From contig NZ_SDMK01000004.1 of the NCBI RefSeq assembly GCF_004123295.1, forward strand, positions 124,001 to 188,000: a stretch of DNA of 64,000 nucleotides, read 5' to 3'. Of the stretch, positions 1-64,000 are shown one piece after another; within the stretch, counting starts at the first letter, position 1; each line of letters opens with the position of its first letter. The DNA comes from Silvibacterium dinghuense. Its GTDB lineage: Bacteria > Acidobacteriota > Terriglobia > Terriglobales > Acidobacteriaceae. The position numbers were made by a program, and so were the translations under genes. The notes beneath the pieces are model-generated. The model did no database searches. It was given only the letters and a program-made list of their open reading frames with translations, and was not told where the DNA came from.

Positions 1-146
1 TGACAGCTCTCCATGATGACGGGCTCACATGTCACAAGCGGTCGATCTAACTCCTCGAGTGCCCGGACACACATCGCATGGTACGCATCTCTTTGATGGA
101 AGAGAGCCACAATGACGCTGGCATCCAACAAAACCGGAGAGATCAA
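1..146 (-). CDS. PIN-domain ribonuclease toxin, VapC-like (partial, cut by window start)
   Basis: Only the N-terminal 48 or so residues are present. They read as a PIN domain: the first strand LLDASVIVAL carries the first acidic metal-binding residue, and a second acidic position lies near the end in CEPVIMES. PIN toxins of this type are Mg-dependent RNases that cleave tRNA or rRNA when the antitoxin is removed. The likely start is the TTG at 144-146, whose bases overlap the TGA stop of the antitoxin gene upstream (TTGA overlap), the usual sign of translational coupling in vapBC operons. The remainder of the gene lies beyond the window edge, so length and the remaining catalytic acids cannot be checked. 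Confidence 0.8.
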   Translation of the reverse strand, partial: MISPVLLDASVIVALFHQRDAYHAMCVRALEELDRPLVTCEPVIMESC

Positions 147-391
147 CGCCCGAGGTCTTCCAGGTATTTCTTGTTGGTCGAAAGGTCACTTGGCCCGGCA
201 TCGAACTGCCCTATCCCGATGATCTTCTTCCTCGGATAGGTCTCATGTTGCTTCTTCACCAACCGCAGTCCCTCGCGGATCAGCTCCGAAGCACTCGAGC
301 CTGTACGCTGCATGAGCAGGTCCAGATCCGCCCGCTCATCCTTATCCAGCCGTGCCTGCACGATGCTCTTCATCGCTTTATTGTATGACAC
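143..391 (-). CDS. Ribbon-helix-helix (CopG-type) antitoxin, VapB-like
   Basis: This 82-residue protein has an N-terminal strand (SIVQARLD) followed by two short helices (DERADLDLLMQRTG, SASELIREGLRLV), the ribbon-helix-helix DNA-binding fold. The C-terminal tail (IIGIGQFDAGPSDLSTNKK) is of the kind that wraps the PIN toxin partner. It precedes the PIN toxin and overlaps it, so the pair is a type II toxin-antitoxin operon. The start is a GTG at 391 within AAAAGGTGTC; an ATG six codons further in is an alternative. An 8-bp direct repeat at the start codon is a candidate autoregulatory operator. Confidence 0.85.
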   Translation of the reverse strand: MSYNKAMKSIVQARLDKDERADLDLLMQRTGSSASELIREGLRLVKKQHETYPRKKIIGIGQFDAGPSDLSTNKKYLEDLGR

Positions 392-411
392 CTTTTATTT
401 TTCGTATGACA
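383..411. promoter_or_regulatory. Candidate antitoxin operator: two direct GTATGACA repeats
   Basis: GTATGACA occurs at 383-390 and again at 404-411, 21 bp apart, which is two helical turns. The first copy overlaps the GTG start of the ribbon-helix-helix antitoxin. Antitoxins of this fold commonly bind paired short repeats at their own promoter. The assignment is inference from position and spacing. Confidence 0.4.
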
Positions 412-415
412 ATTA

Positions 416-2638
416 TTACTTCGTCCACTGATCCACCCAGTCATTCACCGTCTTGTACCAGAGCTGCGAATTCTGCGGCTTCGTCACCCAGTGGCTCTCG
501 TCCGGAAAGTACAGCATCTTCGACGGCACACCCATCCTCTGCAGCGTGGTGAAGAGCTGATAACCCTCCGAGACATCCAGTCGATAGTCGTGCTGCGAGT
601 GGATCACCAGTGTCGGCGTCTTCATGCGCGGCGCCGAAAGCATCGGCGACCAGCGACGATACATCGCTCGATTCGTCCACGGCGTGCTGCCGAACTCCCA
701 CTCGTTGAACCACAGCTCTTCGGTCGTCCCATACGCCGACTCCGGATTGAACATCCCGTCGTGCGTCACAATGCAGCGAAAGCGGTCCGTGTGGCCAAGA
801 ATCCAGTCCGCCATAAAGCCGCCGTAGCTCGCGCCCAGCGCGCACTCACGGCTCTTGTCGATAAACGGATACTTCACCTCTGCCGCCGTCATCCCGTTCA
901 TCAGGTCGAGATACGGCTTGCCGCCCCAGTCGCGGTTCACCCGATCCACAAACGCCTGCCCATAGCCGACCGACCCGCCCGGGTTGATCATCACCACCAC
1001 ATAGCCATTCGCCGCAAACAGCTCCGCATTCCAGCGATAGCTCCAGCTGTCGCCCCATTCGCCCTGCGGTCCGCCATGGATCAGCATCTTCACCGGATAC
1101 TTCTTCGTTTCATCGAAGCCCGGCGGCCGGAGGATAAAGCCCTCCACGCGCACCCGACCCAAGGACGAGAACCAGTAGTGCTCCATCTTCGACAGGTCTA
1201 ATGCTTCGAGCAAAACAGCGTTCAAGTGAGTGACATCCTTCTGCATGAAGAAGGTCTGCGTCATCCCCAGATCGGTCGGAGAAGCATACGTCACTCTGCG
1301 ATGCGCCATTCCTGCCGCCGCTTTTCTTACTCTGTCCGTCTCGAGCGCCACCACATCGCCCGGCACGCGCACCGTCTGCCGTGCAGCCACGATCGTCTTC
1401 CCATCCGGCGTTACATGCAGATCGCCGTAGGTACCCTCATCCGTCAATTCGCTGCTCTGCTTGCCGTCGAGCGAAGTCACAAACACCGGCTCTTCGCCCA
1501 AGTCCCCCGCGGCAAAATAAATCTTCTGCGAGTCCGGAGCCCACACGAACTCGTCTATCCAACGGTCAAAGTCAGGCAGGGGCTCTGTAATCTTCTTCGA
1601 CGCGCGGTCGTACACCACCAGCCGGAAGCGGTCACTCTCATAACCCGCACGCGCCTGCGAGCGCCACGCAATCGACTTCCCATCCGGCGAGTACGCAGGC
1701 GAATGATCGCCTCCTGCCGCGGTTGAAATCTTCACCGGCTTCGCGTTCGCGTCGTCCAGCCGCAGCGTGAAGATATCCGAGTTCGTGCTCGTCGCCGCCA
1801 CTGGGTCGAGATTCTCCTCGAAGGCGATCTCCTTGCCGTCCGGCGCAAAGGCATATTGATCCGGGCCGCCCATTGAGAACGGCGGCACATCGTGCCCGTC
1901 ACCCGGCGTCAGATCGCGCAGCGCGCTCCCATCGGCGCTCACCAGAAAAAGATGGCTGCGCTTGTCGCCCGTAAAGTGATCCCAGTGCCGATAAAGCAGG
2001 TGAGTGAAGACCTGTGCCTTCACCTTTGATTCGGCGCTGGCCTCATCCTTCTGCTGATTGCAACTGTCATCGTTACATTCCGGATAGACCGCCGAGGTAA
2101 ACAGGATGGACTTGCCATCCGGTGACCACATCGCGCCGTCCGTCTCCGTGCTCAGCGAGGTCAGCTTGTGCGGCTCACCGATCTTTCCCGTCGCACCGTC
2201 GAAATCTGCCAGCCAGATCTGCTGGCCGCCTTCACGTGTGCTCTCGAAGAGAATCTGCTTGCCGTCCGGCGAGAAGCGTCCACGGCTCTCGCCCGCTTCC
2301 CAGGCCAGCAGCGCGTGCGATTCGCCGCCCGCTACCGGCACCATCCACAGATGCGAGGTCTTCGTGTTCTGGGCGAGGCTCACATCCGTCGCCGAGTACA
2401 TCACCCAGCGGCCATCTGGCGACACGGCGATCTCACCCAGCCGCCGCATCTTCATCATGTCCTCGAAGGTCATCGGACGCCGCGCAGCGCTCTGCGCCCA
2501 TGCGCAGCTGGCAAACAGTCCCAATGCACTCACTACCGAGAGGCGCGCCCAACGGCGCATCTTCCTGCAAATCCTTCGCGTCATAGCAGCCCTGGCCGCC
2601 GTCATCCGCTCCAGCAGCACATCGAATGTAGCATCCAC
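416..2638 (-). CDS. S9-family prolyl oligopeptidase-like peptidase (secreted)
   Basis: A secreted serine peptidase of the dipeptidyl/acylaminoacyl peptidase group. After a signal peptide (core SVVSALGLFASCAWAQ) comes a beta-propeller with recurrent WSPDGK, YSPDGK and FAPDGK motifs (about residues 60-450). The C-terminal alpha/beta-hydrolase domain holds the triad: nucleophile Ser in GASYGG (about 605), Asp in SQHDYRLD (about 683) and His in DESHW (about 714). The 740-residue length fits the family. The first 26 residues are atypical before the signal peptide, so an internal Met (residue 19 or 27) may be the true start. It likely trims peptides in the periplasm. It ends 24 bp from the antitoxin gene but need not be co-regulated. 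Confidence 0.9.
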   Translation of the reverse strand: MDATFDVLLERMTAARAAMTRRICRKMRRWARLSVVSALGLFASCAWAQSAARRPMTFEDMMKMRRLGEIAVSPDGRWVMYSATDVSLAQNTKTSHLWMVPVAGGESHALLAWEAGESRGRFSPDGKQILFESTREGGQQIWLADFDGATGKIGEPHKLTSLSTETDGAMWSPDGKSILFTSAVYPECNDDSCNQQKDEASAESKVKAQVFTHLLYRHWDHFTGDKRSHLFLVSADGSALRDLTPGDGHDVPPFSMGGPDQYAFAPDGKEIAFEENLDPVAATSTNSDIFTLRLDDANAKPVKISTAAGGDHSPAYSPDGKSIAWRSQARAGYESDRFRLVVYDRASKKITEPLPDFDRWIDEFVWAPDSQKIYFAAGDLGEEPVFVTSLDGKQSSELTDEGTYGDLHVTPDGKTIVAARQTVRVPGDVVALETDRVRKAAAGMAHRRVTYASPTDLGMTQTFFMQKDVTHLNAVLLEALDLSKMEHYWFSSLGRVRVEGFILRPPGFDETKKYPVKMLIHGGPQGEWGDSWSYRWNAELFAANGYVVVMINPGGSVGYGQAFVDRVNRDWGGKPYLDLMNGMTAAEVKYPFIDKSRECALGASYGGFMADWILGHTDRFRCIVTHDGMFNPESAYGTTEELWFNEWEFGSTPWTNRAMYRRWSPMLSAPRMKTPTLVIHSQHDYRLDVSEGYQLFTTLQRMGVPSKMLYFPDESHWVTKPQNSQLWYKTVNDWVDQWTK

Positions 2639-2643
2639 GCGCT

Positions 2644-4677
2644 TTATTCGCCGTGGATCATCCCCGCAGAAGCGTCTTTCTCCCTCGGTTCAGGCAGAGC
2701 CACCGGCAGCTCCACAATCACCGCAGCCCCGTGCGGCTGTAAATTGTAGGCGCTCATATCTCCGCCCAGCTCCCGGATCATCGAGTAGCACAGGCTCAAT
2801 GCCATGCCCGCGCCCTCGTTCTTCGGCTTCAGCGTAAAAAACGGATCGAACAACCGCTCCGGCTCCGGAAACCCCGGTCCGCTGTTCGAGACCACGATGC
2901 GCAGATGCTCCTCGCCCTGTCCGGCTTCCATCCGCACCCACGGCTTCCCGCCCTCACCGGCCGCGGCCCGCGAAGCATTCGCCACCAGCTGCTTCAGCAC
3001 CTGCGCCAGCCGCTCCGGATTGGCGCTCGCCGGCGGCAGATCCGCCGCCGCGCACACCTCGAAGTGAACTCCCTGCCCCTCACACTCCGGACGCAGCTCC
3101 GTCTCGAGCCCTCGCAGCACCCATTCCAGATCCAGCGCGGCCACCGGGCTGGGCGAGGGTCTCCAGAAACGTGCCAGCCCATCGATCACCTGCCGCATTC
3201 GCTGCGACTCGCTCCGGATTACTCCCGCGTAGCGCCGGGTCTTCTCCTCGGTCGAGGTCTCCTCCAGCAGCTCCGCATACCCCATCACCACGGTTAGAGG
3301 ATTATTGAGCTCGTGCGCAATGCCTCCTGCCAGCCGCCCAATCCCGGCCAGCCGCTCCGACTGCGTCACTCTCCGCTGCAACGCAGCACTCTCGCGCGCC
3401 GACGCCAGCCGCGCAGCCAGGAGTTGCAGCGCCATCAAGTCCTCAGGCATCAGCGGATCGTCCTGCTCCTTCCGCGTCCCGACCGCCAGCACCCCTTGCA
3501 GATCCCCCTCGCGCGTACTGATCACAACCGTCCGCAGCGGCTCATTGTCCGTGAAATGCACTTTGTCGGACGGCGCAATCCAGGGGCACAACTCAAGAGA
3601 CCTGCCATGGACCGGCTGCGTAGCCTGCTTTCGCATCTCCATCCACGCCGAGATCAGCTGTTCTTCGCTGATCCCCGCTGCCAGCCGCTCCAGAGCTCTT
3701 CCCTGCTCCGGGCTTGCACCGGCCACAGCCGCCAGACGCACGCGTCCTGGCACCTGCCGAAGCAGGATCGCCGCCAGCGAAAACCGGCTTGCCTCGACCA
3801 CTGCCTCCACGACCGCCCGGTAGTGCATCCCGAAGTCCTGATGAGGCTCGGCCGGAAAATTCAACCTGGCATAGCGCTCCATCTCCAGCCGCGCACGCCG
3901 GTCCCGGCGCTGTCCCGCCGAGTTTTCCCGCGTCTCCTCCTCAAGCACCAGCGCAATGGTCCCTATCGCCGTCACCACGCATACGAGGTTCGAAAACCGG
4001 TGCACCGGCAGCCACACGCCGGGAGAAAGCGGCATGATCCCTTCCAGCAGCGGCACCACCTGCCAGATCACAAATCCCGCCGCCGTGAAGATGACTCCCG
4101 GCGAGGGCCGCCGGTAGATCGCCACCACCAGGACTGCCGTCCAGATTCCGATTCCTGCCTGTGCAGCATGAATCACCATGGAAGGCTGGTTCAGAGCCGC
4201 ATAGCACAGGCATACCACGGACACCGCCGATGCCCAGGACATCGTTCCCCAGCGGGGCATATGCACGGGGCGCCTGCTCCATGCCACAGAGACCGCCGCG
4301 GTCGCCACCACCGCGGCAAACTCCACACCGCGTAAGAAAGGCCCTGCCCCGCCCGCTACCGACGTCAGCACCACATACAGCAGCGACGGCATGGCAAACA
4401 TCGCCACCCAGGAGATCCGCTGCCGCTTGCCGAAAAACGGCACGGCCATCGATCCCAGGAACATCAGCATCCCCAGCGCTCCGCAGCTTCGGTATGCAGC
4501 CTTTGACCACCCTCCAGCCGGTCCCAGTACCTCCAGCAGCATCTGCGTAGCAATCAGCAGCCATCCCGCCAGCCAGAGCCGGCGGCGCCAGTTCCTGCGC
4601 TGCACATTCAGCACGGCAAATACCGCGACAAGCAGCCAGAGCAGGATCAGAGTTGGAACCTGGTAGTCATCCATCAT
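2644..4677 (-). CDS. Membrane-bound sensor histidine kinase
   Basis: A 677-residue sensor kinase. The first 230 or so residues contain about seven hydrophobic segments (for example LILLWLLVAVFAVL), forming a membrane input module. A GAF-like region follows (about 280-430), then the dimerisation/phosphoacceptor box GGIAHELNNPLTVVMGYAELL-type with His near residue 453, and a C-terminal HATPase domain with an N-box (LKQLVANASRAA) and G-box (VVSNSGPGFP). The organisation suits autokinase activity with phosphotransfer to a response regulator, but no regulator is adjacent. The start doublet MMDD leaves a one-codon ambiguity. It is transcribed away from the LolA-like gene across a 217-bp gap that contains an inverted repeat. 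Confidence 0.88.
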   Translation of the reverse strand: MMDDYQVPTLILLWLLVAVFAVLNVQRRNWRRRLWLAGWLLIATQMLLEVLGPAGGWSKAAYRSCGALGMLMFLGSMAVPFFGKRQRISWVAMFAMPSLLYVVLTSVAGGAGPFLRGVEFAAVVATAAVSVAWSRRPVHMPRWGTMSWASAVSVVCLCYAALNQPSMVIHAAQAGIGIWTAVLVVAIYRRPSPGVIFTAAGFVIWQVVPLLEGIMPLSPGVWLPVHRFSNLVCVVTAIGTIALVLEEETRENSAGQRRDRRARLEMERYARLNFPAEPHQDFGMHYRAVVEAVVEASRFSLAAILLRQVPGRVRLAAVAGASPEQGRALERLAAGISEEQLISAWMEMRKQATQPVHGRSLELCPWIAPSDKVHFTDNEPLRTVVISTREGDLQGVLAVGTRKEQDDPLMPEDLMALQLLAARLASARESAALQRRVTQSERLAGIGRLAGGIAHELNNPLTVVMGYAELLEETSTEEKTRRYAGVIRSESQRMRQVIDGLARFWRPSPSPVAALDLEWVLRGLETELRPECEGQGVHFEVCAAADLPPASANPERLAQVLKQLVANASRAAAGEGGKPWVRMEAGQGEEHLRIVVSNSGPGFPEPERLFDPFFTLKPKNEGAGMALSLCYSMIRELGGDMSAYNLQPHGAAVIVELPVALPEPREKDASAGMIHGE

Positions 4678-4685
4678 GAGAAACG

Positions 4686-4800
4686 GGATATACCTGTTTC
4701 GCAGTGGCTATAACCGCAGAAACGGAGTGGCTTTTCTTCAGGAAAACACCACCTGGCATACAGCCAGAAACGGCTATCGTGACTGCGAAACCGGTATCGT
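4686..4800. repeat. Imperfect long inverted repeat between divergent genes
   Basis: GTTTCGCAGT at 4696-4705 is matched by its exact inverse ACTGCGAAAC at 4782-4791. The bases around each arm continue the match imperfectly for roughly 30 bp (GATAT-ACC / GGTATC and GGCTATAACCG / CGGCTATCG). The whole unit is about 115 bp. It could be a small terminal-inverted-repeat element or a cruciform regulatory region for the two flanking genes. Confidence 0.45.
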
Positions 4801-4894
4801 ACCGCCAGTGTACGTGAGCCGCCAGTTCTCTTTTCCTCGCGTTGCTGCCTGCCGCTCCCAAAGGCGCTACCATGAAGGCGTGAAGGAGCTCCGC

Positions 4895-5812
4895 GTGCCC
4901 GCATCTGCTGTCCGTCCCGCCTCTCCTCGTTCTCACCTCGGTCTGGCCTGCATGCTTGCGGCCGGAGCCCTGCTGCTGGCCCCTGCCATAGCCCAGGCAC
5001 AGGTCTCCTATACCGCCATGCCGCTCGATTCCGGCTTCGGCCCGCTCGACACCTCCGAGCCCACCATCCCGCCGCAGCAGATCATCGACCAGTTCACCGC
5101 CAAGGAATCCGTCTTCCGCCAGGCCATGGACAACTACACCTACGAGCGCAGCGTGAAGGTCGAAACCCTGAACGATGACAATAAAGTAGACGGCCAGTAT
5201 TACGAGGTCACCGACATCTCCTTCGATCCCGACGGCAAGCGCATGGAGCACGTCGTCCTCGCCCCCGCCAGCACCCTCGAACGGGTGCAGATGTCCCCCG
5301 CCGACTTCCAGGACATCGAGCAGCGCCTGCCCTTCGTGCTCACCAAAGAAGATGTCGGCCAGTATGACCTCCACTACGTCGGCCGGCAGAAAATCGACGA
5401 CGTCGATACCTACGTCTTCGACGTTGCTCCCAAAAAGATCGAGAAGCCGCACCGCTACTTCCAGGGCCGTATCTGGGTCGATCAGCACGATCTCCAGATC
5501 GTCGTCACCGACGGCAAGAATGTCCCCGACGACACCCGCAAAGGGCACGAGGACCTGTCTCCGCCCTTCGTTACCTACCGCGAGCAGATTGACGGCAAAT
5601 ACTGGTTTCCGGTCTATACCAAGGGCGACGGCATCCTGCACTTCTCCGGCGGCCACGGCTATCTCAGCCAGGACGTCCATATCCGCGAAACGCTGAAGTA
5701 CACCAACTACAAGCACTTCAACGCCAGCGTGCGCGTGCTCTTCCAGGGCCAGGACATCACCAACAACGGCCAGCAGCAACCCGACCAGAAACCGCCGCAA
5801 AAGCCGCAATAA
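4895..5812 (+). CDS. Secreted LolA-like (outer-membrane lipoprotein-sorting-like) protein
   Basis: A secreted protein of about 305 residues. A GTG at 4895 is chosen because AGGAG lies six bases upstream and the signal peptide (LACMLAAGALLLAPAIAQAQ) then begins near residue 16; the reading frame is open further upstream without a plausible leader. The mature part alternates short strands (YTYERSVKVETL, QYYEVTDISF, YVGRQKIDDVDTYVFDV, GRIWVDQHDLQIV), which resembles the half-barrel LolA/LolB fold that carries lipids or lipoproteins. The C-terminus is Gln/Pro-rich. Family membership is a fold-level judgement; no catalytic motif is visible. Confidence 0.65.
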   Translation: MPASAVRPASPRSHLGLACMLAAGALLLAPAIAQAQVSYTAMPLDSGFGPLDTSEPTIPPQQIIDQFTAKESVFRQAMDNYTYERSVKVETLNDDNKVDGQYYEVTDISFDPDGKRMEHVVLAPASTLERVQMSPADFQDIEQRLPFVLTKEDVGQYDLHYVGRQKIDDVDTYVFDVAPKKIEKPHRYFQGRIWVDQHDLQIVVTDGKNVPDDTRKGHEDLSPPFVTYREQIDGKYWFPVYTKGDGILHFSGGHGYLSQDVHIRETLKYTNYKHFNASVRVLFQGQDITNNGQQQPDQKPPQKPQ

Positions 5813-5814
5813 CA

Positions 5815-5944
5815 GGGGCTCAGATCGATCGTAAAACCTGGGTGCCCCATCCATGCCCGGGTTTGGCATGGGTGGGTCTCACACAGGCCTCCATCGCAAC
5901 CAAAGAGAGTGGAGGCTGAAGGCCACTCGCCCTGCGCGCAGCAG
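5815..5944. repeat. Mosaic dispersed repeat (type A variant)
   Basis: Starts with one unit of the heptamer CAGGGCT-like motif and the shared flank CTCAGATCGATCGTAAAACC, also present next to the long heptamer array at 58 kb. The palindrome GGGTGCCCCATCCATGCC / GGCATGGGTGGG follows, then the tail CGCCCTGCGCGCAGCAG found at other copies. The rest of the gap to 6104 shows nothing recognisable. Confidence 0.7.
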
Positions 5945-6104
5945 TCAGGTACCCCAGCCAGCCTGGGCAGAAAGCGAAAATCCCAGCGCGCCGATCCGGA
6001 AAAAGCACGGATACGCCGGAACGGCTCTTCAACCTGGATGCGCGATCGTGCATCCAATTATTCCGCATCATCCGTAAGACAGACAGCAGAGGAGCATCCC
6101 CTTC

Positions 6105-6518
6105 ATGGCATCCCCCGGAAATACCACAGTGACCATCGATGGAAATCAATTCAACGCCATCTCCACGCACGTCGGCTTCAGCACCATTCACGATGAAATG
6201 GGCATGCCGCTCATGGGATCGCAATCCTGCTCCATCAGCGTCACAGTCGATATTCACGACAATGTGAACATGCCCTTCAGCACCCTCAGCGCGCTCTTCG
6301 GGCTCTCCAACCAGCTCACTCGCGACAAGGTGCGCGACATGAAGATCGAGTACTGGACCGATGAAAGCAGGCAGGATGCCATCTGTGTTTATCAGTTCAG
6401 TGGCTGGATCTCCAGCTTTTACACCATCAGCGGTGCAGGCTCCAATCACCTCCTCAGCCTCACCCTCCAGCCGGCTCTCACCAACAAGCAGTATGTCGAT
6501 GTGAAGATGTCGAACTAA
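6105..6518 (+). CDS. Hcp-family type VI secretion tube protein, cassette 1
   Basis: A 137-residue protein that reads as an Hcp/TssD tube subunit: an all-beta sequence with the landmarks TTVTIDG, PFSTLSALFGLSN, DKVRDMKIEYW, FSGWISSFYTISGAGSNHLLSLTLQPAL. It is a paralogue of the Hcp at 17.4 kb, with identical length and the same motif order. Hcp hexamers stack into the secretion tube and chaperone small effectors in their lumen. The next gene begins 16 bp downstream on the same strand and encodes a lysozyme-like protein, so this Hcp probably carries that cargo. No baseplate, sheath or membrane-complex gene is in the window. Assignment to Hcp is by motif recognition. Confidence 0.8.
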   Translation: MASPGNTTVTIDGNQFNAISTHVGFSTIHDEMGMPLMGSQSCSISVTVDIHDNVNMPFSTLSALFGLSNQLTRDKVRDMKIEYWTDESRQDAICVYQFSGWISSFYTISGAGSNHLLSLTLQPALTNKQYVDVKMSN

Positions 6519-6534
6519 CTGGAGAGACAAACGA

Positions 6535-7353
6535 ATGCCGTATCCGCATGATGAAGCCAAGCTGAAGCAGTGGGAGGTTCAGCTCTCCGACGAGATTGCA
6601 AAGAACCCCGCCCCCTGGAACAGCTACGATGCGCAGCTCCAGCTCGTAACCAACACCTACAACAAATTCCTCAGCGGCACTGCCAACTATCAACCCATCG
6701 ACTGGCAGGTCATCAAGGCCATCACCTGGGTCGAATCCGGTGCGGCCAACGCGGCCTGGCAAACCGCGCCCATGCAGATCGGCGTCAATGGAGACCCCGG
6801 CCTTCGGGAACTGCTCACCTCGCCTACCGGCAAGCTCGTTCTCCCGCCCGAGTACGCGAACATGCTCACCGTCTCCAATGTGCCCGTCAACGGCAACCTC
6901 AACATCGAAGCTGGCGTCGGCTACGTCCTCAAGATCACCGCCATGTTCGGCCTGCAGGCAGATCCACCCCCCGCACCAGCCGCCACTCCCGCAGCGCCGG
7001 CCTCAGGAGCCGCTCCCGCAGCACCTCCTGTCGCACCTGCTCCTGTAACGCCCGCGCCCGCATCCGCGGCCCATAAAAGCGCTCCTGCGGCACATGGAAA
7101 ATCGCATCATCCCAAGCATCCCGCGCCGCCCAAGGTGCACAAGCACCTGGCCATCATCGGCTGGCGCCCTCGCACCCTCCAGTTCATTGCCAAGCACTAC
7201 AACGCAGGCGACGGAAACTACGCCGACAAGCTCCAGTTCGCACTCGACATCATCACCGGCAAAATCAAGCCGGAGCGAGCTCCCGCGCCACCCCCTAAGC
7301 ATCCTGCAAAGAAGCACACCCCCATGCGCGTCCCGGCTCACGGAAGGAAATAG
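6535..7353 (+). CDS. Lysozyme/lytic-transglycosylase-like T6SS effector with split domain
   Basis: A 272-residue protein without a signal peptide but with the motif series of lytic transglycosylases: the catalytic-Glu motif ITWVESGA (Glu67), TAPMQIG (about 78-83), NIEAGVGYVLK (about 123-133) and, near the C-terminus, KHYNAGDGNYADK. A Pro/Ala/His/Lys-rich linker (about residues 143-205) interrupts the fold between the third and fourth motifs, which is unusual. A peptidoglycan hydrolase with no export signal, placed 16 bp after an Hcp gene and 6 bp before a small secreted protein, fits a type VI effector delivered to a rival's periplasm. The C-terminal tail is basic and Pro-rich. Activity is inferred from motifs. 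Confidence 0.72.
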   Translation: MPYPHDEAKLKQWEVQLSDEIAKNPAPWNSYDAQLQLVTNTYNKFLSGTANYQPIDWQVIKAITWVESGAANAAWQTAPMQIGVNGDPGLRELLTSPTGKLVLPPEYANMLTVSNVPVNGNLNIEAGVGYVLKITAMFGLQADPPPAPAATPAAPASGAAPAAPPVAPAPVTPAPASAAHKSAPAAHGKSHHPKHPAPPKVHKHLAIIGWRPRTLQFIAKHYNAGDGNYADKLQFALDIITGKIKPERAPAPPPKHPAKKHTPMRVPAHGRK

Positions 7354-7359
7354 CGAACC

Positions 7360-7758
7360 ATGAGAGCTCTCAGCACCGCGCTTCTGCTTGCTCTTCTGTC
7401 CACCGCAGCCACCGCGCAGAATGCTGCCGTCCATCCCTACCCACGTCTCTCCCTCGAAGGCGACGGCCACGCCTGTTCCGGCTACTTCAAAACCACCCGC
7501 ACCCGTCTACGCTGGAAGAGCTCCTTCAGCACCTGCGACCAGCCCTATCGTGTCTCCAGCCACGATCACGATGTGTGGACCCTCGAGCTCCTCCCCTCCA
7601 CAACAACAAAACAGACATCCTGCCCATTCCAGGTCATCACACTCGAAAAATCCGACCCCACCTATGCCGGCTCAGGCTGGAATGTGACAGGCTACGAATC
7701 TTTCGATCAACTCAAACAGACGCCTCCTCAGCCCAGGCTCAGCTGCCCCATGATGTAG
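7360..7758 (+). CDS. Small secreted protein, putative periplasmic immunity protein
   Basis: A 132-residue protein with a clear signal peptide (MRALSTALLLALLSTAATA, cleavage before QN) and four cysteines in the mature part, which could form disulfides. No known family is recognised. It starts 6 bp after the lysozyme-like gene and shares its strand. A guard that works in the periplasm is what a peptidoglycan-degrading effector would require, so immunity is the best inference. GGAAGG lies upstream of the start in the preceding gene's tail. It could instead be an accessory exported protein. Confidence 0.55.
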   Translation: MRALSTALLLALLSTAATAQNAAVHPYPRLSLEGDGHACSGYFKTTRTRLRWKSSFSTCDQPYRVSSHDHDVWTLELLPSTTTKQTSCPFQVITLEKSDPTYAGSGWNVTGYESFDQLKQTPPQPRLSCPMM

Positions 7759-7858
7759 TCTCCGCATCGCGAAGCAGGCAGGCAGGTCACAGCTGCTTTG
7801 AGTGGATGAACATCGGCTCCTTCGATGCCCTACCTGACCACGGCCCGCCGGCGGTACC

Positions 7859-8323
7859 ATGCCAGCCATGAATAAACTCGCGCCCTTTCTCTGGTTCAAC
7901 GACAACGCCGAAAATGCAGCCGAGTTCTACCTGGGCATCTTCCCGCATGCACGCAAACTCGACGAGGTGCGATCGAAAGGCGTCGGCCCATGGCCTGCCG
8001 GCAAAACGGCCACAGTCACCATCGAGCTCGAAGGCCAGGAGATGGTTTTTCTCAACGGCGGCCCCGCCTATCAACTCAACCCGGCCATCTCGTTCTTCGT
8101 CCGTTGCGATTCTCAGCAGGAGATCGATCATTACTGGGACAAGCTGATCGAAGGGGGAAAGCCCATGGCCTGCGGATGGCTCACCGACCGCTTCGGTCTG
8201 TGCTGGCAGATCGTACCCCGCAATATCGGCGAACTGATCAAGCATCCCAAAGCCATGGAAGCGATGATGACGATGATCAAGCTGGACCTGCCCAGACTCG
8301 AAGCCGCCGCCCGCGAAGGCTGA
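7859..8323 (+). CDS. VOC-family protein, PhnB/3-demethylubiquinone methyltransferase-like fold
   Basis: A 154-residue glyoxalase-fold protein of the PhnB-like group: it opens with KLAPFLWFNDNAENAAEFYLGIFP and contains the paired half-motifs VTIELEGQEMVFLNGGP and WLTDRFGLCWQIVPR, typical of family members annotated as 3-demethylubiquinone-9 methyltransferase-like. Such proteins bind a metal or small ligand; the substrate is unknown. The start may be the Met at 7859 or at 7868, and neither has a strong ribosome binding site. No operon partner is evident. Confidence 0.85.
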   Translation: MPAMNKLAPFLWFNDNAENAAEFYLGIFPHARKLDEVRSKGVGPWPAGKTATVTIELEGQEMVFLNGGPAYQLNPAISFFVRCDSQQEIDHYWDKLIEGGKPMACGWLTDRFGLCWQIVPRNIGELIKHPKAMEAMMTMIKLDLPRLEAAAREG

Positions 8324-8344
8324 GATCGGCCGGTACCCCATAAA

Positions 8345-8412
8345 ACAGGGTGTAGGGGATAGGGTGTAGGGGATAGGGTGTAGGGGATAGGGTGTAGGGG
8401 ATAGGGCGTAGG
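8345..8412. repeat. 14-bp tandem array (GGGTGTAGGGGATA)n
   Basis: Four to five head-to-tail copies of the 14-bp unit GGGTGTAGGGGATA, the last one degenerate (GGGCGTAGGA). The unit reappears singly or in pairs, on either strand, near 8690, 22680, 46750, 47030, 49485 and 51190. It lies directly downstream of the VOC gene. Confidence 0.9.
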
Positions 8413-8443
8413 ATCTAGTTCTCTCACCCCTCCCGCATCTTGT

Positions 8444-8712
8444 CATCCCGGCCGAAGCGAAGGGACCTGCAGTTCCTTCCACAAGCGAGGATACGGGTGC
8501 CCCACGTCTCGCTTTTGAGACGTGGGTTTGCAGGATGCAACGGGTGGCCCATTCAAGCCCGGTTTTGGCTTGAATGGGGAACAACACCTCCCATCCGCGA
8601 CCATCGGGAGCGGGAGGCCGAAGGCGAAAGGCCTGGACGGCCAGTCCCGCCCTGCGCGTAGCAGCCGAAGGCACCGGCCCAGTTACACCCTACACCCTAC
8701 ACCCTACCCCCT
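8444..8712. repeat. Mosaic dispersed repeat cluster (types A and B)
   Basis: Contains a type B end (TGTCATCCCGGCCGAAGCG), a type A palindrome (GGGTGCCCCACGTCTCGC / GAGACGTGGG), a second stem (CCATTCAAGCC / GGCTTGAATGGG), the GCGACCATCGGGAGCGG and CCTGGACGGCCAGTCCC blocks, and TACACCCTACACCCTACACC. No gene is supported in this 390-bp gap. Confidence 0.75.
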
Positions 8713-8716
8713 GCTT

Positions 8717-9358
8717 TTAAGGCTTAGCCCCCACCAGCAACACATGCACCATGCGCCGCGCCCGTTCCTGCCAGTCTTCCTTCGGACCGCCATAGGCCAC
8801 GCCGAACAGCGCCAGCATCAGGTCCATGGGCGCCACGTCGGCCCGGATCACTCCGGCCGCAATCGCCCGCGTCCCCAGCAGCTCAATCGCTCCGCTCAGC
8901 GCCGCGCCCGATACGGCGAACACATCCGCCGTGCCGCACACCATCGTCTGCAGCGCCGGCATATACAGGCGCTTGGCGCCCATGTAATCCACCAGCAGCC
9001 ACAGCCACTCCCGCAGCGCATCTCCCGGCTTGAGCCTCGCCGAGAGCTCCCGCGCCGAGGCCGCCAGCTTTTCCACTTCCACCCGGTAGAGCGCCTCGAT
9101 CAGCGCATCCCGCGAAGGAAAATTCCGATACAGCGTTCCCGGCCCAACCTCCGCCAGCCGCGCAACCTCATCCATGCTCGGCTCTGCGCCCGACCGCGCA
9201 AAGGCCTCCTTGGCCACGGCAAGAATCCGTTCCCGGTTGCGCTGCGCATCGGCTCTCGGTTTCCGGAGAGACTCTTCCGCCGTCATCTTCGTACTTGGCT
9301 TTTTCGCGGCCTTCTTCGCCGCCCCGCGGGCAGTTTTTTGGGTCAAAGATTTTTTCAT
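8717..9358 (-). CDS. TetR-family transcriptional regulator
   Basis: A 213-residue TetR regulator when started at the ATG at 9358; the frame is open further upstream but runs through the predicted operators. A Lys-rich N-terminal arm (about residues 1-30) precedes the helix-turn-helix: RERILAVAKEAFARSG, then MDEVARLAEVGPGTLYRNFPSRDALIEALY, which matches the TetR recognition-helix signature. The C-terminal ligand domain has no recognised specificity. Two inverted repeats with CGGAG arms lie 16-60 bp upstream of the start, so autorepression is likely. The short-chain dehydrogenase on the opposite strand begins 440 bp away and may be a target, though a MITE-like element separates the two. Confidence 0.9.
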   Translation of the reverse strand: MKKSLTQKTARGAAKKAAKKPSTKMTAEESLRKPRADAQRNRERILAVAKEAFARSGAEPSMDEVARLAEVGPGTLYRNFPSRDALIEALYRVEVEKLAASARELSARLKPGDALREWLWLLVDYMGAKRLYMPALQTMVCGTADVFAVSGAALSGAIELLGTRAIAAGVIRADVAPMDLMLALFGVAYGGPKEDWQERARRMVHVLLVGAKP

Positions 9359-9373
9359 CGCGATTCTTGCAAC

Positions 9374-9418
9374 CGGAGCCACCCTCCGTTTATCTATATC
9401 TACCGGAGACAGTCTCCG
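9374..9418. promoter_or_regulatory. Two predicted TetR operators, CGGAG-N5-CTCCG type
   Basis: CGGAGACAGTCTCCG at 9404-9418 is a perfect 15-bp palindrome. An imperfect copy, CGGAGCCACCCTCCG, lies at 9374-9388. Their centres are 30 bp apart, close to three helical turns, immediately upstream of the TetR start at 9358. The arrangement is typical of autoregulating TetR proteins; binding itself is inferred. Confidence 0.6.
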
Positions 9419-9489
9419 CTTTAAATTTTCTTTCGACGACTCCGTAACCGACCGCTGCCTGCACGCAGCCCGATTTCCGCAGTTCAACC

Positions 9490-9711
9490 CTAGGCGGCAT
9501 CCACATAGAGCGATAGTAAAAGGCTGTCATTTCGACCGGAGCAGGACAGTTTCATCGTCCTGCGGAGTGGAGAAACCTGCAGTTTTCTCCGGTACCAGCA
9601 AAAACACAGGTCCCTCCACTCCGCTGCGCTCCGGTCGGGATGACAACGATATGGGCAAGCTCTTTAGTTTCATACCAGCTATTTGGAGATACGCCCTAGG
9701 AATAGCCTAAG
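9490..9711. mobile_element. MITE-like element, copy 1
   Basis: About 220 bp with two nested pairs of inverted ends. Outer ends: CTAGGCGGCATCC on the left and GGAGATACGCCCTAG on the right. Inner ends: TGTCATTTCGACCGGAGC and GCTCCGGTCGGGATGACA. It has no open reading frame of its own. The same nested ends bound the element at about 18050-18276. The ends carry a TA dinucleotide, as in IS630/mariner-type insertions, but no transposase source is present. Confidence 0.65.
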
Positions 9712-9798
9712 CCTTCGTCCTCCGCCTCGTCTGGGCCGATTTGCCCCAGCAACGACGATCACCCGAAAGTCCATAACACCCTCTAAGGAGCAGCACCC

Positions 9799-10785
9799 AT
9801 GTCGACCGTTCCGCAAACATTCGGCTACAACTCCACCACCGAGGACGTCCTCAAGGGCGTCTCTCTCAAGGGTAAGCGAATTCTGGTCACCGGCGTCTCG
9901 GCCGGCCTCGGCATTGAAACCGCCCGCGCCCTCGCCGCGCACGGCGCGCATGTCATTGGCACCGTCCGCGATCTCGCCAAGGCCGAGCGCACCACCGCCG
10001 GAATCCGCGAAGCCGCAGCAGCCTCGGGCGGCGGATTCGAGCTCCTGGAGCTCGATCTCGCCAGCCTCGCCAGCGTCCGCGCCGCAGCCGATAAGTTTCT
10101 CGCCAAAGGTGAGCCCCTCGACATCATCATTGCCAACGCCGGTGTCATGGCCACGCCTCTCAGCTACACCGTCGATGGCTTCGAGACGCAGTTCGGAACC
10201 AACCACCTCGGCCACTTCGTCTTCATCAACCGCATCGCGCCGCTGCTGCGTGACGGCGGAAGGCTCGTCAATCTCTCCTCCTCGGGGCATCGCTTCTCCG
10301 ACGTGAATCTTGACGACCCGGGCTTCAAGCACACCGAATACCAGCCCTTCGTCGGCTATGGGCGCTCGAAGACCGCGAATATTCTCTTCGCCGTCGCCTT
10401 CGACAAGCGCCATCGCGCCCGCGGCATCCGCGCCACGGCGGTCCATCCCGGCGGCATCCAGACCGAGCTTGCCCGCCACATGGACCCCGGCGCCATCCCT
10501 GCCATGATCGACCAGATCAACCAGCAGCTCGCCGCTGAAGGCAAAGGTCCCTTCCAGTGGAAGACCGTTCCCCAAGGTGCTGCGACCTCCATCTGGGCCG
10601 CAGTCGTCGCCCCGGCCGAGGAAGTCGGTGCGCGCTTCTGCGAAAACTGCCACGTCAGCCACGTGGTTCCCGACAGCCAGCCCCTGGGCATGATGAACGA
10701 AGGCGTCCGCGCCTACGCCCTCGACGAAGCCAACGCCGAAGCCCTCTGGAAGAAGAGCGAAGAGCTCGTCGGAGAAACCTTCTAA
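9799..10785 (+). CDS. Short-chain dehydrogenase/reductase (retinol/protochlorophyllide reductase-like)
   Basis: A 328-residue SDR oxidoreductase. It has the NAD(P)-binding motif TGVSAGLG (about residues 34-41), the NAG motif in IIANAGVM, a conserved Ser region (LVNLSSSGH) and the catalytic YxxxK in YGRSKTAN. The overall layout (long C-terminal half, HPGGIQTELARHM) is that of retinol-dehydrogenase-like SDRs, which reduce or oxidise lipophilic carbonyls/alcohols. AAGGAG stands 8 bp before the ATG. The substrate cannot be read from sequence. The gene is monocistronic and lies downstream of a MITE-like element. Confidence 0.9.
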   Translation: MSTVPQTFGYNSTTEDVLKGVSLKGKRILVTGVSAGLGIETARALAAHGAHVIGTVRDLAKAERTTAGIREAAAASGGGFELLELDLASLASVRAAADKFLAKGEPLDIIIANAGVMATPLSYTVDGFETQFGTNHLGHFVFINRIAPLLRDGGRLVNLSSSGHRFSDVNLDDPGFKHTEYQPFVGYGRSKTANILFAVAFDKRHRARGIRATAVHPGGIQTELARHMDPGAIPAMIDQINQQLAAEGKGPFQWKTVPQGAATSIWAAVVAPAEEVGARFCENCHVSHVVPDSQPLGMMNEGVRAYALDEANAEALWKKSEELVGETF

Positions 10786-10867
10786 CCCATCACAAAAAAT
10801 GCGGCTGGCGAGAAGGAGGCACCCATCCTCGCCGGCCGCGTATTGTTCTCGCTCCAGTCCAGCAGAG

Positions 10868-13684
10868 CTAGTCCAGCGAGAACCAGTTAAAGTTGGCGAT
10901 CGTGTTGTAATAACCGCCCGTATCCATCACCAGTTGCAGCGTGTGCGTGCCTCCCAGCAGCTGGATATTCGGTACATCGAGCGTCTGCCACGTCTGCCAG
11001 CCTTCGGTCTCCGGCACCGTGATCGGCCCGCTCACATCATGCCCATCCACCGCCAGGTGAAAGACACCGCCGCCGACATCCGTCGCTACCCGCACATGCA
11101 GCGTGTAGCGCCCGGCGCGTTCGATGTTCACGGTGTAATTCAGCCAGTCGCCCGGATTTGTCGATCCCACATCCGCGCCGCCGCCGGTATCCGAGCACGC
11201 TTCGATGTACACCGTCTCACCCGGCCGATAATTGTCACCGCCATTGTTACTTGTATTGCCGTTCCAGTACGCAACGCCCTTGCCGCCCACATCGAAGTTC
11301 TCTGCCTGGATCGTGCCCGGCACCGCTGCAGGCGTGCCGCCGTACGGCGTGGATGCCGTAACCGGCTCCACGGCAAACCAGTTGAAGTTCCCCATCCCGC
11401 CGGTGGGCCCATTGCCGTCGAAGACGATCTTCATCACGTGCTGCCCTGCCGCCAGCCGGAAGACCGGGCTATACATCGTCTCCCATGTCTGCCATCCATT
11501 CGTTGCCGGGGTGTACTGGTTACCCGTTACATTGCGGCCGTCGAACTCCGCATGCCAGTAGCCGCCGTCACCGAGCGAAGCCACACGCGTCTGCAGGCTA
11601 TAAAACCCGGTCGTGGCCACGTTCACCGTATACTTCAGCCACTGCCCTTCCGCCGTATAGCCCACGTCGTAGCCGCCGCCCGTGTCGCTCGTCACCTCGA
11701 TGCCCACCGTCTCGCTCGGCCGGTAACTCGCACCGCCTTGATCGGTCGTCGCCAGGTTGAAGTACGCCACGCCCTTGCCGCCGTTGTCGAAGTTCTCCGC
11801 CTGGATCACTCCCGGAATCGGCCATGCCGAACCGCCATACGGCGTCTCCGGAGAGCCCACCGTCAGCTGCACCGTCGAGCTCCGCTGTGTATTGCCCTGC
11901 ACACCCGTCACCGTCACCGGATATATCCCTGCGCTCGCGCCCGATGTCGTATCCAGCTGCAATGCGTAGTGCTGCGCCATCCCGTTCGATGAAGCGAACA
12001 GCTGTGGCTCCAGCCGTCCCCATACACCCGAAGGCAGGCTGCCAAGATCGAGACGCACATGGCCGAGACTGTGCCCGTAATGATCCACGTCTACGACGAA
12101 ACCCGTGTTGTCGCCCGGAGCCACCGTCTGCGCATCCGGCCCGGCCGTCACACCAAAGGTTGATCCCGGATAACCCTGCCAGGTAAAGGTCGCGACCGCG
12201 CCGGCCGGCAGCGTGTACGTCACATTCTGGCTGCGCCAGTTGAGAGTAAACGTGCTCGCCTCCGACGCCGCATTCAGCACAACCACCGCAATCGAGCCAT
12301 CCGGATTCTTGAAGGCCACATCCTCCACACTGCCCGAGCCGAAGGTGTTGGAAGAGATGCGGTATGCCCCTGCCTGCACGTACTTCGAGAGATGCCCGAG
12401 CACGTAGTACTCCACGTTGCGCTCCACCGTCGCCGGCGATGTGCTGGTATCAATCGTCACCACGCCGCGGCAGTCCGTGCAGCCGTTCTGCACCGTGGGG
12501 CCGCCGTTCTGATCGAGCGCCATATTCCACAGCGTCACGCTCTTGCCCCAGTTGCGCAGCACGTCGATCACATCGCTCTCGACCATATTCGGCAGGTTGG
12601 TCGCGAAGTTTGGCGCATACGATCCGCCCGTGCACTCGGTGAACCACACCGGCGCGCCATGATCTAAGTCATGAATCGCATTCTGCGCATCCGAGACCGA
12701 GCCTGCATAGCAGTGGAACGAAACACCGGCCAGCCATGGCCGCACCGAGGGATCGCGCAAAAGCAATTCGGGATAGAGCGGATTATCCCAGTTATGCTCG
12801 TAGCCCAGAATGCCCGGCGTCGCATCGGCAGCATCCTGGTGCTGCCCGGCAAAATTCCATCCCTGGTTCTTGAAGCGCTGCGCCAGAAGCGCGGGGCCAA
12901 GATACTGGCTGATGAATGTAGCCTCGTCATTCTCCGCCATGAACATCGTCGGATAGCCCGTCGTCTCATACAGCGGCTCGTTCTGCACCGCAACATAGTT
13001 GATCGGCACACCGTCCTTCTCGTACGCCTGCACAAACTTCGTGAAGTACTTCGCCAGCGCCGGAAAATACTGCGTCTCGAGCGTCCCTCCACCGGTCGAC
13101 TGGCTGGTCTTCATCCATGCCGGAGGCGACCATGGCAGCGCCAGCACCTTGATCTGCGGATTCACCGCAAACGCCGCCCGGATCGTCGGGATGATGTACG
13201 CCTCATCATGCGCAATGGAAAACTGCGTCATCTGCGGGTCTGTATCTCCCGCAGCCAGGTCGTCATACGTGTAATTGCTCAACGCCAGGTCGGTCGCACC
13301 CATCGGCTGGCGCAGAAAACTCAGATGAATGCCGCCGGTACCGAAGAGATCCTGCATCAGCGCGGTACGCTGCGCGGCCGTCAGCTTGTTCCACACCAGG
13401 TACGCCGCCGAATCGGTGAACGAAGCACCCACGCCATCGAGCGTCTGGTAGCGCACCGTATCATCCACGTCGATGGCCATCTGCGTGCCCGTCCCCGGCT
13501 CAAAAGTGAGCGAGGGTTGCGGCGCCAGCAGCGCCGACTGGTCCGCATTCGTCTGCACCACGCTGACCGTCTGCGCCCTTCCCGCCGCACCGGCCGCCAG
13601 AAGAAGCACCGCGCCACACGCCATCCGAAAAAAGAGCGCAGCTGTCCCGCGCCCTTGAGCACTCACACTCATGGGAGATTGCAT
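10868..13684 (-). CDS. GH30-family glycoside hydrolase with two C-terminal CBM6 domains (secreted)
   Basis: A 938-residue secreted enzyme. The signal peptide (MACGAVLLLAAGAAGRAQ) is followed by a GH30 catalytic (beta/alpha)8 domain with the N-terminal GVGASFTDSAA motif, the acid/base Glu in VAVQNEP (about residue 235) and the nucleophile Glu in WFTECTGG (about 347). A beta domain runs to about 500, then an Ig-like stretch. Two carbohydrate-binding modules of the CBM6 type follow, each with IQAENFD and a GGxDVG motif (about 618-745 and 783-938). GH30 enzymes act on beta-glucans or xylans; the exact substrate is not evident. Upstream lie a TTGACA/TATCCA promoter and a 12-bp palindrome. The true start may be the second Met (residue 5). 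Confidence 0.9.
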   Translation of the reverse strand: MQSPMSVSAQGRGTAALFFRMACGAVLLLAAGAAGRAQTVSVVQTNADQSALLAPQPSLTFEPGTGTQMAIDVDDTVRYQTLDGVGASFTDSAAYLVWNKLTAAQRTALMQDLFGTGGIHLSFLRQPMGATDLALSNYTYDDLAAGDTDPQMTQFSIAHDEAYIIPTIRAAFAVNPQIKVLALPWSPPAWMKTSQSTGGGTLETQYFPALAKYFTKFVQAYEKDGVPINYVAVQNEPLYETTGYPTMFMAENDEATFISQYLGPALLAQRFKNQGWNFAGQHQDAADATPGILGYEHNWDNPLYPELLLRDPSVRPWLAGVSFHCYAGSVSDAQNAIHDLDHGAPVWFTECTGGSYAPNFATNLPNMVESDVIDVLRNWGKSVTLWNMALDQNGGPTVQNGCTDCRGVVTIDTSTSPATVERNVEYYVLGHLSKYVQAGAYRISSNTFGSGSVEDVAFKNPDGSIAVVVLNAASEASTFTLNWRSQNVTYTLPAGAVATFTWQGYPGSTFGVTAGPDAQTVAPGDNTGFVVDVDHYGHSLGHVRLDLGSLPSGVWGRLEPQLFASSNGMAQHYALQLDTTSGASAGIYPVTVTGVQGNTQRSSTVQLTVGSPETPYGGSAWPIPGVIQAENFDNGGKGVAYFNLATTDQGGASYRPSETVGIEVTSDTGGGYDVGYTAEGQWLKYTVNVATTGFYSLQTRVASLGDGGYWHAEFDGRNVTGNQYTPATNGWQTWETMYSPVFRLAAGQHVMKIVFDGNGPTGGMGNFNWFAVEPVTASTPYGGTPAAVPGTIQAENFDVGGKGVAYWNGNTSNNGGDNYRPGETVYIEACSDTGGGADVGSTNPGDWLNYTVNIERAGRYTLHVRVATDVGGGVFHLAVDGHDVSGPITVPETEGWQTWQTLDVPNIQLLGGTHTLQLVMDTGGYYNTIANFNWFSLD

Positions 13685-13752
13685 TGCATCGTCCTGTCAG
13701 AACAGATTTTTTCTTCTCTCCGCCGCGAAACCGCATTTCGCACGCGACAGGA

Positions 13753-13796
13753 TGGATATCACCCAAAATTTGCGCCTGTCAAGAACAAACGTTTGT
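13753..13796 (-). promoter_or_regulatory. Predicted promoter and LacI-like operator of the GH30 gene
   Basis: On the minus strand a perfect -35 (TTGACA, plus coordinates 13777-13782) and a -10-like TATCCA (13753-13758) are separated by 18 bp, about 70 bp before the GH30 start. Just upstream is the perfect 12-bp palindrome ACAAACGTTTGT (13785-13796) with a central CG, the symmetry used by LacI-family sugar regulators. The regulator itself is not in the window. Confidence 0.45.
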
Positions 13797-13954
13797 CTTA
13801 AGAAGTATGGAGATTTCTTCATCTTCTCCCGCAAAACCGGGCCCGCCTGCAGAGCTTCCTTATCTACGGCAACCCGCGGGAACATATATCTGTGACAGTT
13901 ACAAAAACAGGCCTCGCTTCCTCGCCATAAAGCCTCTGCGCGTTCGCATGCAAA

Positions 13955-13988
13955 AGGGCAGGCTTCCTTTCGGAAGCCTGCCCTTCAA
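13955..13988 (-). terminator. Rho-independent terminator of the small secreted-protein gene
   Basis: GGGCAGGCTTCC (13956-13967) pairs perfectly with GGAAGCCTGCCC (13972-13983) across a 4-base loop. On the minus strand the stem is followed by TTTTG, downstream of the gene ending at 14034. The same stem recurs at 28274-28306. Otherwise the gap from 13797 to 14033 holds nothing identifiable. Confidence 0.75.
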
Positions 13989-14033
13989 ACCTCTTCCCCG
14001 CGCGAGCGCGGACAGAGGCTGCTCCTGTTTTTG

Positions 14034-14369
14034 CTACTTGCCGGCCGCCGGCTTCGCCGCCTTGGCGCCGCCGTCTTTCGCCGCACGATAGCCGGCTGCC
14101 TTCGCATCGGCTTCCGTCATGAACTTGCCGTTCTTGGTCGCGCCATACTGCTTGGCGCTCGACTGGTGATACACCTTGGTATTCAGGTTGACCCAAACCA
14201 GTCCCTTCGACTTCGCATCGGCAATTGCGGCGGCATCCGGAGCGGGCGCTGCGGCCGTTGCCTTTGCAGCATGCGTGGAAGCTGCGGGAGCGGGTGTAGC
14301 GGCGGTCTGGGCGAACAGCATGCCGGTGGAAACCACCGAGCACAGGGCGAGGATACGAAGCGTTCTCAT
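14034..14369 (-). CDS. Small secreted Ala-rich protein
   Basis: A 111-residue protein with a signal peptide (ALCSVVSTGMLFAQ) and an Ala/Pro-rich spacer. The compact C-terminal motif is VWVNLNTKVYHQSSAKQYG followed by GKFMTEADAKAAGYRAAK. That motif resembles a short zinc-ribbon-derived module (tyrosine/histidine strand then EADA-AGYR helix) found in many small exported acidobacterial proteins, but the cysteines of a true zinc ribbon are missing. Function is unknown. A perfect palindrome, CTTCTG-TTTA-CAGAAG (14398-14413), lies about 30 bp upstream of the start and may be an operator. Confidence 0.75.
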   Translation of the reverse strand: MRTLRILALCSVVSTGMLFAQTAATPAPAASTHAAKATAAAPAPDAAAIADAKSKGLVWVNLNTKVYHQSSAKQYGATKNGKFMTEADAKAAGYRAAKDGGAKAAKPAAGK

Positions 14370-14652
14370 GGGTTTTAACTATCCTTTCAATGTTCAGCTT
14401 CTGTTTACAGAAGATGCAAATCTGTCACGCGCGTTCATCCCGGGGTAAAAGTGCATGACAGGCTCCTGAAACCCCGGCTCCGCGCCAAAGTCTCGGTCAA
14501 AACAGGACCGGCTGTCAATCCGCATTTCCCCCGCATCAGCCGCGCACTCCATCCTGCCGAAGCACAGGACCGCATGCTACACTGCCCCCATTCCATGCCG
14601 GTTCATCCTTCGATCCGAACATGGAACAACTGCTGTAACCAAGGAGTCGCGC

Positions 14653-14829
14653 ATGGGTATTCTCGAAGAAGCAGCCGGAGCATTCGCCGCGGTCGAAGGC
14701 GTCAAGAAGCTTGACCCGGACGCAGGCATCATCACCGAAGGCGTAGCCGCAATCGCAGGGTTTGAAGGAACGGAAGCCATCACCGACCTGATCGAAAAGA
14801 AGGAAGAAGCCAAGGACGGACAGAGCTAA
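14653..14829 (+). CDS. Small hypothetical protein, 58 residues
   Basis: A short gene with a textbook ribosome binding site: AAGGAG at 14641-14646, six bases before the ATG. The product begins MGILEEAAGAFAAVEGVKK and continues as predicted helices rich in Ala, Glu and Gly, ending in a Lys/Glu-rich tail (EKKEEAKDGQS). It has no cysteines, signal peptide or membrane segment. It resembles no family that can be named. Codon usage matches its neighbours, and the 3' end lies 209 bp before the GH105 start. Confidence 0.6.
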   Translation: MGILEEAAGAFAAVEGVKKLDPDAGIITEGVAAIAGFEGTEAITDLIEKKEEAKDGQS

Positions 14830-15038
14830 CCGTCTGCCGCGAACTGCGCCCAGCCCCCGCTGGGCGCATGCTGTCCCTGTGCTCCTCTTCGGAATGCCGG
14901 GATCGCAGACAACCCCGTCGCATCACGCATCGCATCGCAGAACCCAACCTGCCTCTTTTCAAAACAAATTTCTTTGTTGCCATCAACACCATCTTTCATG
15001 CCGGTGAAATCGACCCGGCGACGGAAAGCATTGCGACG

Positions 15039-16184
15039 ATGATCGGAAAACTGCTGACCCGCACCAGCCTCTGCCTCGTACTCGCTGCCACCAGCCTGCA
15101 GGCGCAAAGCCCGGCCACGCGCCAGGCCGAACCCGGCGACGCTCCCGCCGATCCCGGCCCACTCGCTGCCCGGCTTTCGCCCGCAATCAAGCCTGCAGCG
15201 ATTGAGGCCGCGATGCGCAAGGTTGCCGACTGGCAGGCGCACCGCATGGCCGACACCCCGAGTCAGGACTGGACCTTCGCCACGCTCTACCTCGGCCTGC
15301 TCTCTGCCTCGCGTACCCTGCACGATCCCGCCTATCGCGACCTGGTGCTCGGCGTCGCCGATCACTACGCATGGACGCTCGGCCCCCGCAAGCAGCATGC
15401 CGACGATCAGGCCATCGGACAGTCCTATCTCGCGCTCTATCGCGAGCATCCCGATCCAACGCGCATCGCACCCATGCGCGCCCAGTTCGATGAAGTCATG
15501 CAGATTCCCGACGACCCGGCCAAGCCCGGCTGGTGGTGGTGCGATGCGCTCTTCATGGCGCCGCCCGCCTGGGCCGAACTCTCCGAGGTCACGCACGATT
15601 CCAGATATCTCGATTACATGCACCACCAGTGGCAGCGAACCTCAGACCTGCTCTGGGACCCGCAGGAGCATCTTTTCTCCCGCGACGCGACCTATCTCGA
15701 CAAGCACGAGAAGAACGGCCGCAAGCTCTTCTGGTCGCGCGGCAACGGATGGGTGATGGGAGGTCTCGCGCAGATGCTCGAACACCTTCCGGCCAACGAT
15801 CCTCACCGCGCCTTCTACGTCGAAAAGTTCCGTGAGATGGCCGATACCGTGGCTAAAATTCAGAGCCCCGACGGCCTCTGGCGCCCCGGCCTGCTGGACG
15901 CGGCCGACTACCCTGAGCCGGAAATCTCAGGCTCGGCCTTCTTCGTCTACGCCATCACCTGGGGTGTGAACCACGGCATCCTCGACCGCGCGCGCTTTGA
16001 GCCCGTCGCCAAGCGCGGCTGGGCCGGGCTGCTGCAGCACATCTATGCAGACGGCCGTCTCGGCGACATTCAGCCCATCGGAGCCGCACCCGGCGCATAC
16101 ACACCCGGCGCCAGCTACGTCTACGGCATAGGAGCCTTCCTGCTCGCCGGCTCCGAGCTCGACCACATGGCGCGTACACGCTGA
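15039..16184 (+). CDS. GH105/GH88-type unsaturated rhamnogalacturonyl hydrolase (secreted)
   Basis: A 381-residue protein from the ATG at 15039, which places a signal peptide (SLCLVLAATSLQAQ) at the N-terminus; the longer upstream frame has no leader and is probably untranslated. The alpha/alpha-barrel signature motifs include DDQAIGQSYL, WWWCDALFMAPP, FWSRGNGWVMGGLAQML and SGSAFFVYAITWGV, as in YteR/RhiN-like enzymes that remove the unsaturated uronate left by pectin lyases. The conserved Asp of DALFM is the likely catalytic acid. The enzyme presumably works in the periplasm on pectin fragments. Confidence 0.88.
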   Translation: MIGKLLTRTSLCLVLAATSLQAQSPATRQAEPGDAPADPGPLAARLSPAIKPAAIEAAMRKVADWQAHRMADTPSQDWTFATLYLGLLSASRTLHDPAYRDLVLGVADHYAWTLGPRKQHADDQAIGQSYLALYREHPDPTRIAPMRAQFDEVMQIPDDPAKPGWWWCDALFMAPPAWAELSEVTHDSRYLDYMHHQWQRTSDLLWDPQEHLFSRDATYLDKHEKNGRKLFWSRGNGWVMGGLAQMLEHLPANDPHRAFYVEKFREMADTVAKIQSPDGLWRPGLLDAADYPEPEISGSAFFVYAITWGVNHGILDRARFEPVAKRGWAGLLQHIYADGRLGDIQPIGAAPGAYTPGASYVYGIGAFLLAGSELDHMARTR

Positions 16185-16196
16185 AATCGCGGCTGC

Positions 16197-16532
16197 TCAG
16201 GCAAGCAGCCGCGCCACTTCCTCCAGCCACTGTGTGGCATTGAGCCCATCCCAGCCCTCGATGATGACACCCGGCTTGAAGATGCGTTCCAGGGCTTCGT
16301 TCACGGCCTGCGCCTCTGGACCGTAGGTTCCGAGAAATCGCTCGATATCCGCGCGCGTGGCCGCACGCTCCTCCGCAGAAGTATCTTCCCGATAGGTGGC
16401 CAGAATCTCCGCGAGCGTATCCCCGAAGAGATCGAAGTCCTGGTGAAAGTAGCCGCCGAGAAGCGCATCCAGATGAGGGTAGTGTTCGGCTTCCGCGGGA
16501 GCCTGAAGGCCTGGTTTTTCCGTAAAGGTCAT
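16197..16532 (-). CDS. CdiI-like contact-dependent inhibition immunity protein
   Basis: A 111-residue acidic cytosolic protein with the CdiI_2-type pattern: YPHLDALLGGYFHQDFDLFGD at the N-terminal third, a helical middle (EERAATRADIERFLGTYG) and a C-terminal WLEEVARLL helix. Proteins of this pattern neutralise RNase-type CdiA toxins. Its start is 41 bp after the stop of the RNase A-like toxin gene on the same strand, so it is very likely the cognate immunity protein. Lack of a signal peptide fits protection against a cytosolic RNase. Confidence 0.82.
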   Translation of the reverse strand: MTFTEKPGLQAPAEAEHYPHLDALLGGYFHQDFDLFGDTLAEILATYREDTSAEERAATRADIERFLGTYGPEAQAVNEALERIFKPGVIIEGWDGLNATQWLEEVARLLA

Positions 16533-16573
16533 AACAATATCTCTATCTCTATGGCTGCGAAGACATCCATCCG

Positions 16574-17386
16574 CTATGGCTCCGGGAAGGCTGTCAGCAC
16601 AAACCAGACGCGGCCTGCCACCTGGGTTCGTTTCAGGATAATGCGTGCCTTCGTCATGGTTTCCAGCTTTCCTGTCGCCCGAATCACGCCTTCGCCCACC
16701 GGTGACGAGCCCGAGTAGACAAGCCGCAAGTTCCCTTTACCGCCCGCCATCGCCCACTGCTCAATCGTCTGCTTGTTGGTGCGAATCGTGTCAGAGATCA
16801 CATCCTCGGCAACTCGGACAGAGGACCATGTGGTCGCGGCTGGAATCTTCGGCTGCTTGACCAAGCGGTCGCGCAGGTCTGTTTCCGTTCGGTTGATGTG
16901 CTCGCGAATGGTATGGCCCCCGGCAAGCTCTTCCTCGGCAAGGGAGATGCGGCCTGCGCGCACCGCCAGGATGCGCTCGGCACCGAGGACCAGCGAGACA
17001 GCCAGCGGCACCGCGACATCGAGCCCTACACCGGCCCAGTGTGCAGCCTGGTCGGATGCACCCAGGCTATGAGCAAGCTTCTCACCCGCCATCTGGGTGA
17101 AGTCTTCTGTCTCCTCGCCAGTCCAGAGCTGGCGCACTGCGGCCTGCCCGCTGTCGGCGCCATGGGCAATCAAAACCCCGCCACCGACCTTGGTCAGCAT
17201 CGTCGGTTCCGGAACGAGAAACATCGCGCCCCCGCCGACAATCTGCAATGCGCTGAAAACAAGCTGCGCGCCGCCCCACAAACGGTTCACAAGCCGCTGG
17301 TGATTTTCCAGCTGCCCTGCCTGCAATACCGCTGCCAGTTGGGCCGGCGAGAGAACGATCGTCAGACCGTCATCGACTTCCGCCAT
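16574..17386 (-). CDS. RNase A-like (CdiA-CT type) toxin effector
   Basis: A 270-residue protein with two parts. Residues 1-150 are a hydrophobic, Gly-rich pretoxin region (LWGGAQLVFSALQIVGGGAMFLVPEP). Residues 155-270 match the bacterial RNase A fold of contact-dependent toxins: the start motif AGGHTIREHI with His158, a central SSVRVAEDVISDTI, and the terminal WFVLTAFP, where Thr265 lies at the expected active-site end. Most relatives have Tyr in the last motif (TAYP); here it is Phe. It follows an Hcp gene by 12 bp and precedes a CdiI-like gene, so delivery by type VI secretion is likely. Confidence 0.82.
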   Translation of the reverse strand: MAEVDDGLTIVLSPAQLAAVLQAGQLENHQRLVNRLWGGAQLVFSALQIVGGGAMFLVPEPTMLTKVGGGVLIAHGADSGQAAVRQLWTGEETEDFTQMAGEKLAHSLGASDQAAHWAGVGLDVAVPLAVSLVLGAERILAVRAGRISLAEEELAGGHTIREHINRTETDLRDRLVKQPKIPAATTWSSVRVAEDVISDTIRTNKQTIEQWAMAGGKGNLRLVYSGSSPVGEGVIRATGKLETMTKARIILKRTQVAGRVWFVLTAFPEP

Positions 17387-17398
17387 GTCCCGGACCCT

Positions 17399-17812
17399 TT
17401 AATTGCCAAGCTGAAATTCGTAGTAGTTCTTCTGGTCGAGTGCGGGCTGCAGGCTGATCGAAAGCACGTGATTCGATCCGCCGCCGCTGGAAATGTTCCA
17501 GGAGCTGATCCAACCTTTGAACGCAATGCTGCAAAGCGCATCGGCCTTGCTGTCATCCTGCCAGAACTCAATCTTGATGTCTTTGATCTTGTCGCGGGTA
17601 GGCAGATTCGCAAGATCGAAGAGCTGCTTCACGGTCGTGAATGGGATATTCACGGTGTCATGCATGTCCGCCGAAAAATGGAGTCCGCATATCATCGAGC
17701 CCATAGATGGCATGCCGGAAACACCCGTGTGGCTGGAAATGCCTACATTGGTGCTGAATGCATTCAGCTTCGTGCCATCGATGGTGATGGTGGTATTGGA
17801 TGGATTTGCCAA
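17399..17812 (-). CDS. Hcp-family type VI secretion tube protein, cassette 2
   Basis: Paralogue of the Hcp at 6.1 kb. The TTG at 17812 is preferred: AAAGGGG stands about seven bases upstream, and the product is then 137 residues, exactly the length of its paralogue. The frame extends to 17863 if an upstream start is used. Landmarks are NTTITIDGTKLNAF, MHDTVNIPFTTVKQLFDLAN, DKIKDIKIEFWQDD and FKGWISSWNISSGGGSNHVLSISLQPALDQ. It heads a three-gene set with the RNase A-like toxin and its immunity gene. The likely role is to package the toxin in the tube lumen. Confidence 0.82.
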   Translation of the reverse strand: MANPSNTTITIDGTKLNAFSTNVGISSHTGVSGMPSMGSMICGLHFSADMHDTVNIPFTTVKQLFDLANLPTRDKIKDIKIEFWQDDSKADALCSIAFKGWISSWNISSGGGSNHVLSISLQPALDQKNYYEFQLGN

Positions 17813-18049
17813 ATGAAAGCCCCTTTCGCCTGCGGACGCACCGATCTGCCTGATCCGGGGCACGCCCTTGATCTCAGCGATTTAGGATGCAGACTGGGTG
17901 GGCTGAATCGTGAAATTTGGGAGAATCCCACTGCTCCCACAGGCAGACATCGCAGGCGAAACACAGCCCAAATTCCCACTCCGCGCGAGGCGCAGGTCGG
18001 AAGGAGAGAGGATGCACGCCACCTCATCTCCCATGCGATCTCCCGTACG

Positions 18050-18276
18050 CGTTTTAGGTCGTATCCCCCTTATAGCCACGAGAAAAGGTTGTCATTTCGA
18101 CCGGAGCAGGACAGCGTTATCGTCCTGCGCAGCGGAGAAACCTGCAGTTCTGCCTGGACCGGAGAAGACTGCAGGTTCCTCCGCTGCGTTCGCCTTACGG
18201 CTCACTCCGGTCGGAATGACAATTCGATATATATGTCGCTCATTTTCTGTCTGGCTATAGGAGGATACGCCCTAGT
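18050..18276. mobile_element. MITE-like element, copy 2
   Basis: About 225 bp with the same nested ends as the copy at 9.5 kb. Outer ends: TTAGGTCGTATCCCCCTTATAGCC on the left and GGCTATAGGAGGATACGCCCTA on the right. Inner ends: TTGTCATTTCGACCGGAGC and CTCCGGTCGGAATGACAA. The core repeats GAAACCTGCAGTTC. The right outer end overlaps the stop codon of the HNH gene. The 180 bp between Hcp and this element contain no supported gene. Confidence 0.7.
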
Positions 18277-18916
18277 AGTACAGATACTTCCGCCATTTCT
18301 GGTCCGAGTGGCCGATCATGCGCATGATGTGCCGGCTGGTGTGCAGCGAGAATGGGCGCGGCTCGCGCATCAGCTTCATATCCCTTAACTCGTGAAGTAA
18401 CTGGTTCCCTTTCCGGCGATTGCAGCTGTGGCAGCAGGCCACCAGGTTCTCCCACGTCGATGTCCCTCCACGCGAGCGCGGCAGCACGTGGTCCAGCGTA
18501 AGCTCCGACGAGTGCAGCACGATGCCGCAGTACTGGCAGGTATTGCGGTCGCGCAGCAGGATGTTTTTCCGCGAGAGGGCCCGCGTCTGGTGAGGAATGC
18601 GGCGGTATTCAAGCAGCCGGATCACCGACGGCATCGGCATCCGCGCCCGCGCCGCATGCAGCGTCGCGCCCTGCTCTTCTTCGGTACGCGCCACGCCCTT
18701 CAGCACCAGCACCAGCGCGCGGCGCGCCCCGCAGATATTGATCGGCTCGTAAGAAGCATTCAGCACTAGCACCGGTGTCTGCATGGCGGAGTTGAAGCGC
18801 GCGCGGGATACCGTGCTCCCCACATCATGACCGCGGCCCTCGGCGTGTGAAAGCGTGTGGCACTTGGCGAGTGATTTTTGCTTGCGAGCGTGAATCATAG
18901 CCTTTCCCAGCGACAT
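18272..18916 (-). CDS. HNH endonuclease
   Basis: A 214-residue HNH nuclease. Residues 45-110 form the family's N-terminal module ([28 protein letters not shown]). The nuclease domain follows with a zinc site CQYCG / CCHSCN and the HNH core [13 protein letters not shown] and [24 protein letters not shown] six bases before the ATG at 18916 supports this start, although many relatives begin at the Met 44 residues in. The stop codon TAG is formed from the terminal bases of a MITE-like element. Role unknown; it follows comF on the same strand after 39 bp, so co-transcription is likely. Confidence 0.85.
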
Positions 18917-18955
18917 CCTTTCCCTCCGTCCTTCGCTTGAGCCTGCCCGGCGCGT

Positions 18956-19927
18956 TCAGCCTCCGAAGCAGAGCCCCTTTCTATCCGCACGCGTTGAGTG
19001 GACCGTTCCCCGCCACACCACCGCGTCTTCCCGCATCTCTTCGGCCGTCGGCTCACGAAAACCTCCCGGTGCATCGCTCTCTGCCGACGCTTCCTCGTAC
19101 CGGATCGCGCCATCTCGCCGCTGCGCCCGCGCCGCCGTTGCCACCCACACCGTCGCCGCGCCGGCGCGCTTCAGCGCCCAGGCACAAGCCCGTGCCGTCG
19201 CCCCGGTCGTATAAATGTCGTCGATCAGCAGGACATCCTGCCCCTCGACCCGCTGCGGCTGGGCAACAAAAAAAGCGCCGCGCAATACGCGCCGGCGCTC
19301 GGATGGGCTCAGACCCGCGAGGCTCTGAGTCGCACGGACCCGTCGCAGGGCTCTCGCAGCGAGCCTCCCTTCCCACTCCGGACGACGCCGGGCCATCCCG
19401 CGCACCACGCCTCGCGCCAGTAACTCCGCCTGGTTAAAACCACGTTGCCGCATGCGCCCGGCATCGAGCGGCACGGGAACCACCGTCATGCGCGCAGGAA
19501 GCCCGGTTTCTCCAGCCAGCCGCGCCGCCACGGCATCGCCCATCCGTACCGCGACCGGCTCCATCCCCTCATACTTCAGCAGATGCAGCAGCGGACGCAT
19601 CGCCCCGTCATACGGCCCATGCGCGATTGCGCGCGTAAACGCAGGCGGCGATACCCGGCACGGGCGGCAAAGCTCGTCCGCAGCACCCTCACGGGGCTCG
19701 CCGGAGAAAGAAAAGCCAAGGCTCTCGCCGCAACGCGAGCAGGCCGGATCATGATGTTCAGGAAGATTGGACCAGCAGGCAGAACAGACCGGAACCCGGG
19801 AGGATTCCGCAAGAGGCTGACCGCAGACCTGGCAGTCGGCGGGAAAAACTACGGAGGTAACACAGTGAAGGATGGTACGGCCCGGCTGAAAACGGTCTGA
19901 GCGGGAACTTCGCAGCACACGAACCAC
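18956..19927 (-). CDS. comF: ComF-family phosphoribosyltransferase-like competence protein
   Basis: A 323-residue protein with an N-terminal zinc-finger region (CQVCGQPL, CSACW, CSRCG, CRPC) and a type I phosphoribosyltransferase fold with VVPVPLDAGRMRQRGFNQAELLARG and the PRPP-binding loop VLLIDDIYTTGATARAC (about residues 228-244). ComF proteins take part in DNA uptake during natural transformation. The last 70 residues beyond the PRTase domain are longer than in classic ComF. The HNH gene follows closely. Confidence 0.9.
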   Translation of the reverse strand: MVRVLRSSRSDRFQPGRTILHCVTSVVFPADCQVCGQPLAESSRVPVCSACWSNLPEHHDPACSRCGESLGFSFSGEPREGAADELCRPCRVSPPAFTRAIAHGPYDGAMRPLLHLLKYEGMEPVAVRMGDAVAARLAGETGLPARMTVVPVPLDAGRMRQRGFNQAELLARGVVRGMARRRPEWEGRLAARALRRVRATQSLAGLSPSERRRVLRGAFFVAQPQRVEGQDVLLIDDIYTTGATARACAWALKRAGAATVWVATAARAQRRDGAIRYEEASAESDAPGGFREPTAEEMREDAVVWRGTVHSTRADRKGLCFGG

Positions 19928-20124
19928 TGCTCGCCAGGCATTCGTCTGGCTTTCGGGAAGTTCGATCGTCAGCCGGTCACGTTGACTGCTGAAGGCGCAC
20001 CTCGCTCGGCGGCGTGCTGGAAGCCGCCGTTGCGTGTGAGTATACGCCCAATCGGTTGCATGGAGAGAAAAAAGCGAAAGGCTATGCCGTATCCCTGCTG
20101 CGACGTAGGATAGCAGTCTGTCAC

Positions 20125-20173
20125 AAAACGGCCAGTTATCAGCGTGAAAAGACTCACCGTTTCACGCTGGCCG
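20125..20173 (-). terminator. Terminator of the EamA transporter gene
   Basis: Read on the minus strand after the stop at 20204, GGCCAGCGTGAAA pairs with TTTCACGC...CTGGCC and is followed by GTTTTG. In plus coordinates the arms are CGGCCAG 20129-20135 / TGGCCG 20168-20173 and GCGTGAAA 20142-20149 / TTTCACGC 20160-20167. Nothing else is seen between 19928 and 20203. Confidence 0.65.
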
Positions 20174-20203
20174 CTTCACCGCTGGCCGTCTTGCGCCTGA
20201 CTG

Positions 20204-21103
20204 CTATCCCCGCCTCCCACGTAGCGTCGCAAACACCCCCAGCACCACCAGCGCGCTGCCCGCAATCTGGACCGCGGCCAGCCGCTCCCCTGCCAACGTC
20301 GCGCCCAAGGCCAGCGCCACCACCGGATTCACATACGCATAGGAGGCCACGCGTCCCATCGGCTCATGCCCCAGCAGCCACACATAGGCGGTAAACGCCA
20401 CAATGGACGCCGCCCCGATCAGGTACGCCATTGCGACCACCACGCGCATGCCGACGGCATGCGGCAGATGCCCCCACTCGCCCGTTGCCGCGGAAAGCGC
20501 AAACAGCATCGCTCCTCCCATCGCCATCTGCCAACCCGCGCTCACCACGCGCGACGCAGGCAGTTGCAGCTTGCGTGACAGCAACGTCCCTAAAGACCAG
20601 CACAGGCAGCCCGCCACGGCTACCAGCATTCCGACGAGAGAGCCCAGCGCCCTGCCCCGTGTGGATTCCCACGTCAGCGTGACGACACCGGCGAAGCCGA
20701 GCACAATCCCCGCCAGCGGCCACGCCGCCAGCCGCTGCGTCCGCAGCAGCCATACCTCGCCGGCAAAGATCCACACCGGGATCGTCGCCGCGATCACCGA
20801 TGCGATGCCCGAAGCAATCCGCTGCTCCGCCCAGAAAAGGCAGGCATAATCGCCCACGAACAGCACCAGCCCCAGCAGCGCCACGCTCCGCCACTCGCGC
20901 CCGCTCAACGCGAACGGCCCCGCAGCCCTGTCTTTTCTCGAGGTCACCAGCGCGAAGCCGAGCAGCAGCACACCCGCGGTGAAAAATCGAAAGGCAGCCG
21001 CGAAGAACGGCGGCACCACCGCCACCACCTCGCGAATCCCAAGGAACGAACCGCCCCACAAAAAGTAGATTGCCGCATAGGCCAGCAGCCTGCGCACCCG
21101 CAT
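20204..21103 (-). CDS. EamA/DMT-family transporter
   Basis: A 299-residue membrane protein with ten predicted transmembrane segments arranged as two EamA repeats. It begins AAIYFLWGGSFLGIREVV and the second repeat has LIGAASIVAFTAYVWLLGHEPMGRVASYAYVNPVVALALG, the characteristic drug/metabolite exporter motif. Family members export amino acids, nucleotides or drugs. The substrate is not deducible. A terminator hairpin lies just downstream, so it appears monocistronic. Confidence 0.9.
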   Translation of the reverse strand: MRVRRLLAYAAIYFLWGGSFLGIREVVAVVPPFFAAAFRFFTAGVLLLGFALVTSRKDRAAGPFALSGREWRSVALLGLVLFVGDYACLFWAEQRIASGIASVIAATIPVWIFAGEVWLLRTQRLAAWPLAGIVLGFAGVVTLTWESTRGRALGSLVGMLVAVAGCLCWSLGTLLSRKLQLPASRVVSAGWQMAMGGAMLFALSAATGEWGHLPHAVGMRVVVAMAYLIGAASIVAFTAYVWLLGHEPMGRVASYAYVNPVVALALGATLAGERLAAVQIAGSALVVLGVFATLRGRRG

Positions 21104-21149
21104 GCGCCGAGCATACCGGAAGTGGTCAGTCGTCAGCTGTCAGTCCCCG

Positions 21150-21495
21150 GGTGCCCCATATCTCGCTTCTGAGACATGGGAAGGCAAGAACCCAGGGTGG
21201 CCCACTCGAGCCTCTTTTGCTCGGGTGGGGAACAGGATTCACCACGAAAGCCAGCGCCGGGGTTCGTCAGCGCCCACCCAAGCGAAGCTTGAATGGGGCA
21301 CCCGCTTCCGTCTCCACCGCGTAGAACCCAATCGCGACCAACGGGAGCACCACGCGAAGCTCAAGGCCCGTGACGGCCAGTCACCACGACCAGCGGGAGT
21401 GCCGAGCGAAGCGATTCGCCCCACGCACAGCGCGACCAAAGGGAGCGGGTGCCGAAGGCAATTCGCCCTGCGCGCAGCAGGCCCGGCGCAGAGCA
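21150..21495. repeat. Mosaic dispersed repeat cluster (type A)
   Basis: Begins GGGTGCCCCATATCTCGC / GAGACATGGG and continues with a second stem around CCCACTCGAGCC / GCTCGGGTGGGG. The recurring blocks GCGACCAACGGGAGC, GACGGCCAGTC and CGCCCTGCGCGCAGCAG follow. No gene is supported in the 390-bp gap, apart from the last bases abutting the phosphatase stop. Confidence 0.75.
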
Positions 21496-21496
21496 G

Positions 21497-22663
21497 CTAC
21501 AGGATCTTCATCAGCAGGCAGGTCACATCGTCATGCTGCGGAGCTCCGCCGACAAAGCGGTCCAGATCCACCATGATCGTCTGCAATAGCGTCGAAGCCG
21601 GCAGCATCGCACCCGCGTGGAGCATCACCTCCAGCCGCGTCTCTCCATACTCCTGCTGCCGCAGATCTTCGGCCTCGGTGAGCCCATCGGTAAAGACCAC
21701 CAGCAGGTCGCCTCCCTCGAGCATCACCTCGCCCGACGCATACGGCACGCCGTCCATGATGCCGAGCGGCATCCCGCCCGCGTTCAACCGTTCGATCGCT
21801 CCCGCCCGTCGCCGCAGGATCGGGTTGTTGTGCCCCGCATTCACATACGTCAGCCGCCGCGTTGCCGGGTCATACTCGGCGATAAACGCCGTCGTGAACC
21901 GCCGCCCGTTCTGGCTGTTGCTGCACGCATAGCGATTCATCCGCTCCACCAGCGTCGTCAACGGACCATATGTAGCGCTCAGCGTCTTCAAGCTCGCCTG
22001 GAAGGTGGCCATCAGCATCGCCGCGGGCACGCTCTTACCTGCCACGTCGGCCACGGCGATCAGATACGTCGCCTCGCCGGCTCCCTCGCGCAGCCGCGCG
22101 AAGACATCGTAATAATCCCCCGCCACCGTATTCGCAGGCCGCGTGGTAAAGGCGATCTCCGCGCCCGGCACCGCCGGAGGCTGCGCCGGCAGCAGCCATT
22201 CCTGAATCTCCTTGGCAATCTGCAGGTCGCGCTTCATCACCACGCGGTCGCCCACCTCCAGCACCAGCAGCGCGAACATCAGCAGGCCGCCGTAAAAGTG
22301 GAAGTCGAGCACGAAGGCCTTCATCTCGCCATGCGATGTCTCATACTGCCACTCGCCGCCGGGCAGAAAAATGAGCACCAGCGCCACCAGCAGCAGCACG
22401 CGCCGCGCCGGCGTCAGCTTCTCGACAATCGCCCAGAAATACTGCCGCAGCACCGAGGCCACATGCTTGCTCTGCGAAACGCCCTCACCCCGTGTCGCAT
22501 TCACATCCTTCGAGTACAGCCGGTAGCTCGAGGTCGCATCGCGCCGGAACTGCTTCCACATCTCGCTGAGCGCCATGCCCTCGGTCACACGCTTCCAGAA
22601 GCGGTCGGCGCGCGACTGCTGCGGAGGCGGTGGCGCCATCGGCCTTTGTGGCGGATACCCCAT
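21497..22663 (-). CDS. Membrane-associated PP2C/SpoIIE-type serine phosphatase
   Basis: A protein of about 388 residues from the ATG at 22663. The frame is open to 22753, but that extension translates repeat sequence and is rejected. A Pro-rich start is followed by two membrane segments (VLLLVALVLIFLP and GLLMFALLVLEVG) and a SpoIIE/RsbU phosphatase domain. The metal-site and core motifs are GDYYDVF, IAVADVAGKSVPAAMLMA, YVNAGHNNPILRR, DLLVVFTDGLTEA and GAPQHDDVTCLLMKI. Such enzymes dephosphorylate anti-sigma-factor antagonists in partner-switching circuits. No antagonist or kinase gene is adjacent. Confidence 0.88.
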   Translation of the reverse strand: MGYPPQRPMAPPPPQQSRADRFWKRVTEGMALSEMWKQFRRDATSSYRLYSKDVNATRGEGVSQSKHVASVLRQYFWAIVEKLTPARRVLLLVALVLIFLPGGEWQYETSHGEMKAFVLDFHFYGGLLMFALLVLEVGDRVVMKRDLQIAKEIQEWLLPAQPPAVPGAEIAFTTRPANTVAGDYYDVFARLREGAGEATYLIAVADVAGKSVPAAMLMATFQASLKTLSATYGPLTTLVERMNRYACSNSQNGRRFTTAFIAEYDPATRRLTYVNAGHNNPILRRRAGAIERLNAGGMPLGIMDGVPYASGEVMLEGGDLLVVFTDGLTEAEDLRQQEYGETRLEVMLHAGAMLPASTLLQTIMVDLDRFVGGAPQHDDVTCLLMKIL

Positions 22664-22675
22664 GCAACACAGGGT

Positions 22676-23066
22676 ATAGGGAATAGGGTGTGGGGTATAG
22701 CTCTTCTCGCGCCTGCACGCCGGGTGCCCCACCCATGACAGGCAGTTGGTCATGGGTGGGTCTCACTCGAATCTCAAAATCAAGTGCGCCTAAAGAAGAC
22801 GGGTGCCCCACATCTCGTTCTGTTCGAGATGTGGGTTCGCAGGATGCCAGCATTGGGAACTCGTGCTTTCCCACATCTCAAAATCGAGATGTGGGGCACC
22901 CGTTTTTGCCTCCGCCGCAGAGAACCCGGATCGCGACCAGCGGGAGCGCCACGCGAAGCAATTCGCCCCACGCGCAGTGGCGACCAGCGGGAGCGGAGGC
23001 CGAAGGCTGAAAGCCGCGCGAAGCGGATTGCCTGGACGGCCAGTCCCGCGAGCAGCGAAGGAGTTG
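22676..23066. repeat. Mosaic dispersed repeat cluster (types A and A2)
   Basis: Contains a 14-mer relative (GGGTATAGGGAATAGGGTG) and the A2 stem GGGTGCCCCACCCATGACAG / TCATGGGTGGG. Two A palindromes follow in opposite orientation (CACATCTCGTTC / GAGATGTGGG near 22810 and CCCACATCTCAAAATCGAGATGTGGGGCACCC near 22870). The GCGACCAGCGGGAGC and CCTGGACGGCCAGTCCC blocks close the cluster. The OPT transporter frame is open through this region but is not expected to be translated there. Confidence 0.8.
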
Positions 23067-23108
23067 ATACACTCACCCTTCGCACTGAACTATCTGGAGA
23101 ATCTTCGC

Positions 23109-25301
23109 GTGTCTGCTCAACCCGATTTCCAACCCTTCGTTCCCGCCACCGAGACGCGACGAGAGTTCACCGTCCGCGCCGTCCTCCTCGGCGCCATCTT
23201 CGGCATTCTCTTCGGAGCCGTCACCGTCTATGTCGGCCTCCGCGCCGGGCTCACCGTCGCCGCGTCCATCCCCATCTCGGTGCTTTCCATCTCGGTACTG
23301 CGCGCGCTCGGCAAGGCTTCCATCCTTGAGAACAACATCGTCCAGACCACCGGCAACGCGGGCCAGTCCATCGCCGCCGGCGTCATCTTCACGCTGCCCG
23401 CGCTCATCTTCCTCGGCTTCGATCTCGAGTACACGCGCATCTTCATCCTCGCGCTGCTCGGAGGATGGCTGGGCGTGCTCTTCATGATCCCGCTGCGCCG
23501 CCAGCTCATCGTCGAAGAGCACGGCAACCTTACTTATCCCGAAGGCACGGCCTGCGCCGATGTGCTCATCGCCGGCGAGAAGGGCGGGTCGTTCGCAAGC
23601 CGCGTTTTCTTCGGCCTCGGACTCGGCGCTCTCTACACCCTCTTCCAGAATGAGAACCTGCTCGGCGCGTGGCCCGGCACTCCGAACTATGAACCGAAGT
23701 GGCTGCCCGGCTCGGCCATCCGCGCCGATGCCACGCCGGAGTATCTCGGCGTGGGCTACATCATCGGCCCGCGCGTCGCAGGCGTGCTCATTGCGGGAGG
23801 CGTCTTCTCCTGGCTGGTCGTCATGCCGATGATCCACTTCTTCGGCGTGCACGTACCTGGTGCGGTCTACCCCGGCACCGTGCCCATCGCGCAGATGTCC
23901 CCGTCCGATCTGTGGAGCACCTACGTGCGCCCCATGGGCGCGGGAGCCGTCGCCGCAAGCGGCCTCATCACCCTGCTCAAGACCACGCCAACCATCTTTG
24001 GTGCGTTGCGGGGCACGCTCACCGCGGGCGCAAAGACCATCAGCAAGAATGTGACGGCGAAGCGCACCGAGCACGACCTGCCCATGGGCGTGGTCATCGG
24101 CGGAAGTCTGCTGCTCGTCCTGCTGATGTTCCTCTTCCTCACGCTCAAGCCCGTACCCGGCGCGCAGGTGGGCTGGCTCGCGAACCTCGCCGCTTCGCTG
24201 CTGGTCGTCCTCTTCGGATTTCTCTTCGTCACCGTCTCCTCGCGCATCGTCGGCCTCATCGGCAGCTCGGCGAACCCCATCTCCGGCATGACCATCGCCA
24301 CGCTGATGGCCACGGCCGCCATCTTCCTCGTCAAAGGCTGGACCGCTCCCGCCTTCGGTGCGCTCGCCATCACCATCGGCGGCACGGTCTGCATCGCCGC
24401 GGCCAATGCGGGCGATACCTCGCAGGATCTCAAGACCGGCTTCCTCGTCGGCGCAACGCCGTGGAAGCAGCAGCTCGCGGTGATGATCGGCGTCGGCGTC
24501 TCCGTCTTCTCCATCGGTCTCACCCTCAACGCCATGAACAAGGGCCTCGAAACCTTCAAGCCGATGAAGGCGCCCATCGCACTCAGCCTCTCCGCGCTGC
24601 CCTCCGGCGTGCAGATCCAGCAACAGCACTTCGCGCGCCCGCGCATCGAACTCACCGAACCCGGCAAGCCAAATCACTTCGTCGACAGCTCGCAGTACGT
24701 GCTGCTCAACGCGCTCGGCTCGCCGACACTTGCCGACGGCAAGTACCTCTACAACCCCTCCAGCGGCAACATCGAAGTGCAGTGGTCGCAGGGTATCGGC
24801 AGCGAGAAAGCCGCAGCACCGCAGGGGAGATTGATGGCCACCGTCATCAACGGCATCCTCTCGCGCAAGCTGCCCTGGGGACTCGTCCTGCTCGGCGTCT
24901 TCCTGGTCATCGCCGTCGAACTGCTCGGCATCCGGTCGTTATCCTTCGCCGTGGGAGCCTATCTCTCCATCGGCACCACGCTCGCCATCTTCGTCGGCGG
25001 CATCATGCGCTGGATGGTCGATCGCGCCGTAGCCAAAGCCGGCGGGGATGCCTCCGAGACCGAGAGCGAAGTCTCGCCCGGCTCGCTCTACGCCAGCGGA
25101 CTCATCGCCGCCGGCGGCATCATGGGCCTCTGCGGCGTTTGCCTCAAGCTCTACGAGGCCGCGCGCGGCACCGAAGTCCATCTCTGGTTCGCACCCGGCT
25201 CCGGCCCGTACAACATTCTCAGCCATCAGCCTGTTTCCGTTGCGATGTTCGCGCTGCTCGCCTTCTCGCTCTACTACTTCGCCCGCAAGCCGCTGAAGTA
25301 G
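23109..25301 (+). CDS. OPT-family oligopeptide/metal-chelate transporter
   Basis: A 730-residue membrane protein when started at the GTG at 23109, which has GGAGA eight bases upstream; the 102 residues before it are translated repeat. About 14-16 hydrophobic segments are visible. OPT signatures include TVYVGLRAGLTVAASIPISVLSISVLRALG, the NIVQTTGNAGQSIAAGVIFTLPALIFLG motif and TYPEGTACADVLIAGE. The N-terminal NAGQS region lines the substrate path in this family. Bacterial OPT proteins import peptides or siderophore-type chelates. It stands alone between repeat clusters. Confidence 0.9.
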   Translation: MSAQPDFQPFVPATETRREFTVRAVLLGAIFGILFGAVTVYVGLRAGLTVAASIPISVLSISVLRALGKASILENNIVQTTGNAGQSIAAGVIFTLPALIFLGFDLEYTRIFILALLGGWLGVLFMIPLRRQLIVEEHGNLTYPEGTACADVLIAGEKGGSFASRVFFGLGLGALYTLFQNENLLGAWPGTPNYEPKWLPGSAIRADATPEYLGVGYIIGPRVAGVLIAGGVFSWLVVMPMIHFFGVHVPGAVYPGTVPIAQMSPSDLWSTYVRPMGAGAVAASGLITLLKTTPTIFGALRGTLTAGAKTISKNVTAKRTEHDLPMGVVIGGSLLLVLLMFLFLTLKPVPGAQVGWLANLAASLLVVLFGFLFVTVSSRIVGLIGSSANPISGMTIATLMATAAIFLVKGWTAPAFGALAITIGGTVCIAAANAGDTSQDLKTGFLVGATPWKQQLAVMIGVGVSVFSIGLTLNAMNKGLETFKPMKAPIALSLSALPSGVQIQQQHFARPRIELTEPGKPNHFVDSSQYVLLNALGSPTLADGKYLYNPSSGNIEVQWSQGIGSEKAAAPQGRLMATVINGILSRKLPWGLVLLGVFLVIAVELLGIRSLSFAVGAYLSIGTTLAIFVGGIMRWMVDRAVAKAGGDASETESEVSPGSLYASGLIAAGGIMGLCGVCLKLYEAARGTEVHLWFAPGSGPYNILSHQPVSVAMFALLAFSLYYFARKPLK

Positions 25302-25379
25302 GCCGTATCGCCCGGGCGCGGGACGCGTTTGTCTCGCGCAACGGAGGGATCTGCGGTTTGCCCGCACCGGCAGGCAATC

Positions 25380-25430
25380 GGGTGCCCCACGTCTCGCGTC
25401 CGAGACGTGGGAAACTCTGTCGGATGCAGA
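25380..25430. repeat. Type A palindrome copy
   Basis: GGGTGCCCCACGTCTCGC followed by GCGAGACGTGGG-like inverse sequence (CGTCCGAGACGTGGG) and CTGTCGGATGC. A single stem-loop without the accessory blocks. The remaining 250 bp before the S53 gene show nothing certain. Confidence 0.75.
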
Positions 25431-25683
25431 GACACCCCATCCCCTGAACCCTGCCCTTATTTGCAACCATTACAGCTACAAATCTGCGCAGGTGACCAAA
25501 GGACATGCAACCTCTGGTGCCGCTTTTCGCGCATTGTCCCATTGCGAAGCAGAAATTTTCCATGCTAATGTGGCCGGCACATTCACGCGCCGGTCCCGCG
25601 ACCCGCTCTGTGTCCTGCTCCCATCCTTGCCCCGCGGCTCTGGCTACTTGCTGTCACAATTCCGAACCCAAGGACCCCCCGCC

Positions 25684-27396
25684 ATGAGCGTATTCCGCTT
25701 CAGAATCGCGCTGCCCGCCGCGCTTCGCTGCTCCTGCCCGCGTATTGCTCTGTTCCTCGCCGCCGCCCTGCTGCCCGCAGCCGGCGCCCACGCGCAGTAC
25801 CTCTCCACGCACCATGTCCGCGACGCCGTCCGCACCGGCTCTGCCCAGTACGTCGGCCACCTGCCCTCCTCGCAGACCCTCTCGCTCGACATCGTGCTGC
25901 CGCTCAGCGATGAATCCGCTCTCGAAAGCTTTCTCGAAGATCTCTACACCCCCTCCTCCTCGAGCTACCACCACTACCTCACTCCGGCCCAGTTCACCGA
26001 GCGCTTCGGCCCCTCACAGGCCGACTACGACGCCGTCGTAACGTTCGCGAAATCGAACGGTCTTACCGTCACAGGCGGCTCCATCGGGAGCATGGATGTG
26101 CAGGTGAAGGGCACCGTCTCGGCCATCGAATCCGCCTTCCACATCACCCTCAACACCTACCAGCACCCGACCGAGAGTCGCACCTTCTACGCGCCTGACC
26201 GCGAGCCCACCACCAGCCTCAACTTCTCGCTCTGGCACATCTCCGGCCTCGATAATTACTCCCTCCCCCATCCGCTCTACGTCAGCCGCACCCAGACGGC
26301 CGCCGCGCGCGGCGTCGACGCGAAGACGCTCGTTACCCACGCCACGACCGGCTCCGGCCCATCGTCCTCCTTCCTCGGCTCTGACATGCGCGCCGCCTAC
26401 TACGGCGGCACCGCGCTCACCGGCTCCGGCCAGAACCTCGGCCTCTTCGAATACGAAGGCACCGACCTCGCCGACCTCACCACCTACTACAAGAACGTCG
26501 GCCAGACCAACTCCGTGCCCATCACCCTGCTCTCCACCGACGGCACCTCCACCTCCTGCGTCTACAGCCGCGCCGGCGGCGACTGCGACGACACCGAACA
26601 GACCCTTGACATGACCCAGGCCCTCGGCATGGCGCCGGGCCTCGCCTCGCTGGTCATGTACATCGGCTCCACCGACACCGCCATCCTCGGCGCCATGACC
26701 ACCCACAGCCCGCTGCCCACCACCATCGGCTGCTCCTGGGGATGGACACCCGCCGACCCCACCACGCTGAATCCGTATTTCGAGAAGATGGCCGCACAGG
26801 GGCAGAGCTTCTTCGCCGCCTCCGGTGACGATTCCACCTGGTCCAGCCGCAACGAGGCCTGGCCCGCCGACGCCGCCTACGTGATCTCCGTCGGCGGCAC
26901 CGATCTCACCACCAGCAAAGCCGCCGGTCCATGGGCCTCCGAGACAGCATGGTCTGACTCCGGTGGCGGCATCTCGCCTGACAAGATCGCCATCCCCTCG
27001 TGGCAAAAACTCACCGGCGTCATCACCTCAACGAATAAAGGCTCGACCACCTATCGCAACGGTCCTGACGTCTCCGCCAACGCCAACTTCACCTTCTACA
27101 CCTGCGCCGACCAGACCACCTGCCTGGCCAACGAGTACGGAGGCACCAGCTTCGCCGCACCGATGTGGGCCGGCTTCATCGCCCTCTCCAACCAGCAGGC
27201 AACCGCCAACGGACAGTCCTACGCTGGCTTCCTCGATCCCACTATCTACCCCGACAACCTCACGTCCACTTACTCCACCAACTTCCACGACATCACCAGC
27301 GGCAAATCCGGCAGCTACTCCGCCGTGACCGGCTATGACCTGGTCACCGGCTGGGGCAGCCCGAAGGCCGCGCTCATCACCACCCTTGCCCCGTAA
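25684..27396 (+). CDS. Sedolisin (S53) peptidase, pro-kumamolisin type (secreted)
   Basis: A 570-residue secreted acid peptidase from the ATG at 25684, which starts a signal peptide (LFLAAALLPAAGAHAQ). The activation prodomain follows (SLDIVLPLSDESALESFLEDLYTPSSSSYHHYLTPAQFTERFGPS). The catalytic domain shows Glu and Asp in TEQTLDMTQALGMAPG, an oxyanion Asp region (FFAASGDDSTW) and the nucleophile Ser in GGTSFAAPMWAGF. The C-terminal calcium site is DITSGKSGSYSAVTGYDLVTGWGSP. It is exported and self-activates at low pH. Upstream starts that lengthen the frame lack a signal. Confidence 0.92.
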   Translation: MSVFRFRIALPAALRCSCPRIALFLAAALLPAAGAHAQYLSTHHVRDAVRTGSAQYVGHLPSSQTLSLDIVLPLSDESALESFLEDLYTPSSSSYHHYLTPAQFTERFGPSQADYDAVVTFAKSNGLTVTGGSIGSMDVQVKGTVSAIESAFHITLNTYQHPTESRTFYAPDREPTTSLNFSLWHISGLDNYSLPHPLYVSRTQTAAARGVDAKTLVTHATTGSGPSSSFLGSDMRAAYYGGTALTGSGQNLGLFEYEGTDLADLTTYYKNVGQTNSVPITLLSTDGTSTSCVYSRAGGDCDDTEQTLDMTQALGMAPGLASLVMYIGSTDTAILGAMTTHSPLPTTIGCSWGWTPADPTTLNPYFEKMAAQGQSFFAASGDDSTWSSRNEAWPADAAYVISVGGTDLTTSKAAGPWASETAWSDSGGGISPDKIAIPSWQKLTGVITSTNKGSTTYRNGPDVSANANFTFYTCADQTTCLANEYGGTSFAAPMWAGFIALSNQQATANGQSYAGFLDPTIYPDNLTSTYSTNFHDITSGKSGSYSAVTGYDLVTGWGSPKAALITTLAP

Positions 27397-27450
27397 GCAT
27401 TTCTCCTGAGCTGCAAACCACTTCCCCCAGCCGCCGCCAAAAACAGAACG

Positions 27451-27488
27451 GCCTGATCCGCGCAACTCCTGGCAGATCAGGCTGTTTT
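27451..27488 (+). terminator. Terminator-like hairpin after the S53 gene
   Basis: GCCTGATC (27451-27458) pairs with GATCAGGC (27475-27482), followed by TGTTTTG. It lies 55 bp past the stop. The gap from there to 27706 holds only the promoter region of the next gene, in which no clear -10/-35 pair stands out. Confidence 0.65.
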
Positions 27489-27706
27489 GCTCTCACCTCG
27501 GCATTTGTAACGGTATCGATTGCATATAGGCTTCTTCCCGGATATGCGCTCGGCCCAACAGATCGCCACGCAACATGACAAATCGTTCATCTATGCAAAT
27601 ACTCGGCCCGGCGCAAAAAATCAGGTGCGGCAGGCCGCATTTGAGACGCATCGCAGCCTTCTCCATTACACTCAAATGGCGTTATTGCCAGTTGGAGGAG
27701 GGATTT

Positions 27707-28150
27707 ATGTCTCGTTGGAAGTGGCTCACTTTCTCAGCTCTCAGTGCTGCGCTGGTATGCAGTGCGCCTAAAGTATCGACAGCCCAGGTTGTCGTGAACA
27801 TTGGCCCCGCGCCAGTCTGCCCCTACGGATATTTCGACTACGCCCCATACAATTGCGCCCCTTATGGCTACTATGGGCCTGACTGGTTCTCCGGCGGCAT
27901 CTTTATCGGAGCCGGCCCCTGGTTCCATGGCCCGCATGGCTTCTACGGCCACGTCGATAACCGCTGGGATCCCCATCACGGCTACGCCGGTCCGCTTCCC
28001 GGACGCGGCGAAGCAGCCTTCGGCGGCTTCCGCGGAAACGAAGCGCGCGATGGACGCGGCAACATCGGCAATGCCGGTCATGACCCCGGCGGCGAACGTC
28101 ACCCCGGCTTCTCCGGTGGCGGCCGCGGCGGCCCCGGCGGACGTCGCTAA
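27707..28150 (+). CDS. Secreted Gly/His/Tyr-rich protein
   Basis: A 147-residue protein from the ATG at 27707, preceded by the strong site GGAGGAGGG. A signal peptide (LSAALVCSAPKVSTAQ) leads into a Tyr/Pro/Gly-rich segment (YGYFDYAPYNCAPYGYYGP, IGAGPWFHGPHGFYGH). The His/Gly/Arg-rich tail is GGRGGPGGRR. Low-complexity exported proteins with this layout occur widely in Acidobacteria and Proteobacteria, mostly without function. The His-rich part could bind metal. Another start further upstream would bypass the ribosome binding site. Confidence 0.75.
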   Translation: MSRWKWLTFSALSAALVCSAPKVSTAQVVVNIGPAPVCPYGYFDYAPYNCAPYGYYGPDWFSGGIFIGAGPWFHGPHGFYGHVDNRWDPHHGYAGPLPGRGEAAFGGFRGNEARDGRGNIGNAGHDPGGERHPGFSGGGRGGPGGRR

Positions 28151-28272
28151 AGCAGAATCAGGACAGGTATACCCGGCTGGCACATGCTCTCCGTGGCCTT
28201 TTCCTCAAGAAAAGGCCACCTGCATCCACACGGCATGGGTACGGTTGTCCTGTTTCTGCGTTAAAGCATAAC

Positions 28273-28311
28273 GGGCAGGCTTCCGGCACACATGCGGAAG
28301 CCTGCCTCATT
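28273..28311. terminator. Bidirectional terminator between convergent genes
   Basis: GGCAGGCTTCCG (28274-28285) pairs perfectly with CGGAAGCCTGCC (28295-28306) over a 9-base loop, followed by TCATTTC. It lies between the secreted-protein gene (+) and the symporter gene (-). The stem sequence is nearly the same as that of the terminator at 13956-13983. Confidence 0.7.
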
Positions 28312-28364
28312 TCCAGATCATTTCAGCTCTGCGCTTTATGCAGGCGCCAGCCAGTTTTACCTGG

Positions 28365-29807
28365 CTAGACGTGCTCCTCTGCCGTCAGCGCTATCTGCTC
28401 CGGCCGCGGAGGCTTGGTCGCCAGGCTCACCGCGAAGAGACAGAAGACCGCCGCAATCAGCGCCGGGAAGATCGCATCCCGCTCAGCGATCGCCGCCGGC
28501 AGGTAGCTATGCACGAAGGCGGTATTCCAGAACACCGTCACGAACGTGCCTGCCGCAATTGCGCTCACCGCGCCCGCCGCATTGGCCCGCTTCCAGTAGA
28601 ACGCTGCGAGGATCACCGGCGTCAGCGCAGCCGAGTACACCGTGTACGCGTAGAGCGCCTTCGCCAGCACCGACTCGGTGCCCATCGCCTGCCACAGCGC
28701 CCACGCCCCCAGCAGCACCACCATCAGCCGCGACACGATCAGGATCGTCTTGTTCGAAGCCCCCGGCGCAATGTAGCGCGCAAAGACGTCCTCGATCAGG
28801 TTCGTCGCCGGCGAGAACAGATAGTTGTTCGCCGTCGAGATCACCTTCGCAAAGATCGCGCCCATCAGCACGGCACCCAGGATTCCCGGCATGCCATGCA
28901 ACGCGCTGTAGGCAAGAATTTCGCGCGGATGATTCGCCACCTCGCCACCCTTGAACAGTGCCGAGCCGACCACGGCCAGCGCCACGATCACGGTCTCGAG
29001 AATCACCGTGCCCACAATCCAGCCCACCACGGCCACGCGCGCGTCCTTCTCGCTCTTCGCCGAAAAGAACTTCTGATACATCGACTGGTTGCCCAGCATC
29101 AGCAGGCAGGTCGGCAGAAACAGCTCCAGCGCCTTGAGCAGCGTATAGTCGCCCAGCACCTGGAAGTGCGTCGCCGGCAGCGTATGCCGCACCGCATCCC
29201 ATCCGCCCGCCGCGTGTACCAGCACCGGAAAGGCCACCAGCATCGACACCGTCGCGAGCAGGCCGATCACCACGTCCATGTACGCCACCGACGACATGCC
29301 CGCGATCGCCGTCAGCAGCGTCACAAACACCGCCAGCAGAATCTTGCCCGCCGTGGCCGAGATCACCGTGGGAAAGATCAGGTGCAGAATGTCGCCGCCG
29401 CCGATGAACTGGTAGCTGGTAATCGCTGTGTAAGCGAACAGCACCGCGATCACGCCCAGCACGCGCGCCAGCTGGCTGTAGCGCGCCTCCAGCAGATCGG
29501 GAATGGTGAACTGCGCGAACCGCCGCGCACGCGGCGCAATGAAGTAGATCAACAGCAGCCCGGCCCATCCGCCGCCGCCCTGCCACAGCGCCACAAAGCC
29601 GTGCCGGTATGCGTTCTCCGCACCCGCCAAAAGCGAACCCGAACCGATCCACGATGAGAGCAGCGTAAACACCAGCACGAACGCCGGCAGCGACCGGCCC
29701 GCGACCAGGAAGTCCGCCTTCGTCTTGACCGTGCGCGCGCGCAGCAGCGAAACAACCAGCAGCGTGACAATAATCACGCCCAGAACAGCAGCATACAAAG
29801 GCGACAT
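28365..29807 (-). CDS. Sodium:solute symporter (SSS family)
   Basis: A 480-residue transporter with about 13 transmembrane helices. SSS landmarks are the second-helix motif FLVAGRSLPAFVLVFTLLSSWIGSGSLLAGAENAYRHGF (sodium-site region), WAGLLLIYFIAPRARRF, SVAYMDVVIGLL and the LGNQSMYQKFFSAKS motif. It ends at the family's usual length. The substrate (sugar, nucleobase, monocarboxylate or proline) cannot be assigned. No operon partners are nearby. Confidence 0.9.
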   Translation of the reverse strand: MSPLYAAVLGVIIVTLLVVSLLRARTVKTKADFLVAGRSLPAFVLVFTLLSSWIGSGSLLAGAENAYRHGFVALWQGGGGWAGLLLIYFIAPRARRFAQFTIPDLLEARYSQLARVLGVIAVLFAYTAITSYQFIGGGDILHLIFPTVISATAGKILLAVFVTLLTAIAGMSSVAYMDVVIGLLATVSMLVAFPVLVHAAGGWDAVRHTLPATHFQVLGDYTLLKALELFLPTCLLMLGNQSMYQKFFSAKSEKDARVAVVGWIVGTVILETVIVALAVVGSALFKGGEVANHPREILAYSALHGMPGILGAVLMGAIFAKVISTANNYLFSPATNLIEDVFARYIAPGASNKTILIVSRLMVVLLGAWALWQAMGTESVLAKALYAYTVYSAALTPVILAAFYWKRANAAGAVSAIAAGTFVTVFWNTAFVHSYLPAAIAERDAIFPALIAAVFCLFAVSLATKPPRPEQIALTAEEHV

Positions 29808-29906
29808 CGGACTCCAACGTTGAATGGGAGATGAAAGAAGAGTCTACATCCCCATCCACACAAAGCAAGAGTTCAATCTTCCCGGGATCAGTGCTCAGGC
29901 TCGTAG

Positions 29907-30059
29907 CTAGTCATTCTTCGGTTTAGGGTCGGTTAAATCTCGGATATCATCGTCGATTGAATAGTTCTTCTTAGCTGCCTCGACGATGATCTCAGGAAGA
30001 TGTTTTTGCAGGTACTCGTTCGCGAATGCCCACTTATCAAATGGCTGGTTAGGTTTCAT
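29907..30059 (-). CDS. Small hypothetical protein, 50 residues
   Basis: Reads MKPNQPFDKWAFANEYL then a helix (HLPEIIVEAAKKN), and ends with the acidic tail DDDIRDLTDPKPKND. GGAGAGCT precedes the ATG at 30059 by a few bases. The composition is lower in GC than the neighbours. No membrane segment or known domain is seen. It lies alone between the symporter and the YggU gene. Confidence 0.55.
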   Translation of the reverse strand: MKPNQPFDKWAFANEYLQKHLPEIIVEAAKKNYSIDDDIRDLTDPKPKND

Positions 30060-30118
30060 AGCTCTCCATCCCCTTCTTAAAGCGCCAAGAGAGTACCACA
30101 GCAGAATAAATCGCCAGT

Positions 30119-30160
30119 CTCGGGTGCCCCACGTTTCGATTCTGAGACGTGGGAGGCTAT
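30119..30160. repeat. Type A palindrome copy
   Basis: GGGTGCCCCACGTTTCGATTC followed by TGAGACGTGGGAGGC; imperfect stem. It ends within four bases of the YggU stop codon. Confidence 0.7.
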
Positions 30161-30163
30161 GCT

Positions 30164-30475
30164 CTACCTACGATCCAGGAGCGCACACACATCCCGCGCT
30201 AAAATCCCCGCCACGCGCAACCGCTTGCTGCGTGAAGTATCTCCGGCCACCAGTGTCACCGTCGAGCGCGGCACTCCCAGCACGTCTGCCATAAACGCCA
30301 ACAGCGCGTCATTCGCTTTCCCATCTACCGGAGGCGCGGCCAGCGCGATCTTCACCCGCGCACCATCGGGGTCTTCATAGATGCCGGTGATCTTGCTGCG
30401 GCTCGCGCGCGGAGTCACACGCACGGCAATCGTCACGCCGCCCGGCTCATCGCGCACTGCGTCTGCAAAGGTCAC
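30164..30475 (-). CDS. yggU: DUF167/YggU-family protein
   Basis: A 103-residue protein of the UPF0235/DUF167 family: it contains VRVTPRASRSKITG near the N-terminus and the signature VKIALAAPPVDGKANDALLAFMADVLGV. The biochemical role is unknown. Its start is 9 bp after the stop of yggS on the same strand, a widespread pairing (YggS-YggU) in bacteria. Confidence 0.9.
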   Translation of the reverse strand: MTFADAVRDEPGGVTIAVRVTPRASRSKITGIYEDPDGARVKIALAAPPVDGKANDALLAFMADVLGVPRSTVTLVAGDTSRSKRLRVAGILARDVCALLDRR

Positions 30476-30484
30476 GCCTGCGGC

Positions 30485-31216
30485 TCACGCTACCGGATAC
30501 TCACGCTTGCCAAACAGCGCCGTCCCGATCCGCACCAGTGTCGATCCCTCTTCGATACCAATCTCGAAGTCGCCCGACATGCCCATCGAAAGCTCCTCGA
30601 AGCTCAACTTCGGATATGTCTGCGCCCATCCCTCTTTCAGGCTGCGTAGTTGCCGAAAGCAAGCACGCGCCGTCTCCGGATTGTCATCGAGCGGCGGCAC
30701 TGTCATCACGCCGCGCACCTCGATGCCCTCTAAATCCGCAGCCCGCTCGAAGAGCATGCGCAGTTCATCCGAATCCGGCGAGGCACCCGTCTTCGCCGCC
30801 TCGCCGCTCAGCTTGATCTCAACGAGAATCGGCAGCCGCACACCCAGAGCCAGCGCAGCCTCGCTCAGCCGCTCGGCCACCTTTACAGAGTCGACCGTAT
30901 CCACACCGGAAAACAGCTTCGCAGCCTTGGCGGTTTTATTCGACTGCAAATGCCCGATCAGGTGAACCTCAATCCCCTCACGCTCCGCGCCCGCGCGCAC
31001 CGCGGTCGTCAGCGATTCCTTCTTGCGCTCGAACTCCTGCACGCGATTCTCGCCGAAGAGCCGCACGCCCGCGGCCACAGCCTCTTCCAGCGCCTCGGCC
31101 GGATGCGTCTTCGACACCGCCATCAGCCGCACCTCGTCCCGCGAGCGCCCCGCCCGCCGGCACGCCGCCGCAATCCTCTCTTCGATGATCGCCAGCCTCT
31201 CCGCAAACGTACTCAC
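30485..31216 (-). CDS. yggS: YggS-family pyridoxal-phosphate homeostasis protein
   Basis: A 243-residue PLP-binding protein. The PLP lysine lies in LMAVSKTHP (Lys36), with the further motifs FGENRVQEF, HLIGHLQSNK and the phosphate-binding LSMGMSGDFEIGIEEGSTLVRIGTALFG at the C-terminus. It controls free PLP levels and affects amino-acid metabolism. It is followed directly by yggU. The gene carries no unusual features. Confidence 0.93.
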   Translation of the reverse strand: MSTFAERLAIIEERIAAACRRAGRSRDEVRLMAVSKTHPAEALEEAVAAGVRLFGENRVQEFERKKESLTTAVRAGAEREGIEVHLIGHLQSNKTAKAAKLFSGVDTVDSVKVAERLSEAALALGVRLPILVEIKLSGEAAKTGASPDSDELRMLFERAADLEGIEVRGVMTVPPLDDNPETARACFRQLRSLKEGWAQTYPKLSFEELSMGMSGDFEIGIEEGSTLVRIGTALFGKREYPVA

Positions 31217-31254
31217 TCCAACACCTCTCCGCCTTCCATTCTATGGCGCAGACT

Positions 31255-31410
31255 CCGGGTGCCCCACATCTCGTTCTTCTCGAGATGTGGGTTCGCAGGA
31301 TGCCAAAAGACGTCCGAAGGGTTCGTGCCCACTCACGACAAAAAAAGTGGGAAGCACTCCTGCCTCCCACCCAACACAATCAAGCTAAAAGCTAGAAGCT
31401 AAGAGCTGAA
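31255..31410. repeat. Type A palindrome with AGCTAAAAGCTAGAAGCT short repeat
   Basis: GGGTGCCCCACATCTCGTTC / CTCGAGATGTGGGTTCGCAGGATGCC is followed by a second inverted pair (GTGGGAAGCA / CTCCCACC). The low-complexity stretch AAGCTAAAAGCTAGAAGCTAAGAGCT runs to the M1 stop. A related AGCTTTTAGCTGCTAGCTCTTAGC sits after tsaD at 54367. Confidence 0.7.
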
Positions 31411-34005
31411 CTACTCTCCCGCGATCCAGCTCTTCAGCTTCGGCTCCTGCGCCGAGCGCAGTTCGATGCAGTCGTTCATCTGGTCCTTCGCGCGATAAAG
31501 CGCCCGCTCGGCCGCATGCACCTTGTGCGTAGAGTAGAAGCTCACCACATCGTCGCGCTTCTCTGCCGAGCAGAAACTGCCCGAGCCCGCCACCAGGTAA
31601 CCGCCCATCATCGTGGTCATCTGCGCGCTCACCTTGTCCCAGTTCTGCTGGATCAGCTGCCACGCCAGGTCACGCGTCTCTCCACCGCGCATCAGGCCCA
31701 GGATCAGGAACGGCGAGTCCTGGTTGCGCACCTTGCCGGAGATCGCATACTCAAAGGTGCGGCGCACCAGAGCCGGATCGTTGAAGCTCGCCAGCAGGTG
31801 CAGAGCCTCTTCCTGCAACTCCGGCTTCGTCGACGACTCGGCAAGGTTCTGCAGCTGATCGTAGAAAGCCGCGTCGCCATTGGCCGCCGCAATGGCCAGC
31901 GCCGTCTGCGCCAGCGTTGCATCTTCCGAGCCAGGATCGGCAAGATACTTCGCCGCGATGGTCTTCGCCTCGGCAATGACCTGAGGATCTTTGCCCAGGC
32001 CGCCCACCGCGCCGAAGAGCGTCGCGCGCAGCTCCTTCTTATCCGCCGGATCGGAAGACGAAGCCTCGCCCAGTTGCTCCAGCGCCGGCTTGTAGATCTT
32101 TACCACCCACGCCCGCAGCGCAGCCTTCTCTTCCGGTGTCGCTGCAACCTGCGCATAGATGGTGCCGACGGCGCCGACCGCGGTCGAAACCACTGCCGCG
32201 CTGCTGTCGTCCTTCACCGCCTCAGCCAGCTTCAGGAACGAGCCTACCGAAGCCTTTTCGGCGCGCACCTGCGCCCACTGGTCACCCACCAGCGCAATGC
32301 GCTCCTCCGGGGTCAGATCGTTCACATGTGCAACAATCTGCCGATACTCCGCCTCCGGATAGCTGGAGCGGTAGTAGCCCTTGCCCTCCGCATCGGCAAA
32401 GAAGAACGAAGTCTGCGGCGTCTTCAGCGTCGCCTGCTCACCGGTCAGTACTTCACAATCGCCGCCTTCTTGTGAGGTCTTGAAGCACACCGGCACGGCC
32501 CACGACTGCGGTCCATTTTCCTTCGCGCTCGGGCTCAGGAAGAAGCGCTGCTGGCTCACAGCCACGCTGCCCTCCTTCGGCTCGGAGAAGGTCAGGATTG
32601 GCTCGCCCGGCTGCGACACGAAGCTGTCCATGATTTTGTCGATCGGCTTGTGGCTCACCTCGGTCTGCGCGTTCCAGAAGTCCTCTGCCGTCGCATTGCC
32701 GTACATGTGCGCCGCCAGGTAGTTATGCACGCCCTTGCGGAAGGTCTCCGCGCCTTCGTAGTTCTCCACCATCAGCAGCATCGCGCCGGCCTTGCCATAC
32801 GTAATGCCGTCGAACATCTCGTTGATCTCATCCGGCGTGTTCGCCTCCGCGCGGATGGTGCGCGTCGTGCGCTGCGCATCGAGGTTCAGCGTGCCGTTCA
32901 GCCCCGCCGCCACATCCTCGGTCAGCTTCCACTCCGGATGCCACGCCTCAATGGGCTTGTTCTCCATCCAGGTGGCAAACCCTTCGTTCAGCCACAGGTT
33001 GTTCCACCACTGCATGGTCACCATGTCGCCGAACCACTGGTGCGCCATCTCGTGCGCCACCACGATGCCGACATTCGCCTTCGCGCCGATCGAAGCCGTG
33101 TTCTCGTCGATCAGCAGATCCGTCTCGCGATAGGTGATCGCGCCGAAGTTCTCCATCGCACCGGCTTCAAAGTCCGGCAGTGCAATCATGTCCAGCTTGG
33201 GCATCGGATACTTGATGCCGAAATACGTGTCGTAATAATGCAGCACGTATTCCGCGGACTTCACCGCAAACTTCGTATATTGCACCTTGTCCGGCGTCGC
33301 GCAGGCGCGGATCGGCACGCCGTCGCTCTCGCCCGATGTGCACTGGAAATCCCCGACAAGAAACGCCACCAGGTACGTCGACATCTTCGGTGTCGTCGCA
33401 AAGTGCAGCGTGTGCTCGCCCACAATCGGGCCCGGCGTATCGGCAATTACATTCGTGTTCGAGATCGCCGTGTCGCCCTTGTCCACCGTGATGCTCACGT
33501 CAAAGGTGGCCTTGTATCCCGGCTCGTCGAACGACGGGAAGGCGCGCCGCGCATCGGTCGGCTCAAACTGCGTCACCGCGTAATTGCGCTTCGCCGTCTT
33601 CGAAAGATAGAAGCCGCGCAACTGCCCGTTCAGAATGCCCGAGTACTCCACAGCCAGCGTGATGCGTCCCGCAGGCAGCGTCTTCGCAAAGTGGAAGGTC
33701 GCCTGCTCCTTCGCATCGTCCAGCGTCACATCGGCCTTCAGCTCCTTGCCGTCCACCTTCGCCGTCACGCTCTGGAACTTGATCTCCGCCGCATTCAGCG
33801 TGATCGCATCCGTAGGCTGCTTCACCAGCACATCGATCTTCTCGCTGCCCAGGAAGGTCGCCGCCTTCAGGTCCGGCGTAAGAGAAAGCGCGTAGTGCTC
33901 CGGGATCACGTTGTCGGGAATACGCTGTGCGAAGGCGGAAAACGTAACCGTCGCGGTGGCAAAAAGCAAAGCTCCGCGCAGAAGGCGGGAGGTACAAGCA
34001 GACAT
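31411..34005 (-). CDS. M1-family zinc aminopeptidase (secreted)
   Basis: A secreted aminopeptidase of about 864 residues, started at the ATG at 34005 with GAGG six bases upstream. A signal peptide (LLFATATVTFSAFAQ) is followed by the beta saddle domain, the exopeptidase motif GAMENFG (about 281-287) and the zinc site HEMAHQWFGD (about 316-325) with the third ligand Glu in LNEGFATW (about 340). A C-terminal helical ERAP1-like domain completes the fold. It removes N-terminal residues from peptides in the periplasm. Length and domain order are typical. Confidence 0.93.
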   Translation of the reverse strand: MSACTSRLLRGALLFATATVTFSAFAQRIPDNVIPEHYALSLTPDLKAATFLGSEKIDVLVKQPTDAITLNAAEIKFQSVTAKVDGKELKADVTLDDAKEQATFHFAKTLPAGRITLAVEYSGILNGQLRGFYLSKTAKRNYAVTQFEPTDARRAFPSFDEPGYKATFDVSITVDKGDTAISNTNVIADTPGPIVGEHTLHFATTPKMSTYLVAFLVGDFQCTSGESDGVPIRACATPDKVQYTKFAVKSAEYVLHYYDTYFGIKYPMPKLDMIALPDFEAGAMENFGAITYRETDLLIDENTASIGAKANVGIVVAHEMAHQWFGDMVTMQWWNNLWLNEGFATWMENKPIEAWHPEWKLTEDVAAGLNGTLNLDAQRTTRTIRAEANTPDEINEMFDGITYGKAGAMLLMVENYEGAETFRKGVHNYLAAHMYGNATAEDFWNAQTEVSHKPIDKIMDSFVSQPGEPILTFSEPKEGSVAVSQQRFFLSPSAKENGPQSWAVPVCFKTSQEGGDCEVLTGEQATLKTPQTSFFFADAEGKGYYRSSYPEAEYRQIVAHVNDLTPEERIALVGDQWAQVRAEKASVGSFLKLAEAVKDDSSAAVVSTAVGAVGTIYAQVAATPEEKAALRAWVVKIYKPALEQLGEASSSDPADKKELRATLFGAVGGLGKDPQVIAEAKTIAAKYLADPGSEDATLAQTALAIAAANGDAAFYDQLQNLAESSTKPELQEEALHLLASFNDPALVRRTFEYAISGKVRNQDSPFLILGLMRGGETRDLAWQLIQQNWDKVSAQMTTMMGGYLVAGSGSFCSAEKRDDVVSFYSTHKVHAAERALYRAKDQMNDCIELRSAQEPKLKSWIAGE

Positions 34006-34081
34006 GGACTGCCTCAAGGATGAAATCGGCATCCGGCCGGCGTGGGGAAAGCGGAAGACACCATCTCCACGATATCGCAAA

Positions 34082-34317
34082 GACAGGGCTCAGGGCTCAG
34101 GGCTCAGGGCTCAGGGCTCAGGGCTCAGGGGAGAGCATAAGACAAACATCCATCTCTCCACCCAGGCAACACCGGCTTGAGTGAGCCGCCCTCTTTGAAT
34201 GTCAACGGAGAATCTGGGTGCCCCACATCTCGTTCTGTTCGAGATGTGGGTTCGCAGAATGCTAGATCGCGACCAGCGGGAGCGCCACGCAAAGCAAAAG
34301 GCCGGGACGGCCAGTCC
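34082..34317. repeat. 7-bp tandem array plus type A mosaic repeat
   Basis: CAGGGCT is repeated nearly seven times head to tail (34084-34130). After 60 bp comes a type A palindrome (GGGTGCCCCACATCTCGTTCT / TTCGAGATGTGGGTTCGCAGAATGC). The GCGACCAGCGGGAGCGCCACGC and GGGACGGCCAGTCC blocks run up to the stop of the CopD gene. Confidence 0.85.
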
Positions 34318-35970
34318 TTAGCCTTCGCGATAATCCAGCAGCACCAGCCCCACCAGAGCCAGGCACACCGGCCACACCCAGTTCAGCACCGCCGCCGCGC
34401 GGCCTTCGCGCGCGCTCAACCGTATCGCCACCCAGCGGCTCCATCCCGCGAGCACGCCGAAGACGGCGATCGCCGTGTGGCTCATCTCCACCAGCGTCTC
34501 GTCCTTGACTTCGCCAAGAGCGTGCGAGTGCGTCATCAGAAACGCCCCGCCCACCGCGCACATGGCCGGAAACACCAGCGCCGCCCACTGCTGCCGCACA
34601 CGACCCGTCTCGACAGCCCACTCGAAAACGGCAAAACCGGTGATGAGCACGCTGAAGATGCGATGCTCCAGCACCTCGGCCTCGGCAAAGCTGCCCCAGA
34701 ACGGCCTCGGCCCCAGCGGCCACGCATCGGGATCGCCGCGCAGCAGAATAAACACCGCGAGACCGATGAACAGCAGCGGCCAGCCTGCCAGCAATGGGCG
34801 CAGCACCGGGCCGCCGCGCTGCCCGGCTGCGCGGCGAGCCAGCGCCAGCAAACCCGCAGCCAGCACGATGATCCCCGCCCAGTGGTGGTTGTACTCCGAC
34901 CACGCGCGGTCCATCGCGTCGTTCTCCGACCCGCCGGTAAACGACGTCTCCTCGAGATCGTCTTTGAGGTCCTGCCGTTTACTTAATTTGTTAAAGGATG
35001 GCGTGGTCATCAGCGGCGTCTTCCACGCGAAGCGTTGCATCAGCTCATGCCCCGTCAGCCGGTCCGCATGAATATCCACCGCCGGAGGCTGCGCCGTCAG
35101 CGATGCCCCCAGCAGGATCGCCGTGAAGCCAAGCCCGATCTCCGCCTCGCTGAAGCGCCGCAGCCGCGTCAGCACCGGCTGCGCCTCGCCCCGCGTTGCC
35201 CGCAACAACCACCAGTTCGAAGCGCCAAGAAGCAGCGCCACGAGCACGAGAACGATCTTCGCCACCAGCAGCGCACCGTATGCCGTGCCATACAGGCCAT
35301 CCCAGCTCCGCACGTAGTACCACGCCATGCCCACGCCCGCGGCCGTCAGCGTCACCACCGCCACCATCGCCATCGCCGAGAAGCGCCGCGCCATCGCATG
35401 CAGCGTCTTGCCGTCGTCCACGCGGCGCATCGCGATCAGCAGCCACGGCATCGCCCCGATCCACGCCGCCGAACCGGCGTGATGCGCGGCGGTCAGCACC
35501 ACCAGCAGCCCGCGATGCGTCAGCTGCGAAGGCGCATGGCTCAGCATCACTGAGCCCGCCAGCAGCGCCAGCGCGAAGACCGCACCCAGCCACGCCGCAG
35601 CACGCGAGGCGCGCACCGCCATCATCCTTAACAGCACAAACCATGCGAGAGCGGCAACGACGATCGCCACATCCGCGCGAAAGAAATCCGCCGACGCCAC
35701 CTCGGCGAAGCGCATCCCTGAACTCGTCATCAGCTCAACGGCACTCTCGGCCGCAGCCATGGCCTGCACCACGAGAAGCGCAAGAGCCGCCCAGCTCGCG
35801 CCACGCCCCACCGCGCGTCGCGCAGCCGCCGGCGATTCACCGGAAAACACAGAAGGCGCCGCCACCAGGAGAAGGACCAGCCATCCCCCCAGCGTCAGCG
35901 CCTCAAAGGCGAGCCCAAAGGCCCGCAGCAGTACCGAAAGCAGGTCGAAAACCTGCGTGAACCAGACCAC
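34318..35970 (-). CDS. copD: CopD-family copper resistance membrane protein
   Basis: A 550-residue membrane protein with about 12-14 hydrophobic segments. The middle matches the CopD domain: LLVVLTAAHHAGSAAWIGAMPWLLIAM, then FSAMAMVAVVTLTAAGVGMAWYYV and a DGLYGTAYGALLVAKIVLVLVALLLGASN segment with conserved Gly and Asn. His pairs in AHHAG could bind copper. An extra C-terminal membrane domain follows, with further His residues (YNHHWAG, THSHALG). It begins 34 bp after copC, so the two form an operon that moves copper across the inner membrane. Confidence 0.88.
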   Translation of the reverse strand: MVWFTQVFDLLSVLLRAFGLAFEALTLGGWLVLLLVAAPSVFSGESPAAARRAVGRGASWAALALLVVQAMAAAESAVELMTSSGMRFAEVASADFFRADVAIVVAALAWFVLLRMMAVRASRAAAWLGAVFALALLAGSVMLSHAPSQLTHRGLLVVLTAAHHAGSAAWIGAMPWLLIAMRRVDDGKTLHAMARRFSAMAMVAVVTLTAAGVGMAWYYVRSWDGLYGTAYGALLVAKIVLVLVALLLGASNWWLLRATRGEAQPVLTRLRRFSEAEIGLGFTAILLGASLTAQPPAVDIHADRLTGHELMQRFAWKTPLMTTPSFNKLSKRQDLKDDLEETSFTGGSENDAMDRAWSEYNHHWAGIIVLAAGLLALARRAAGQRGGPVLRPLLAGWPLLFIGLAVFILLRGDPDAWPLGPRPFWGSFAEAEVLEHRIFSVLITGFAVFEWAVETGRVRQQWAALVFPAMCAVGGAFLMTHSHALGEVKDETLVEMSHTAIAVFGVLAGWSRWVAIRLSAREGRAAAVLNWVWPVCLALVGLVLLDYREG

Positions 35971-36004
35971 GTTCGTCTATGCCCTGTCGAATTACTTCCC
36001 TAAA

Positions 36005-36361
36005 TTACTTAACAGTGAAAGGAATTTCGCCGCGCGTGATGTGCCCGTCCGCCGCGACCGCCTGCCAGCGGATCGTATACTCACCCACGCCCAGCTTGGC
36101 ATGCGCCAGCAGCTCTTCCGGCGCGGGCTGCTTCTCCAGCGTCAGCGCCTGCGAGGCGCCGCCTACCTTCACCAGCGTCAGCGTGGAGCGCGCCCCGTCC
36201 ACGCGGGAGTTGTACTTGAGCGCGATCTCCACATCCGGTCCATGCGCCGTGCCATGGATCGCCGGAGTCGACGACACCAGCACCGCGTGCGCGAAGGCAC
36301 GCGGCACCGCCAGCATGCAGCCCAGCACCAGTGCCAGGCTCAGCAGCGTCTTCTTCATCAT
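36005..36361 (-). CDS. copC: CopC-family periplasmic copper-binding protein
   Basis: A 118-residue protein with a signal peptide (LALVLGCMLAVPRAFA) whose mature form begins with His, as in CopC proteins whose N-terminal amine and imidazole bind Cu(II). The motif HAVLVSSTPA is followed by a beta sandwich and the C-terminal ligand motif WQAVAADGHITRGEIPFTV. The next gene is copD. It also sits 12 bp after glucokinase on the same strand, so it may be transcribed with the sugar operon. Confidence 0.9.
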   Translation of the reverse strand: MMKKTLLSLALVLGCMLAVPRAFAHAVLVSSTPAIHGTAHGPDVEIALKYNSRVDGARSTLTLVKVGGASQALTLEKQPAPEELLAHAKLGVGEYTIRWQAVAADGHITRGEIPFTVK

Positions 36362-36373
36362 GTTTCCTTTCCC

Positions 36374-37396
36374 TTACCGTGAAGCTGCGCGAACCGACGC
36401 GCCGCTCAGCTCCGCTGCCCGTGCTTCCGCAAAGGCTGCCGCGCCGAGTAGCGCGCAGCGGCTGTCTAGGATGATCCGCACCGGCGTATGCACCAGCAGG
36501 TCGCTCAGGCGCCCCTTGTCGGTGAACGCCTTCATGAACACGCCGTCCTGCATCTTCTTCAGGATCTTCGGAGCGATGCCGCCGCCGAGGTACATCCCGC
36601 CCACCGACAGCACCTTGAGCGCCAGGTTGCCGGCCTCGGCGCCGTACGAGGCCGCAAAGACATCCAGCGTCTTCGCGCACAGCTCGTTCTGGCCCGATTC
36701 GCCCAGCTCGCCGATCACCGCATTCGGATCTTCCTGCTCCATCCGCTCCTTGAGCCACGCCGGCTCGTCCAGCTTCTTCTCGTCGCGCAGGAAGCTGTAG
36801 ATGTTCTTGAGCCCCAGCCCCGAAACCACGCGCTCGAAGCTCACCCGGCCGCCCAGCGTCTTCTGGAGATAGCGCAGCAGGTCGATCTCCAGATCGTTGC
36901 GCGGCGCAAAGTCGGCATGGCCGCCCTCGGAGGCCATCGGCGTATGCGTCTTGCCGTTCCACACCAGGATCGCCTCACCCAGCCCCGTACCGGCCGAGAC
37001 CAGCCCCCGGTTGCCCACCACGCCCGAATCGCCCGCGCTCAGCTCGAAGATCTGATCGGCGGCCAGCTCGGGGATACCGTAGCCATTCGCCTCCAGATCG
37101 TTGATGAGGAACAGGTGGTCGATCTTCAGGTCCATCGACAGCTCGCGCGTGTCCAGCACCCACGGCAGGTTGGTCAGCTTCAGCCGGCCGCCGCGCACCG
37201 GTCCCGGCACGCCGAAGCAGGCCGCCGTCACCTCCGGCGATCCGCTCTGTTCCAAGAACAGCCGCACAATCTCTTCCAGCCCCGCGTGCTGCTGCGCGGG
37301 AAACTTCTCGTCGCGCACATGCGTGAGCCGGCCCTGCTGAAACTCGTACAGCGCCAGGTGGACCTTGGTGCCGCCTACATCTCCGGCCAGGATCAT
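36374..37396 (-). CDS. glk: Glucokinase
   Basis: A 340-residue glucokinase (Glk family, ATP-dependent). The phosphate-binding motif GDVGGTKVHLALYE is at the N-terminus, and the glucose site motifs LINDLEANGYGI, VSAGTGLGEAIL and SEGGHADFAP follow. It phosphorylates glucose to glucose-6-phosphate. The ATG overlaps the pgl stop (ATGA), and zwf and gnd lie upstream, so glucose entry and the oxidative pentose phosphate branch are produced together. Confidence 0.93.
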   Translation of the reverse strand: MILAGDVGGTKVHLALYEFQQGRLTHVRDEKFPAQQHAGLEEIVRLFLEQSGSPEVTAACFGVPGPVRGGRLKLTNLPWVLDTRELSMDLKIDHLFLINDLEANGYGIPELAADQIFELSAGDSGVVGNRGLVSAGTGLGEAILVWNGKTHTPMASEGGHADFAPRNDLEIDLLRYLQKTLGGRVSFERVVSGLGLKNIYSFLRDEKKLDEPAWLKERMEQEDPNAVIGELGESGQNELCAKTLDVFAASYGAEAGNLALKVLSVGGMYLGGGIAPKILKKMQDGVFMKAFTDKGRLSDLLVHTPVRIILDSRCALLGAAAFAEARAAELSGASVRAASR

Positions 37397-38190
37397 CGCG
37401 TGACCTCCAGCCGGCCCACGCCGTCCGCGCCCACCGCCGGCAGCTTGGCTGCGGCGTCTTTATCCAGAAGCATCAGCAGCTTGCCGCTCTTCGGCTGGAT
37501 CAGCTGCGAAGGATACGTCTCCACGTCGTACTCGCCCAGCAGCACCATGTGCAGCGGCTCGGTCTTGTCCTTGCCGCCGATCAGGAAGAACACATCCCGC
37601 GCCGCATTGATCACCGGCCAGGTCAGCGTGATCCGCCAGGTGTCCTTCTGCGGAACGTGGTTCGCGGTCACAATCTTGGCCAGCTCGTGGATCGCCTCGG
37701 TGTGCGGAAACAACGAAGCCGTATGCGCATCGTCGCCCATGCCCAGCGCGAGCACGTCGAAGACCGGCGTCTCCGCGCCCTCCAGCTTGAACTGGTTGCG
37801 GATCGTCGACTCGTAGCGCGCCGCCGCCTCTTCCGGGTTCAGCTCGCCTTCCATGCGATGCACCTGCTCCGGCTTGAGCGGCACATGCTCGAGCAGGGTC
37901 TCCTTCGTCATGCGGTAGTTGCTGTCCTTGTCCGTCGGCGGAACCGTGCGCTCATCCACGAAGAAGAGCTCGATCTTGTCCCACGGCATTTCCTTCTCGT
38001 AGCGCTCGCTGGCGTTGGCCAGCAGCTCGAAGGTGCGCTTCGGCGTGCTGCCGCCGGAGATGGCCACCCGTGCCCGGCCCCGCGCGGCCACTGCCGCCTG
38101 GATCGATTCCAGAAAATGCTCCGCGGCGGCCCTGCTCAGCTCGGCCGCGCCCTCATAGACCCGGTACTCTACCTGCGTCGTCTTTGCCAT
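37393..38190 (-). CDS. pgl: 6-phosphogluconolactonase
   Basis: A 265-residue lactonase of the SOL/DevB type. Motifs are RVAISGGSTPKRTFELLA, IELFFVDERTVPPTDKDSNYRMTKETLL and the catalytic-loop VLALGMGDDAHTASLFPHT. It hydrolyses 6-phosphogluconolactone, the product of the enzyme encoded by the preceding gene. It overlaps glk by four bases. The start is an ATG 93 bp after the zwf stop, with a hairpin between. Confidence 0.93.
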   Translation of the reverse strand: MAKTTQVEYRVYEGAAELSRAAAEHFLESIQAAVAARGRARVAISGGSTPKRTFELLANASERYEKEMPWDKIELFFVDERTVPPTDKDSNYRMTKETLLEHVPLKPEQVHRMEGELNPEEAAARYESTIRNQFKLEGAETPVFDVLALGMGDDAHTASLFPHTEAIHELAKIVTANHVPQKDTWRITLTWPVINAARDVFFLIGGKDKTEPLHMVLLGEYDVETYPSQLIQPKSGKLLMLLDKDAAAKLPAVGADGVGRLEVTR

Positions 38191-38241
38191 GTGCGTCTTC
38201 TACCTGAATCTTCCTGGTGGTTCTTTCTCTTCTGATGCCAA

Positions 38242-38268
38242 ACGGGGACCCGGCATCCGGATCCCCGT
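38242..38268 (-). terminator. Hairpin between zwf and pgl
   Basis: ACGGGGA (38242-38248) pairs with TCCCCGT (38262-38268). On the minus strand it follows the zwf stop and is trailed by TTTGG, a weak U tract. It may attenuate read-through rather than stop it, since pgl and glk follow. Confidence 0.45.
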
Positions 38269-38283
38269 CCTGTTCCTGGTGAT

Positions 38284-39822
38284 TTATAGCTTCTGCCACT
38301 TCCGGCCGTCACGCTTCAGCAGATCGTCGGAGGCCTTCGGGCCCCACGAACCGCTGTCGTAATTCGGGAAGTCCTGCTTGGTCTTCGTCCACGCCTCCAG
38401 CAGCGGCGTGAACAGCTCCCAGGTCACTTCCACGCCGTCGCGGTGCGCAAACAGCGTACCGTCGCCGAGCATCGCGTCCAGCAGCAGGCGCTCGTAGCCG
38501 TTGGCGGTATTGGTGCCGAAGGCCTGCGAGTACTTGAAGTCCATCACCACCGGGCACACCGTCATATCCGGGCTGGGCAGCTTCGCGCCGAAGCGCAGCG
38601 AGATGCCCTCATCCGGCTGGATGCGCATGGTGATCAGGTTCGGCTGGATCTGCCCGCACGGACCGGCCGCCGCCTTGTTGAAGAGCAGCATCGGAGGCTG
38701 CTTGAACTGCACCGTCACCTCGGTGACGCGCTTGGCCAGCCGCTTGCCGGCGCGGATATAGATCGGCACGCCCGCCCAGCGCCAGTTGTCGATCTCGAGC
38801 TTCACCGCGGCGAAGGTCTCAGTCTGCGACTCGGGGCTCACGCGGTCTTCCTGGCGATAACCGATCGCTTCCTTGCCGCCCACCGTGCCCGGACCATACT
38901 GGCCGCGCACCGTGTCTTCTTCCTTGATCGGCTGGATGGCCTTCCAGACCTTCAGCTTCTCCTGCCGCACCGCATCGGCCTCGAAGCTCACCGGCGGCTC
39001 CATGGTCACGAACGACAGCACTTCCATCAGGTGGTTCTGCAGGATGTCGCGGGTCGCGCCGGCCTTCTCATAGAACGGCCCGCGGCCCTCGATGCCGATG
39101 CTCTCGGCCGCCGTGATCTGCACGTTGTCGATGTAGTTGCGGTTCCAGATCGGCTCGAAGATGCCGTTGGCAAAGCGGAAGACCAGCACGTTCTGCACCG
39201 TCTCCTTGCCCAGGTAGTGGTCGATGCGGAAAATCTGCTGCTCTTCGAAGACCTTGCTGATATCGGCATTGAGCGCACGCGCGCTCTCCAGGTCGTGACC
39301 GAAAGGCTTCTCGATGATGACGCGCACCGCGCCCTCTTCCGACTTCGCCATGCCATGCTTGCCCAGGTGGTCGACGATGTCGGAGAAGTATTCCGGCGCG
39401 ACCGCAAGGTAGAACAGGCGATTGCCCTTGGTGCCGACTTCCTTGTCGTACTCGGCCAGCTTTTCCTTCAGCGCCTCGTAGCCGCCATCGTCGTCGAAGT
39501 TCATCGCGTGATAGCTGACCTTGGCAATGAATGACTCCAGCTTCGGATCCTCTTCCGTCACGCCGCCGAATTCCAGAATGCCCGCGCGCATATCCTTGGC
39601 GAAGCTGTCGCCCAGATCGCGGCGCGCCACGCCGACAATGCGAATCTTTTCCGGCAGCAATCCTGCCTGCTCCAGGTGAAAGAGCGCCGGCAGCAGCTTG
39701 CGCTTGGTCAGGTCACCCGATGCGCCGAAGATCACGACGACCCCCGGTTCCGGAATCCGCTCGTGGGCTTCGGCTGCGCTCGCCACATCCTCCGGAGCGA
39801 TTTTGATCTCTGTGGTCGCCAT
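38284..39822 (-). CDS. zwf: Glucose-6-phosphate 1-dehydrogenase
   Basis: A 512-residue enzyme that oxidises glucose-6-phosphate to the lactone. The NAD(P) fingerprint VVIFGASGDLTKRKLLPALFHLEQ is near residue 30, the substrate site RIDHYLGKETVQNVLVFRFAN near residue 198, and EKPFGHDLESA is the conserved segment between them. Length is standard. Gnd precedes it by about 200 bp with a terminator between, and pgl-glk follow on the same strand, giving the whole oxidative branch in one block. Confidence 0.95.
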   Translation of the reverse strand: MATTEIKIAPEDVASAAEAHERIPEPGVVVIFGASGDLTKRKLLPALFHLEQAGLLPEKIRIVGVARRDLGDSFAKDMRAGILEFGGVTEEDPKLESFIAKVSYHAMNFDDDGGYEALKEKLAEYDKEVGTKGNRLFYLAVAPEYFSDIVDHLGKHGMAKSEEGAVRVIIEKPFGHDLESARALNADISKVFEEQQIFRIDHYLGKETVQNVLVFRFANGIFEPIWNRNYIDNVQITAAESIGIEGRGPFYEKAGATRDILQNHLMEVLSFVTMEPPVSFEADAVRQEKLKVWKAIQPIKEEDTVRGQYGPGTVGGKEAIGYRQEDRVSPESQTETFAAVKLEIDNWRWAGVPIYIRAGKRLAKRVTEVTVQFKQPPMLLFNKAAAGPCGQIQPNLITMRIQPDEGISLRFGAKLPSPDMTVCPVVMDFKYSQAFGTNTANGYERLLLDAMLGDGTLFAHRDGVEVTWELFTPLLEAWTKTKQDFPNYDSGSWGPKASDDLLKRDGRKWQKL

Positions 39823-39967
39823 GCTTCCTCCTTGCCTTTCGTGCTTCTCGTTCTTGTTCCTGCTTCTTTCGATTCATGGTCCTGCGCACTGGTCGCAGTA
39901 CCCCGGGGAACTCACGTTACATGCAAATGGTGAAGACTGCTTGATGAGAAAACTGCCGGTGATCTGA

Positions 39968-40006
39968 AAATGCCGGCGGCAGGAATTCTCCCGCCGCCGG
40001 CCATGT
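39968..40006 (-). terminator. Rho-independent terminator of gnd
   Basis: GCCGGCGGC (39972-39980) and GCCGCCGGC (39993-40001) form a 9-bp stem. On the minus strand it lies 20 bp after the gnd stop and is followed by ATTTTC. Confidence 0.75.
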
Positions 40007-40019
40007 TGCTGGTTATCGC

Positions 40020-40925
40020 TTAGTCCTTCTTGACGGCATGGCCGCCAAAGGCATTGCGCTGGATCGCGATCATGCGATCGGTGAAGTTGTTCTGCTCGCG
40101 CGAGCGGATGCGGCGGATCAGCGACTCGGTGATGACCGGAGCGGAAACGTTCAGGTCGATCGCCTCGAAGACCGTCCAGCGGCCCTCGCCCGAATCCGCC
40201 ACGTAGGCCTCGAGGCCTTCGAGCGTCGGATTCTTCTCAAGCGCCTCGGCCGTCAGGTCGAGCAGCCACGAGCGCACCACGCTGCCATAACGCCAGATCT
40301 CGGCGATCTGCGGCAGGTCCAGCTTCAGCTCTTCCTTCGCCTTGAAGATCGAGAAGCCCTCGGCATAGGCCTGCATCATGCCGTACTCGATGCCGTTGTG
40401 GACCATCTTCACGAAGTGGCCCGCGCCGGCGGGACCGGTGTGTCCCCAGCCCTTGTCCTTGGCCGGAGCCAGCGTCTCGAAGATCGGCGTCAGGTACTGG
40501 ACCGGCTCGTCATCGCCGCCGATCATCATGCTGTAGCCTTCCTTGAGGCCCCACACGCCGCCCGAGGTGCCCACGTCGACAAAGTCGAAACCTTCGGCCT
40601 TCAGCTCCTTGTGACGGCGCTGCGAGTCCTTGTAGTTCGAGTTGCCGCCGTCGATGAAGATATCGCCCTTGTTCATGAAGGGCTTGAGCTTCGCGATCGT
40701 CTCGTCGACCGGATCGCCGGCCGGAACCATGATCCAGATCGCGCGGCGTCCGGTCAGGCTCTTCACCAGGTCTTCGAGCGAGGTCACGCCCTTCGAGCCC
40801 GCGTCATTCAGGCGCTTCAGCGCGTCCGCGCTGAAGTCGAAGCCGACAATCTTGTGTCCACCGTCATGCAGACGCTGGGCCATGTTGCCGCCCATTTTGC
40901 CAAGTCCAATGATTCCCAGTTCCAT
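40020..40925 (-). CDS. gnd: 6-phosphogluconate dehydrogenase, short (YqeC-type) form
   Basis: A 301-residue enzyme; the short NAD-dependent type lacks the C-terminal extension of the classical 470-residue Gnd. The dinucleotide motif GIIGLGKMGGNMAQRL and the catalytic helix VKMVHNGIEYGMMQAYAEGF are intact, and TSGGVWGLKEGYSMMIGGD is conserved. It oxidatively decarboxylates 6-phosphogluconate to ribulose-5-phosphate. Placed between zwf and a HAD phosphatase gene. Confidence 0.93.
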   Translation of the reverse strand: MELGIIGLGKMGGNMAQRLHDGGHKIVGFDFSADALKRLNDAGSKGVTSLEDLVKSLTGRRAIWIMVPAGDPVDETIAKLKPFMNKGDIFIDGGNSNYKDSQRRHKELKAEGFDFVDVGTSGGVWGLKEGYSMMIGGDDEPVQYLTPIFETLAPAKDKGWGHTGPAGAGHFVKMVHNGIEYGMMQAYAEGFSIFKAKEELKLDLPQIAEIWRYGSVVRSWLLDLTAEALEKNPTLEGLEAYVADSGEGRWTVFEAIDLNVSAPVITESLIRRIRSREQNNFTDRMIAIQRNAFGGHAVKKD

Positions 40926-40987
40926 CGCTTGCTTCCTCCGGTTTCTTGAATCGGTTTTCGTGAATCGGTGCTTGTGTATCTCGGTTC

Positions 40988-41611
40988 TTAGTCTTCGTTC
41001 AGTTCCACACCCAGCCCGCGCAAAGAGGCGCGCAGCGCCTCCGGGCCTTCGTAGCGGATCGCATGAATACCCAGCGACTTCGCCGTCTCGACATTGTTGG
41101 CGCGGTCGTCGATGAAGGCCACCTCGTCCGCTTCCACCTGCAGCACATCCAGCGCCAGCCGGTAAATCTTCTCATCCGGCTTGCGCAGCCCCACATAGCA
41201 GGAGCTGAAAAAGACGTCGAAGTAGGCGTGCAGCCCAAACAGCTCCAGGCGATTGTCGTTCAGCTCCCTGGCTTCGTTGTTCAGCATGCCCAGGTCCACG
41301 GAGCCGGAAGAGGCCAGGTCCTCGAGCACCGGCATCGCCGTGTTCTCGAGCAGCGCGGACTCGGCTTTCATCGCCGCCAGGAACTCCTCCGGGGTGAAGT
41401 TGCGCGGCTCGGTGAAGACGGTGCGCTTCAGATATTCGTCCGCCGTGATGAAGCCCTTTTCCCAGACATCGTTGGCTTCCGGATGCAGAGCCTCGAACCT
41501 GGCCTTGTCCACCCCAAAGCGCTCAAGCACCCGGGCACGGCTGTGGTGATCCCAGCCATTGGTCAGCAGAACCCCGCCGATATCCCAGAGAACTGTCGTG
41601 ATCTCGCTCAT
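40988..41611 (-). CDS. HAD-family phosphatase (YihX-like)
   Basis: A 207-residue hydrolase started at the ATG at 41611; a longer frame reaching 42349 would overlap the transketolase gene and is rejected. Motif I is VLWDIGGVL (nucleophile Asp9; the second Asp is replaced by Gly as in YihX-like members). Motif II is a Ser/Thr region near LGMLNNEA, the conserved Lys is in GLRKPDEKIYRLAL, and motif IV is AFIDDRANNV. Family members dephosphorylate sugar phosphates. It lies between tkt and gnd in the pentose-phosphate block. Confidence 0.88.
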   Translation of the reverse strand: MSEITTVLWDIGGVLLTNGWDHHSRARVLERFGVDKARFEALHPEANDVWEKGFITADEYLKRTVFTEPRNFTPEEFLAAMKAESALLENTAMPVLEDLASSGSVDLGMLNNEARELNDNRLELFGLHAYFDVFFSSCYVGLRKPDEKIYRLALDVLQVEADEVAFIDDRANNVETAKSLGIHAIRYEGPEALRASLRGLGVELNED

Positions 41612-41841
41612 GGCTTCCTTTGTCTTGATCTTGCTGTGTTTCGTGGTTAAGAAGAAAAAAGCAGAGTTGAAAGAGATAAATCTGTACGGGTGAGAGTTAC
41701 AAATGCAGGAGCCCTGAACAGCGCCCGGCAGGATTGCGGCCGTTCCCGGCCATGCGTCCCCATTGCGATCGCGGGGAGAGGCCGCGGGAACCGGCCAGAT
41801 CCAAGATCTGGACTGGCCGTCCCCGCGTCCGGATACCCGAT

Positions 41842-43848
41842 TTACTTGGCCAGAGCGGCCGCCTTCTCGACGATCGCCTTGCCCTTCGCCGCCACGTTGG
41901 CCGCGTTGAAGCCCAGCTTGTCGAGAACCAGCCCGCCCGGAGCCGAAGCGCCGAAACGGTCGAGACCGATCACGTCGCCCGTCGAGCCGACATACTTCCA
42001 CCAGCCGAGCGTCGCACCCGCTTCGATCGAGAGCTTCGGAATGGCCGCCGGCAGGATCGATTCCTTGTACGCATCCGTCTGCTTGTCGAAGAGCTTGGTC
42101 GAGGGCATCGAGACGACGCGCGCCGTAATGCCTTCCTTCGCCAGCTCGGCCGCGCCCTTGATCGCCGTCCAGACTTCCGCACCGGTGCCGATGATGATCA
42201 GGTCCGGCGACTCGCCGCCCTTCTCCACCACGTATGCGCCGTGCTTCACGCCTTCGTAGATGTCCAGCTTCGCGGGATCGAGCAGGGGCAGATCCTGGCG
42301 GGAAAGAGCCAGGAAGTGCGGAGCCTTGACCTCGAGCGCCACGCGCCACGCCGCCGCCGTCTCGTTCGCGTCCGCCGGACGCAGATCGATCAGCTCGGGG
42401 ATCGCGCGCAGGCCGATCAGCTGCTCGATCGGCTCGTGCGTCGGGCCGTCCTCGCCCACCGCGATCGAGTCATGCGTGAAGACGAAGGTCGCATGCGCGT
42501 TCATCAGCGCCGAGAGGCGCAGTGCCGGCTTGCAATAGTCGCTGAAGATGAAGAAGGTCGATCCGTAGGGGATCACGCCGCCGTGCACCGACATGCCGTT
42601 AACCATCGCGCACATGCCGAACTCGCGCACGCCGAAGAAGACGTTGCGGCCCTTCGGGTCCACGTGGAAGTTGGCGCTGTCCTTGAAGATGGTCTTGGTC
42701 GAGGCGGTCAGATCGGCCGCGCCGCCGAAGACTTCCGGCACATCCTTGGCGAAGGCGTTCATCACCAGGTTGCCCGCGGTACGGGTCGCGACAGGCTTGG
42801 AGTCGGCAGCCCAGGTCGGCAGGCTCTTCTCCCAGCCTTCCTTCAGCTTGCCCGCGAAGACACGCTCGTACTCGGCCGCTTCGGCCGGATAGGCTTCCTT
42901 GTACTTGGCAAAGAGCTCAGCCCACTCCGTCTCGTACTTCGCGCCATTCTCGACCGACTTGGCCCAGTTCTTGGCCGCTTCTTCCGGAACGTAGAAGTTC
43001 TTGTCCTCGGGGAAGCCGAAGTTCTTCTTGGTTTCCTTCACGCCCTCGGCGCCCAGCGGCTCGCCGTGCACCTTGTTGGTGCCGGCCTTGGGGCTGCCAT
43101 AGCCGATCACGGTGCGGACCTTGATCAGGGTGGGCTTCTTGGTTTCCTTCTTGGCTTCGGCGACCGCGGCTTCCAGAGCCACCAGGTCGTTGCCGTCGTG
43201 CACTTCGAGCACCTGCCAGTGGTAGGCCTCGAAGCGCTTCTTCACATCTTCGGTGAAGGAGAGGTCGGTCGGGCCGTCGAGCGAGATCAGGTTGTCGTCG
43301 TAGAAGAAGATCAGCTTGCCCAGCTCGAGCGTGCCGGCCAGCGACGCAACTTCGTGCGAGATGCCTTCCATCAGGTCGCCGTCACCCAGGATGCCGTAGG
43401 TGTAGTGGTCCACGATGGGGAACTGGTCGCGGTTGTAGATCGCCGCCAGGTGCTTTTCCGCCGTGGCCATACCGATGGCCATTGAAAAGCCCTGTCCCAG
43501 CGGACCGGTGGTGCACTCGACGCCATCCGTGTGGCCGTACTCCGGGTGACCCGGGGTCTTCGATCCCCACTGGCGGAACTGCTCGAGATCCTCGATCGTG
43601 ACCTTGTAGCCGCTCAGGTGCAGCACCGAGTAGAGCAGCGCAGAAGCATGTCCGTTCGAGAGCACGAAGCGGTCGCGGTTGGACCACTTGGAGTTCTTCG
43701 GATTGTGCTTCATGAGCTTATGGAACAGCAGGTACGCAATCGGTGCATCGCCCAGCGGCGCCCCCGGGTGGCCGCTATTTGCCTTCTGGACCGCATCGAC
43801 GGCCAGCAATCGGAGGGTATTGATCGACAGTTGATCGAGTTCGCTCAT
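41842..43848 (-). CDS. tkt: Transketolase
   Basis: A 668-residue thiamine diphosphate enzyme from the ATG at 43848. The frame is open to 43953 but homologous sequence begins at MSELDQLSINTLRLLAVDAVQKANSGHPG. The ThDP/Mg site is seen in GDGDLMEGISHEVASLAG and DDNLISLDG, and the C-terminal half has the transketolase motif FVFTHDSIAVGEDGPTHEP. It interconverts pentose, tetrose and heptose phosphates. It heads the pentose phosphate block, with GH15 and GH144 genes upstream. Confidence 0.95.
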   Translation of the reverse strand: MSELDQLSINTLRLLAVDAVQKANSGHPGAPLGDAPIAYLLFHKLMKHNPKNSKWSNRDRFVLSNGHASALLYSVLHLSGYKVTIEDLEQFRQWGSKTPGHPEYGHTDGVECTTGPLGQGFSMAIGMATAEKHLAAIYNRDQFPIVDHYTYGILGDGDLMEGISHEVASLAGTLELGKLIFFYDDNLISLDGPTDLSFTEDVKKRFEAYHWQVLEVHDGNDLVALEAAVAEAKKETKKPTLIKVRTVIGYGSPKAGTNKVHGEPLGAEGVKETKKNFGFPEDKNFYVPEEAAKNWAKSVENGAKYETEWAELFAKYKEAYPAEAAEYERVFAGKLKEGWEKSLPTWAADSKPVATRTAGNLVMNAFAKDVPEVFGGAADLTASTKTIFKDSANFHVDPKGRNVFFGVREFGMCAMVNGMSVHGGVIPYGSTFFIFSDYCKPALRLSALMNAHATFVFTHDSIAVGEDGPTHEPIEQLIGLRAIPELIDLRPADANETAAAWRVALEVKAPHFLALSRQDLPLLDPAKLDIYEGVKHGAYVVEKGGESPDLIIIGTGAEVWTAIKGAAELAKEGITARVVSMPSTKLFDKQTDAYKESILPAAIPKLSIEAGATLGWWKYVGSTGDVIGLDRFGASAPGGLVLDKLGFNAANVAAKGKAIVEKAAALAK

Positions 43849-44012
43849 ATGAACTTTACCTTTCGGTGTTGATATCCCACTTGTCATCCTAAATGCGGCG
43901 GGGACCACCGGCGCCATCGGCTCCGGCTCTTCCCGGCCCGCATTCAGTCGCAATCTGCAAAAAATTCGTGAACGTACCGGTTTGCGGCTACAGTTGCCGC
44001 CTTAGAGCCTTC

Positions 44013-46448
44013 TTAGCTCTCCGGCTGCACATCCACGTCGAAGTTCCGGCCTTCCCATCGGTTTTCGGCCGTCCAGAATATGGTAAATGTCAGCCGTGCC
44101 GCTCGCCCTGCCTCGGTCGGAATATCCACGTAGGTGCCCGGGAAACCGATGGGCCGCGAGTCCAGCGTTGTCACCGTCTTCCAGCCATCCAGCGTCCACA
44201 GCACCCGGAAGTGCCGCCGCGATACCAGCCGCAGCCGCTTGCCCGCCTTGATCTTGCTGATCGGCCGTCGCATTTTGAAAATTTCAATCGCCGACTCCCG
44301 CCGCCCGGTCGTCTGCGCGTAGCGCTTCTCTACCGCCTCGATGCGGTCGAAGACCCGCCCATCCAGCAGCGAGCGCAGCAGCTTCAGATACTCGGCATGC
44401 GCCCACACCAGCGGCTGCGCCGAGCCCGCCGGTCCGCCGAAGATCAGCGGCGGCCGCCCCTCGCGCACCAGATCCGGCGCATCCCAGATCTGCTCAGGCA
44501 ACATGCCGCCCTCGGAGGCGAAGCTCTCATACGTCTTGACCAGGTCCTGGATATCCTTGCCCGCCGCCAGCTCATAGTGCGCCCGCTCGCCGGTCAGCAG
44601 CGGCCAGGCCCGGCCCTGCCCATAGTGCTCGAACGGACCGCCGTTCTTCTGCTGCCCGTAGCCATCATGGTTGTAGCGCCGCCAGCACGGCCCCTGCGGC
44701 GTGTCGATCTTGAGCACGTGATCGACCACCTTCAGCGAGTCGATAATCAGCGGATCGTCGGCCCGGCGGATGCCGTAGCGCACCAGCTCCAGGAAGCCGG
44801 CGTCGATGATCTCCCGCGCCTCGAACTCGTACTGCTCGCCAGGCTCGCGGTTGGCCAGCCGCACCATACCCTCCGCGCAGCCCTCGCGCGCGTAAATCTC
44901 TCCGCAGGCCGGCGGACGGATGCGCATGTAATGGCGCTTCACCTCAGGGAGCAGCACCCCGTCTTCGGTCACCGTCCACTCGTCCAGGTGCGACTCGATC
45001 CAGTCCGCATGCTCTTCGAGGAAGAGTCCCAGTTCTTCGGCCCCGTGCGCCCGCGCCAGCTCCGCCGCGCAAATCAGCCCGCTGATCACCGCCGCCAGCG
45101 TCGAGGGCGAGTAGCCCGGATTCTCCTCCCAGCGCTCCTGCTGGGTCACCGGCGCATTGCGTACCAGGAAGCCAGCCGCCCGCTCCACGAAGGGAAAGAC
45201 ATCGAACTCCCCCAGCCCGTCCAGCTTCCACAGCCGCCAGGCCAGGATGATCGGAAACGCAACCTCATCGAGCTGAATGCCGGTCCAGTAGGGCGTGCCG
45301 TTGATCCAGAAGTTCTGCGCGAAGCTGCCGTCCGGCTTCTGCGTACAGGCCAGGTAGGTCAGGGCCCTGCGCGCCGTGTCCACGCGCCCGCAGGCCAGCA
45401 GCGCCGAGGCGCTCTGCACCATGTCGCGCGTCCACACCAGGTGATACCCGCCCAGGTCATCGTCACCCTTGGCATAACCCCAGGGAATCGACGCCGAGGC
45501 GATAAACGCGCCCGAATAGGTCTTGTCCTCGTGGGCCAGGATCACGTTGTGGCTGATCTGCAACAGCCGCCCGCCGTCCATGGCGTGCCTGGCCAGCTCG
45601 GCCGGGCTCTCCGCCCGGTGCCACTGCTCCAAAAAGCGCTTGAGATGCTTTTCAAACGGAGACGACAGCGTGCCCAGCGTCGTCGAAAGCGCCGCATGGA
45701 TGCCGTCGCCGAAGCCGATGGCCAGTGTGAAATCGCGCGAGTGATTCGCGCAGATCTCGCCCATCATGGCCACGTTGCCGTTCTCCGCCGAACCGAACTC
45801 CCAGTCCATGATCATGTTGTGGCGCAGGTCCTGGAAGCCGTCACTGGTGCCCACAAACCCCACGCTGGCGCGGTCGAAGCCGCAGCTCGAGGCCAGCGTC
45901 ACCGCGGTGTGATCCTTCCAGGCCACCAGCATCTTGTGCCCGGCCACATCCACCACCCCGGCCGAGTTCCCCGCGCCGCCGCCATCGATGTGCGGCGACA
46001 TCAGGGCGTAGAGCTTGAGCCGTCCCAGGACAGCCGCGTCGCCCTCGAGCTTCACCCGCATCAGCACCACCGGGTAATGCGGATCGTTGATGATTTCCTT
46101 GGTGATCTGGTAGCGGCCGCCCCGGTCCCGCGAGATGATCCGCACGCCCAGCGCATCGGGATCGATGTAGGAAAACTCGTGGTCGAGATCGCGCTTGTCC
46201 TCATGGAAGAAGGTCTCTCCGTCGGTGACCAGCAGCTCCATGTCGCGGATCTGCGGCCGATCGATGGTCGGGTAATAAATCTCGTTCAGGATGCCGTGCG
46301 AAATCGTGTACCAGGCGCGGCTCGAAGCAGCATAGGCCGTGCCCACCGCCGACTTCACCGAGGAGGTCCAGCGCGGTGTCACGCCCGGAGCGCCGAAAGC
46401 GGGGCCCTGCTGCGTCAACCAGTTGTACTGCGGAGTAAGTTCGCTCAT
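44013..46448 (-). CDS. GH15-family glucoamylase/glucodextranase-like enzyme
   Basis: An 811-residue enzyme with an N-terminal super-beta-sandwich domain (ISHGILNEIYYPTIDRPQIRDMELLVTDG) and a GH15 (alpha/alpha)6 catalytic domain. The general acid Glu lies in RWEENPGYSPSTLAAVISGL (about residue 439) and the base Glu in LPEQIWD (about 650); the substrate-contact motif WTRDMVQSASALLACG precedes them. A small beta domain closes the C-terminus. No signal peptide is visible, so it may act in the cytoplasm. It would release glucose from alpha-glucans for the adjacent glucokinase. Confidence 0.92.
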   Translation of the reverse strand: MSELTPQYNWLTQQGPAFGAPGVTPRWTSSVKSAVGTAYAASSRAWYTISHGILNEIYYPTIDRPQIRDMELLVTDGETFFHEDKRDLDHEFSYIDPDALGVRIISRDRGGRYQITKEIINDPHYPVVLMRVKLEGDAAVLGRLKLYALMSPHIDGGGAGNSAGVVDVAGHKMLVAWKDHTAVTLASSCGFDRASVGFVGTSDGFQDLRHNMIMDWEFGSAENGNVAMMGEICANHSRDFTLAIGFGDGIHAALSTTLGTLSSPFEKHLKRFLEQWHRAESPAELARHAMDGGRLLQISHNVILAHEDKTYSGAFIASASIPWGYAKGDDDLGGYHLVWTRDMVQSASALLACGRVDTARRALTYLACTQKPDGSFAQNFWINGTPYWTGIQLDEVAFPIILAWRLWKLDGLGEFDVFPFVERAAGFLVRNAPVTQQERWEENPGYSPSTLAAVISGLICAAELARAHGAEELGLFLEEHADWIESHLDEWTVTEDGVLLPEVKRHYMRIRPPACGEIYAREGCAEGMVRLANREPGEQYEFEAREIIDAGFLELVRYGIRRADDPLIIDSLKVVDHVLKIDTPQGPCWRRYNHDGYGQQKNGGPFEHYGQGRAWPLLTGERAHYELAAGKDIQDLVKTYESFASEGGMLPEQIWDAPDLVREGRPPLIFGGPAGSAQPLVWAHAEYLKLLRSLLDGRVFDRIEAVEKRYAQTTGRRESAIEIFKMRRPISKIKAGKRLRLVSRRHFRVLWTLDGWKTVTTLDSRPIGFPGTYVDIPTEAGRAARLTFTIFWTAENRWEGRNFDVDVQPES

Positions 46449-46739
46449 CTTCTTTCGTGCGCTCCATGGCCGCGAACCCAGGCGGCCTCAGAACCCGCGT
46501 CCCATACGCGGGCCGGTTAAAAGGGATGGAAGTGCTGAAGTGCTTCTGACGCTACTCACGCTACAGCGCACACCCCTCGTCGGAGGATGAATTCCCTGAG
46601 AATCTCAGCGATTTTTCCCCGGGAGAAGTAGAACGCCCGCCTTTGTAGGATTCCACGGAACGGCGATTCGATCCATTTCGTTTCTTTCGAACACTTCCGC
46701 CCAACACCCCAGCCTGAAACAAAACGCGCCACATCGGGA

Positions 46740-47047
46740 CCGGAAAGGCAGGGTATAGGGAATAAGGGTGTGGGGTGCAGGAAAAAGCGGACAAGTAGCC
46801 CACCCAGGCCCGAAGTCGGTTTGTGTGGGGAGGCGAAAACCAGGGTGCCCCGTCCAAGCTCCGCTTGGGCGGGAAGCGACGAACCCAGGCACCTCAGGTC
46901 TCACCCCTGAGACCTGGGTTCGCAGAACACCGGGTGCCCCATGTCTCGATTCTGAGACATGGGAAAGCACGAACCCCCTTGCGAAACTCTGCGTTCTTTG
47001 CGTCCTGGCGCTGAACAGGACTACACCCTATCCCCTACACCCTACAT
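46740..47047. repeat. Mosaic dispersed repeat cluster
   Basis: Includes 14-mer relatives (GGGTATAGGGAATAAGGG, CTACACCCTATCCCCTACACCC) and an unusual stem CTCAGGTCTCACCCCTGAGACCTGGG. A type A palindrome follows (GGGTGCCCCATGTCTCGATTC / TGAGACATGGG). The 290 bp between 46449 and 46739 show no gene. Confidence 0.75.
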
Positions 47048-48472
47048 TCAAAGAATCTGCGAATTCGCATCCGGGTCGGGATGGAACTGCACTTCGCCCA
47101 TCGCACGGGTGATCTCATGGTTCTTCATGAAGTACTCCCAGCAGAAGCCGGTGCGCAGGTTCTCCGCCATGATGATGCTGATCCCCTGGTCAATCCCCAG
47201 GACGTCTTCGGCGTACCAGTTGGCCTTGGGGTTGAACGCATCCACGAAGCCATACCGCGTCCACGCCTTGGGGTACTTGTCCTTGATGTTCAGCAGCACA
47301 TGCGAGCACTCGGCGGGGAGAAACGGCAGCGACCCGGCCGGCGCGCAGGGCACCACCGTGCCGTCCGGCTGGCCCATTGCCGGTGGACCACCCCATACCC
47401 GGTAGCCGGTGCGCGAGTCCGAGGCCGAAATGCCCCACAGGTCCTGATCGATCCAGTTAAACTTCTGCCCCAGCACCATGCACCATAATTGGTGCGCCCG
47501 CGTCGCCGCGATCGAGTTGGTGAAGTAGTTCGTGTGCAGGTCGCGCACCGCGCGGTAATCGCACCAGGCATGCGCGTACTGGTGGATGAACAGCGGCGCC
47601 ACACCGCTGATGTACTGGATGCCGCCGAAATTCACCACCGGCCGCTGCAGCGCGTTCCATGTCTCGGCCGGGATGGGGTGCGTCGGCGAGCCGATCGCCA
47701 TCAGGTACATCGTCATCAGCTCGGAATAGATATCCCAGCGATGCTGCAGGAACCCCTGATCCGGCAACCAGCCCATGGAGAGCGTCGTGCCGCCGTTCAG
47801 CATCCACTGCCAGTCCACGCGGCGGTAAAAGGTCGTCGCCAGCGCCTCGATCCGCGTATTCCCCGTAAAATACTGCCGGCACAGCAGCACCCCGCACAGC
47901 AGCAGCGCCGTGTCGATCGACGAGAGCTCCGAGCCGAACATCCGCTGCCCGCTCTCCATGTCGATGAAGTGGTAGAGGAATCCATGCTCGTGCGGACACT
48001 CTTCCAGCAGAAAGGCGAGCGTCTTCTCGACCCGCGCCTCGCAGAGCGAAGGCGACAGGTAATTCCGCTTGGCGGCGATGCACAGCGCGCTCAGCCCGAA
48101 GCCCGTCGCCGCAATACTCGCCACCCGGCTCAGCGAGCGGCCCGCCGCCGGAGCGCGGTCCCGCACCAGCCCGGTATTCGGACTGGCTTCTTCGTAGAAG
48201 AAATCGCAGGCTCTTCCTTCGAGATCGTCCAGCAGCGCCTCGGCAGCCTTGGAAATCTGCGTCAGCGGCCGGTTGATGAACATGCCCGGCGTCTGCGGAT
48301 ATTGCTGCGCCGCCTGCTGCTCGGTCTTCGGTTCCTGACCTGGTTTCACCGTCGGCGCCGTGGGCTGGTTCTGAAAGCCTGCCGCCAGCGCGGCCGGTCC
48401 GCCCAGCGCGAGCATGCCCGATGCCCCGGCCTTACGCAGGAGCTGTCTTCGAGTTAGTTCTTTATGAGTCAA
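47048..48472 (-). CDS. GH144-type glucoamylase-family protein (beta-1,2-glucanase-like), Tat-exported
   Basis: A 474-residue protein with a twin-arginine export signal (LTRRQLLRKAGASGMLALGG) and the glucoamylase-family (PF10091-type) alpha/alpha barrel: LVRDRAPAAGRSLSRVASIAATGFGLSALCIAA, CPHEHGFLYHFID, SSIDTALLLCGVL and the late WGISASDS-x-GYRVWGGPP motif. Members classified as GH144 hydrolyse beta-1,2-glucans. Its neighbour GH15 and the downstream sugar-catabolic genes suggest glucan utilisation. The last codons border on a repeat cluster. Confidence 0.85.
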   Translation of the reverse strand: MTHKELTRRQLLRKAGASGMLALGGPAALAAGFQNQPTAPTVKPGQEPKTEQQAAQQYPQTPGMFINRPLTQISKAAEALLDDLEGRACDFFYEEASPNTGLVRDRAPAAGRSLSRVASIAATGFGLSALCIAAKRNYLSPSLCEARVEKTLAFLLEECPHEHGFLYHFIDMESGQRMFGSELSSIDTALLLCGVLLCRQYFTGNTRIEALATTFYRRVDWQWMLNGGTTLSMGWLPDQGFLQHRWDIYSELMTMYLMAIGSPTHPIPAETWNALQRPVVNFGGIQYISGVAPLFIHQYAHAWCDYRAVRDLHTNYFTNSIAATRAHQLWCMVLGQKFNWIDQDLWGISASDSRTGYRVWGGPPAMGQPDGTVVPCAPAGSLPFLPAECSHVLLNIKDKYPKAWTRYGFVDAFNPKANWYAEDVLGIDQGISIIMAENLRTGFCWEYFMKNHEITRAMGEVQFHPDPDANSQIL

Positions 48473-48613
48473 AGCAGTCGTGTCTTATGAGAGATGCAGC
48501 CAGCCCCCCAAACGACTTCCCGCAGCCGCTCATTCCCGCACAACTCCCGTCTCCAGCTTCTCATGGACCCTCTTGTTGAGACGCCACAGGCCTGTGAAGG
48601 TTGCGTGGAACCG

Positions 48614-48735
48614 TTGCCCGCCGGGTGCTCCACCCATGACCCGCAGTTGGGGCCTGGGCGGGTCTCTCGCGAATCTCATTCGCGACCAACGGGAGCGGAT
48701 GCGCAACGCGCGGCTGCCCGGACGGCCAGTCCTCG
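48614..48735. repeat. Type A2 mosaic repeat
   Basis: Holds GGGTGCTCCACCCATGACCCGCAG with a degraded inverse arm (CCTGGGCGGGTCTC), then GCGACCAACGGGAGC and CCCGGACGGCCAGTCC. The rest of the gap between 48473 and 48863 has only the leader of the superoxide dismutase gene. Confidence 0.65.
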
Positions 48736-48863
48736 CATCCGATATGATCGAGGACGCAGCTATCGCCGGCTCGAGCGAGCCCCGGCGTCCCAGGGATTCT
48801 CAACCGCAACATCGCTAACCACGAACTCAACGATTCGTTCCAAGAAATCAAGGAGATATCGCA

Positions 48864-49475
48864 GTGGCCTACGAACTCGCACCCCTTCCTTACGACTACG
48901 CCGCCCTTGAGCCCCACATCGACGAAGCGACCATGAAGCTGCACCACGACAAGCATCATCAGACCTACGTCAACAATCTGAATGCGGCGATCGAGAAGCA
49001 CCCCGACCTGGCCAAGCACACCCCCGAGGACCTGCTCAAGAACCTCAACAGCATCCCCGAGGACATCCGCACCGTCGTCCGCAACAACGCCGGCGGCGAC
49101 GTGAACCACACCATGTTCTGGAAGATCATGACCCCGAACGGCGGCGGCGAGCCCACCGGCCCCATCGCCGAGCAGATCGCCAAGGACTTCGGCAGCTTCG
49201 AGGCCTTCAAGAAGCTCTTCAACGAGACCACCGCCAAGCAGTTCGGCTCCGGCTGGGGCTTCCTGATCTGGGACGGCGGCAAGCTGGCCATCATCACCAC
49301 CCCCAACCAGGACAGCCCGCTGCTCCACGGCAAGTTCCCCATCCTCGGCAATGATGTCTGGGAGCACGCCTACTACCTCAAGTACCAGAACAAGCGCCCC
49401 GACTACCTCGCAGCCTGGTGGAACGTGGTCAACTGGGCCGAGATCAACAAGCGCTTCGAAACCGCCAAGGCCTAA
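48864..49475 (+). CDS. sodA: Superoxide dismutase (Fe/Mn type)
   Basis: A 203-residue cytosolic enzyme that dismutes superoxide. The GTG start at 48864 has AAGGAGATATC upstream. Metal ligands: His in [11 protein letters not shown] (first His region), His in [10 protein letters not shown] (about 81), Asp in [12 protein letters not shown] (about 165) and the following His. The GGDVNH and GSGWGFLIW motifs are closer to Mn than Fe enzymes, but the metal cannot be proved from sequence. A perfect terminator follows. Confidence 0.93.
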
Positions 49476-49560
49476 CCGCGAGGGGTAGGGGATAGGGTTT
49501 AGGGTGTAGTTTCCTTACCACTGCCCTGTTCCGTACCTCTTCCCAAAGGAAAGCCAGAAA

Positions 49561-49594
49561 AGCCCCGCATTCCCAACGAATGCGGGGCTTTTCT
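49561..49594 (+). terminator. Rho-independent terminator of the superoxide dismutase gene
   Basis: AGCCCCGCATT (49561-49571) pairs perfectly with AATGCGGGGCT (49579-49589) across a 7-base loop, followed by TTTTC. Confidence 0.85.
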
Positions 49595-49596
49595 AC

Positions 49597-50013
49597 GTAA
49601 ATCTGTCATCCCGACCGAAGTGGAGGGACCTGCGGCCGGGTGCCGGGTGCCCCACCCATGACAGTTTCTCGTCATGGGTGGGGCTCCGAAGAACCCCAAA
49701 GTAAGCCACAGACGAAAACACTTTCCCGCAGAAGGCACAGAGAGCACACAGGGTTCCGTGCCCATGCCGGCATCCCGGTTCGCGCCAAGAACGCCAGGCT
49801 CCGCCAAGTCCGCGAAGAGATTTCAGGAAAAGAACGGACGGATACCCCAAATCTCGTTCGGTTCGAGATATGGGTTCGCAGGATGCCGGAGTTCGTACTC
49901 TCCCACGTCTCAGAAGCGAGACGTGGGGCACCCGTTTCCGCCTCCACCACACAGAACCCCGGATCGCGACCAGCGGGAGCGGGTACGCGAAGCGGATCGC
50001 CTGGACGGCCAGT
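49597..50013. repeat. Mosaic dispersed repeat cluster (types A, A2, B)
   Basis: Begins with a type B end (TGTCATCCCGACCGAAGTGG), then the A2 stem (CCCACCCATGACAGTTT / TCATGGGTGGGG). An 'ACGCCAGGCTCCGCCAAGTCC...GAAAAGAAC' block, also present at 61.4 kb, comes next. Two A palindromes in opposite orientation follow near 49850-49935, and the GCGACCAGCGGGAGCGGG and CCTGGACGGCCAGTCC blocks close it. Confidence 0.8.
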
Positions 50014-50100
50014 CCAACTTTTTCTTCCGACCCGGGTTACAACTCAATGCAGGAGACTTCGCGTCTCCCCCTTGTGCTTTTCATGGAAAGGAACAGTCCG

Positions 50101-50898
50101 ATGCGCTTCCTGAACGCTCTTCTGCTGTCAGCACTTGCCGTCCCTGTCGCGGCGATGGCCCAGACTTCTCTGCCCGCCGGAACCCAGCATTTCGTCCTCT
50201 ACCAGGGCGATAAGACCGTCGGCTCGGCCGACCGCACCATCCAGCCCACCGGTGTCGGCTATACGCTGACCTCCCAGGGCAAGGTCAGCCTCTCGAAGTT
50301 CAGCTACTCCTTCAGCCAGACCCAGCACCTCGACAAGTCCCTGAACCTGGTCAGCAGCCAGATCACCGGCAACGTCAACGGCAAGCCGGTCACCTTCACC
50401 GCCCACGCCGACTCCACCGGCCGCGAATTCCAGCTCGGCATCAACGCCGACGGCAAGAACACCCAGAACTCCGTCGATCGCCACCAGCATCTCGTCCTGC
50501 TCTCCGATCTCGACCCGGCGGCCTACACCATCCTCACCCAGATCGTGATCCAGAAGCCGCAGACCTCCTGGGCGCTGATTCCCAAGGAGCAGGGCATCCT
50601 CGTGCCCACCGACCTCACACCCGATACCAGCGTCCGCGGCCGCCTCAACGGCAACCAGATCGACGTGCAGCACGCAACGGTGGTGGTCGGCGAGCAGAAC
50701 CCGGTCTCGGTCGAGCTCTTCTACGGCCATGACGGCGATCTCCTCGAAGCCGATCTCCCCGAGCAGAACTTCTACGTCGTCCGCGACGGCTTCAAGCTGA
50801 TCGACCGCCCCAAGCCCGTCCTGCCCCGCGGCCAGAACCCGCCCGCACAGGACCAGCAGGGCCAGCAGCAACAGTATCCCCAGCCCCAGCAGCAGTAA
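50101..50898 (+). CDS. Secreted hypothetical protein with Gln-rich tail
   Basis: A 265-residue exported protein from the ATG at 50101 (AAGGAAC upstream); the frame runs further upstream through repeat sequence. The signal peptide is FLNALLLSALAVPVAAMAQ. The mature protein is all-beta in pattern (HFVLYQGDKTVGSADRTIQPTG, YTLTSQGKVSLSKFSYSFSQTQHL, NGKPVTFTAHADSTG). It resembles DUF6134/DUF3108-like periplasmic proteins, without certainty. The last 25 residues are Gln/Pro repeats. No enzymatic motif is seen. Confidence 0.7.
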   Translation: MRFLNALLLSALAVPVAAMAQTSLPAGTQHFVLYQGDKTVGSADRTIQPTGVGYTLTSQGKVSLSKFSYSFSQTQHLDKSLNLVSSQITGNVNGKPVTFTAHADSTGREFQLGINADGKNTQNSVDRHQHLVLLSDLDPAAYTILTQIVIQKPQTSWALIPKEQGILVPTDLTPDTSVRGRLNGNQIDVQHATVVVGEQNPVSVELFYGHDGDLLEADLPEQNFYVVRDGFKLIDRPKPVLPRGQNPPAQDQQGQQQQYPQPQQQ

Positions 50899-50913
50899 CT
50901 GCTGCGCACAGAG

Positions 50914-51185
50914 CGGGACTGGCCGTCCAGGCCCTTTGCGCTTCGCGCCTCCGCTCCCGTTGGTCGCGATATGGGGTGTGCAGGGTGCAAAAAACTCCGG
51001 GTGCCCCACGTCTCGCATTTGAGACGTGGGGAGGTACGAATCTTCCTTTACCATCCCCCGGACTTGTCATTTCATTCCGACCGAAGCATTCTTCTTACTT
51101 TGTTATTCCGACCGGAACGAAGCGCAGTGGAGGAACCTGCTGTTCCCCGGCCAGGCGAAGATTCCGGACGGCACCCCACCCGGGG
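50914..51185. repeat. Mosaic dispersed repeat cluster (inverted blocks, types A and B)
   Basis: The accessory blocks appear in inverted order (GGACTGGCCGTCCAGGCC, GCTCCCGTTGGTCGCGA), followed by the A palindrome GGGTGCCCCACGTCTCGC / TGAGACGTGGGG. Two type B ends (TGTCATTTCATTCCGACCGAAGC, TTATTCCGACCGGAACGAAGC) close the cluster. CTACACCCTATCCCCTACACCC runs into the 3' end of cca at about 51190. Confidence 0.75.
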
Positions 51186-51188
51186 TTT

Positions 51189-52595
51189 CTACACCCTATC
51201 CCCTACACCCTGAATCAAGACCATCGCCTCGTCCTTCGTCCGCACCCGGCCCTCGAGCTGCGCGTCCTCGGCCATCGTCAGCAGCCGGCGAAACTCCGGC
51301 CCCGGCGTATATCCTGCCGCGATCAGGTCCCGGCCGGTAATCAGCGGCTCCGGACGAACCTCCTCCTGCGACAGCGCCTCGTATTTCGCCTTGGCAAACT
51401 CCCACAGTGTCAGGTCGCCGATGCTCGCCGAGGCGTCCATCCGGTGCAGCGCGAGATGCTCGGGAAAATCCTTGAGGCGAAAGAAGCGCTTCAGCGTCGA
51501 CTCCTTCATCCGCATCACATCGCCAAAGCGCATGTGGTTCTCCACCAGCAGCGAGACCTGCGCCGCGTCGTCGTTCGAGAAGCGCAGCCGCCGGCAGATA
51601 TCCTCGGCGATCTTCACCCCTACCTCGACGTGCCCGTTAAATCTGATTCTTCCCGTCCCGTCCGCCGGAGCCGGCGTAAACGTAGCCGGCTTGCCCACAT
51701 CGTGCAGCAGGGCCCCCCAGGCCAGCGTGGCCGAAGCCCCCTCCGGCAGCTGCTCGAGCAGCATCATCGTGTGCACCCAGACATCGCCCTCGGGGTGATA
51801 CTCCGGCGGCTGGGCTACACCGTGCAGCCGGTCGATTTCCGGAAGCACCTCGTGCAGCAGCCCTGTCTCATCCAGCAGCTCAAACGCGCGCCGCGCATGG
51901 CCCTCGGTCAGCATCCGGGTCAGTTCGTCGCGCACCCGCTCGCAGCTCACCTGCACAATCTTCGCAGCCAGCGCACGAATCGCCGCCGCCGTCTTCTCTT
52001 CGATCGCGAAGCCGAACCGCGCCGCAAAGCGCACCGCCCGCAGCATGCGCAGCTTGTCTTCCTCGAAACGCACAAATGGGTCGCCAATCGCCCGCACCAG
52101 CCCGGCTTCGAGGTCCGCACGTCCGCCGACAAAGTCCGTCACCGACGCCGCGACATCACCTGTTTCAGCCAGCGCCTGCGGATCGAGCAGCATGCCGTTG
52201 AGGGTGAAGTCGCGCCGGACCACATCCTCTTCCACCGAGTCCGAAAAGCGCACCGAATCCGGCCTCCGCCCATCCGAGTACGCTCCATCGCTGCGATACG
52301 TCGCCACCTCGGTGACCCTCTGCACGCCATCGGCCTCGCCGGAAACCTCCTCCGCCACGAGAACCACCCCGAAGTGCGCCCCCACGGCAAAGGTCCTGGG
52401 AAACAGCGCCATCACCGCATCCGGACGCGCATTCGTGGCCACATCGAAGTCCGAAGGCGGACGCCCCAGCAGCAGATCGCGCACGCACCCACCGACAAAG
52501 AAGGCCTCAAAGCCCTCCGCCCGCAGCCGCTCAACGACCCGCGCCGCAGTTTGCTCCGCGATGCTATGCATCTTGCTTAACTTCGTTTCTTCCAT
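51189..52595 (-). CDS. cca: CCA tRNA nucleotidyltransferase (class II, with HD domain)
   Basis: A protein of about 468 residues that adds or repairs the 3' CCA of tRNA. Nucleotidyltransferase motif FFVGGCVRDLLLGRPPSDFDVAT holds the catalytic Asp pair; ATYRSDGAYSDGRRPDSVRF and VRRDFTLNGMLLDPQ (motif C) follow. RNA-binding helices come next, and a C-terminal HD phosphohydrolase motif LLHDVGKPAT. The start at 52595 overlaps the previous gene's end by 19 bp; Met 24 bp inside is an alternative. The last residues derive from a 14-mer-type repeat (CCCTATCCCCTACACC), so the C-terminus may be newly acquired. Confidence 0.92.
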   Translation of the reverse strand: MEETKLSKMHSIAEQTAARVVERLRAEGFEAFFVGGCVRDLLLGRPPSDFDVATNARPDAVMALFPRTFAVGAHFGVVLVAEEVSGEADGVQRVTEVATYRSDGAYSDGRRPDSVRFSDSVEEDVVRRDFTLNGMLLDPQALAETGDVAASVTDFVGGRADLEAGLVRAIGDPFVRFEEDKLRMLRAVRFAARFGFAIEEKTAAAIRALAAKIVQVSCERVRDELTRMLTEGHARRAFELLDETGLLHEVLPEIDRLHGVAQPPEYHPEGDVWVHTMMLLEQLPEGASATLAWGALLHDVGKPATFTPAPADGTGRIRFNGHVEVGVKIAEDICRRLRFSNDDAAQVSLLVENHMRFGDVMRMKESTLKRFFRLKDFPEHLALHRMDASASIGDLTLWEFAKAKYEALSQEEVRPEPLITGRDLIAAGYTPGPEFRRLLTMAEDAQLEGRVRTKDEAMVLIQGVGDRV

Positions 52596-52930
52596 ATGCC
52601 TCTTAGCGCATTCCGTATGAGCCATGCGGCGAGCAAAATCGACCATCCACCGATGACGTAGCAGAGCAAAATTCCTTGCTCGCGACCAAGGTTTATGACC
52701 CCAAGACCTATCAGCATAAAGAACAGCGCGAAGATCGCGATCCCCACCCGCTGCACCATCGGAGCGTCTTCACTCCCCTTCCACAACAGGCCATCTACAC
52801 GAGCTGCATTTTTATGCGCGTCTTCCCAGACGATGTTGCTCTGATTCCGCTCCACCTCTGCGACATACGCCCGCAGCTCCCGCCCATCCTGCTGCTCTGG
52901 CAATTGCAGATTTCGTTCGTCCACGATCAT
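52577..52930 (-). CDS. Small membrane protein of unknown function
   Basis: A 117-residue protein with an acidic N-terminal half (QDGRELRAYVAEVERNQSNIVWEDAHKNAARVDGLLWKG) and two membrane segments (VGIAIFALFFMLIGLGVI and LLCYVIGGWSILLAAWLI), ending in a Lys/Arg tail. No family is recognised. It overlaps the start of cca and is probably co-transcribed with it. It begins 83 bp from the divergent tsaD start. Confidence 0.7.
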   Translation of the reverse strand: MIVDERNLQLPEQQDGRELRAYVAEVERNQSNIVWEDAHKNAARVDGLLWKGSEDAPMVQRVGIAIFALFFMLIGLGVINLGREQGILLCYVIGGWSILLAAWLIRNALRGIWKKRS

Positions 52931-53013
52931 TCCTTTCAGGCCATCCTGCTATTCTGCTCCACCTCACAATCTCCGCGTATGATTCGATCGCGTCAAATCG
53001 ATACGATAGAAGT

Positions 53014-54363
53014 GTGACCCTCGCGACCCTGCCCCTCGGCCTCATCCTCGGCATTGAAAGCTCCTGCGACGAGACCGCCGCCGCCATCGTCGAGCGCGGT
53101 ACCGTCATGCGCGCCAACGTGGTCGCCTCCCAGATCGCCACGCACTCGCCCTACGGCGGCGTGGTGCCCGAGCTGGCCTCGCGCGAGCACCTGCGCAACA
53201 TCGTGCCCGTCGTTCGAGCAGCCATGGAGCAGGCCAGCCTGAAGCTCTCCGACATCGACGCCATCGCCGTCACCTCCGGCCCCGGCCTCGCCGGAGCGCT
53301 CATGGTCGGCATCAGCTATGCCAAGGCGCTGGCCTTCGCGCTCGGCAAGCCGCTCATCGCCGTGAATCATCTCGAAGGCCACATCCACGCCGTGCTGCTG
53401 GCGCAGAGCGCGGTGTTACAGAATCAGCCACAGGCCCAGCTCGCCGAGACCGAAGACCGCACGCTGCCCGAAGGGCCGGTGCTCGCCCTGGTCGTCTCCG
53501 GCGGACACACCCACCTCTATCTCGCCCGCCGCCGCGGCGAAAGCTGGACCTATCGCAACGTGGGCCGCACGCTCGACGACGCCGCCGGCGAGGCCTACGA
53601 CAAGGTGGCCAAGCTGCTCGGCCTCGGCTACCCCGGCGGTCCGTGGATCGACGCGCTGGCCGCGCACGGCAATCCGCACGCCGTGCCTTTCGCCATCTCC
53701 AACATCAAGGCCAAGGCCCATCGCGGAGGCCGCAAGGGCATCACCTCCTACATGGCCAACAAAGCTGCCGTCCCAACCGGGTCCACGGCCAAACAAGCTG
53801 TCATCCCGACCGGAGCGGAGCCCGAAGGGCGAAGCGAAGCGGAGGGACCTGCGGTTCCCCTCGCTGTGGACCATGACCCCGAATTCACAGAAACCTTGTT
53901 CTCCTTCAGCGGCATCAAGACTGCGGTACTCCGCTATACGCAGGTGCACGAGATGCAGGCGTCCATCGAACATCGCCGCGCCGTGCTGGCGACCATGCCC
54001 GACGCCAAGCCCTCGACCGCGCTGGCCGAGGTGCTGGCCGTCTGCGACCAGCCGACACTCGACCTGATCGCCAGCTTCCAGCGCGCCGTCGTCGACGATC
54101 TCCGCCGCAAGACCTTCCGCACCGCCGAGGCTCTTGGAGCAACCACGCTGCTGGTCTCCGGAGGCGTGGCCGCCAACCGCGAGCTGCGCGTCCGCTTCAC
54201 CGCCGAAGCCGCCGACCGCGACCTCTTCATCGCCTTCCCCTCACTCGCCCTATCGACCGACAACGCCGCCATGATCGCCGCCGCCGCGTGGCCCAAGTTC
54301 CTAGCAAGAGACTTCGCCGCGGAAACACTGTCCGCCGATCCGGGACTGGCGCTGGGAAGGTAG
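53014..54363 (+). CDS. tsaD: tRNA N6-adenosine threonylcarbamoyltransferase TsaD, with repeat-derived insert
   Basis: A 449-residue catalytic subunit of the t6A37 tRNA modification machinery. The ATP/Fe site motifs LGIESSCDETAAAIV, VTSGPGLAGALMVG, the metal-binding HLEGHIHA, LVVSGGHTHLYL and FSFSGIKTAVLRY are intact. The usual length is about 340-370 residues; the excess sits at about residues 240-290, before FSGIKTAV. Residues 262-283 (IPTGAEPEGRSEAEGPAVPL) translate the type B repeat TGTCATCCCGACCGGAGCG. The GTG start follows a weak site. The insert falls in a surface loop, so activity may be retained. Confidence 0.93.
   Translation: MTLATLPLGLILGIESSCDETAAAIVERGTVMRANVVASQIATHSPYGGVVPELASREHLRNIVPVVRAAMEQASLKLSDIDAIAVTSGPGLAGALMVGISYAKALAFALGKPLIAVNHLEGHIHAVLLAQSAVLQNQPQAQLAETEDRTLPEGPVLALVVSGGHTHLYLARRRGESWTYRNVGRTLDDAAGEAYDKVAKLLGLGYPGGPWIDALAAHGNPHAVPFAISNIKAKAHRGGRKGITSYMANKAAVPTGSTAKQAVIPTGAEPEGRSEAEGPAVPLAVDHDPEFTETLFSFSGIKTAVLRYTQVHEMQASIEHRRAVLATMPDAKPSTALAEVLAVCDQPTLDLIASFQRAVVDDLRRKTFRTAEALGATTLLVSGGVAANRELRVRFTAEAADRDLFIAFPSLALSTDNAAMIAAAAWPKFLARDFAAETLSADPGLALGR
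53799..53862. repeat. Type B repeat fragment inside tsaD
   Basis: TGTCATCCCGACCGGAGCGG followed by GAGGGACCTGCGGTTCCCCT, the sequence found at the inner ends of the MITE-like elements and in mosaic clusters. Here it lies in frame within a coding sequence, with no frameshift or stop. Confidence 0.75.
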
Positions 54364-54433
54364 AAGCAGCTTTTAGCTGCTAGCTCTTAGCTTTTAGCAA
54401 AAACCTGAGGGTGGCCCATTCGCCCTCACTCAA

Positions 54434-54772
54434 CTACTGAAACTTCATATAAAAGCGGATATCGTCGAGCGCGTCCTCAACACTCGACTTAACGAGAGGA
54501 TCGGCTCTCAACTCCTCCAATCTCTGGAGGACGATTTCGAGATCGAGTTGACGGTGAATTCTCGCCAGATGCCCGAAGCAGGTTGCGGCATTCCATCGCA
54601 CCGCTGAAGCGCGATGGTAACTGAAGGCAAGGCACTTCTCTTGAACCCACTTCCAGTCAGGATCGTAGTAAGCCGCACTGAGCAGCGCATTGCTAATTTG
54701 CTGCTCATCGCTACTTTGCAAAAGAGATTCCACTTCCGCGCGACTACGCTCCACCACTGCTTGATATCTCAC
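54434..54772 (-). CDS. HEAT-repeat-like small protein
   Basis: A protein of about 112 residues if started at the GTG near 54772, with GAGG upstream. The longer frame to 54886 translates repeat sequence. It is all-helical with two HEAT-type units: ISNALLSAAYYDPDWKWVQEKCLAFS and VRWNAATCFGHLARIHRQLDLEIVLQRLEEL, ending in VEDALDDIRFYMKFQ. HEAT units act as protein-binding scaffolds. It lies downstream of the reverse transcriptase on the same strand but is separated by 250 bp of repeats. Confidence 0.7.
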   Translation of the reverse strand: MRYQAVVERSRAEVESLLQSSDEQQISNALLSAAYYDPDWKWVQEKCLAFSYHRASAVRWNAATCFGHLARIHRQLDLEIVLQRLEELRADPLVKSSVEDALDDIRFYMKFQ

Positions 54773-54814
54773 GTCGAACCGCCTCGCATCTAGAGTAACG
54801 GCATGCTGGTGCTT

Positions 54815-55026
54815 TCCATCTCGCGCCGTTCGAGATGTGGGTTCGCAGGGTTCCGAAAATCGGCAAGAGGTCCATATCCGCCCCACTCAAGCCAAAATCA
54901 GGCTTGCATGGGCCACCGATCAGAAATCGCGACCAACGGGAGCGCCACGCGAAGCGAAAGGCCTGGACGGCCAGTCCCGCGACCAGCGGGAGCGTCGTGC
55001 GAAGCGGAGGGCCCGGACGGCTAGTC
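54815..55026. repeat. Mosaic dispersed repeat cluster (type A)
   Basis: A degraded palindrome (CCATCTCGCGCCGTTCGAGATGTGGG) is followed by the GCTTGCATGGGCC stem. Two successive GCGACCAACGGGAGCGCC / GCGACCAGCGGGAGCGTC blocks and two GGACGGCCAGTCCC blocks come next, the last overlapping the end of the reverse transcriptase gene. Confidence 0.75.
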
Positions 55027-56367
55027 CCCCCACGCAATCCTCTCCAGCAGCTCGCGCAAATGTCCGGCACGCGCCGGATTCACCATCGTGGCAAAGGCCA
55101 CCTTCCCCTCCAGATGCCGCCGAAAGTCGGCGTGCCCATCGCGATTCTGCCCTTCCGGCCCATGACGCACGCAGTTGGTCAGGATCGCCTCCAGCCGCTC
55201 CAGCTCACGCCGCGGCAGCTGCGGCTGCGCGTTCACCGTCAGTCCGGCCAGGTGCTGGCGCACACCGCGCCGCATCAACCGCGTTTTGCGCGGATGGACA
55301 GCAAACCCTTCTTCGGCGGCGATGGCCGCTACCCGAAGCGCGAAGCGCTCCGCCCCGCGCGCGAACAGTGCGTCTCCGGAGAAGGCAAGGTCGTCCGCAT
55401 AGCGCGTATACGTCACACCTGCCTTTTCCGCGAGCCCGCCGATCCGCCGGTCAAGCCGCAGCGCGCAGAGATTCGCGATCGCGGGAGAGGTGGGAGCGCC
55501 CTGCGGCAGATGTGGCCGGGCGTAGAAGATGCGCGCATCCTGCAGATCGGCGGCGCTCAGTTCGCAGCCCGTGTTGCGCCAGACCCCGCGCGGCGTGGTC
55601 GCCGTGCACAGGCCGCCCAGCAGGTCGGCCACCGGCTCCGGATAGCCCAGCGTGCGGAAAAGTGCCTGCACGCGGGGACCGGAGATGGAAGGGAAAAAAT
55701 CCCGGAGGTCCATGCGAAGCACAACCTCGCGCCCTGCATGCGGCGCGGCGAAGCTGACGATCGAGCGGCCCCGGCGGAAGCCGTGCGCCGCCGGATGCGG
55801 TGGAACCGGCGCAAGAATCTCCCGCAGGATGCGCCGCTGCATGCTCTTGAGCCGCGGCCCCGGAACCTCCAGCAGGCGGATGGCGCCGTACGGCTTCGCC
55901 AGCACCCGGCAGGTGTAATGCTTCAGCCGATCGCCCCCGGCCTTACGATTCCAGTCCCGAAGATCGGCGAACCACAGCAGCTGCCCGGCCTCGACCTCGA
56001 GCCATGCGGCCAGGCTGCCTGCGGTTTCGAGCACTACCGGCGCCGTTCCCGGAATCGGCAACATGCGCAGCGGCACGGAGACAAGAGGAAGCTGCCGCAG
56101 CCCATGCCGCTCGATGAGCCGCACAAGCCTCGGCTCGGCGCGGAGCTGCTCGATGAATCTTCGTATCCGTGGCCGCGGACGCGTCGATGCCCACCCGACC
56201 GTACGCACCGCGAGCGGTCTCAGCCGTCCCGGCGGCGGCTCCGCGCGAAACGCCGTGCGGAGAATCTGCAGATGCGGCTCGACCGCTTGCTCTGCAGAGA
56301 GAAGCGCATGCGCCAGGGAAAGAAACTCGTTGCTGGAATGGGAGAGAGGCTGCAGCGGACGCTCCAA
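55021..56367 (-). CDS. Retron-type reverse transcriptase
   Basis: A reverse transcriptase of up to 448 residues. Motifs in order: QLLWFADLRDWNR leading into KHYTCRVLAKPYGAIRLLEVP; PHPAAHGFRRGRSIV; RMDLRDFFPSISGPRV (palm Asp); FYARPHLPQGAPTSPAIANL; YTRYADDLAFSG (YADD, about 320-325); FAVHPRKTRLMRRGVRQHLAGLTVN (the retron-like L-GL-VN signature). It lacks the maturase and nuclease domains of group II intron proteins. The N-terminal 140 residues form an Arg-rich extension as in myxobacterial retron enzymes. The TTG start at 56367 overlaps the a2 arm of the upstream RNA, so the real start may be further in. No second effector gene is adjacent. Confidence 0.85.
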   Translation of the reverse strand: MERPLQPLSHSSNEFLSLAHALLSAEQAVEPHLQILRTAFRAEPPPGRLRPLAVRTVGWASTRPRPRIRRFIEQLRAEPRLVRLIERHGLRQLPLVSVPLRMLPIPGTAPVVLETAGSLAAWLEVEAGQLLWFADLRDWNRKAGGDRLKHYTCRVLAKPYGAIRLLEVPGPRLKSMQRRILREILAPVPPHPAAHGFRRGRSIVSFAAPHAGREVVLRMDLRDFFPSISGPRVQALFRTLGYPEPVADLLGGLCTATTPRGVWRNTGCELSAADLQDARIFYARPHLPQGAPTSPAIANLCALRLDRRIGGLAEKAGVTYTRYADDLAFSGDALFARGAERFALRVAAIAAEEGFAVHPRKTRLMRRGVRQHLAGLTVNAQPQLPRRELERLEAILTNCVRHGPEGQNRDGHADFRRHLEGKVAFATMVNPARAGHLRELLERIAWGD

Positions 56368-56492
56368 CGAGTCTGACTTTGCGTGAGCGGATCTGCACAG
56401 CGTGCAGGGAGGCTCATGCGGTGCCTGCTGTATTCCACACGTTGCCCCGGGGTAGCCCCGGAGAGACCTTGCGGCCGGCTTGGAGCGTCCGC
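56355..56492 (-). ncRNA. Candidate retron msr-msd RNA
   Basis: About 138 nt on the minus strand just before the reverse transcriptase. A perfect 13-bp inverted repeat closes it: GCGGACGCTCCAA at its 5' end (plus 56492-56480) and TTGGAGCGTCCGC at its 3' end (56367-56355), the expected a1/a2 arrangement. Directly after a1 the RNA reads AGC, where a retron priming G is expected (56479). Inside are a GGCC-GCAA-GGTC hairpin, a CCGGGG-CTA-CCCCGG hairpin (56447-56461) and a long msd-type hairpin: GCATGAGC pairs with GCTCACGC and CTGCAC pairs with GTGCAG around a GCT loop (56381-56419). Production of msDNA is inferred from structure. Confidence 0.7.
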
Positions 56493-56554
56493 CCGCGCAC
56501 CATCATAACCCCGAGAGTACAGAGGATAGAGTCTTGGATCTGGAACCCTCGGGT

Positions 56555-56708
56555 CTCATCCGCCCCACTCAAACCAAAACCAGGCTTGCATGGGCCACCA
56601 TCTCAGATCGCGACCAACGGGAGCGCCACGCGAAGGCGATCCGCCCCACGCGCAGTGGCGACCAAAGGGAGCGGGTGCCGAAGGCGGAAGGCCTGGACGG
56701 CCAGTCCT
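56555..56708. repeat. Mosaic repeat blocks without palindrome
   Basis: Carries the CACTCAAACCAAAACCAGGCTTGCATGGGCC stem, then GCGACCAACGGGAGCGCC, GCGACCAAAGGGAGCGGG and CCTGGACGGCCAGTCC. The central A palindrome is absent here. Ends 57 bp before trxB. Confidence 0.7.
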
Positions 56709-56764
56709 GAATCCCAGCGTCCCGCCGATCATCCAATTACAGCTACAATTCGGAAAGTCCTGCT

Positions 56765-57697
56765 ATGTCTGAGATTCGCGATACCGTCATCCTCGGCTCC
56801 GGCTGCGCCGGCCTTACCGCCGCCATCTACGCCGCTCGTGCCAACCTCAAGCCCCTCGTCCTCGAAGGCCATGAGCCCGGCGGACAGCTCTCCATCACCA
56901 CGCTGGTCGAGAACTTTCCCGGCTGGCCGGAGGGCATCCAGGGCCCGCAGCTCATCGAGAACATGAAGCAGCAGGCCGCCCGCTTCGGCACCGAGTTCCG
57001 CATGGCGCACCTGGTCTCGGCCGACCTGTCGAAGCATCCCTTCACGCTCAACCTGGGCAAGGAGACCGTGCTCACCCGCACGCTCATCATCGCCTCGGGA
57101 GCATCGGCGCGCTGGCTCGGTCTGCCCTCCGAACAGGCCCTCATCGGCCACGGCGTCAGCTCCTGCGCGACCTGCGACGGCTTCTTCTTCTCCGGCAAGG
57201 AGATCGCAGTGGTCGGCGGCGGCGACTCGGCCATGGAAGAAGCGCTCTTCCTGACCCGCTTCGCCTCCAAGGTCACGCTGCTCCATCGCCGCGAACACTT
57301 CCGCGCCTCGCACATCATGCTCGAGCGCGCCATGGCGCACCCCAACATTGCCTTCCGCACCAACACCGCGGTCGAAGAGGTGATCGGCGTCGAAGACAAG
57401 GAAGTCAAGGGTCTGAAACTGCGCGATACCGTCACCGGCGAGCGCTCCGAGTTGCCTATCAGCGGCCTCTTCCTGGGCATCGGCCACGAGCCGAACGCCA
57501 GGATGTTCGCCGGGCAGATCGACCTCGATGACGACGGCTACATCGTCACCCGCGACAACGTCCACACCCGCGTTCCCGGCGTCTACGCCTGCGGCGACGT
57601 GCAGGATCGCCGCTACCGCCAGGCCATCACCGCCGCCGGCTCCGGCTGCATGGCCGCGCTCGAAGTGGAGAAGTACCTCGAAGAGCACGGCCGCTAA
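56765..57697 (+). CDS. trxB: Thioredoxin reductase
   Basis: A 310-residue flavoprotein that passes electrons from NADPH to thioredoxin. FAD motif VILGSGCAGLTAAIYAARANL at the N-terminus, redox-active CATC in SCATCDGFF (about residues 134-137), NADPH motif VVGGGDSAMEEALFL and the FAD ribityl motif GVYACGDVQDRRYRQAITAAGSGC. Standard length. The gene after it is 78 bp downstream and may be transcribed with it. Confidence 0.94.
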   Translation: MSEIRDTVILGSGCAGLTAAIYAARANLKPLVLEGHEPGGQLSITTLVENFPGWPEGIQGPQLIENMKQQAARFGTEFRMAHLVSADLSKHPFTLNLGKETVLTRTLIIASGASARWLGLPSEQALIGHGVSSCATCDGFFFSGKEIAVVGGGDSAMEEALFLTRFASKVTLLHRREHFRASHIMLERAMAHPNIAFRTNTAVEEVIGVEDKEVKGLKLRDTVTGERSELPISGLFLGIGHEPNARMFAGQIDLDDDGYIVTRDNVHTRVPGVYACGDVQDRRYRQAITAAGSGCMAALEVEKYLEEHGR

Positions 57698-57774
57698 ATA
57701 AAGGCAAAAGCAACGGGGCGGGCAGCTATCATGGCTGTCCGCCCCTTCTCACTGCAAGTAAAGGAGAAACGATT

Positions 57775-57975
57775 ATGGCCAACCTCGCGCTCGTCTACGG
57801 CATGCGCCTGCTCCCGGCCGACGAGATCAAGACCGTCGGCGAAGGCACTGTCAACCTCCAGAACGGCAACCAGGCCGGCGTCACCCTGCACCTGCTCGAA
57901 GGCACCCGCGAGCAGATCGAAGCCCAGCTCCGCCAGAGCATCGACGCCTTCTTCGACTTCTTCCCTGAAATCTAG
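57775..57975 (+). CDS. Small hypothetical protein, 66 residues
   Basis: Starts at an ATG with AAAGGAG seven bases upstream. The product has a beta-rich start (MANLALVYGMRLLPADEIKT), a strand pair (VNLQNGNQAGVTLHLLEG) and one amphipathic helix (REQIEAQLRQSIDAFFDFF). No family recognised. The 3' end is followed after four bases by a 12-copy heptamer array. Confidence 0.75.
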   Translation: MANLALVYGMRLLPADEIKTVGEGTVNLQNGNQAGVTLHLLEGTREQIEAQLRQSIDAFFDFFPEI

Positions 57976-57977
57976 CT

Positions 57978-58245
57978 TTCAGGGCTCAGGGCTCAGGGCT
58001 CAGGGCTCAGGGCTCAGGGCTCAGGGCTCAGGGCTCAGGGCTCAGGGCTCAGGGCTCAGGGCTCAGATAGATCGTAAAACCCGGGTGCCCCACATCTCGC
58101 GCTGTTCGAGATGTGGGCTCGCAGGATCGTAGGTTCGCGACCAGCGGGAGCGCCACGCGAAGCGAAACGCCGGGACGGCCAAGTCCCGCGACCAGCGGGA
58201 GCGGGGGCCGAAGGCGATTCGCCCTGCGCGCAGCAGTCCTTCCCA
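57978..58245. repeat. 12-copy CAGGGCT tandem array plus type A mosaic repeat
   Basis: Twelve head-to-tail heptamers (57980-58064), then CTCAGATAGATCGTAAAACCCGGGTGCCCCACATCTCGC / TTCGAGATGTGGGCTCGCAGG. The GCGACCAGCGGGAGCGCC, GGGACGGCCAAGTCCC and CGCCCTGCGCGCAGCAG blocks follow. The same flank occurs with a single heptamer at 5815. Confidence 0.85.
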
Positions 58246-58381
58246 AATCCGAACCACACCAAAAACCCGCCCAATCCGGTTTCGGAGCGCACGGCACCCC
58301 GCGCTTTTCCCCTTATCTCCCTCCCCATTCATGGCCGAATAGCCCCAGGCGCCGTCCCCAGACGGCACACCGGAGCCCGTC

Positions 58382-61327
58382 ATGGATGCTGCATCCCCAC
58401 GCAACCCACGCCGTATCCGAGCCCTCATCCGGCTCTGCTGCGCCGCCGTGGGCTGCATCCTCGGACTCCTGGGCGCGTCTCCTGCGCTCGCCGGCGGCCC
58501 GCGCTGGGTCGCCGGCCCTGCCTATTTCAACGCCTCTGCGCTCGGCCAGCCCGTGGTCTGGTCCGGAGGGCAGGTCAACTACTACGTCGATCTCGGCGCC
58601 CTCAGCGCCACCGAGGCCAACGGCCCGGCGACCACGCTCGTGACCAACGCCGCCGCGATCTGGAACGCCATCTCCACCGCCGCCGTCCAGCTCACCTTCA
58701 AGGGCAACCTGGCCGAGAACGTCAGCGGCAGCAACGTCACCAACACCAGCGGCGTCCTCTCCGAGCCCGCCGACATCCAGCCCACCGCCACCACCAGGCC
58801 GGTCGCTGTCATCTTCGACGCCGACGGCTCGGTTCTCAATACCCTCTACGGCTCCGGCGCCAGCGACCCCACCGTCTGCCCCCAGACCGGCGTTTACACG
58901 CAGGTCGACAACATGACCGCCGACGGCCATATCGCCCACGCCCTCATGATCGTCAACGGCCTCTGCGCCACCAACGCCGGCATGTACGCCGTGCTGGAGT
59001 ACCAGATCATCCGCGCCTTCGGACGCATCCTCGGCCTCGACTGGTCGCAGGCCAACGAGGAGCAGTTCGCCGCCAGCTCTCCTACCTCCGACGACCTCGC
59101 CGGCTGGCCCATGATGCACCCGGTCGAACGGCTCTGCCTCGAGAACGCCGAGACCTGCCTGCCCGCCCCCACCACGCTGCGCACCGACGACATCGCCGCC
59201 CTCAATCGCCTCTACCCGGTCACCTCGGCCAACCAGTCGTCCTGGCCGACAAAGAAGCTCACCGCCGCCAACACCCTCACCGTCCGCGGCACCGTCAGCT
59301 TCCGCAACGGACAGGGCATGCAGGGGGTCAACGCCGTCCTGCGCCCCATCAACGTCCTCACCGGCCTGCCCGATCTCCGCTACACGGCGACAGCCGTCAC
59401 CGGCGCATACTTCGCAGGCAACGCAGGCTCTGTGATCGCCGCCGCGCCCGCCTCTACCACGTATCTGCCCGGCTCCTTCGGCAGCGACGACACCACGCTC
59501 GAGGGCTACTACGAGATCAGCGGCGTCCCACTGCCCGCAGGTGAAACCTCGGCCAGCTACCAGCTCACCTTCGAGGCAGTGAACCCGCTCTACACGCAGA
59601 AAGAGTCGGTCGGAGCCTACCTCACCGGCCAGGTCACGCCCTCCGGCACCATGCCCACGCTCTCGCTCGGCGCGCTTGCCGCAGGCTCCAGCCTTACCCA
59701 GGACGTCACCATCGACGACTCCGCGGAAGAGACCTTTTCCGGCAACGACGGCAGCCAGGGCTCTCCCGCAGCGTTACCGCAAAGCGGCGAATGGACCGCC
59801 CGCCTCAACGGTTACGGACATGCCAGCTGGTTTGCCTTCCAGCCCAAGGCCAACCGCGAGTACACCATCGAAGCCCAGGCGCTCGATGACAGCGCCGAAG
59901 CCACCATCGACAAGGCCATGCCGCTCATCGGCGCATGGAACGCCTCCGACGATCTGAACGCGACTCCCGACCTCTCGATCACACAGCCCTTCAACGGTGG
60001 TGTACTCGGCCTGAGCCGACTCCTGGTCATCACCAGTGCGACAGGCGAAGAACGCGTAGCCATGGCCGATGCCCGCGGTGACGGCCGTCCCGATTATCTT
60101 TACCGCGGCCGCATCCTTTACGCCGACTCCGTCCAGCCTGCACATCTGCCTGCAGCCGGCGGCCCTGTCGTCATCGAAGGCACCGGCTTCCGCATCGACT
60201 CGGTGGTCAAGGTGAACGGCACGGCAGCGGAAATCACCAGCATCTCGCCGAATGAGATCACCGCCATGGCTCCGGCCTCCGGAGGCGTCACCGGCACCGT
60301 GCAGGTGGAAGTCGACGATCCCGAGACCCTCGGCGTCACCATCATCGCCGACGGCCTCGCCTACACCGCGCAATCCGGCGACACGCTCACCCTGGTCAGC
60401 GCCCCCACCGGCTCCATTCCCATGAGTGTGCCCCAGTCCGTCACCGTCCGCGCCATGAACTGGGACGACGAGTGGCCGGCCGCCAATGTTCCCGTCACCT
60501 TTGCGGTCACCGGAGGCTCAGCCGCCCTCGGCTGCGGCCAGAGCACCTGCACGGTCGCCACCAACGCCGACGGCACGGCCACGCTCAGCGTCAGCGCCAC
60601 CACCACCGCTCTTGCCCAGCTCACCGCCTCCATCTCGAGCGGCGCCTCGGTCCTCAGCGTATTCACCGGAGCCGCTCCGCCAACCGTCAGCGCGCTCACA
60701 CCCGATCTCTATCTCGCCATCGGTGGCGCCGCGACGTGGACACCGCAGGCGCTTGTGCTCAACGCCGGCAGCCCGCTCGCCGGAGCCGCCGTCACCTGGT
60801 CCACGACCGCCTCCGATGTCTCGCTCGGCACCGCCTCGAGCACGACAGCCGGCACCGGCATTGCCACGCAGACCCTCGCCGCCGGTCCCTTCACCGCCGG
60901 CGAAGCCGAAACCGTCAGCGCCTGCTACGGCACCAGCTGCGCGGCCTTCACTCTCTATGCCGTCCACCTTGAAACCGCGGTCCTTGTCCCGGTCAGCGGC
61001 ACCAGTCAGCAGACCGCTCCCGGCACCGCCTTCAGCCCCGTCACCCTCGAGGTCACCGACGCCATCGGACACCCCGTGGCCGGCGCCCCGGTCATCTTTT
61101 ACGAGACGCTCCGCGCCTGGACCGATCCCTGCCCCACGCAGGGCAGCTGCCCAACAGCCCCGATCCTCGGCCAGGCCACCATACAGACCATCTCCGCAGC
61201 CGATGGCACCGTCACGCTCACTCCCATGTCTCTGAGCGGCCAGCCCGGACGTCTCTCCCTCCTCGCTGTCACCGGCCCCAACGCCACCTACAGCTTCGAG
61301 CTCGACAGCCCCGCTCCCACCGAATAG
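58382..61327 (+). CDS. Large secreted protein: degenerate metzincin-like domain plus TIG/Ig-like repeats
   Basis: A 981-residue exported protein. The signal peptide (RLCCAAVGCILGLLGASPALA) is followed by a domain of about 260 residues that resembles matrixin-like metalloproteases: HIAHALMIVNGLCATNAGMYAVLEYQIIRAFGRILGLDWSQ. Where a metzincin would have HExxHxxGxxH, this protein has RAFGRILGLDW, so all His ligands and the catalytic Glu are lost. A TIG/IPT-like region follows (VVIEGTGFRIDSVVKVNGTAAEI, about 590-650), then bacterial Ig-like repeats (about 670-960). It is probably a surface or adhesion pseudo-enzyme. Transport and partner are unknown. Confidence 0.75.
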   Translation: MDAASPRNPRRIRALIRLCCAAVGCILGLLGASPALAGGPRWVAGPAYFNASALGQPVVWSGGQVNYYVDLGALSATEANGPATTLVTNAAAIWNAISTAAVQLTFKGNLAENVSGSNVTNTSGVLSEPADIQPTATTRPVAVIFDADGSVLNTLYGSGASDPTVCPQTGVYTQVDNMTADGHIAHALMIVNGLCATNAGMYAVLEYQIIRAFGRILGLDWSQANEEQFAASSPTSDDLAGWPMMHPVERLCLENAETCLPAPTTLRTDDIAALNRLYPVTSANQSSWPTKKLTAANTLTVRGTVSFRNGQGMQGVNAVLRPINVLTGLPDLRYTATAVTGAYFAGNAGSVIAAAPASTTYLPGSFGSDDTTLEGYYEISGVPLPAGETSASYQLTFEAVNPLYTQKESVGAYLTGQVTPSGTMPTLSLGALAAGSSLTQDVTIDDSAEETFSGNDGSQGSPAALPQSGEWTARLNGYGHASWFAFQPKANREYTIEAQALDDSAEATIDKAMPLIGAWNASDDLNATPDLSITQPFNGGVLGLSRLLVITSATGEERVAMADARGDGRPDYLYRGRILYADSVQPAHLPAAGGPVVIEGTGFRIDSVVKVNGTAAEITSISPNEITAMAPASGGVTGTVQVEVDDPETLGVTIIADGLAYTAQSGDTLTLVSAPTGSIPMSVPQSVTVRAMNWDDEWPAANVPVTFAVTGGSAALGCGQSTCTVATNADGTATLSVSATTTALAQLTASISSGASVLSVFTGAAPPTVSALTPDLYLAIGGAATWTPQALVLNAGSPLAGAAVTWSTTASDVSLGTASSTTAGTGIATQTLAAGPFTAGEAETVSACYGTSCAAFTLYAVHLETAVLVPVSGTSQQTAPGTAFSPVTLEVTDAIGHPVAGAPVIFYETLRAWTDPCPTQGSCPTAPILGQATIQTISAADGTVTLTPMSLSGQPGRLSLLAVTGPNATYSFELDSPAPTE

Positions 61328-61334
61328 CTGCTGC

Positions 61335-61800
61335 GCGCAGGGCGATTCGTCTTCGGCACCCGCTTCCTGGGTGCCCACCCATGACAGTTTTTTGCCATGG
61401 GTGGGTCTCACTCGAACCTTGAAATAAGCCACGACCGGGAATTCCGCACCCCGCCGACATCCCCCGGTTCGCGCCAAGAACGCCAGGTTCCGCAAAGCTC
61501 GCGAAGATAGTTCAGGAAAAAGCAAACATGGATGCCCCACATCGCGTTCTGTTCGAAATGTGGGTTTGCAGGATTTCCTACTCCCCACTCAAGCCAAAAC
61601 CGGGCTTGAATGGGCCACCGTCGGGAGTTCGTGCTTTCCCACATCTCAAAGTCGAGATGTGGGGCACCCGTTTTGTCACCACGGCATAGGACTCGGATAG
61701 CGACCAGCGGGAGCGGGGGCCGAAGGCGAATCGCCCTGCGCGAAGCAGCAACCAAAGGGAGCGGAGGCCGGAGGCAAAAAGCCGCGCGGTTAGCGCCGCG
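61335..61800. repeat. Mosaic dispersed repeat cluster (types A and A2)
   Basis: The A2 stem (CCCACCCATGACAGTTTTTTGCCATGGGTGGG) is followed by an ACGCCAGGTTCCGCAAAGCTCGCG block, a degraded A palindrome (GCCCCACATCGCGTTCTGTTCGAAATGTGGG) and the AAGCCAAAACCGGGCTTGAATGGGCC stem. A perfect inverse A copy comes next (CCCACATCTCAAAGTCGAGATGTGGGGCACCC), then GCGACCAGCGGGAGCGGG and AACCAAAGGGAGCGG blocks. The remaining 110 bp before 61912 show no gene. Confidence 0.8.
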
Positions 61801-61911
61801 CAACTCTTTCCCCTGAATCCGTGTCAGATAGGCTTGTAATCTTCGGGATAGGCGTTCCACGAATTTCGGGCGCCGGAACATTCGCTCTTAAGCCCGGGAG
61901 ATGAGGCTACG

Positions 61912-63273
61912 ATGAACACGACACCGCAAACGCACGACTCCGCCGCCCGCAATCTATGGTCTTTCGGCCAGAAAGCCATCGCCGGCGCGCTCGTTTACCT
62001 GATGATTCCCATGGGCGTGGCCGATATGTGGGCGCAGGAAGCTCCGCCCCCGCCGCCGCCCGACCAGGCCACCGCCCAGCCCTACGATCAGGGTCCGCAG
62101 CAGGGCACGCCGCCGCAGGCCTACAACGCGCTCAGCCCGGACCAGCTCGATCAGCTCGTCGCGCCGATTGCGCTCTATCCCGACGCACTTGTAGCCCAGA
62201 TCCTTGCCGCGTCCACTTACCCCTCACAGGTCGTTGAGGCGGACCGCTTCGTCCAGACGCACCCCAACTATCCACCCGACCAGCTCGGCCAGATGGTCGA
62301 CGGCATGAACTGGGATCCCAGCGTCAAGGCTCTGATTGCCTTCCCCTCGGTGCTCTCCAACCTGGATCGCAATCTCGACTGGACCAGCCAGCTGGGCAAT
62401 GCCTACTACAACCAGCCGCAGGACGTGATGGCCTCCGTGCAGGCCATGCGCCAGCGCGCCTACCAGACCGGCAGCCTGCGCTCCAATGAGCAGATTGCGG
62501 TCGAATACCAGCCGAGCGAGATCGTCATCGCCCCGGCGAACCCGGCTGTCGTCTACGTGCCCTACTACAACCCCTGGGTCGTCTATGGCGGACCTGTGGT
62601 TGCATGGCCCGGCTACTACGTCGCCGCACCGCCGGTCGGCGTGGCCATCGGTGTCGGACTGGCCATCGGCTTCGGTATCGGCATCGCCATCGGCGGCTGG
62701 AACCATTGGGGCTGGGGATGGCATAGCTGGGGCTGCGGATGGGGCGCGCACACCATCGTCTACCAGCGCAACGTCTACGTCTCCCGCAGCGTGACGGTCA
62801 TCAACCACGGCTACTACGGCCACTTTGACCGTGCCCCGGGCGCCCGCGCCTACAACGCCAGCATGGCCTCCCGCGCAGCCGCCTTCCATGGCGGAGCGAA
62901 CGGCTTCAATCGTGGCGGCGTGAACAACTTTAACCGTGGCGGAGCTACCGGTTTCAATCGCGGTGGTGCTGCCGACTTCAATCGCGGAGGAGCGGCCAGC
63001 AATTTCAATCGCGGCGGAGCCCAAAGCTTCAACCGTGGAAACACCGCTCAGGGCTTCAACCGCGGTGCAACCGGTGCCCAGAACTTTAACCGCGGCACGA
63101 CGGGCGCACAGAACTTCAATCGCGGAAACGCCGGTAGCGCGGCGCGTCCTGCTGGAAATGCGGCACGCCCGAGCGGCGGCGCACAGCGCCCGGCAGCCAG
63201 CGCATCGCATGCCGGTGGCGGCGGCCATCCTTCCGGCCATCCCTCCGGTGGCGGTCATCCTCACAACCGCTAA
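61912..63273 (+). CDS. DUF3300 exported protein with FNRGG tandem repeats
   Basis: A 453-residue protein. The Tat-less signal (ALVYLMIPMGVADMWAQ) leads to a Pro-rich stretch and the DUF3300 domain (LDQLVAPIALYPDALVAQILAASTYPSQVVEADRF, then MNWDPSVKALIAFPSVLSNL and IAPANPAVVYVPYYNPWVVYG). A Gly/Trp-rich segment and ten or so FNRGGA-type repeats (about 325-405) end in a His/Gly tail. The function of DUF3300 is unknown; envelope-associated roles have been suggested by context. AGGAGAT-like site GGGAGATGAGG precedes the ATG. Confidence 0.85.
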   Translation: MNTTPQTHDSAARNLWSFGQKAIAGALVYLMIPMGVADMWAQEAPPPPPPDQATAQPYDQGPQQGTPPQAYNALSPDQLDQLVAPIALYPDALVAQILAASTYPSQVVEADRFVQTHPNYPPDQLGQMVDGMNWDPSVKALIAFPSVLSNLDRNLDWTSQLGNAYYNQPQDVMASVQAMRQRAYQTGSLRSNEQIAVEYQPSEIVIAPANPAVVYVPYYNPWVVYGGPVVAWPGYYVAAPPVGVAIGVGLAIGFGIGIAIGGWNHWGWGWHSWGCGWGAHTIVYQRNVYVSRSVTVINHGYYGHFDRAPGARAYNASMASRAAAFHGGANGFNRGGVNNFNRGGATGFNRGGAADFNRGGAASNFNRGGAQSFNRGNTAQGFNRGATGAQNFNRGTTGAQNFNRGNAGSAARPAGNAARPSGGAQRPAASASHAGGGGHPSGHPSGGGHPHNR

Positions 63274-63290
63274 TCCAGCGGCTGCATAAC

Positions 63291-63326
63291 AAAAACGGCG
63301 GAGCCCCTTGGCTCCGCCGTTTTCTT
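63291..63326 (+). terminator. Rho-independent terminator of the DUF3300 gene
   Basis: AAAACGGCGGAGCC (63292-63305) pairs with GGCTCCGCCGTTTT (63310-63323) around CCTT, followed by CTTTG. Confidence 0.85.
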
Positions 63327-63396
63327 TGCCTGTGATCCCGCCCACTTTCTCTCTCTATTCGACACTTATTCGTCTTTTTTGCGCCTCTTTTGGCTC

Positions 63397-63424
63397 TTGA
63401 CCGTTTTATCTGTGAAGATAAACA
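63397..63424 (+). promoter_or_regulatory. Candidate promoter of the NDH-2 gene
   Basis: TTGACC (63397-63402) and TAAACA (63419-63424) are separated by 16 bp, about 100 bp before the start codon. A small hairpin, TCGTT-CCAT-AACGA, lies in the leader near 63435. Confidence 0.35.
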
Positions 63425-63523
63425 AAGGGACCCCTCGTTCCATAACGAACAAGAGAGAAGGTGCGGACATTCCCGCGCCTCGGAGAAGGTTCCGCGCATC
63501 AAGTAGTGGTAAGAGGAGAGAGG

Positions 63524-64000
63524 ATGAACGCGACAGCGCAAGGAGCAGTACAGATCCCTGCCCTGCAACAGGGTCGGCGCCCACGCCTGCTGGTTTTGGG
63601 AGGCGGATTTGCCGGCACCCACGTGGCCAAGGAGGCCGCGCATTTGCCCATCGACATCACCATAGTCGATCGACGCAATCACTTTACATTCCAGCCGCTG
63701 CTCTATCAAGTAGCGCTGGCCATGCTTTCCCCGGCGAACATTGCCTCACCCATCCGCACCATTGTCAGCGGAAAGCAGAATGTTCAGGCCCTGATGGACG
63801 AGGCCACCGGCTTCGATCTCAACGCCCGCCGCGTGCAGATGAAGAGCGGTGCCGAGCTTGAATACGATTACCTGGTCGTCGCCACCGGCGCCACGCACTC
63901 CTACTTCGGCAACGACAGCTGGGCGCCCTATGCTCCCGGCCTCAAGACCATCGAGGACGCCATCGAGATCCGCCGCCGCGTCCTGCTGGCCTTCGAGCTG
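63524..64000 (+). CDS. ndh: Type II NADH:quinone oxidoreductase (NDH-2), partial
   Basis: The gene runs off the window end; 159 residues are seen. The ATG at 63524 has AGAGGAGAGAGG directly upstream. The FAD-binding Rossmann motif LLVLGGGFAGTHVAKEA opens the domain, followed by the quinone-oxidoreductase motifs DRRNHFTFQPLLYQVALAMLSPANIASPIR and YDYLVVATGATHSYFG. NDH-2 passes electrons from NADH to quinone without proton pumping at the inner membrane face. The downstream half, with the NADH site and the membrane anchor, is out of view. Confidence 0.9.
   Translation, partial: MNATAQGAVQIPALQQGRRPRLLVLGGGFAGTHVAKEAAHLPIDITIVDRRNHFTFQPLLYQVALAMLSPANIASPIRTIVSGKQNVQALMDEATGFDLNARRVQMKSGAELEYDYLVVATGATHSYFGNDSWAPYAPGLKTIEDAIEIRRRVLLAFEL

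Follow-up and report, generated by a model that had tools for sequence, protein, structure and literature searches.

The window, a stretch of 64,000 nucleotides from Silvibacterium dinghuense, carries a gene that raises the question of what a matrixin-like protease domain does once its zinc ligands have been replaced. The first-pass annotation had described the product as a large secreted protein with a dead protease head and an Ig-like tail, and had suggested a binding or decoy role. Heads that carry the replaced motif are called dead here, and heads that keep the H, E, H and H of HExxHxxGxxH are called live. The features of the gene and its upstream neighbour were as follows.

56765 to 57697, plus strand: thioredoxin reductase gene, the upstream neighbour (TIGR01292, 392.7 bits; cut-off 343.45)
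58382 to 61327, plus strand: coding sequence of 981 amino acids, an open frame whose homologues in related genomes have a similar length
58382 to 58492, plus strand: putative signal peptide, residues 1-37, recognised by eye from a hydrophobic stretch and SPALA before a conserved GGP
58493 to 59230, plus strand: dead matrixin-type head, residues 38-283, from profile, alignment and AlphaFold model
58715 to 58717, plus strand: codon of E112 (E in 118/120 dead and 8/82 live heads)
58772 to 58774, plus strand: codon of D131 (D in 120/120 dead heads, a gap in 79/82 live heads)
58814 to 58831, plus strand: FDADGS, a calcium-type loop by sequence, common to live and dead relatives
58877 to 58966, plus strand: C166-C195, a probable new disulfide, from Cys conservation in dead heads
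58937 to 58939, plus strand: codon of H186 (H in 120/120 dead and 0/44 live heads)
59012 to 59044, plus strand: RAFGRILGLDW replacing HExxHxxGxxH, residues 211-221, from ORF translation and alignment
59111 to 59128, plus strand: MMHPVE, the Met-turn counterpart (M245), from alignment
59135 to 59158, plus strand: C252-C259, a probable second disulfide, from Cys conservation in dead heads
59270 to 59701, plus strand: second domain, CarboxypepD_reg-like, about residues 297-440 with approximate borders, common to HExxH sisters
59738 to 60121, plus strand: third domain, residues 453-580, a collagen-binding/PPC-like beta-sandwich, from fold alignment of the model
60125 to 60337, plus strand: IPT/TIG domain, residues 582-652 (PF01833, 39.5 bits; cut-off 20.9)
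60725 to 60880, plus strand: Big_1 Ig-like domain, residues 782-833, the best of three stretches (PF02369, 46.6 bits; cut-off 34.9)

The translation confirmed the replaced motif, which reads R, A, R and W where matrixins have H, E, H and H. All three histidines and the catalytic glutamate were absent, as had been claimed. The FDADGS loop and the Met-turn-like MMHPVE were both found where they had been placed, in columns shared with live relatives, and the head ended near 59230, close to the end of the feature originally marked. The length of 981 residues and the putative signal peptide agreed with the description of a large secreted protein, which would be exported through this peptide. Since GGP follows directly, no propeptide was visible. 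The Ig-like tail was likewise recovered, as the TIG domain and the three Big_1 stretches. Neither Pfam nor NCBIfam gave any match to the first 303 residues, which is a warning for annotation because the head is invisible to both. No promoter or terminator was found in a scan for them, the Rfam scan found no family, and a plasmid search for copies of the gene gave no match.

Relatives that keep HExxH were compared with the dead head. Homologues with 30-38% identity were found in the family and the class, with frames of 446-555 amino acids (about 450-560 for those at class level) and the second domain in common. With a live profile built from eight HExxH relatives, the window protein was recovered (E 8.4e-37), the match spanning the head and the second domain at window positions 58460-59542. 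In a limited first look, the window genome was queried with a single HExxH protein, which failed to bring up the window gene; the reverse search, like the profile search, did recover it. Profile-profile comparison (hhalign) of dead and HExxH heads gave a probability of 99.5 and an E of 2.2e-23 with the motif columns in register. This register is not chance because the columns of D146 (120/120 dead, 82/82 live), G149 (120/120 and 81/82), G214 (120/120 and 82/82), the Met-turn M245 (117/120 and 78/82 by alignment) and D269-D270 were shared by dead and live heads. Pfam Peptidase_M10 (PF00413) touched all seven of the more distant HExxH relatives, four of them above the cut-off of 24 (25.8, 36.6, 24.3 and 26.5 bits), and CarboxypepD_reg touched six of the seven, all below cut-off. 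Sequence searches of the PDB gave little. The best rows for the live profile were viral glycoproteins at E 0.01, judged to be chance, followed by archaemetzincin (0.16), karilysin (0.42) and MMPs (0.86-0.99), and the dead profile gave azurin (0.15) and OvoM (0.37). Judged from the profiles and alignments, the head is homologous to HExxH matrixins. Such matrixin-like proteins, present at family, class and phylum level (among them L048-L054), share with the dead clade the GG-P start behind the signal peptide, the DxDG loop, the Met-turn, and both the head and the second domain. However, they keep H, E, H and H and are without H186, C166 and C195.

Structure prediction was consistent with this ancestry. 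The head was modelled with AlphaFold from 16 sequences, at moderate confidence (mean pLDDT 59, pTM 0.62). The strands and helices of the model followed the metzincin order, with R211 on the long helix where HExxH would sit. The C-terminal subdomain was poor, with pLDDT below 50 over much of its length. The model was aligned by VIA-align with chains preselected by Foldseek, and 49 of the 50 rows listed were titled as matrixins, and 2w0d had a title that did not say. The top row was karilysin (Z 8.2, 137 aligned residues, 3.7 A). Foldseek alone was weak, with acutolysin C best at E 0.069 and rows of ADAMTS4, MMPs and profragilysin intermixed with unrelated folds. A Z near 8 is weak by itself, yet it agrees with the sequence evidence. 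The modelled fold of residues about 38-234 resembled the catalytic domains of karilysin and vertebrate MMPs, although these are active zinc enzymes with 11% identity. The moderate-confidence model thus pointed to a metzincin fold and not another, and an N-terminal metzincin subdomain with its active-site helix is probably present. The matrixin-like character claimed for the head was upheld by the profile matches to HExxH relatives and by the dominance of matrixins among the VIA-align rows.

We then asked how general the motif loss is. Among 233 homologous ORF pieces read, 144 had R at the first motif position, 84 had H, E, H and H, and five fell short of the motif and were excluded ahead of counting. 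Filtering left out heads contained in another and those with no more than 200 aligned residues, which gave 202 distinct heads, 120 dead and 82 live. H, E, H and H were intact in 82/82 live heads, some of which had N or S for the motif glycine. In the 120 dead heads, the first position was R without exception. The second was A in 74, V in 23 and another residue in 23, including one E. Position 5 was R in 101, Q in seven and another residue in 12, with no H, and position 11 was W in 88, Y in 19, F in five, S in three, H in one and another residue in four. The closest to an intermediate was L215 (G748), which reads RAFGLVLGLGH and is the sole dead-type head keeping the third His; it may be a relic or a reversal. 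A HExxH elsewhere in the chain was discounted, being present in 0/120 dead-type ORFs, many of them partial in the stretches read.

In the phylum-wide search, all 57 matches outside the window's family were read as live. Among 26 of the 31 weak matches to the dead profile in class genomes, 25 were read as live and one was a further piece of a dead gene. All 12 sister-type loci were live, 11 by pattern and L243 by reading. In a tree of 135 heads, a single branch (SH-aLRT 100, stem 1.63) separated the dead from the live heads, and the tree of 202 heads gave the identical split (SH-aLRT 100, stem 0.99); both trees were quick and without an outgroup. The direction was probably from live to dead because HExxH is general elsewhere. 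These results indicated that the motif loss is a fixed clade trait and not a local accident. The alignment of homologues that the first-pass annotation had proposed placed 120/202 heads in the dead type. The annotation had considered one protein, and the finding that the replacement residues themselves are fixed across the clade is new.

The distribution of the clade was followed with profiles. The dead-clade profile gave strong matches (E 7.6e-93 or better) in 80 of 399 class genomes, all within the window's own family, and the next match was at 6.7e-34. Among 396 phylum genomes there were 36 strong matches, again all in that family. In these genome counts the dead type means a profile match, and the motif was read in part of the matches. 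The 17 named loci were 13 Acidobacteriaceae, three Terracidiphilus and one Acidobacteria. Some genomes of the family had neither the dead nor the live form.

The dead head is under purifying selection. Among 68 close dead pairs, the 25 closest gave dN/dS values of 0.065-0.18 (Nei-Gojobori, 289-303 codons); these overlapping pairs are not independent of one another. Catalytic residues have been lost in a conserved, intact and selected gene, which on the sequence evidence makes the head a probable pseudopeptidase. Besides H186, D131 and E112, several residues had become fixed in the dead clade. C166 was found in 120/120 dead heads versus 0/82 live heads, C195 in 119/120 versus 0/44 in a smaller alignment, and C259 in 117/120 versus 0/82. 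C252 occurred in 117/120 dead heads versus 18/82 live heads, so it was not exclusive to the dead clade. Residue 246, which follows the Met-turn methionine, changed from F or Y in 78/82 live heads to H or Q in 115/120 dead heads. D176 had appeared dead-specific in the first alignments and was dropped, as D was also found in 34/82 live heads of the larger alignment. This pattern of fixed residues looked like rebuilding, not decay. The dead form is kept under strong selection in relatives, so it probably grips something rather than cuts.

These results favoured a reading to which we gave a probability of about 60%. In it, a true matrixin-type head would have been repurposed. Zinc binding and catalysis would have been lost a single time, on the stem lineage of a clade seen among the searched genomes only in the window's own family (Acidobacteriaceae by the titles of named loci), and the head would then have been rebuilt and retained as a non-catalytic binding module. 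The protein would leave the cell through its putative signal peptide. Head, PPC-like sandwich, TIG and Big_1 domains would together make up a long extracytoplasmic binder of several domains. By analogy with ADAM22 and LGI1, the rebuilt head would most likely grip a protein or matrix ligand. The absence of catalysis, the binding, and the role of the new invariant residues as its site are what we infer. A dead, non-catalytic head, as first proposed, was therefore left as the most likely reading of the sequence. In a more specific form, which we hold only tentatively, R211 with H186, D131, E112 and the two disulfide braces would make an invariant charged site that recognises one kind of ligand family-wide, an independent bacterial counterpart of the ADAM22 type. 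Since dead and live forms are split across many genomes with fixed replacements, the clade offers a natural experiment on the conversion of a zinc protease to another role, with residues worth testing marked out by the alignment.

The closest working parallel came from animal ADAMs. According to a 2024 review (PMC11266112), the dead heads of ADAM11, ADAM22 and ADAM23 bind LGI proteins, ADAM22 with LGI1. These are metzincin heads with lost zinc ligands, as in the dead clade, and in the sequences given there ADAM11 and ADAM23 read Q...Q...W where the dead clade reads R...R/Q...W (PMC11266112). However, the three ADAMs are animal, membrane-bound proteins of family M12, adamalysin type, with a disintegrin domain and a known ligand. 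Ancestry of the motif loss is not shared between them and the dead clade. The metzincin pseudopeptidases in a passage of that review's table were animal ADAMs of M12, and the passage held no M10 or bacterial metzincin case (PMC11266112). Searches of open-licence PMC text showed no description of a bacterial matrixin pseudopeptidase.

The domains behind the head were examined in a model of residues 37-580, which was poorer than the head model (pTM 0.41). In the third domain, pLDDT taken over tens of residues lay at 55-84 from model residue 421 onward. It aligned with the collagen-binding domain of ColG (Z 12.4, 108 aligned residues, 2.6 A), that of ColH (Z 12.1) and a collagenase PPC domain (10.9). 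Other sandwich folds followed at Z 8-11, including PliG (11.2) and GOLD domains. The modelled fold was like that of clostridial and Bacillus collagenase collagen-binding/PPC domains at 10-15% identity. Even with E allowed up to 1, Pfam PPC did not match the window protein. The third domain thus resembles a collagen-binding/PPC-like fold, although this sandwich is a common one, and binding by it would follow from the fold alone. TIG and Big_1 were found in four further dead members tested, with Big_1 of L031 below cut-off, and neither was found in four HExxH sisters tested. Some dead-type frames were longer (G381:C5, 2218 amino acids; G336:C5, 1343; G804:C4, 1398; G806:C3, 1381) and perhaps carry extra rear domains.

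Rear domains of kinds used in binding also suit a different explanation, in which the head is merely a module for folding, export or spacing and any binding falls to the PPC-like, TIG and Big_1 domains. Some pseudopeptidase domains of sperm ADAMs are discarded as unnecessary, as the review describes (PMC11266112). However, the fixed polar residues R211, H186, D131 and E112 look like surface or site residues and exceed what a spacer needs, and we considered this explanation unlikely. The same clade-specific invariant His, Asp, Glu and Arg might instead give the rebuilt cleft a new chemistry or a new metal site, so that the head would be another kind of enzyme. Such a site would need these residues to lie close together in space, and no known enzyme was alike by sequence in Pfam, NCBIfam or the PDB. 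This made a new enzyme improbable.

A head and second domain common to dead and live forms would also fit a regulator or decoy of a live protease, acting by competition for substrates or inhibitors or by pairing with a HExxH sister. Strong matches to the live profile (E 4.6e-83 or better) were found in 12 of 200 family genomes, a count confined to sister-type proteins. Six of these 12 also had a dead-type match, in a survey that undercounts the dead type since it missed G042, which holds one. However, the window genome had no HExxH sister, the one match of the live profile there being the window gene itself, and weak live-type matches were found in only 2/80 class genomes with the dead type. 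General regulation of a HExxH sister was rejected on these genome counts, and the decoy role raised at first was judged improbable. A few copies were split or cut (L016 in two frames; L078), but a decaying pseudogene whose active site rotted first was rejected as very improbable on the dN/dS, with frames of about 1000 amino acids in many genomes and replacement residues identical across the clade.

The repurposed head thus remained the preferred reading, and its gene neighbourhood was inspected. Of 18 loci, the window included, 12 had an ORF homologous to the thioredoxin reductase close to the gene; several loci lacked the flank. A partnership between this reductase and the new Cys pairs was considered, and the proximity was left as coincidence. 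The oxidoreductase at 63461 had counterparts in 6/18 loci. Further upstream, a retron-type reverse transcriptase was located at 55021-56367 on the minus strand (Pfam RVT_1 1.2e-18; PADLOC RT_other 7e-149 and RT_outgroup 1.8e-140; NCBIfam retron_St85 1.6e-47, below cut-off), and no Rfam family was found near it at the gathering threshold. The tsaD gene at 53014-54363 on the plus strand gave a TIGR03723 match split into two stretches, and a low-complexity in-frame insertion was seen by eye near its residues 236-300.

Repeats were frequent around the gene. Interspersed intergenic repeats of about 50 nucleotides (GCGACCA..GGGAGCG) were located at 54927-55028, 56602-56706, 58135-58236, 61327-61367 (inverted) and 61692-61796. 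One lay directly upstream of the 981-residue gene, and another began at its stop codon. Further 42-nucleotide repeat families were found at 54808, 58084 and 61531, and at 54876, 56558 and 61578. About 315 bases ahead of the gene, a tandem array at 57979-58066 contained 12.6 perfect 7-nucleotide units (TCAGGGC). Downstream, a DUF3300 protein at 61912-63273 on the plus strand (PF11737, 2.1e-66) showed an FNRG-rich repetitive tail encoded by 24- and 30-nucleotide tandem units.
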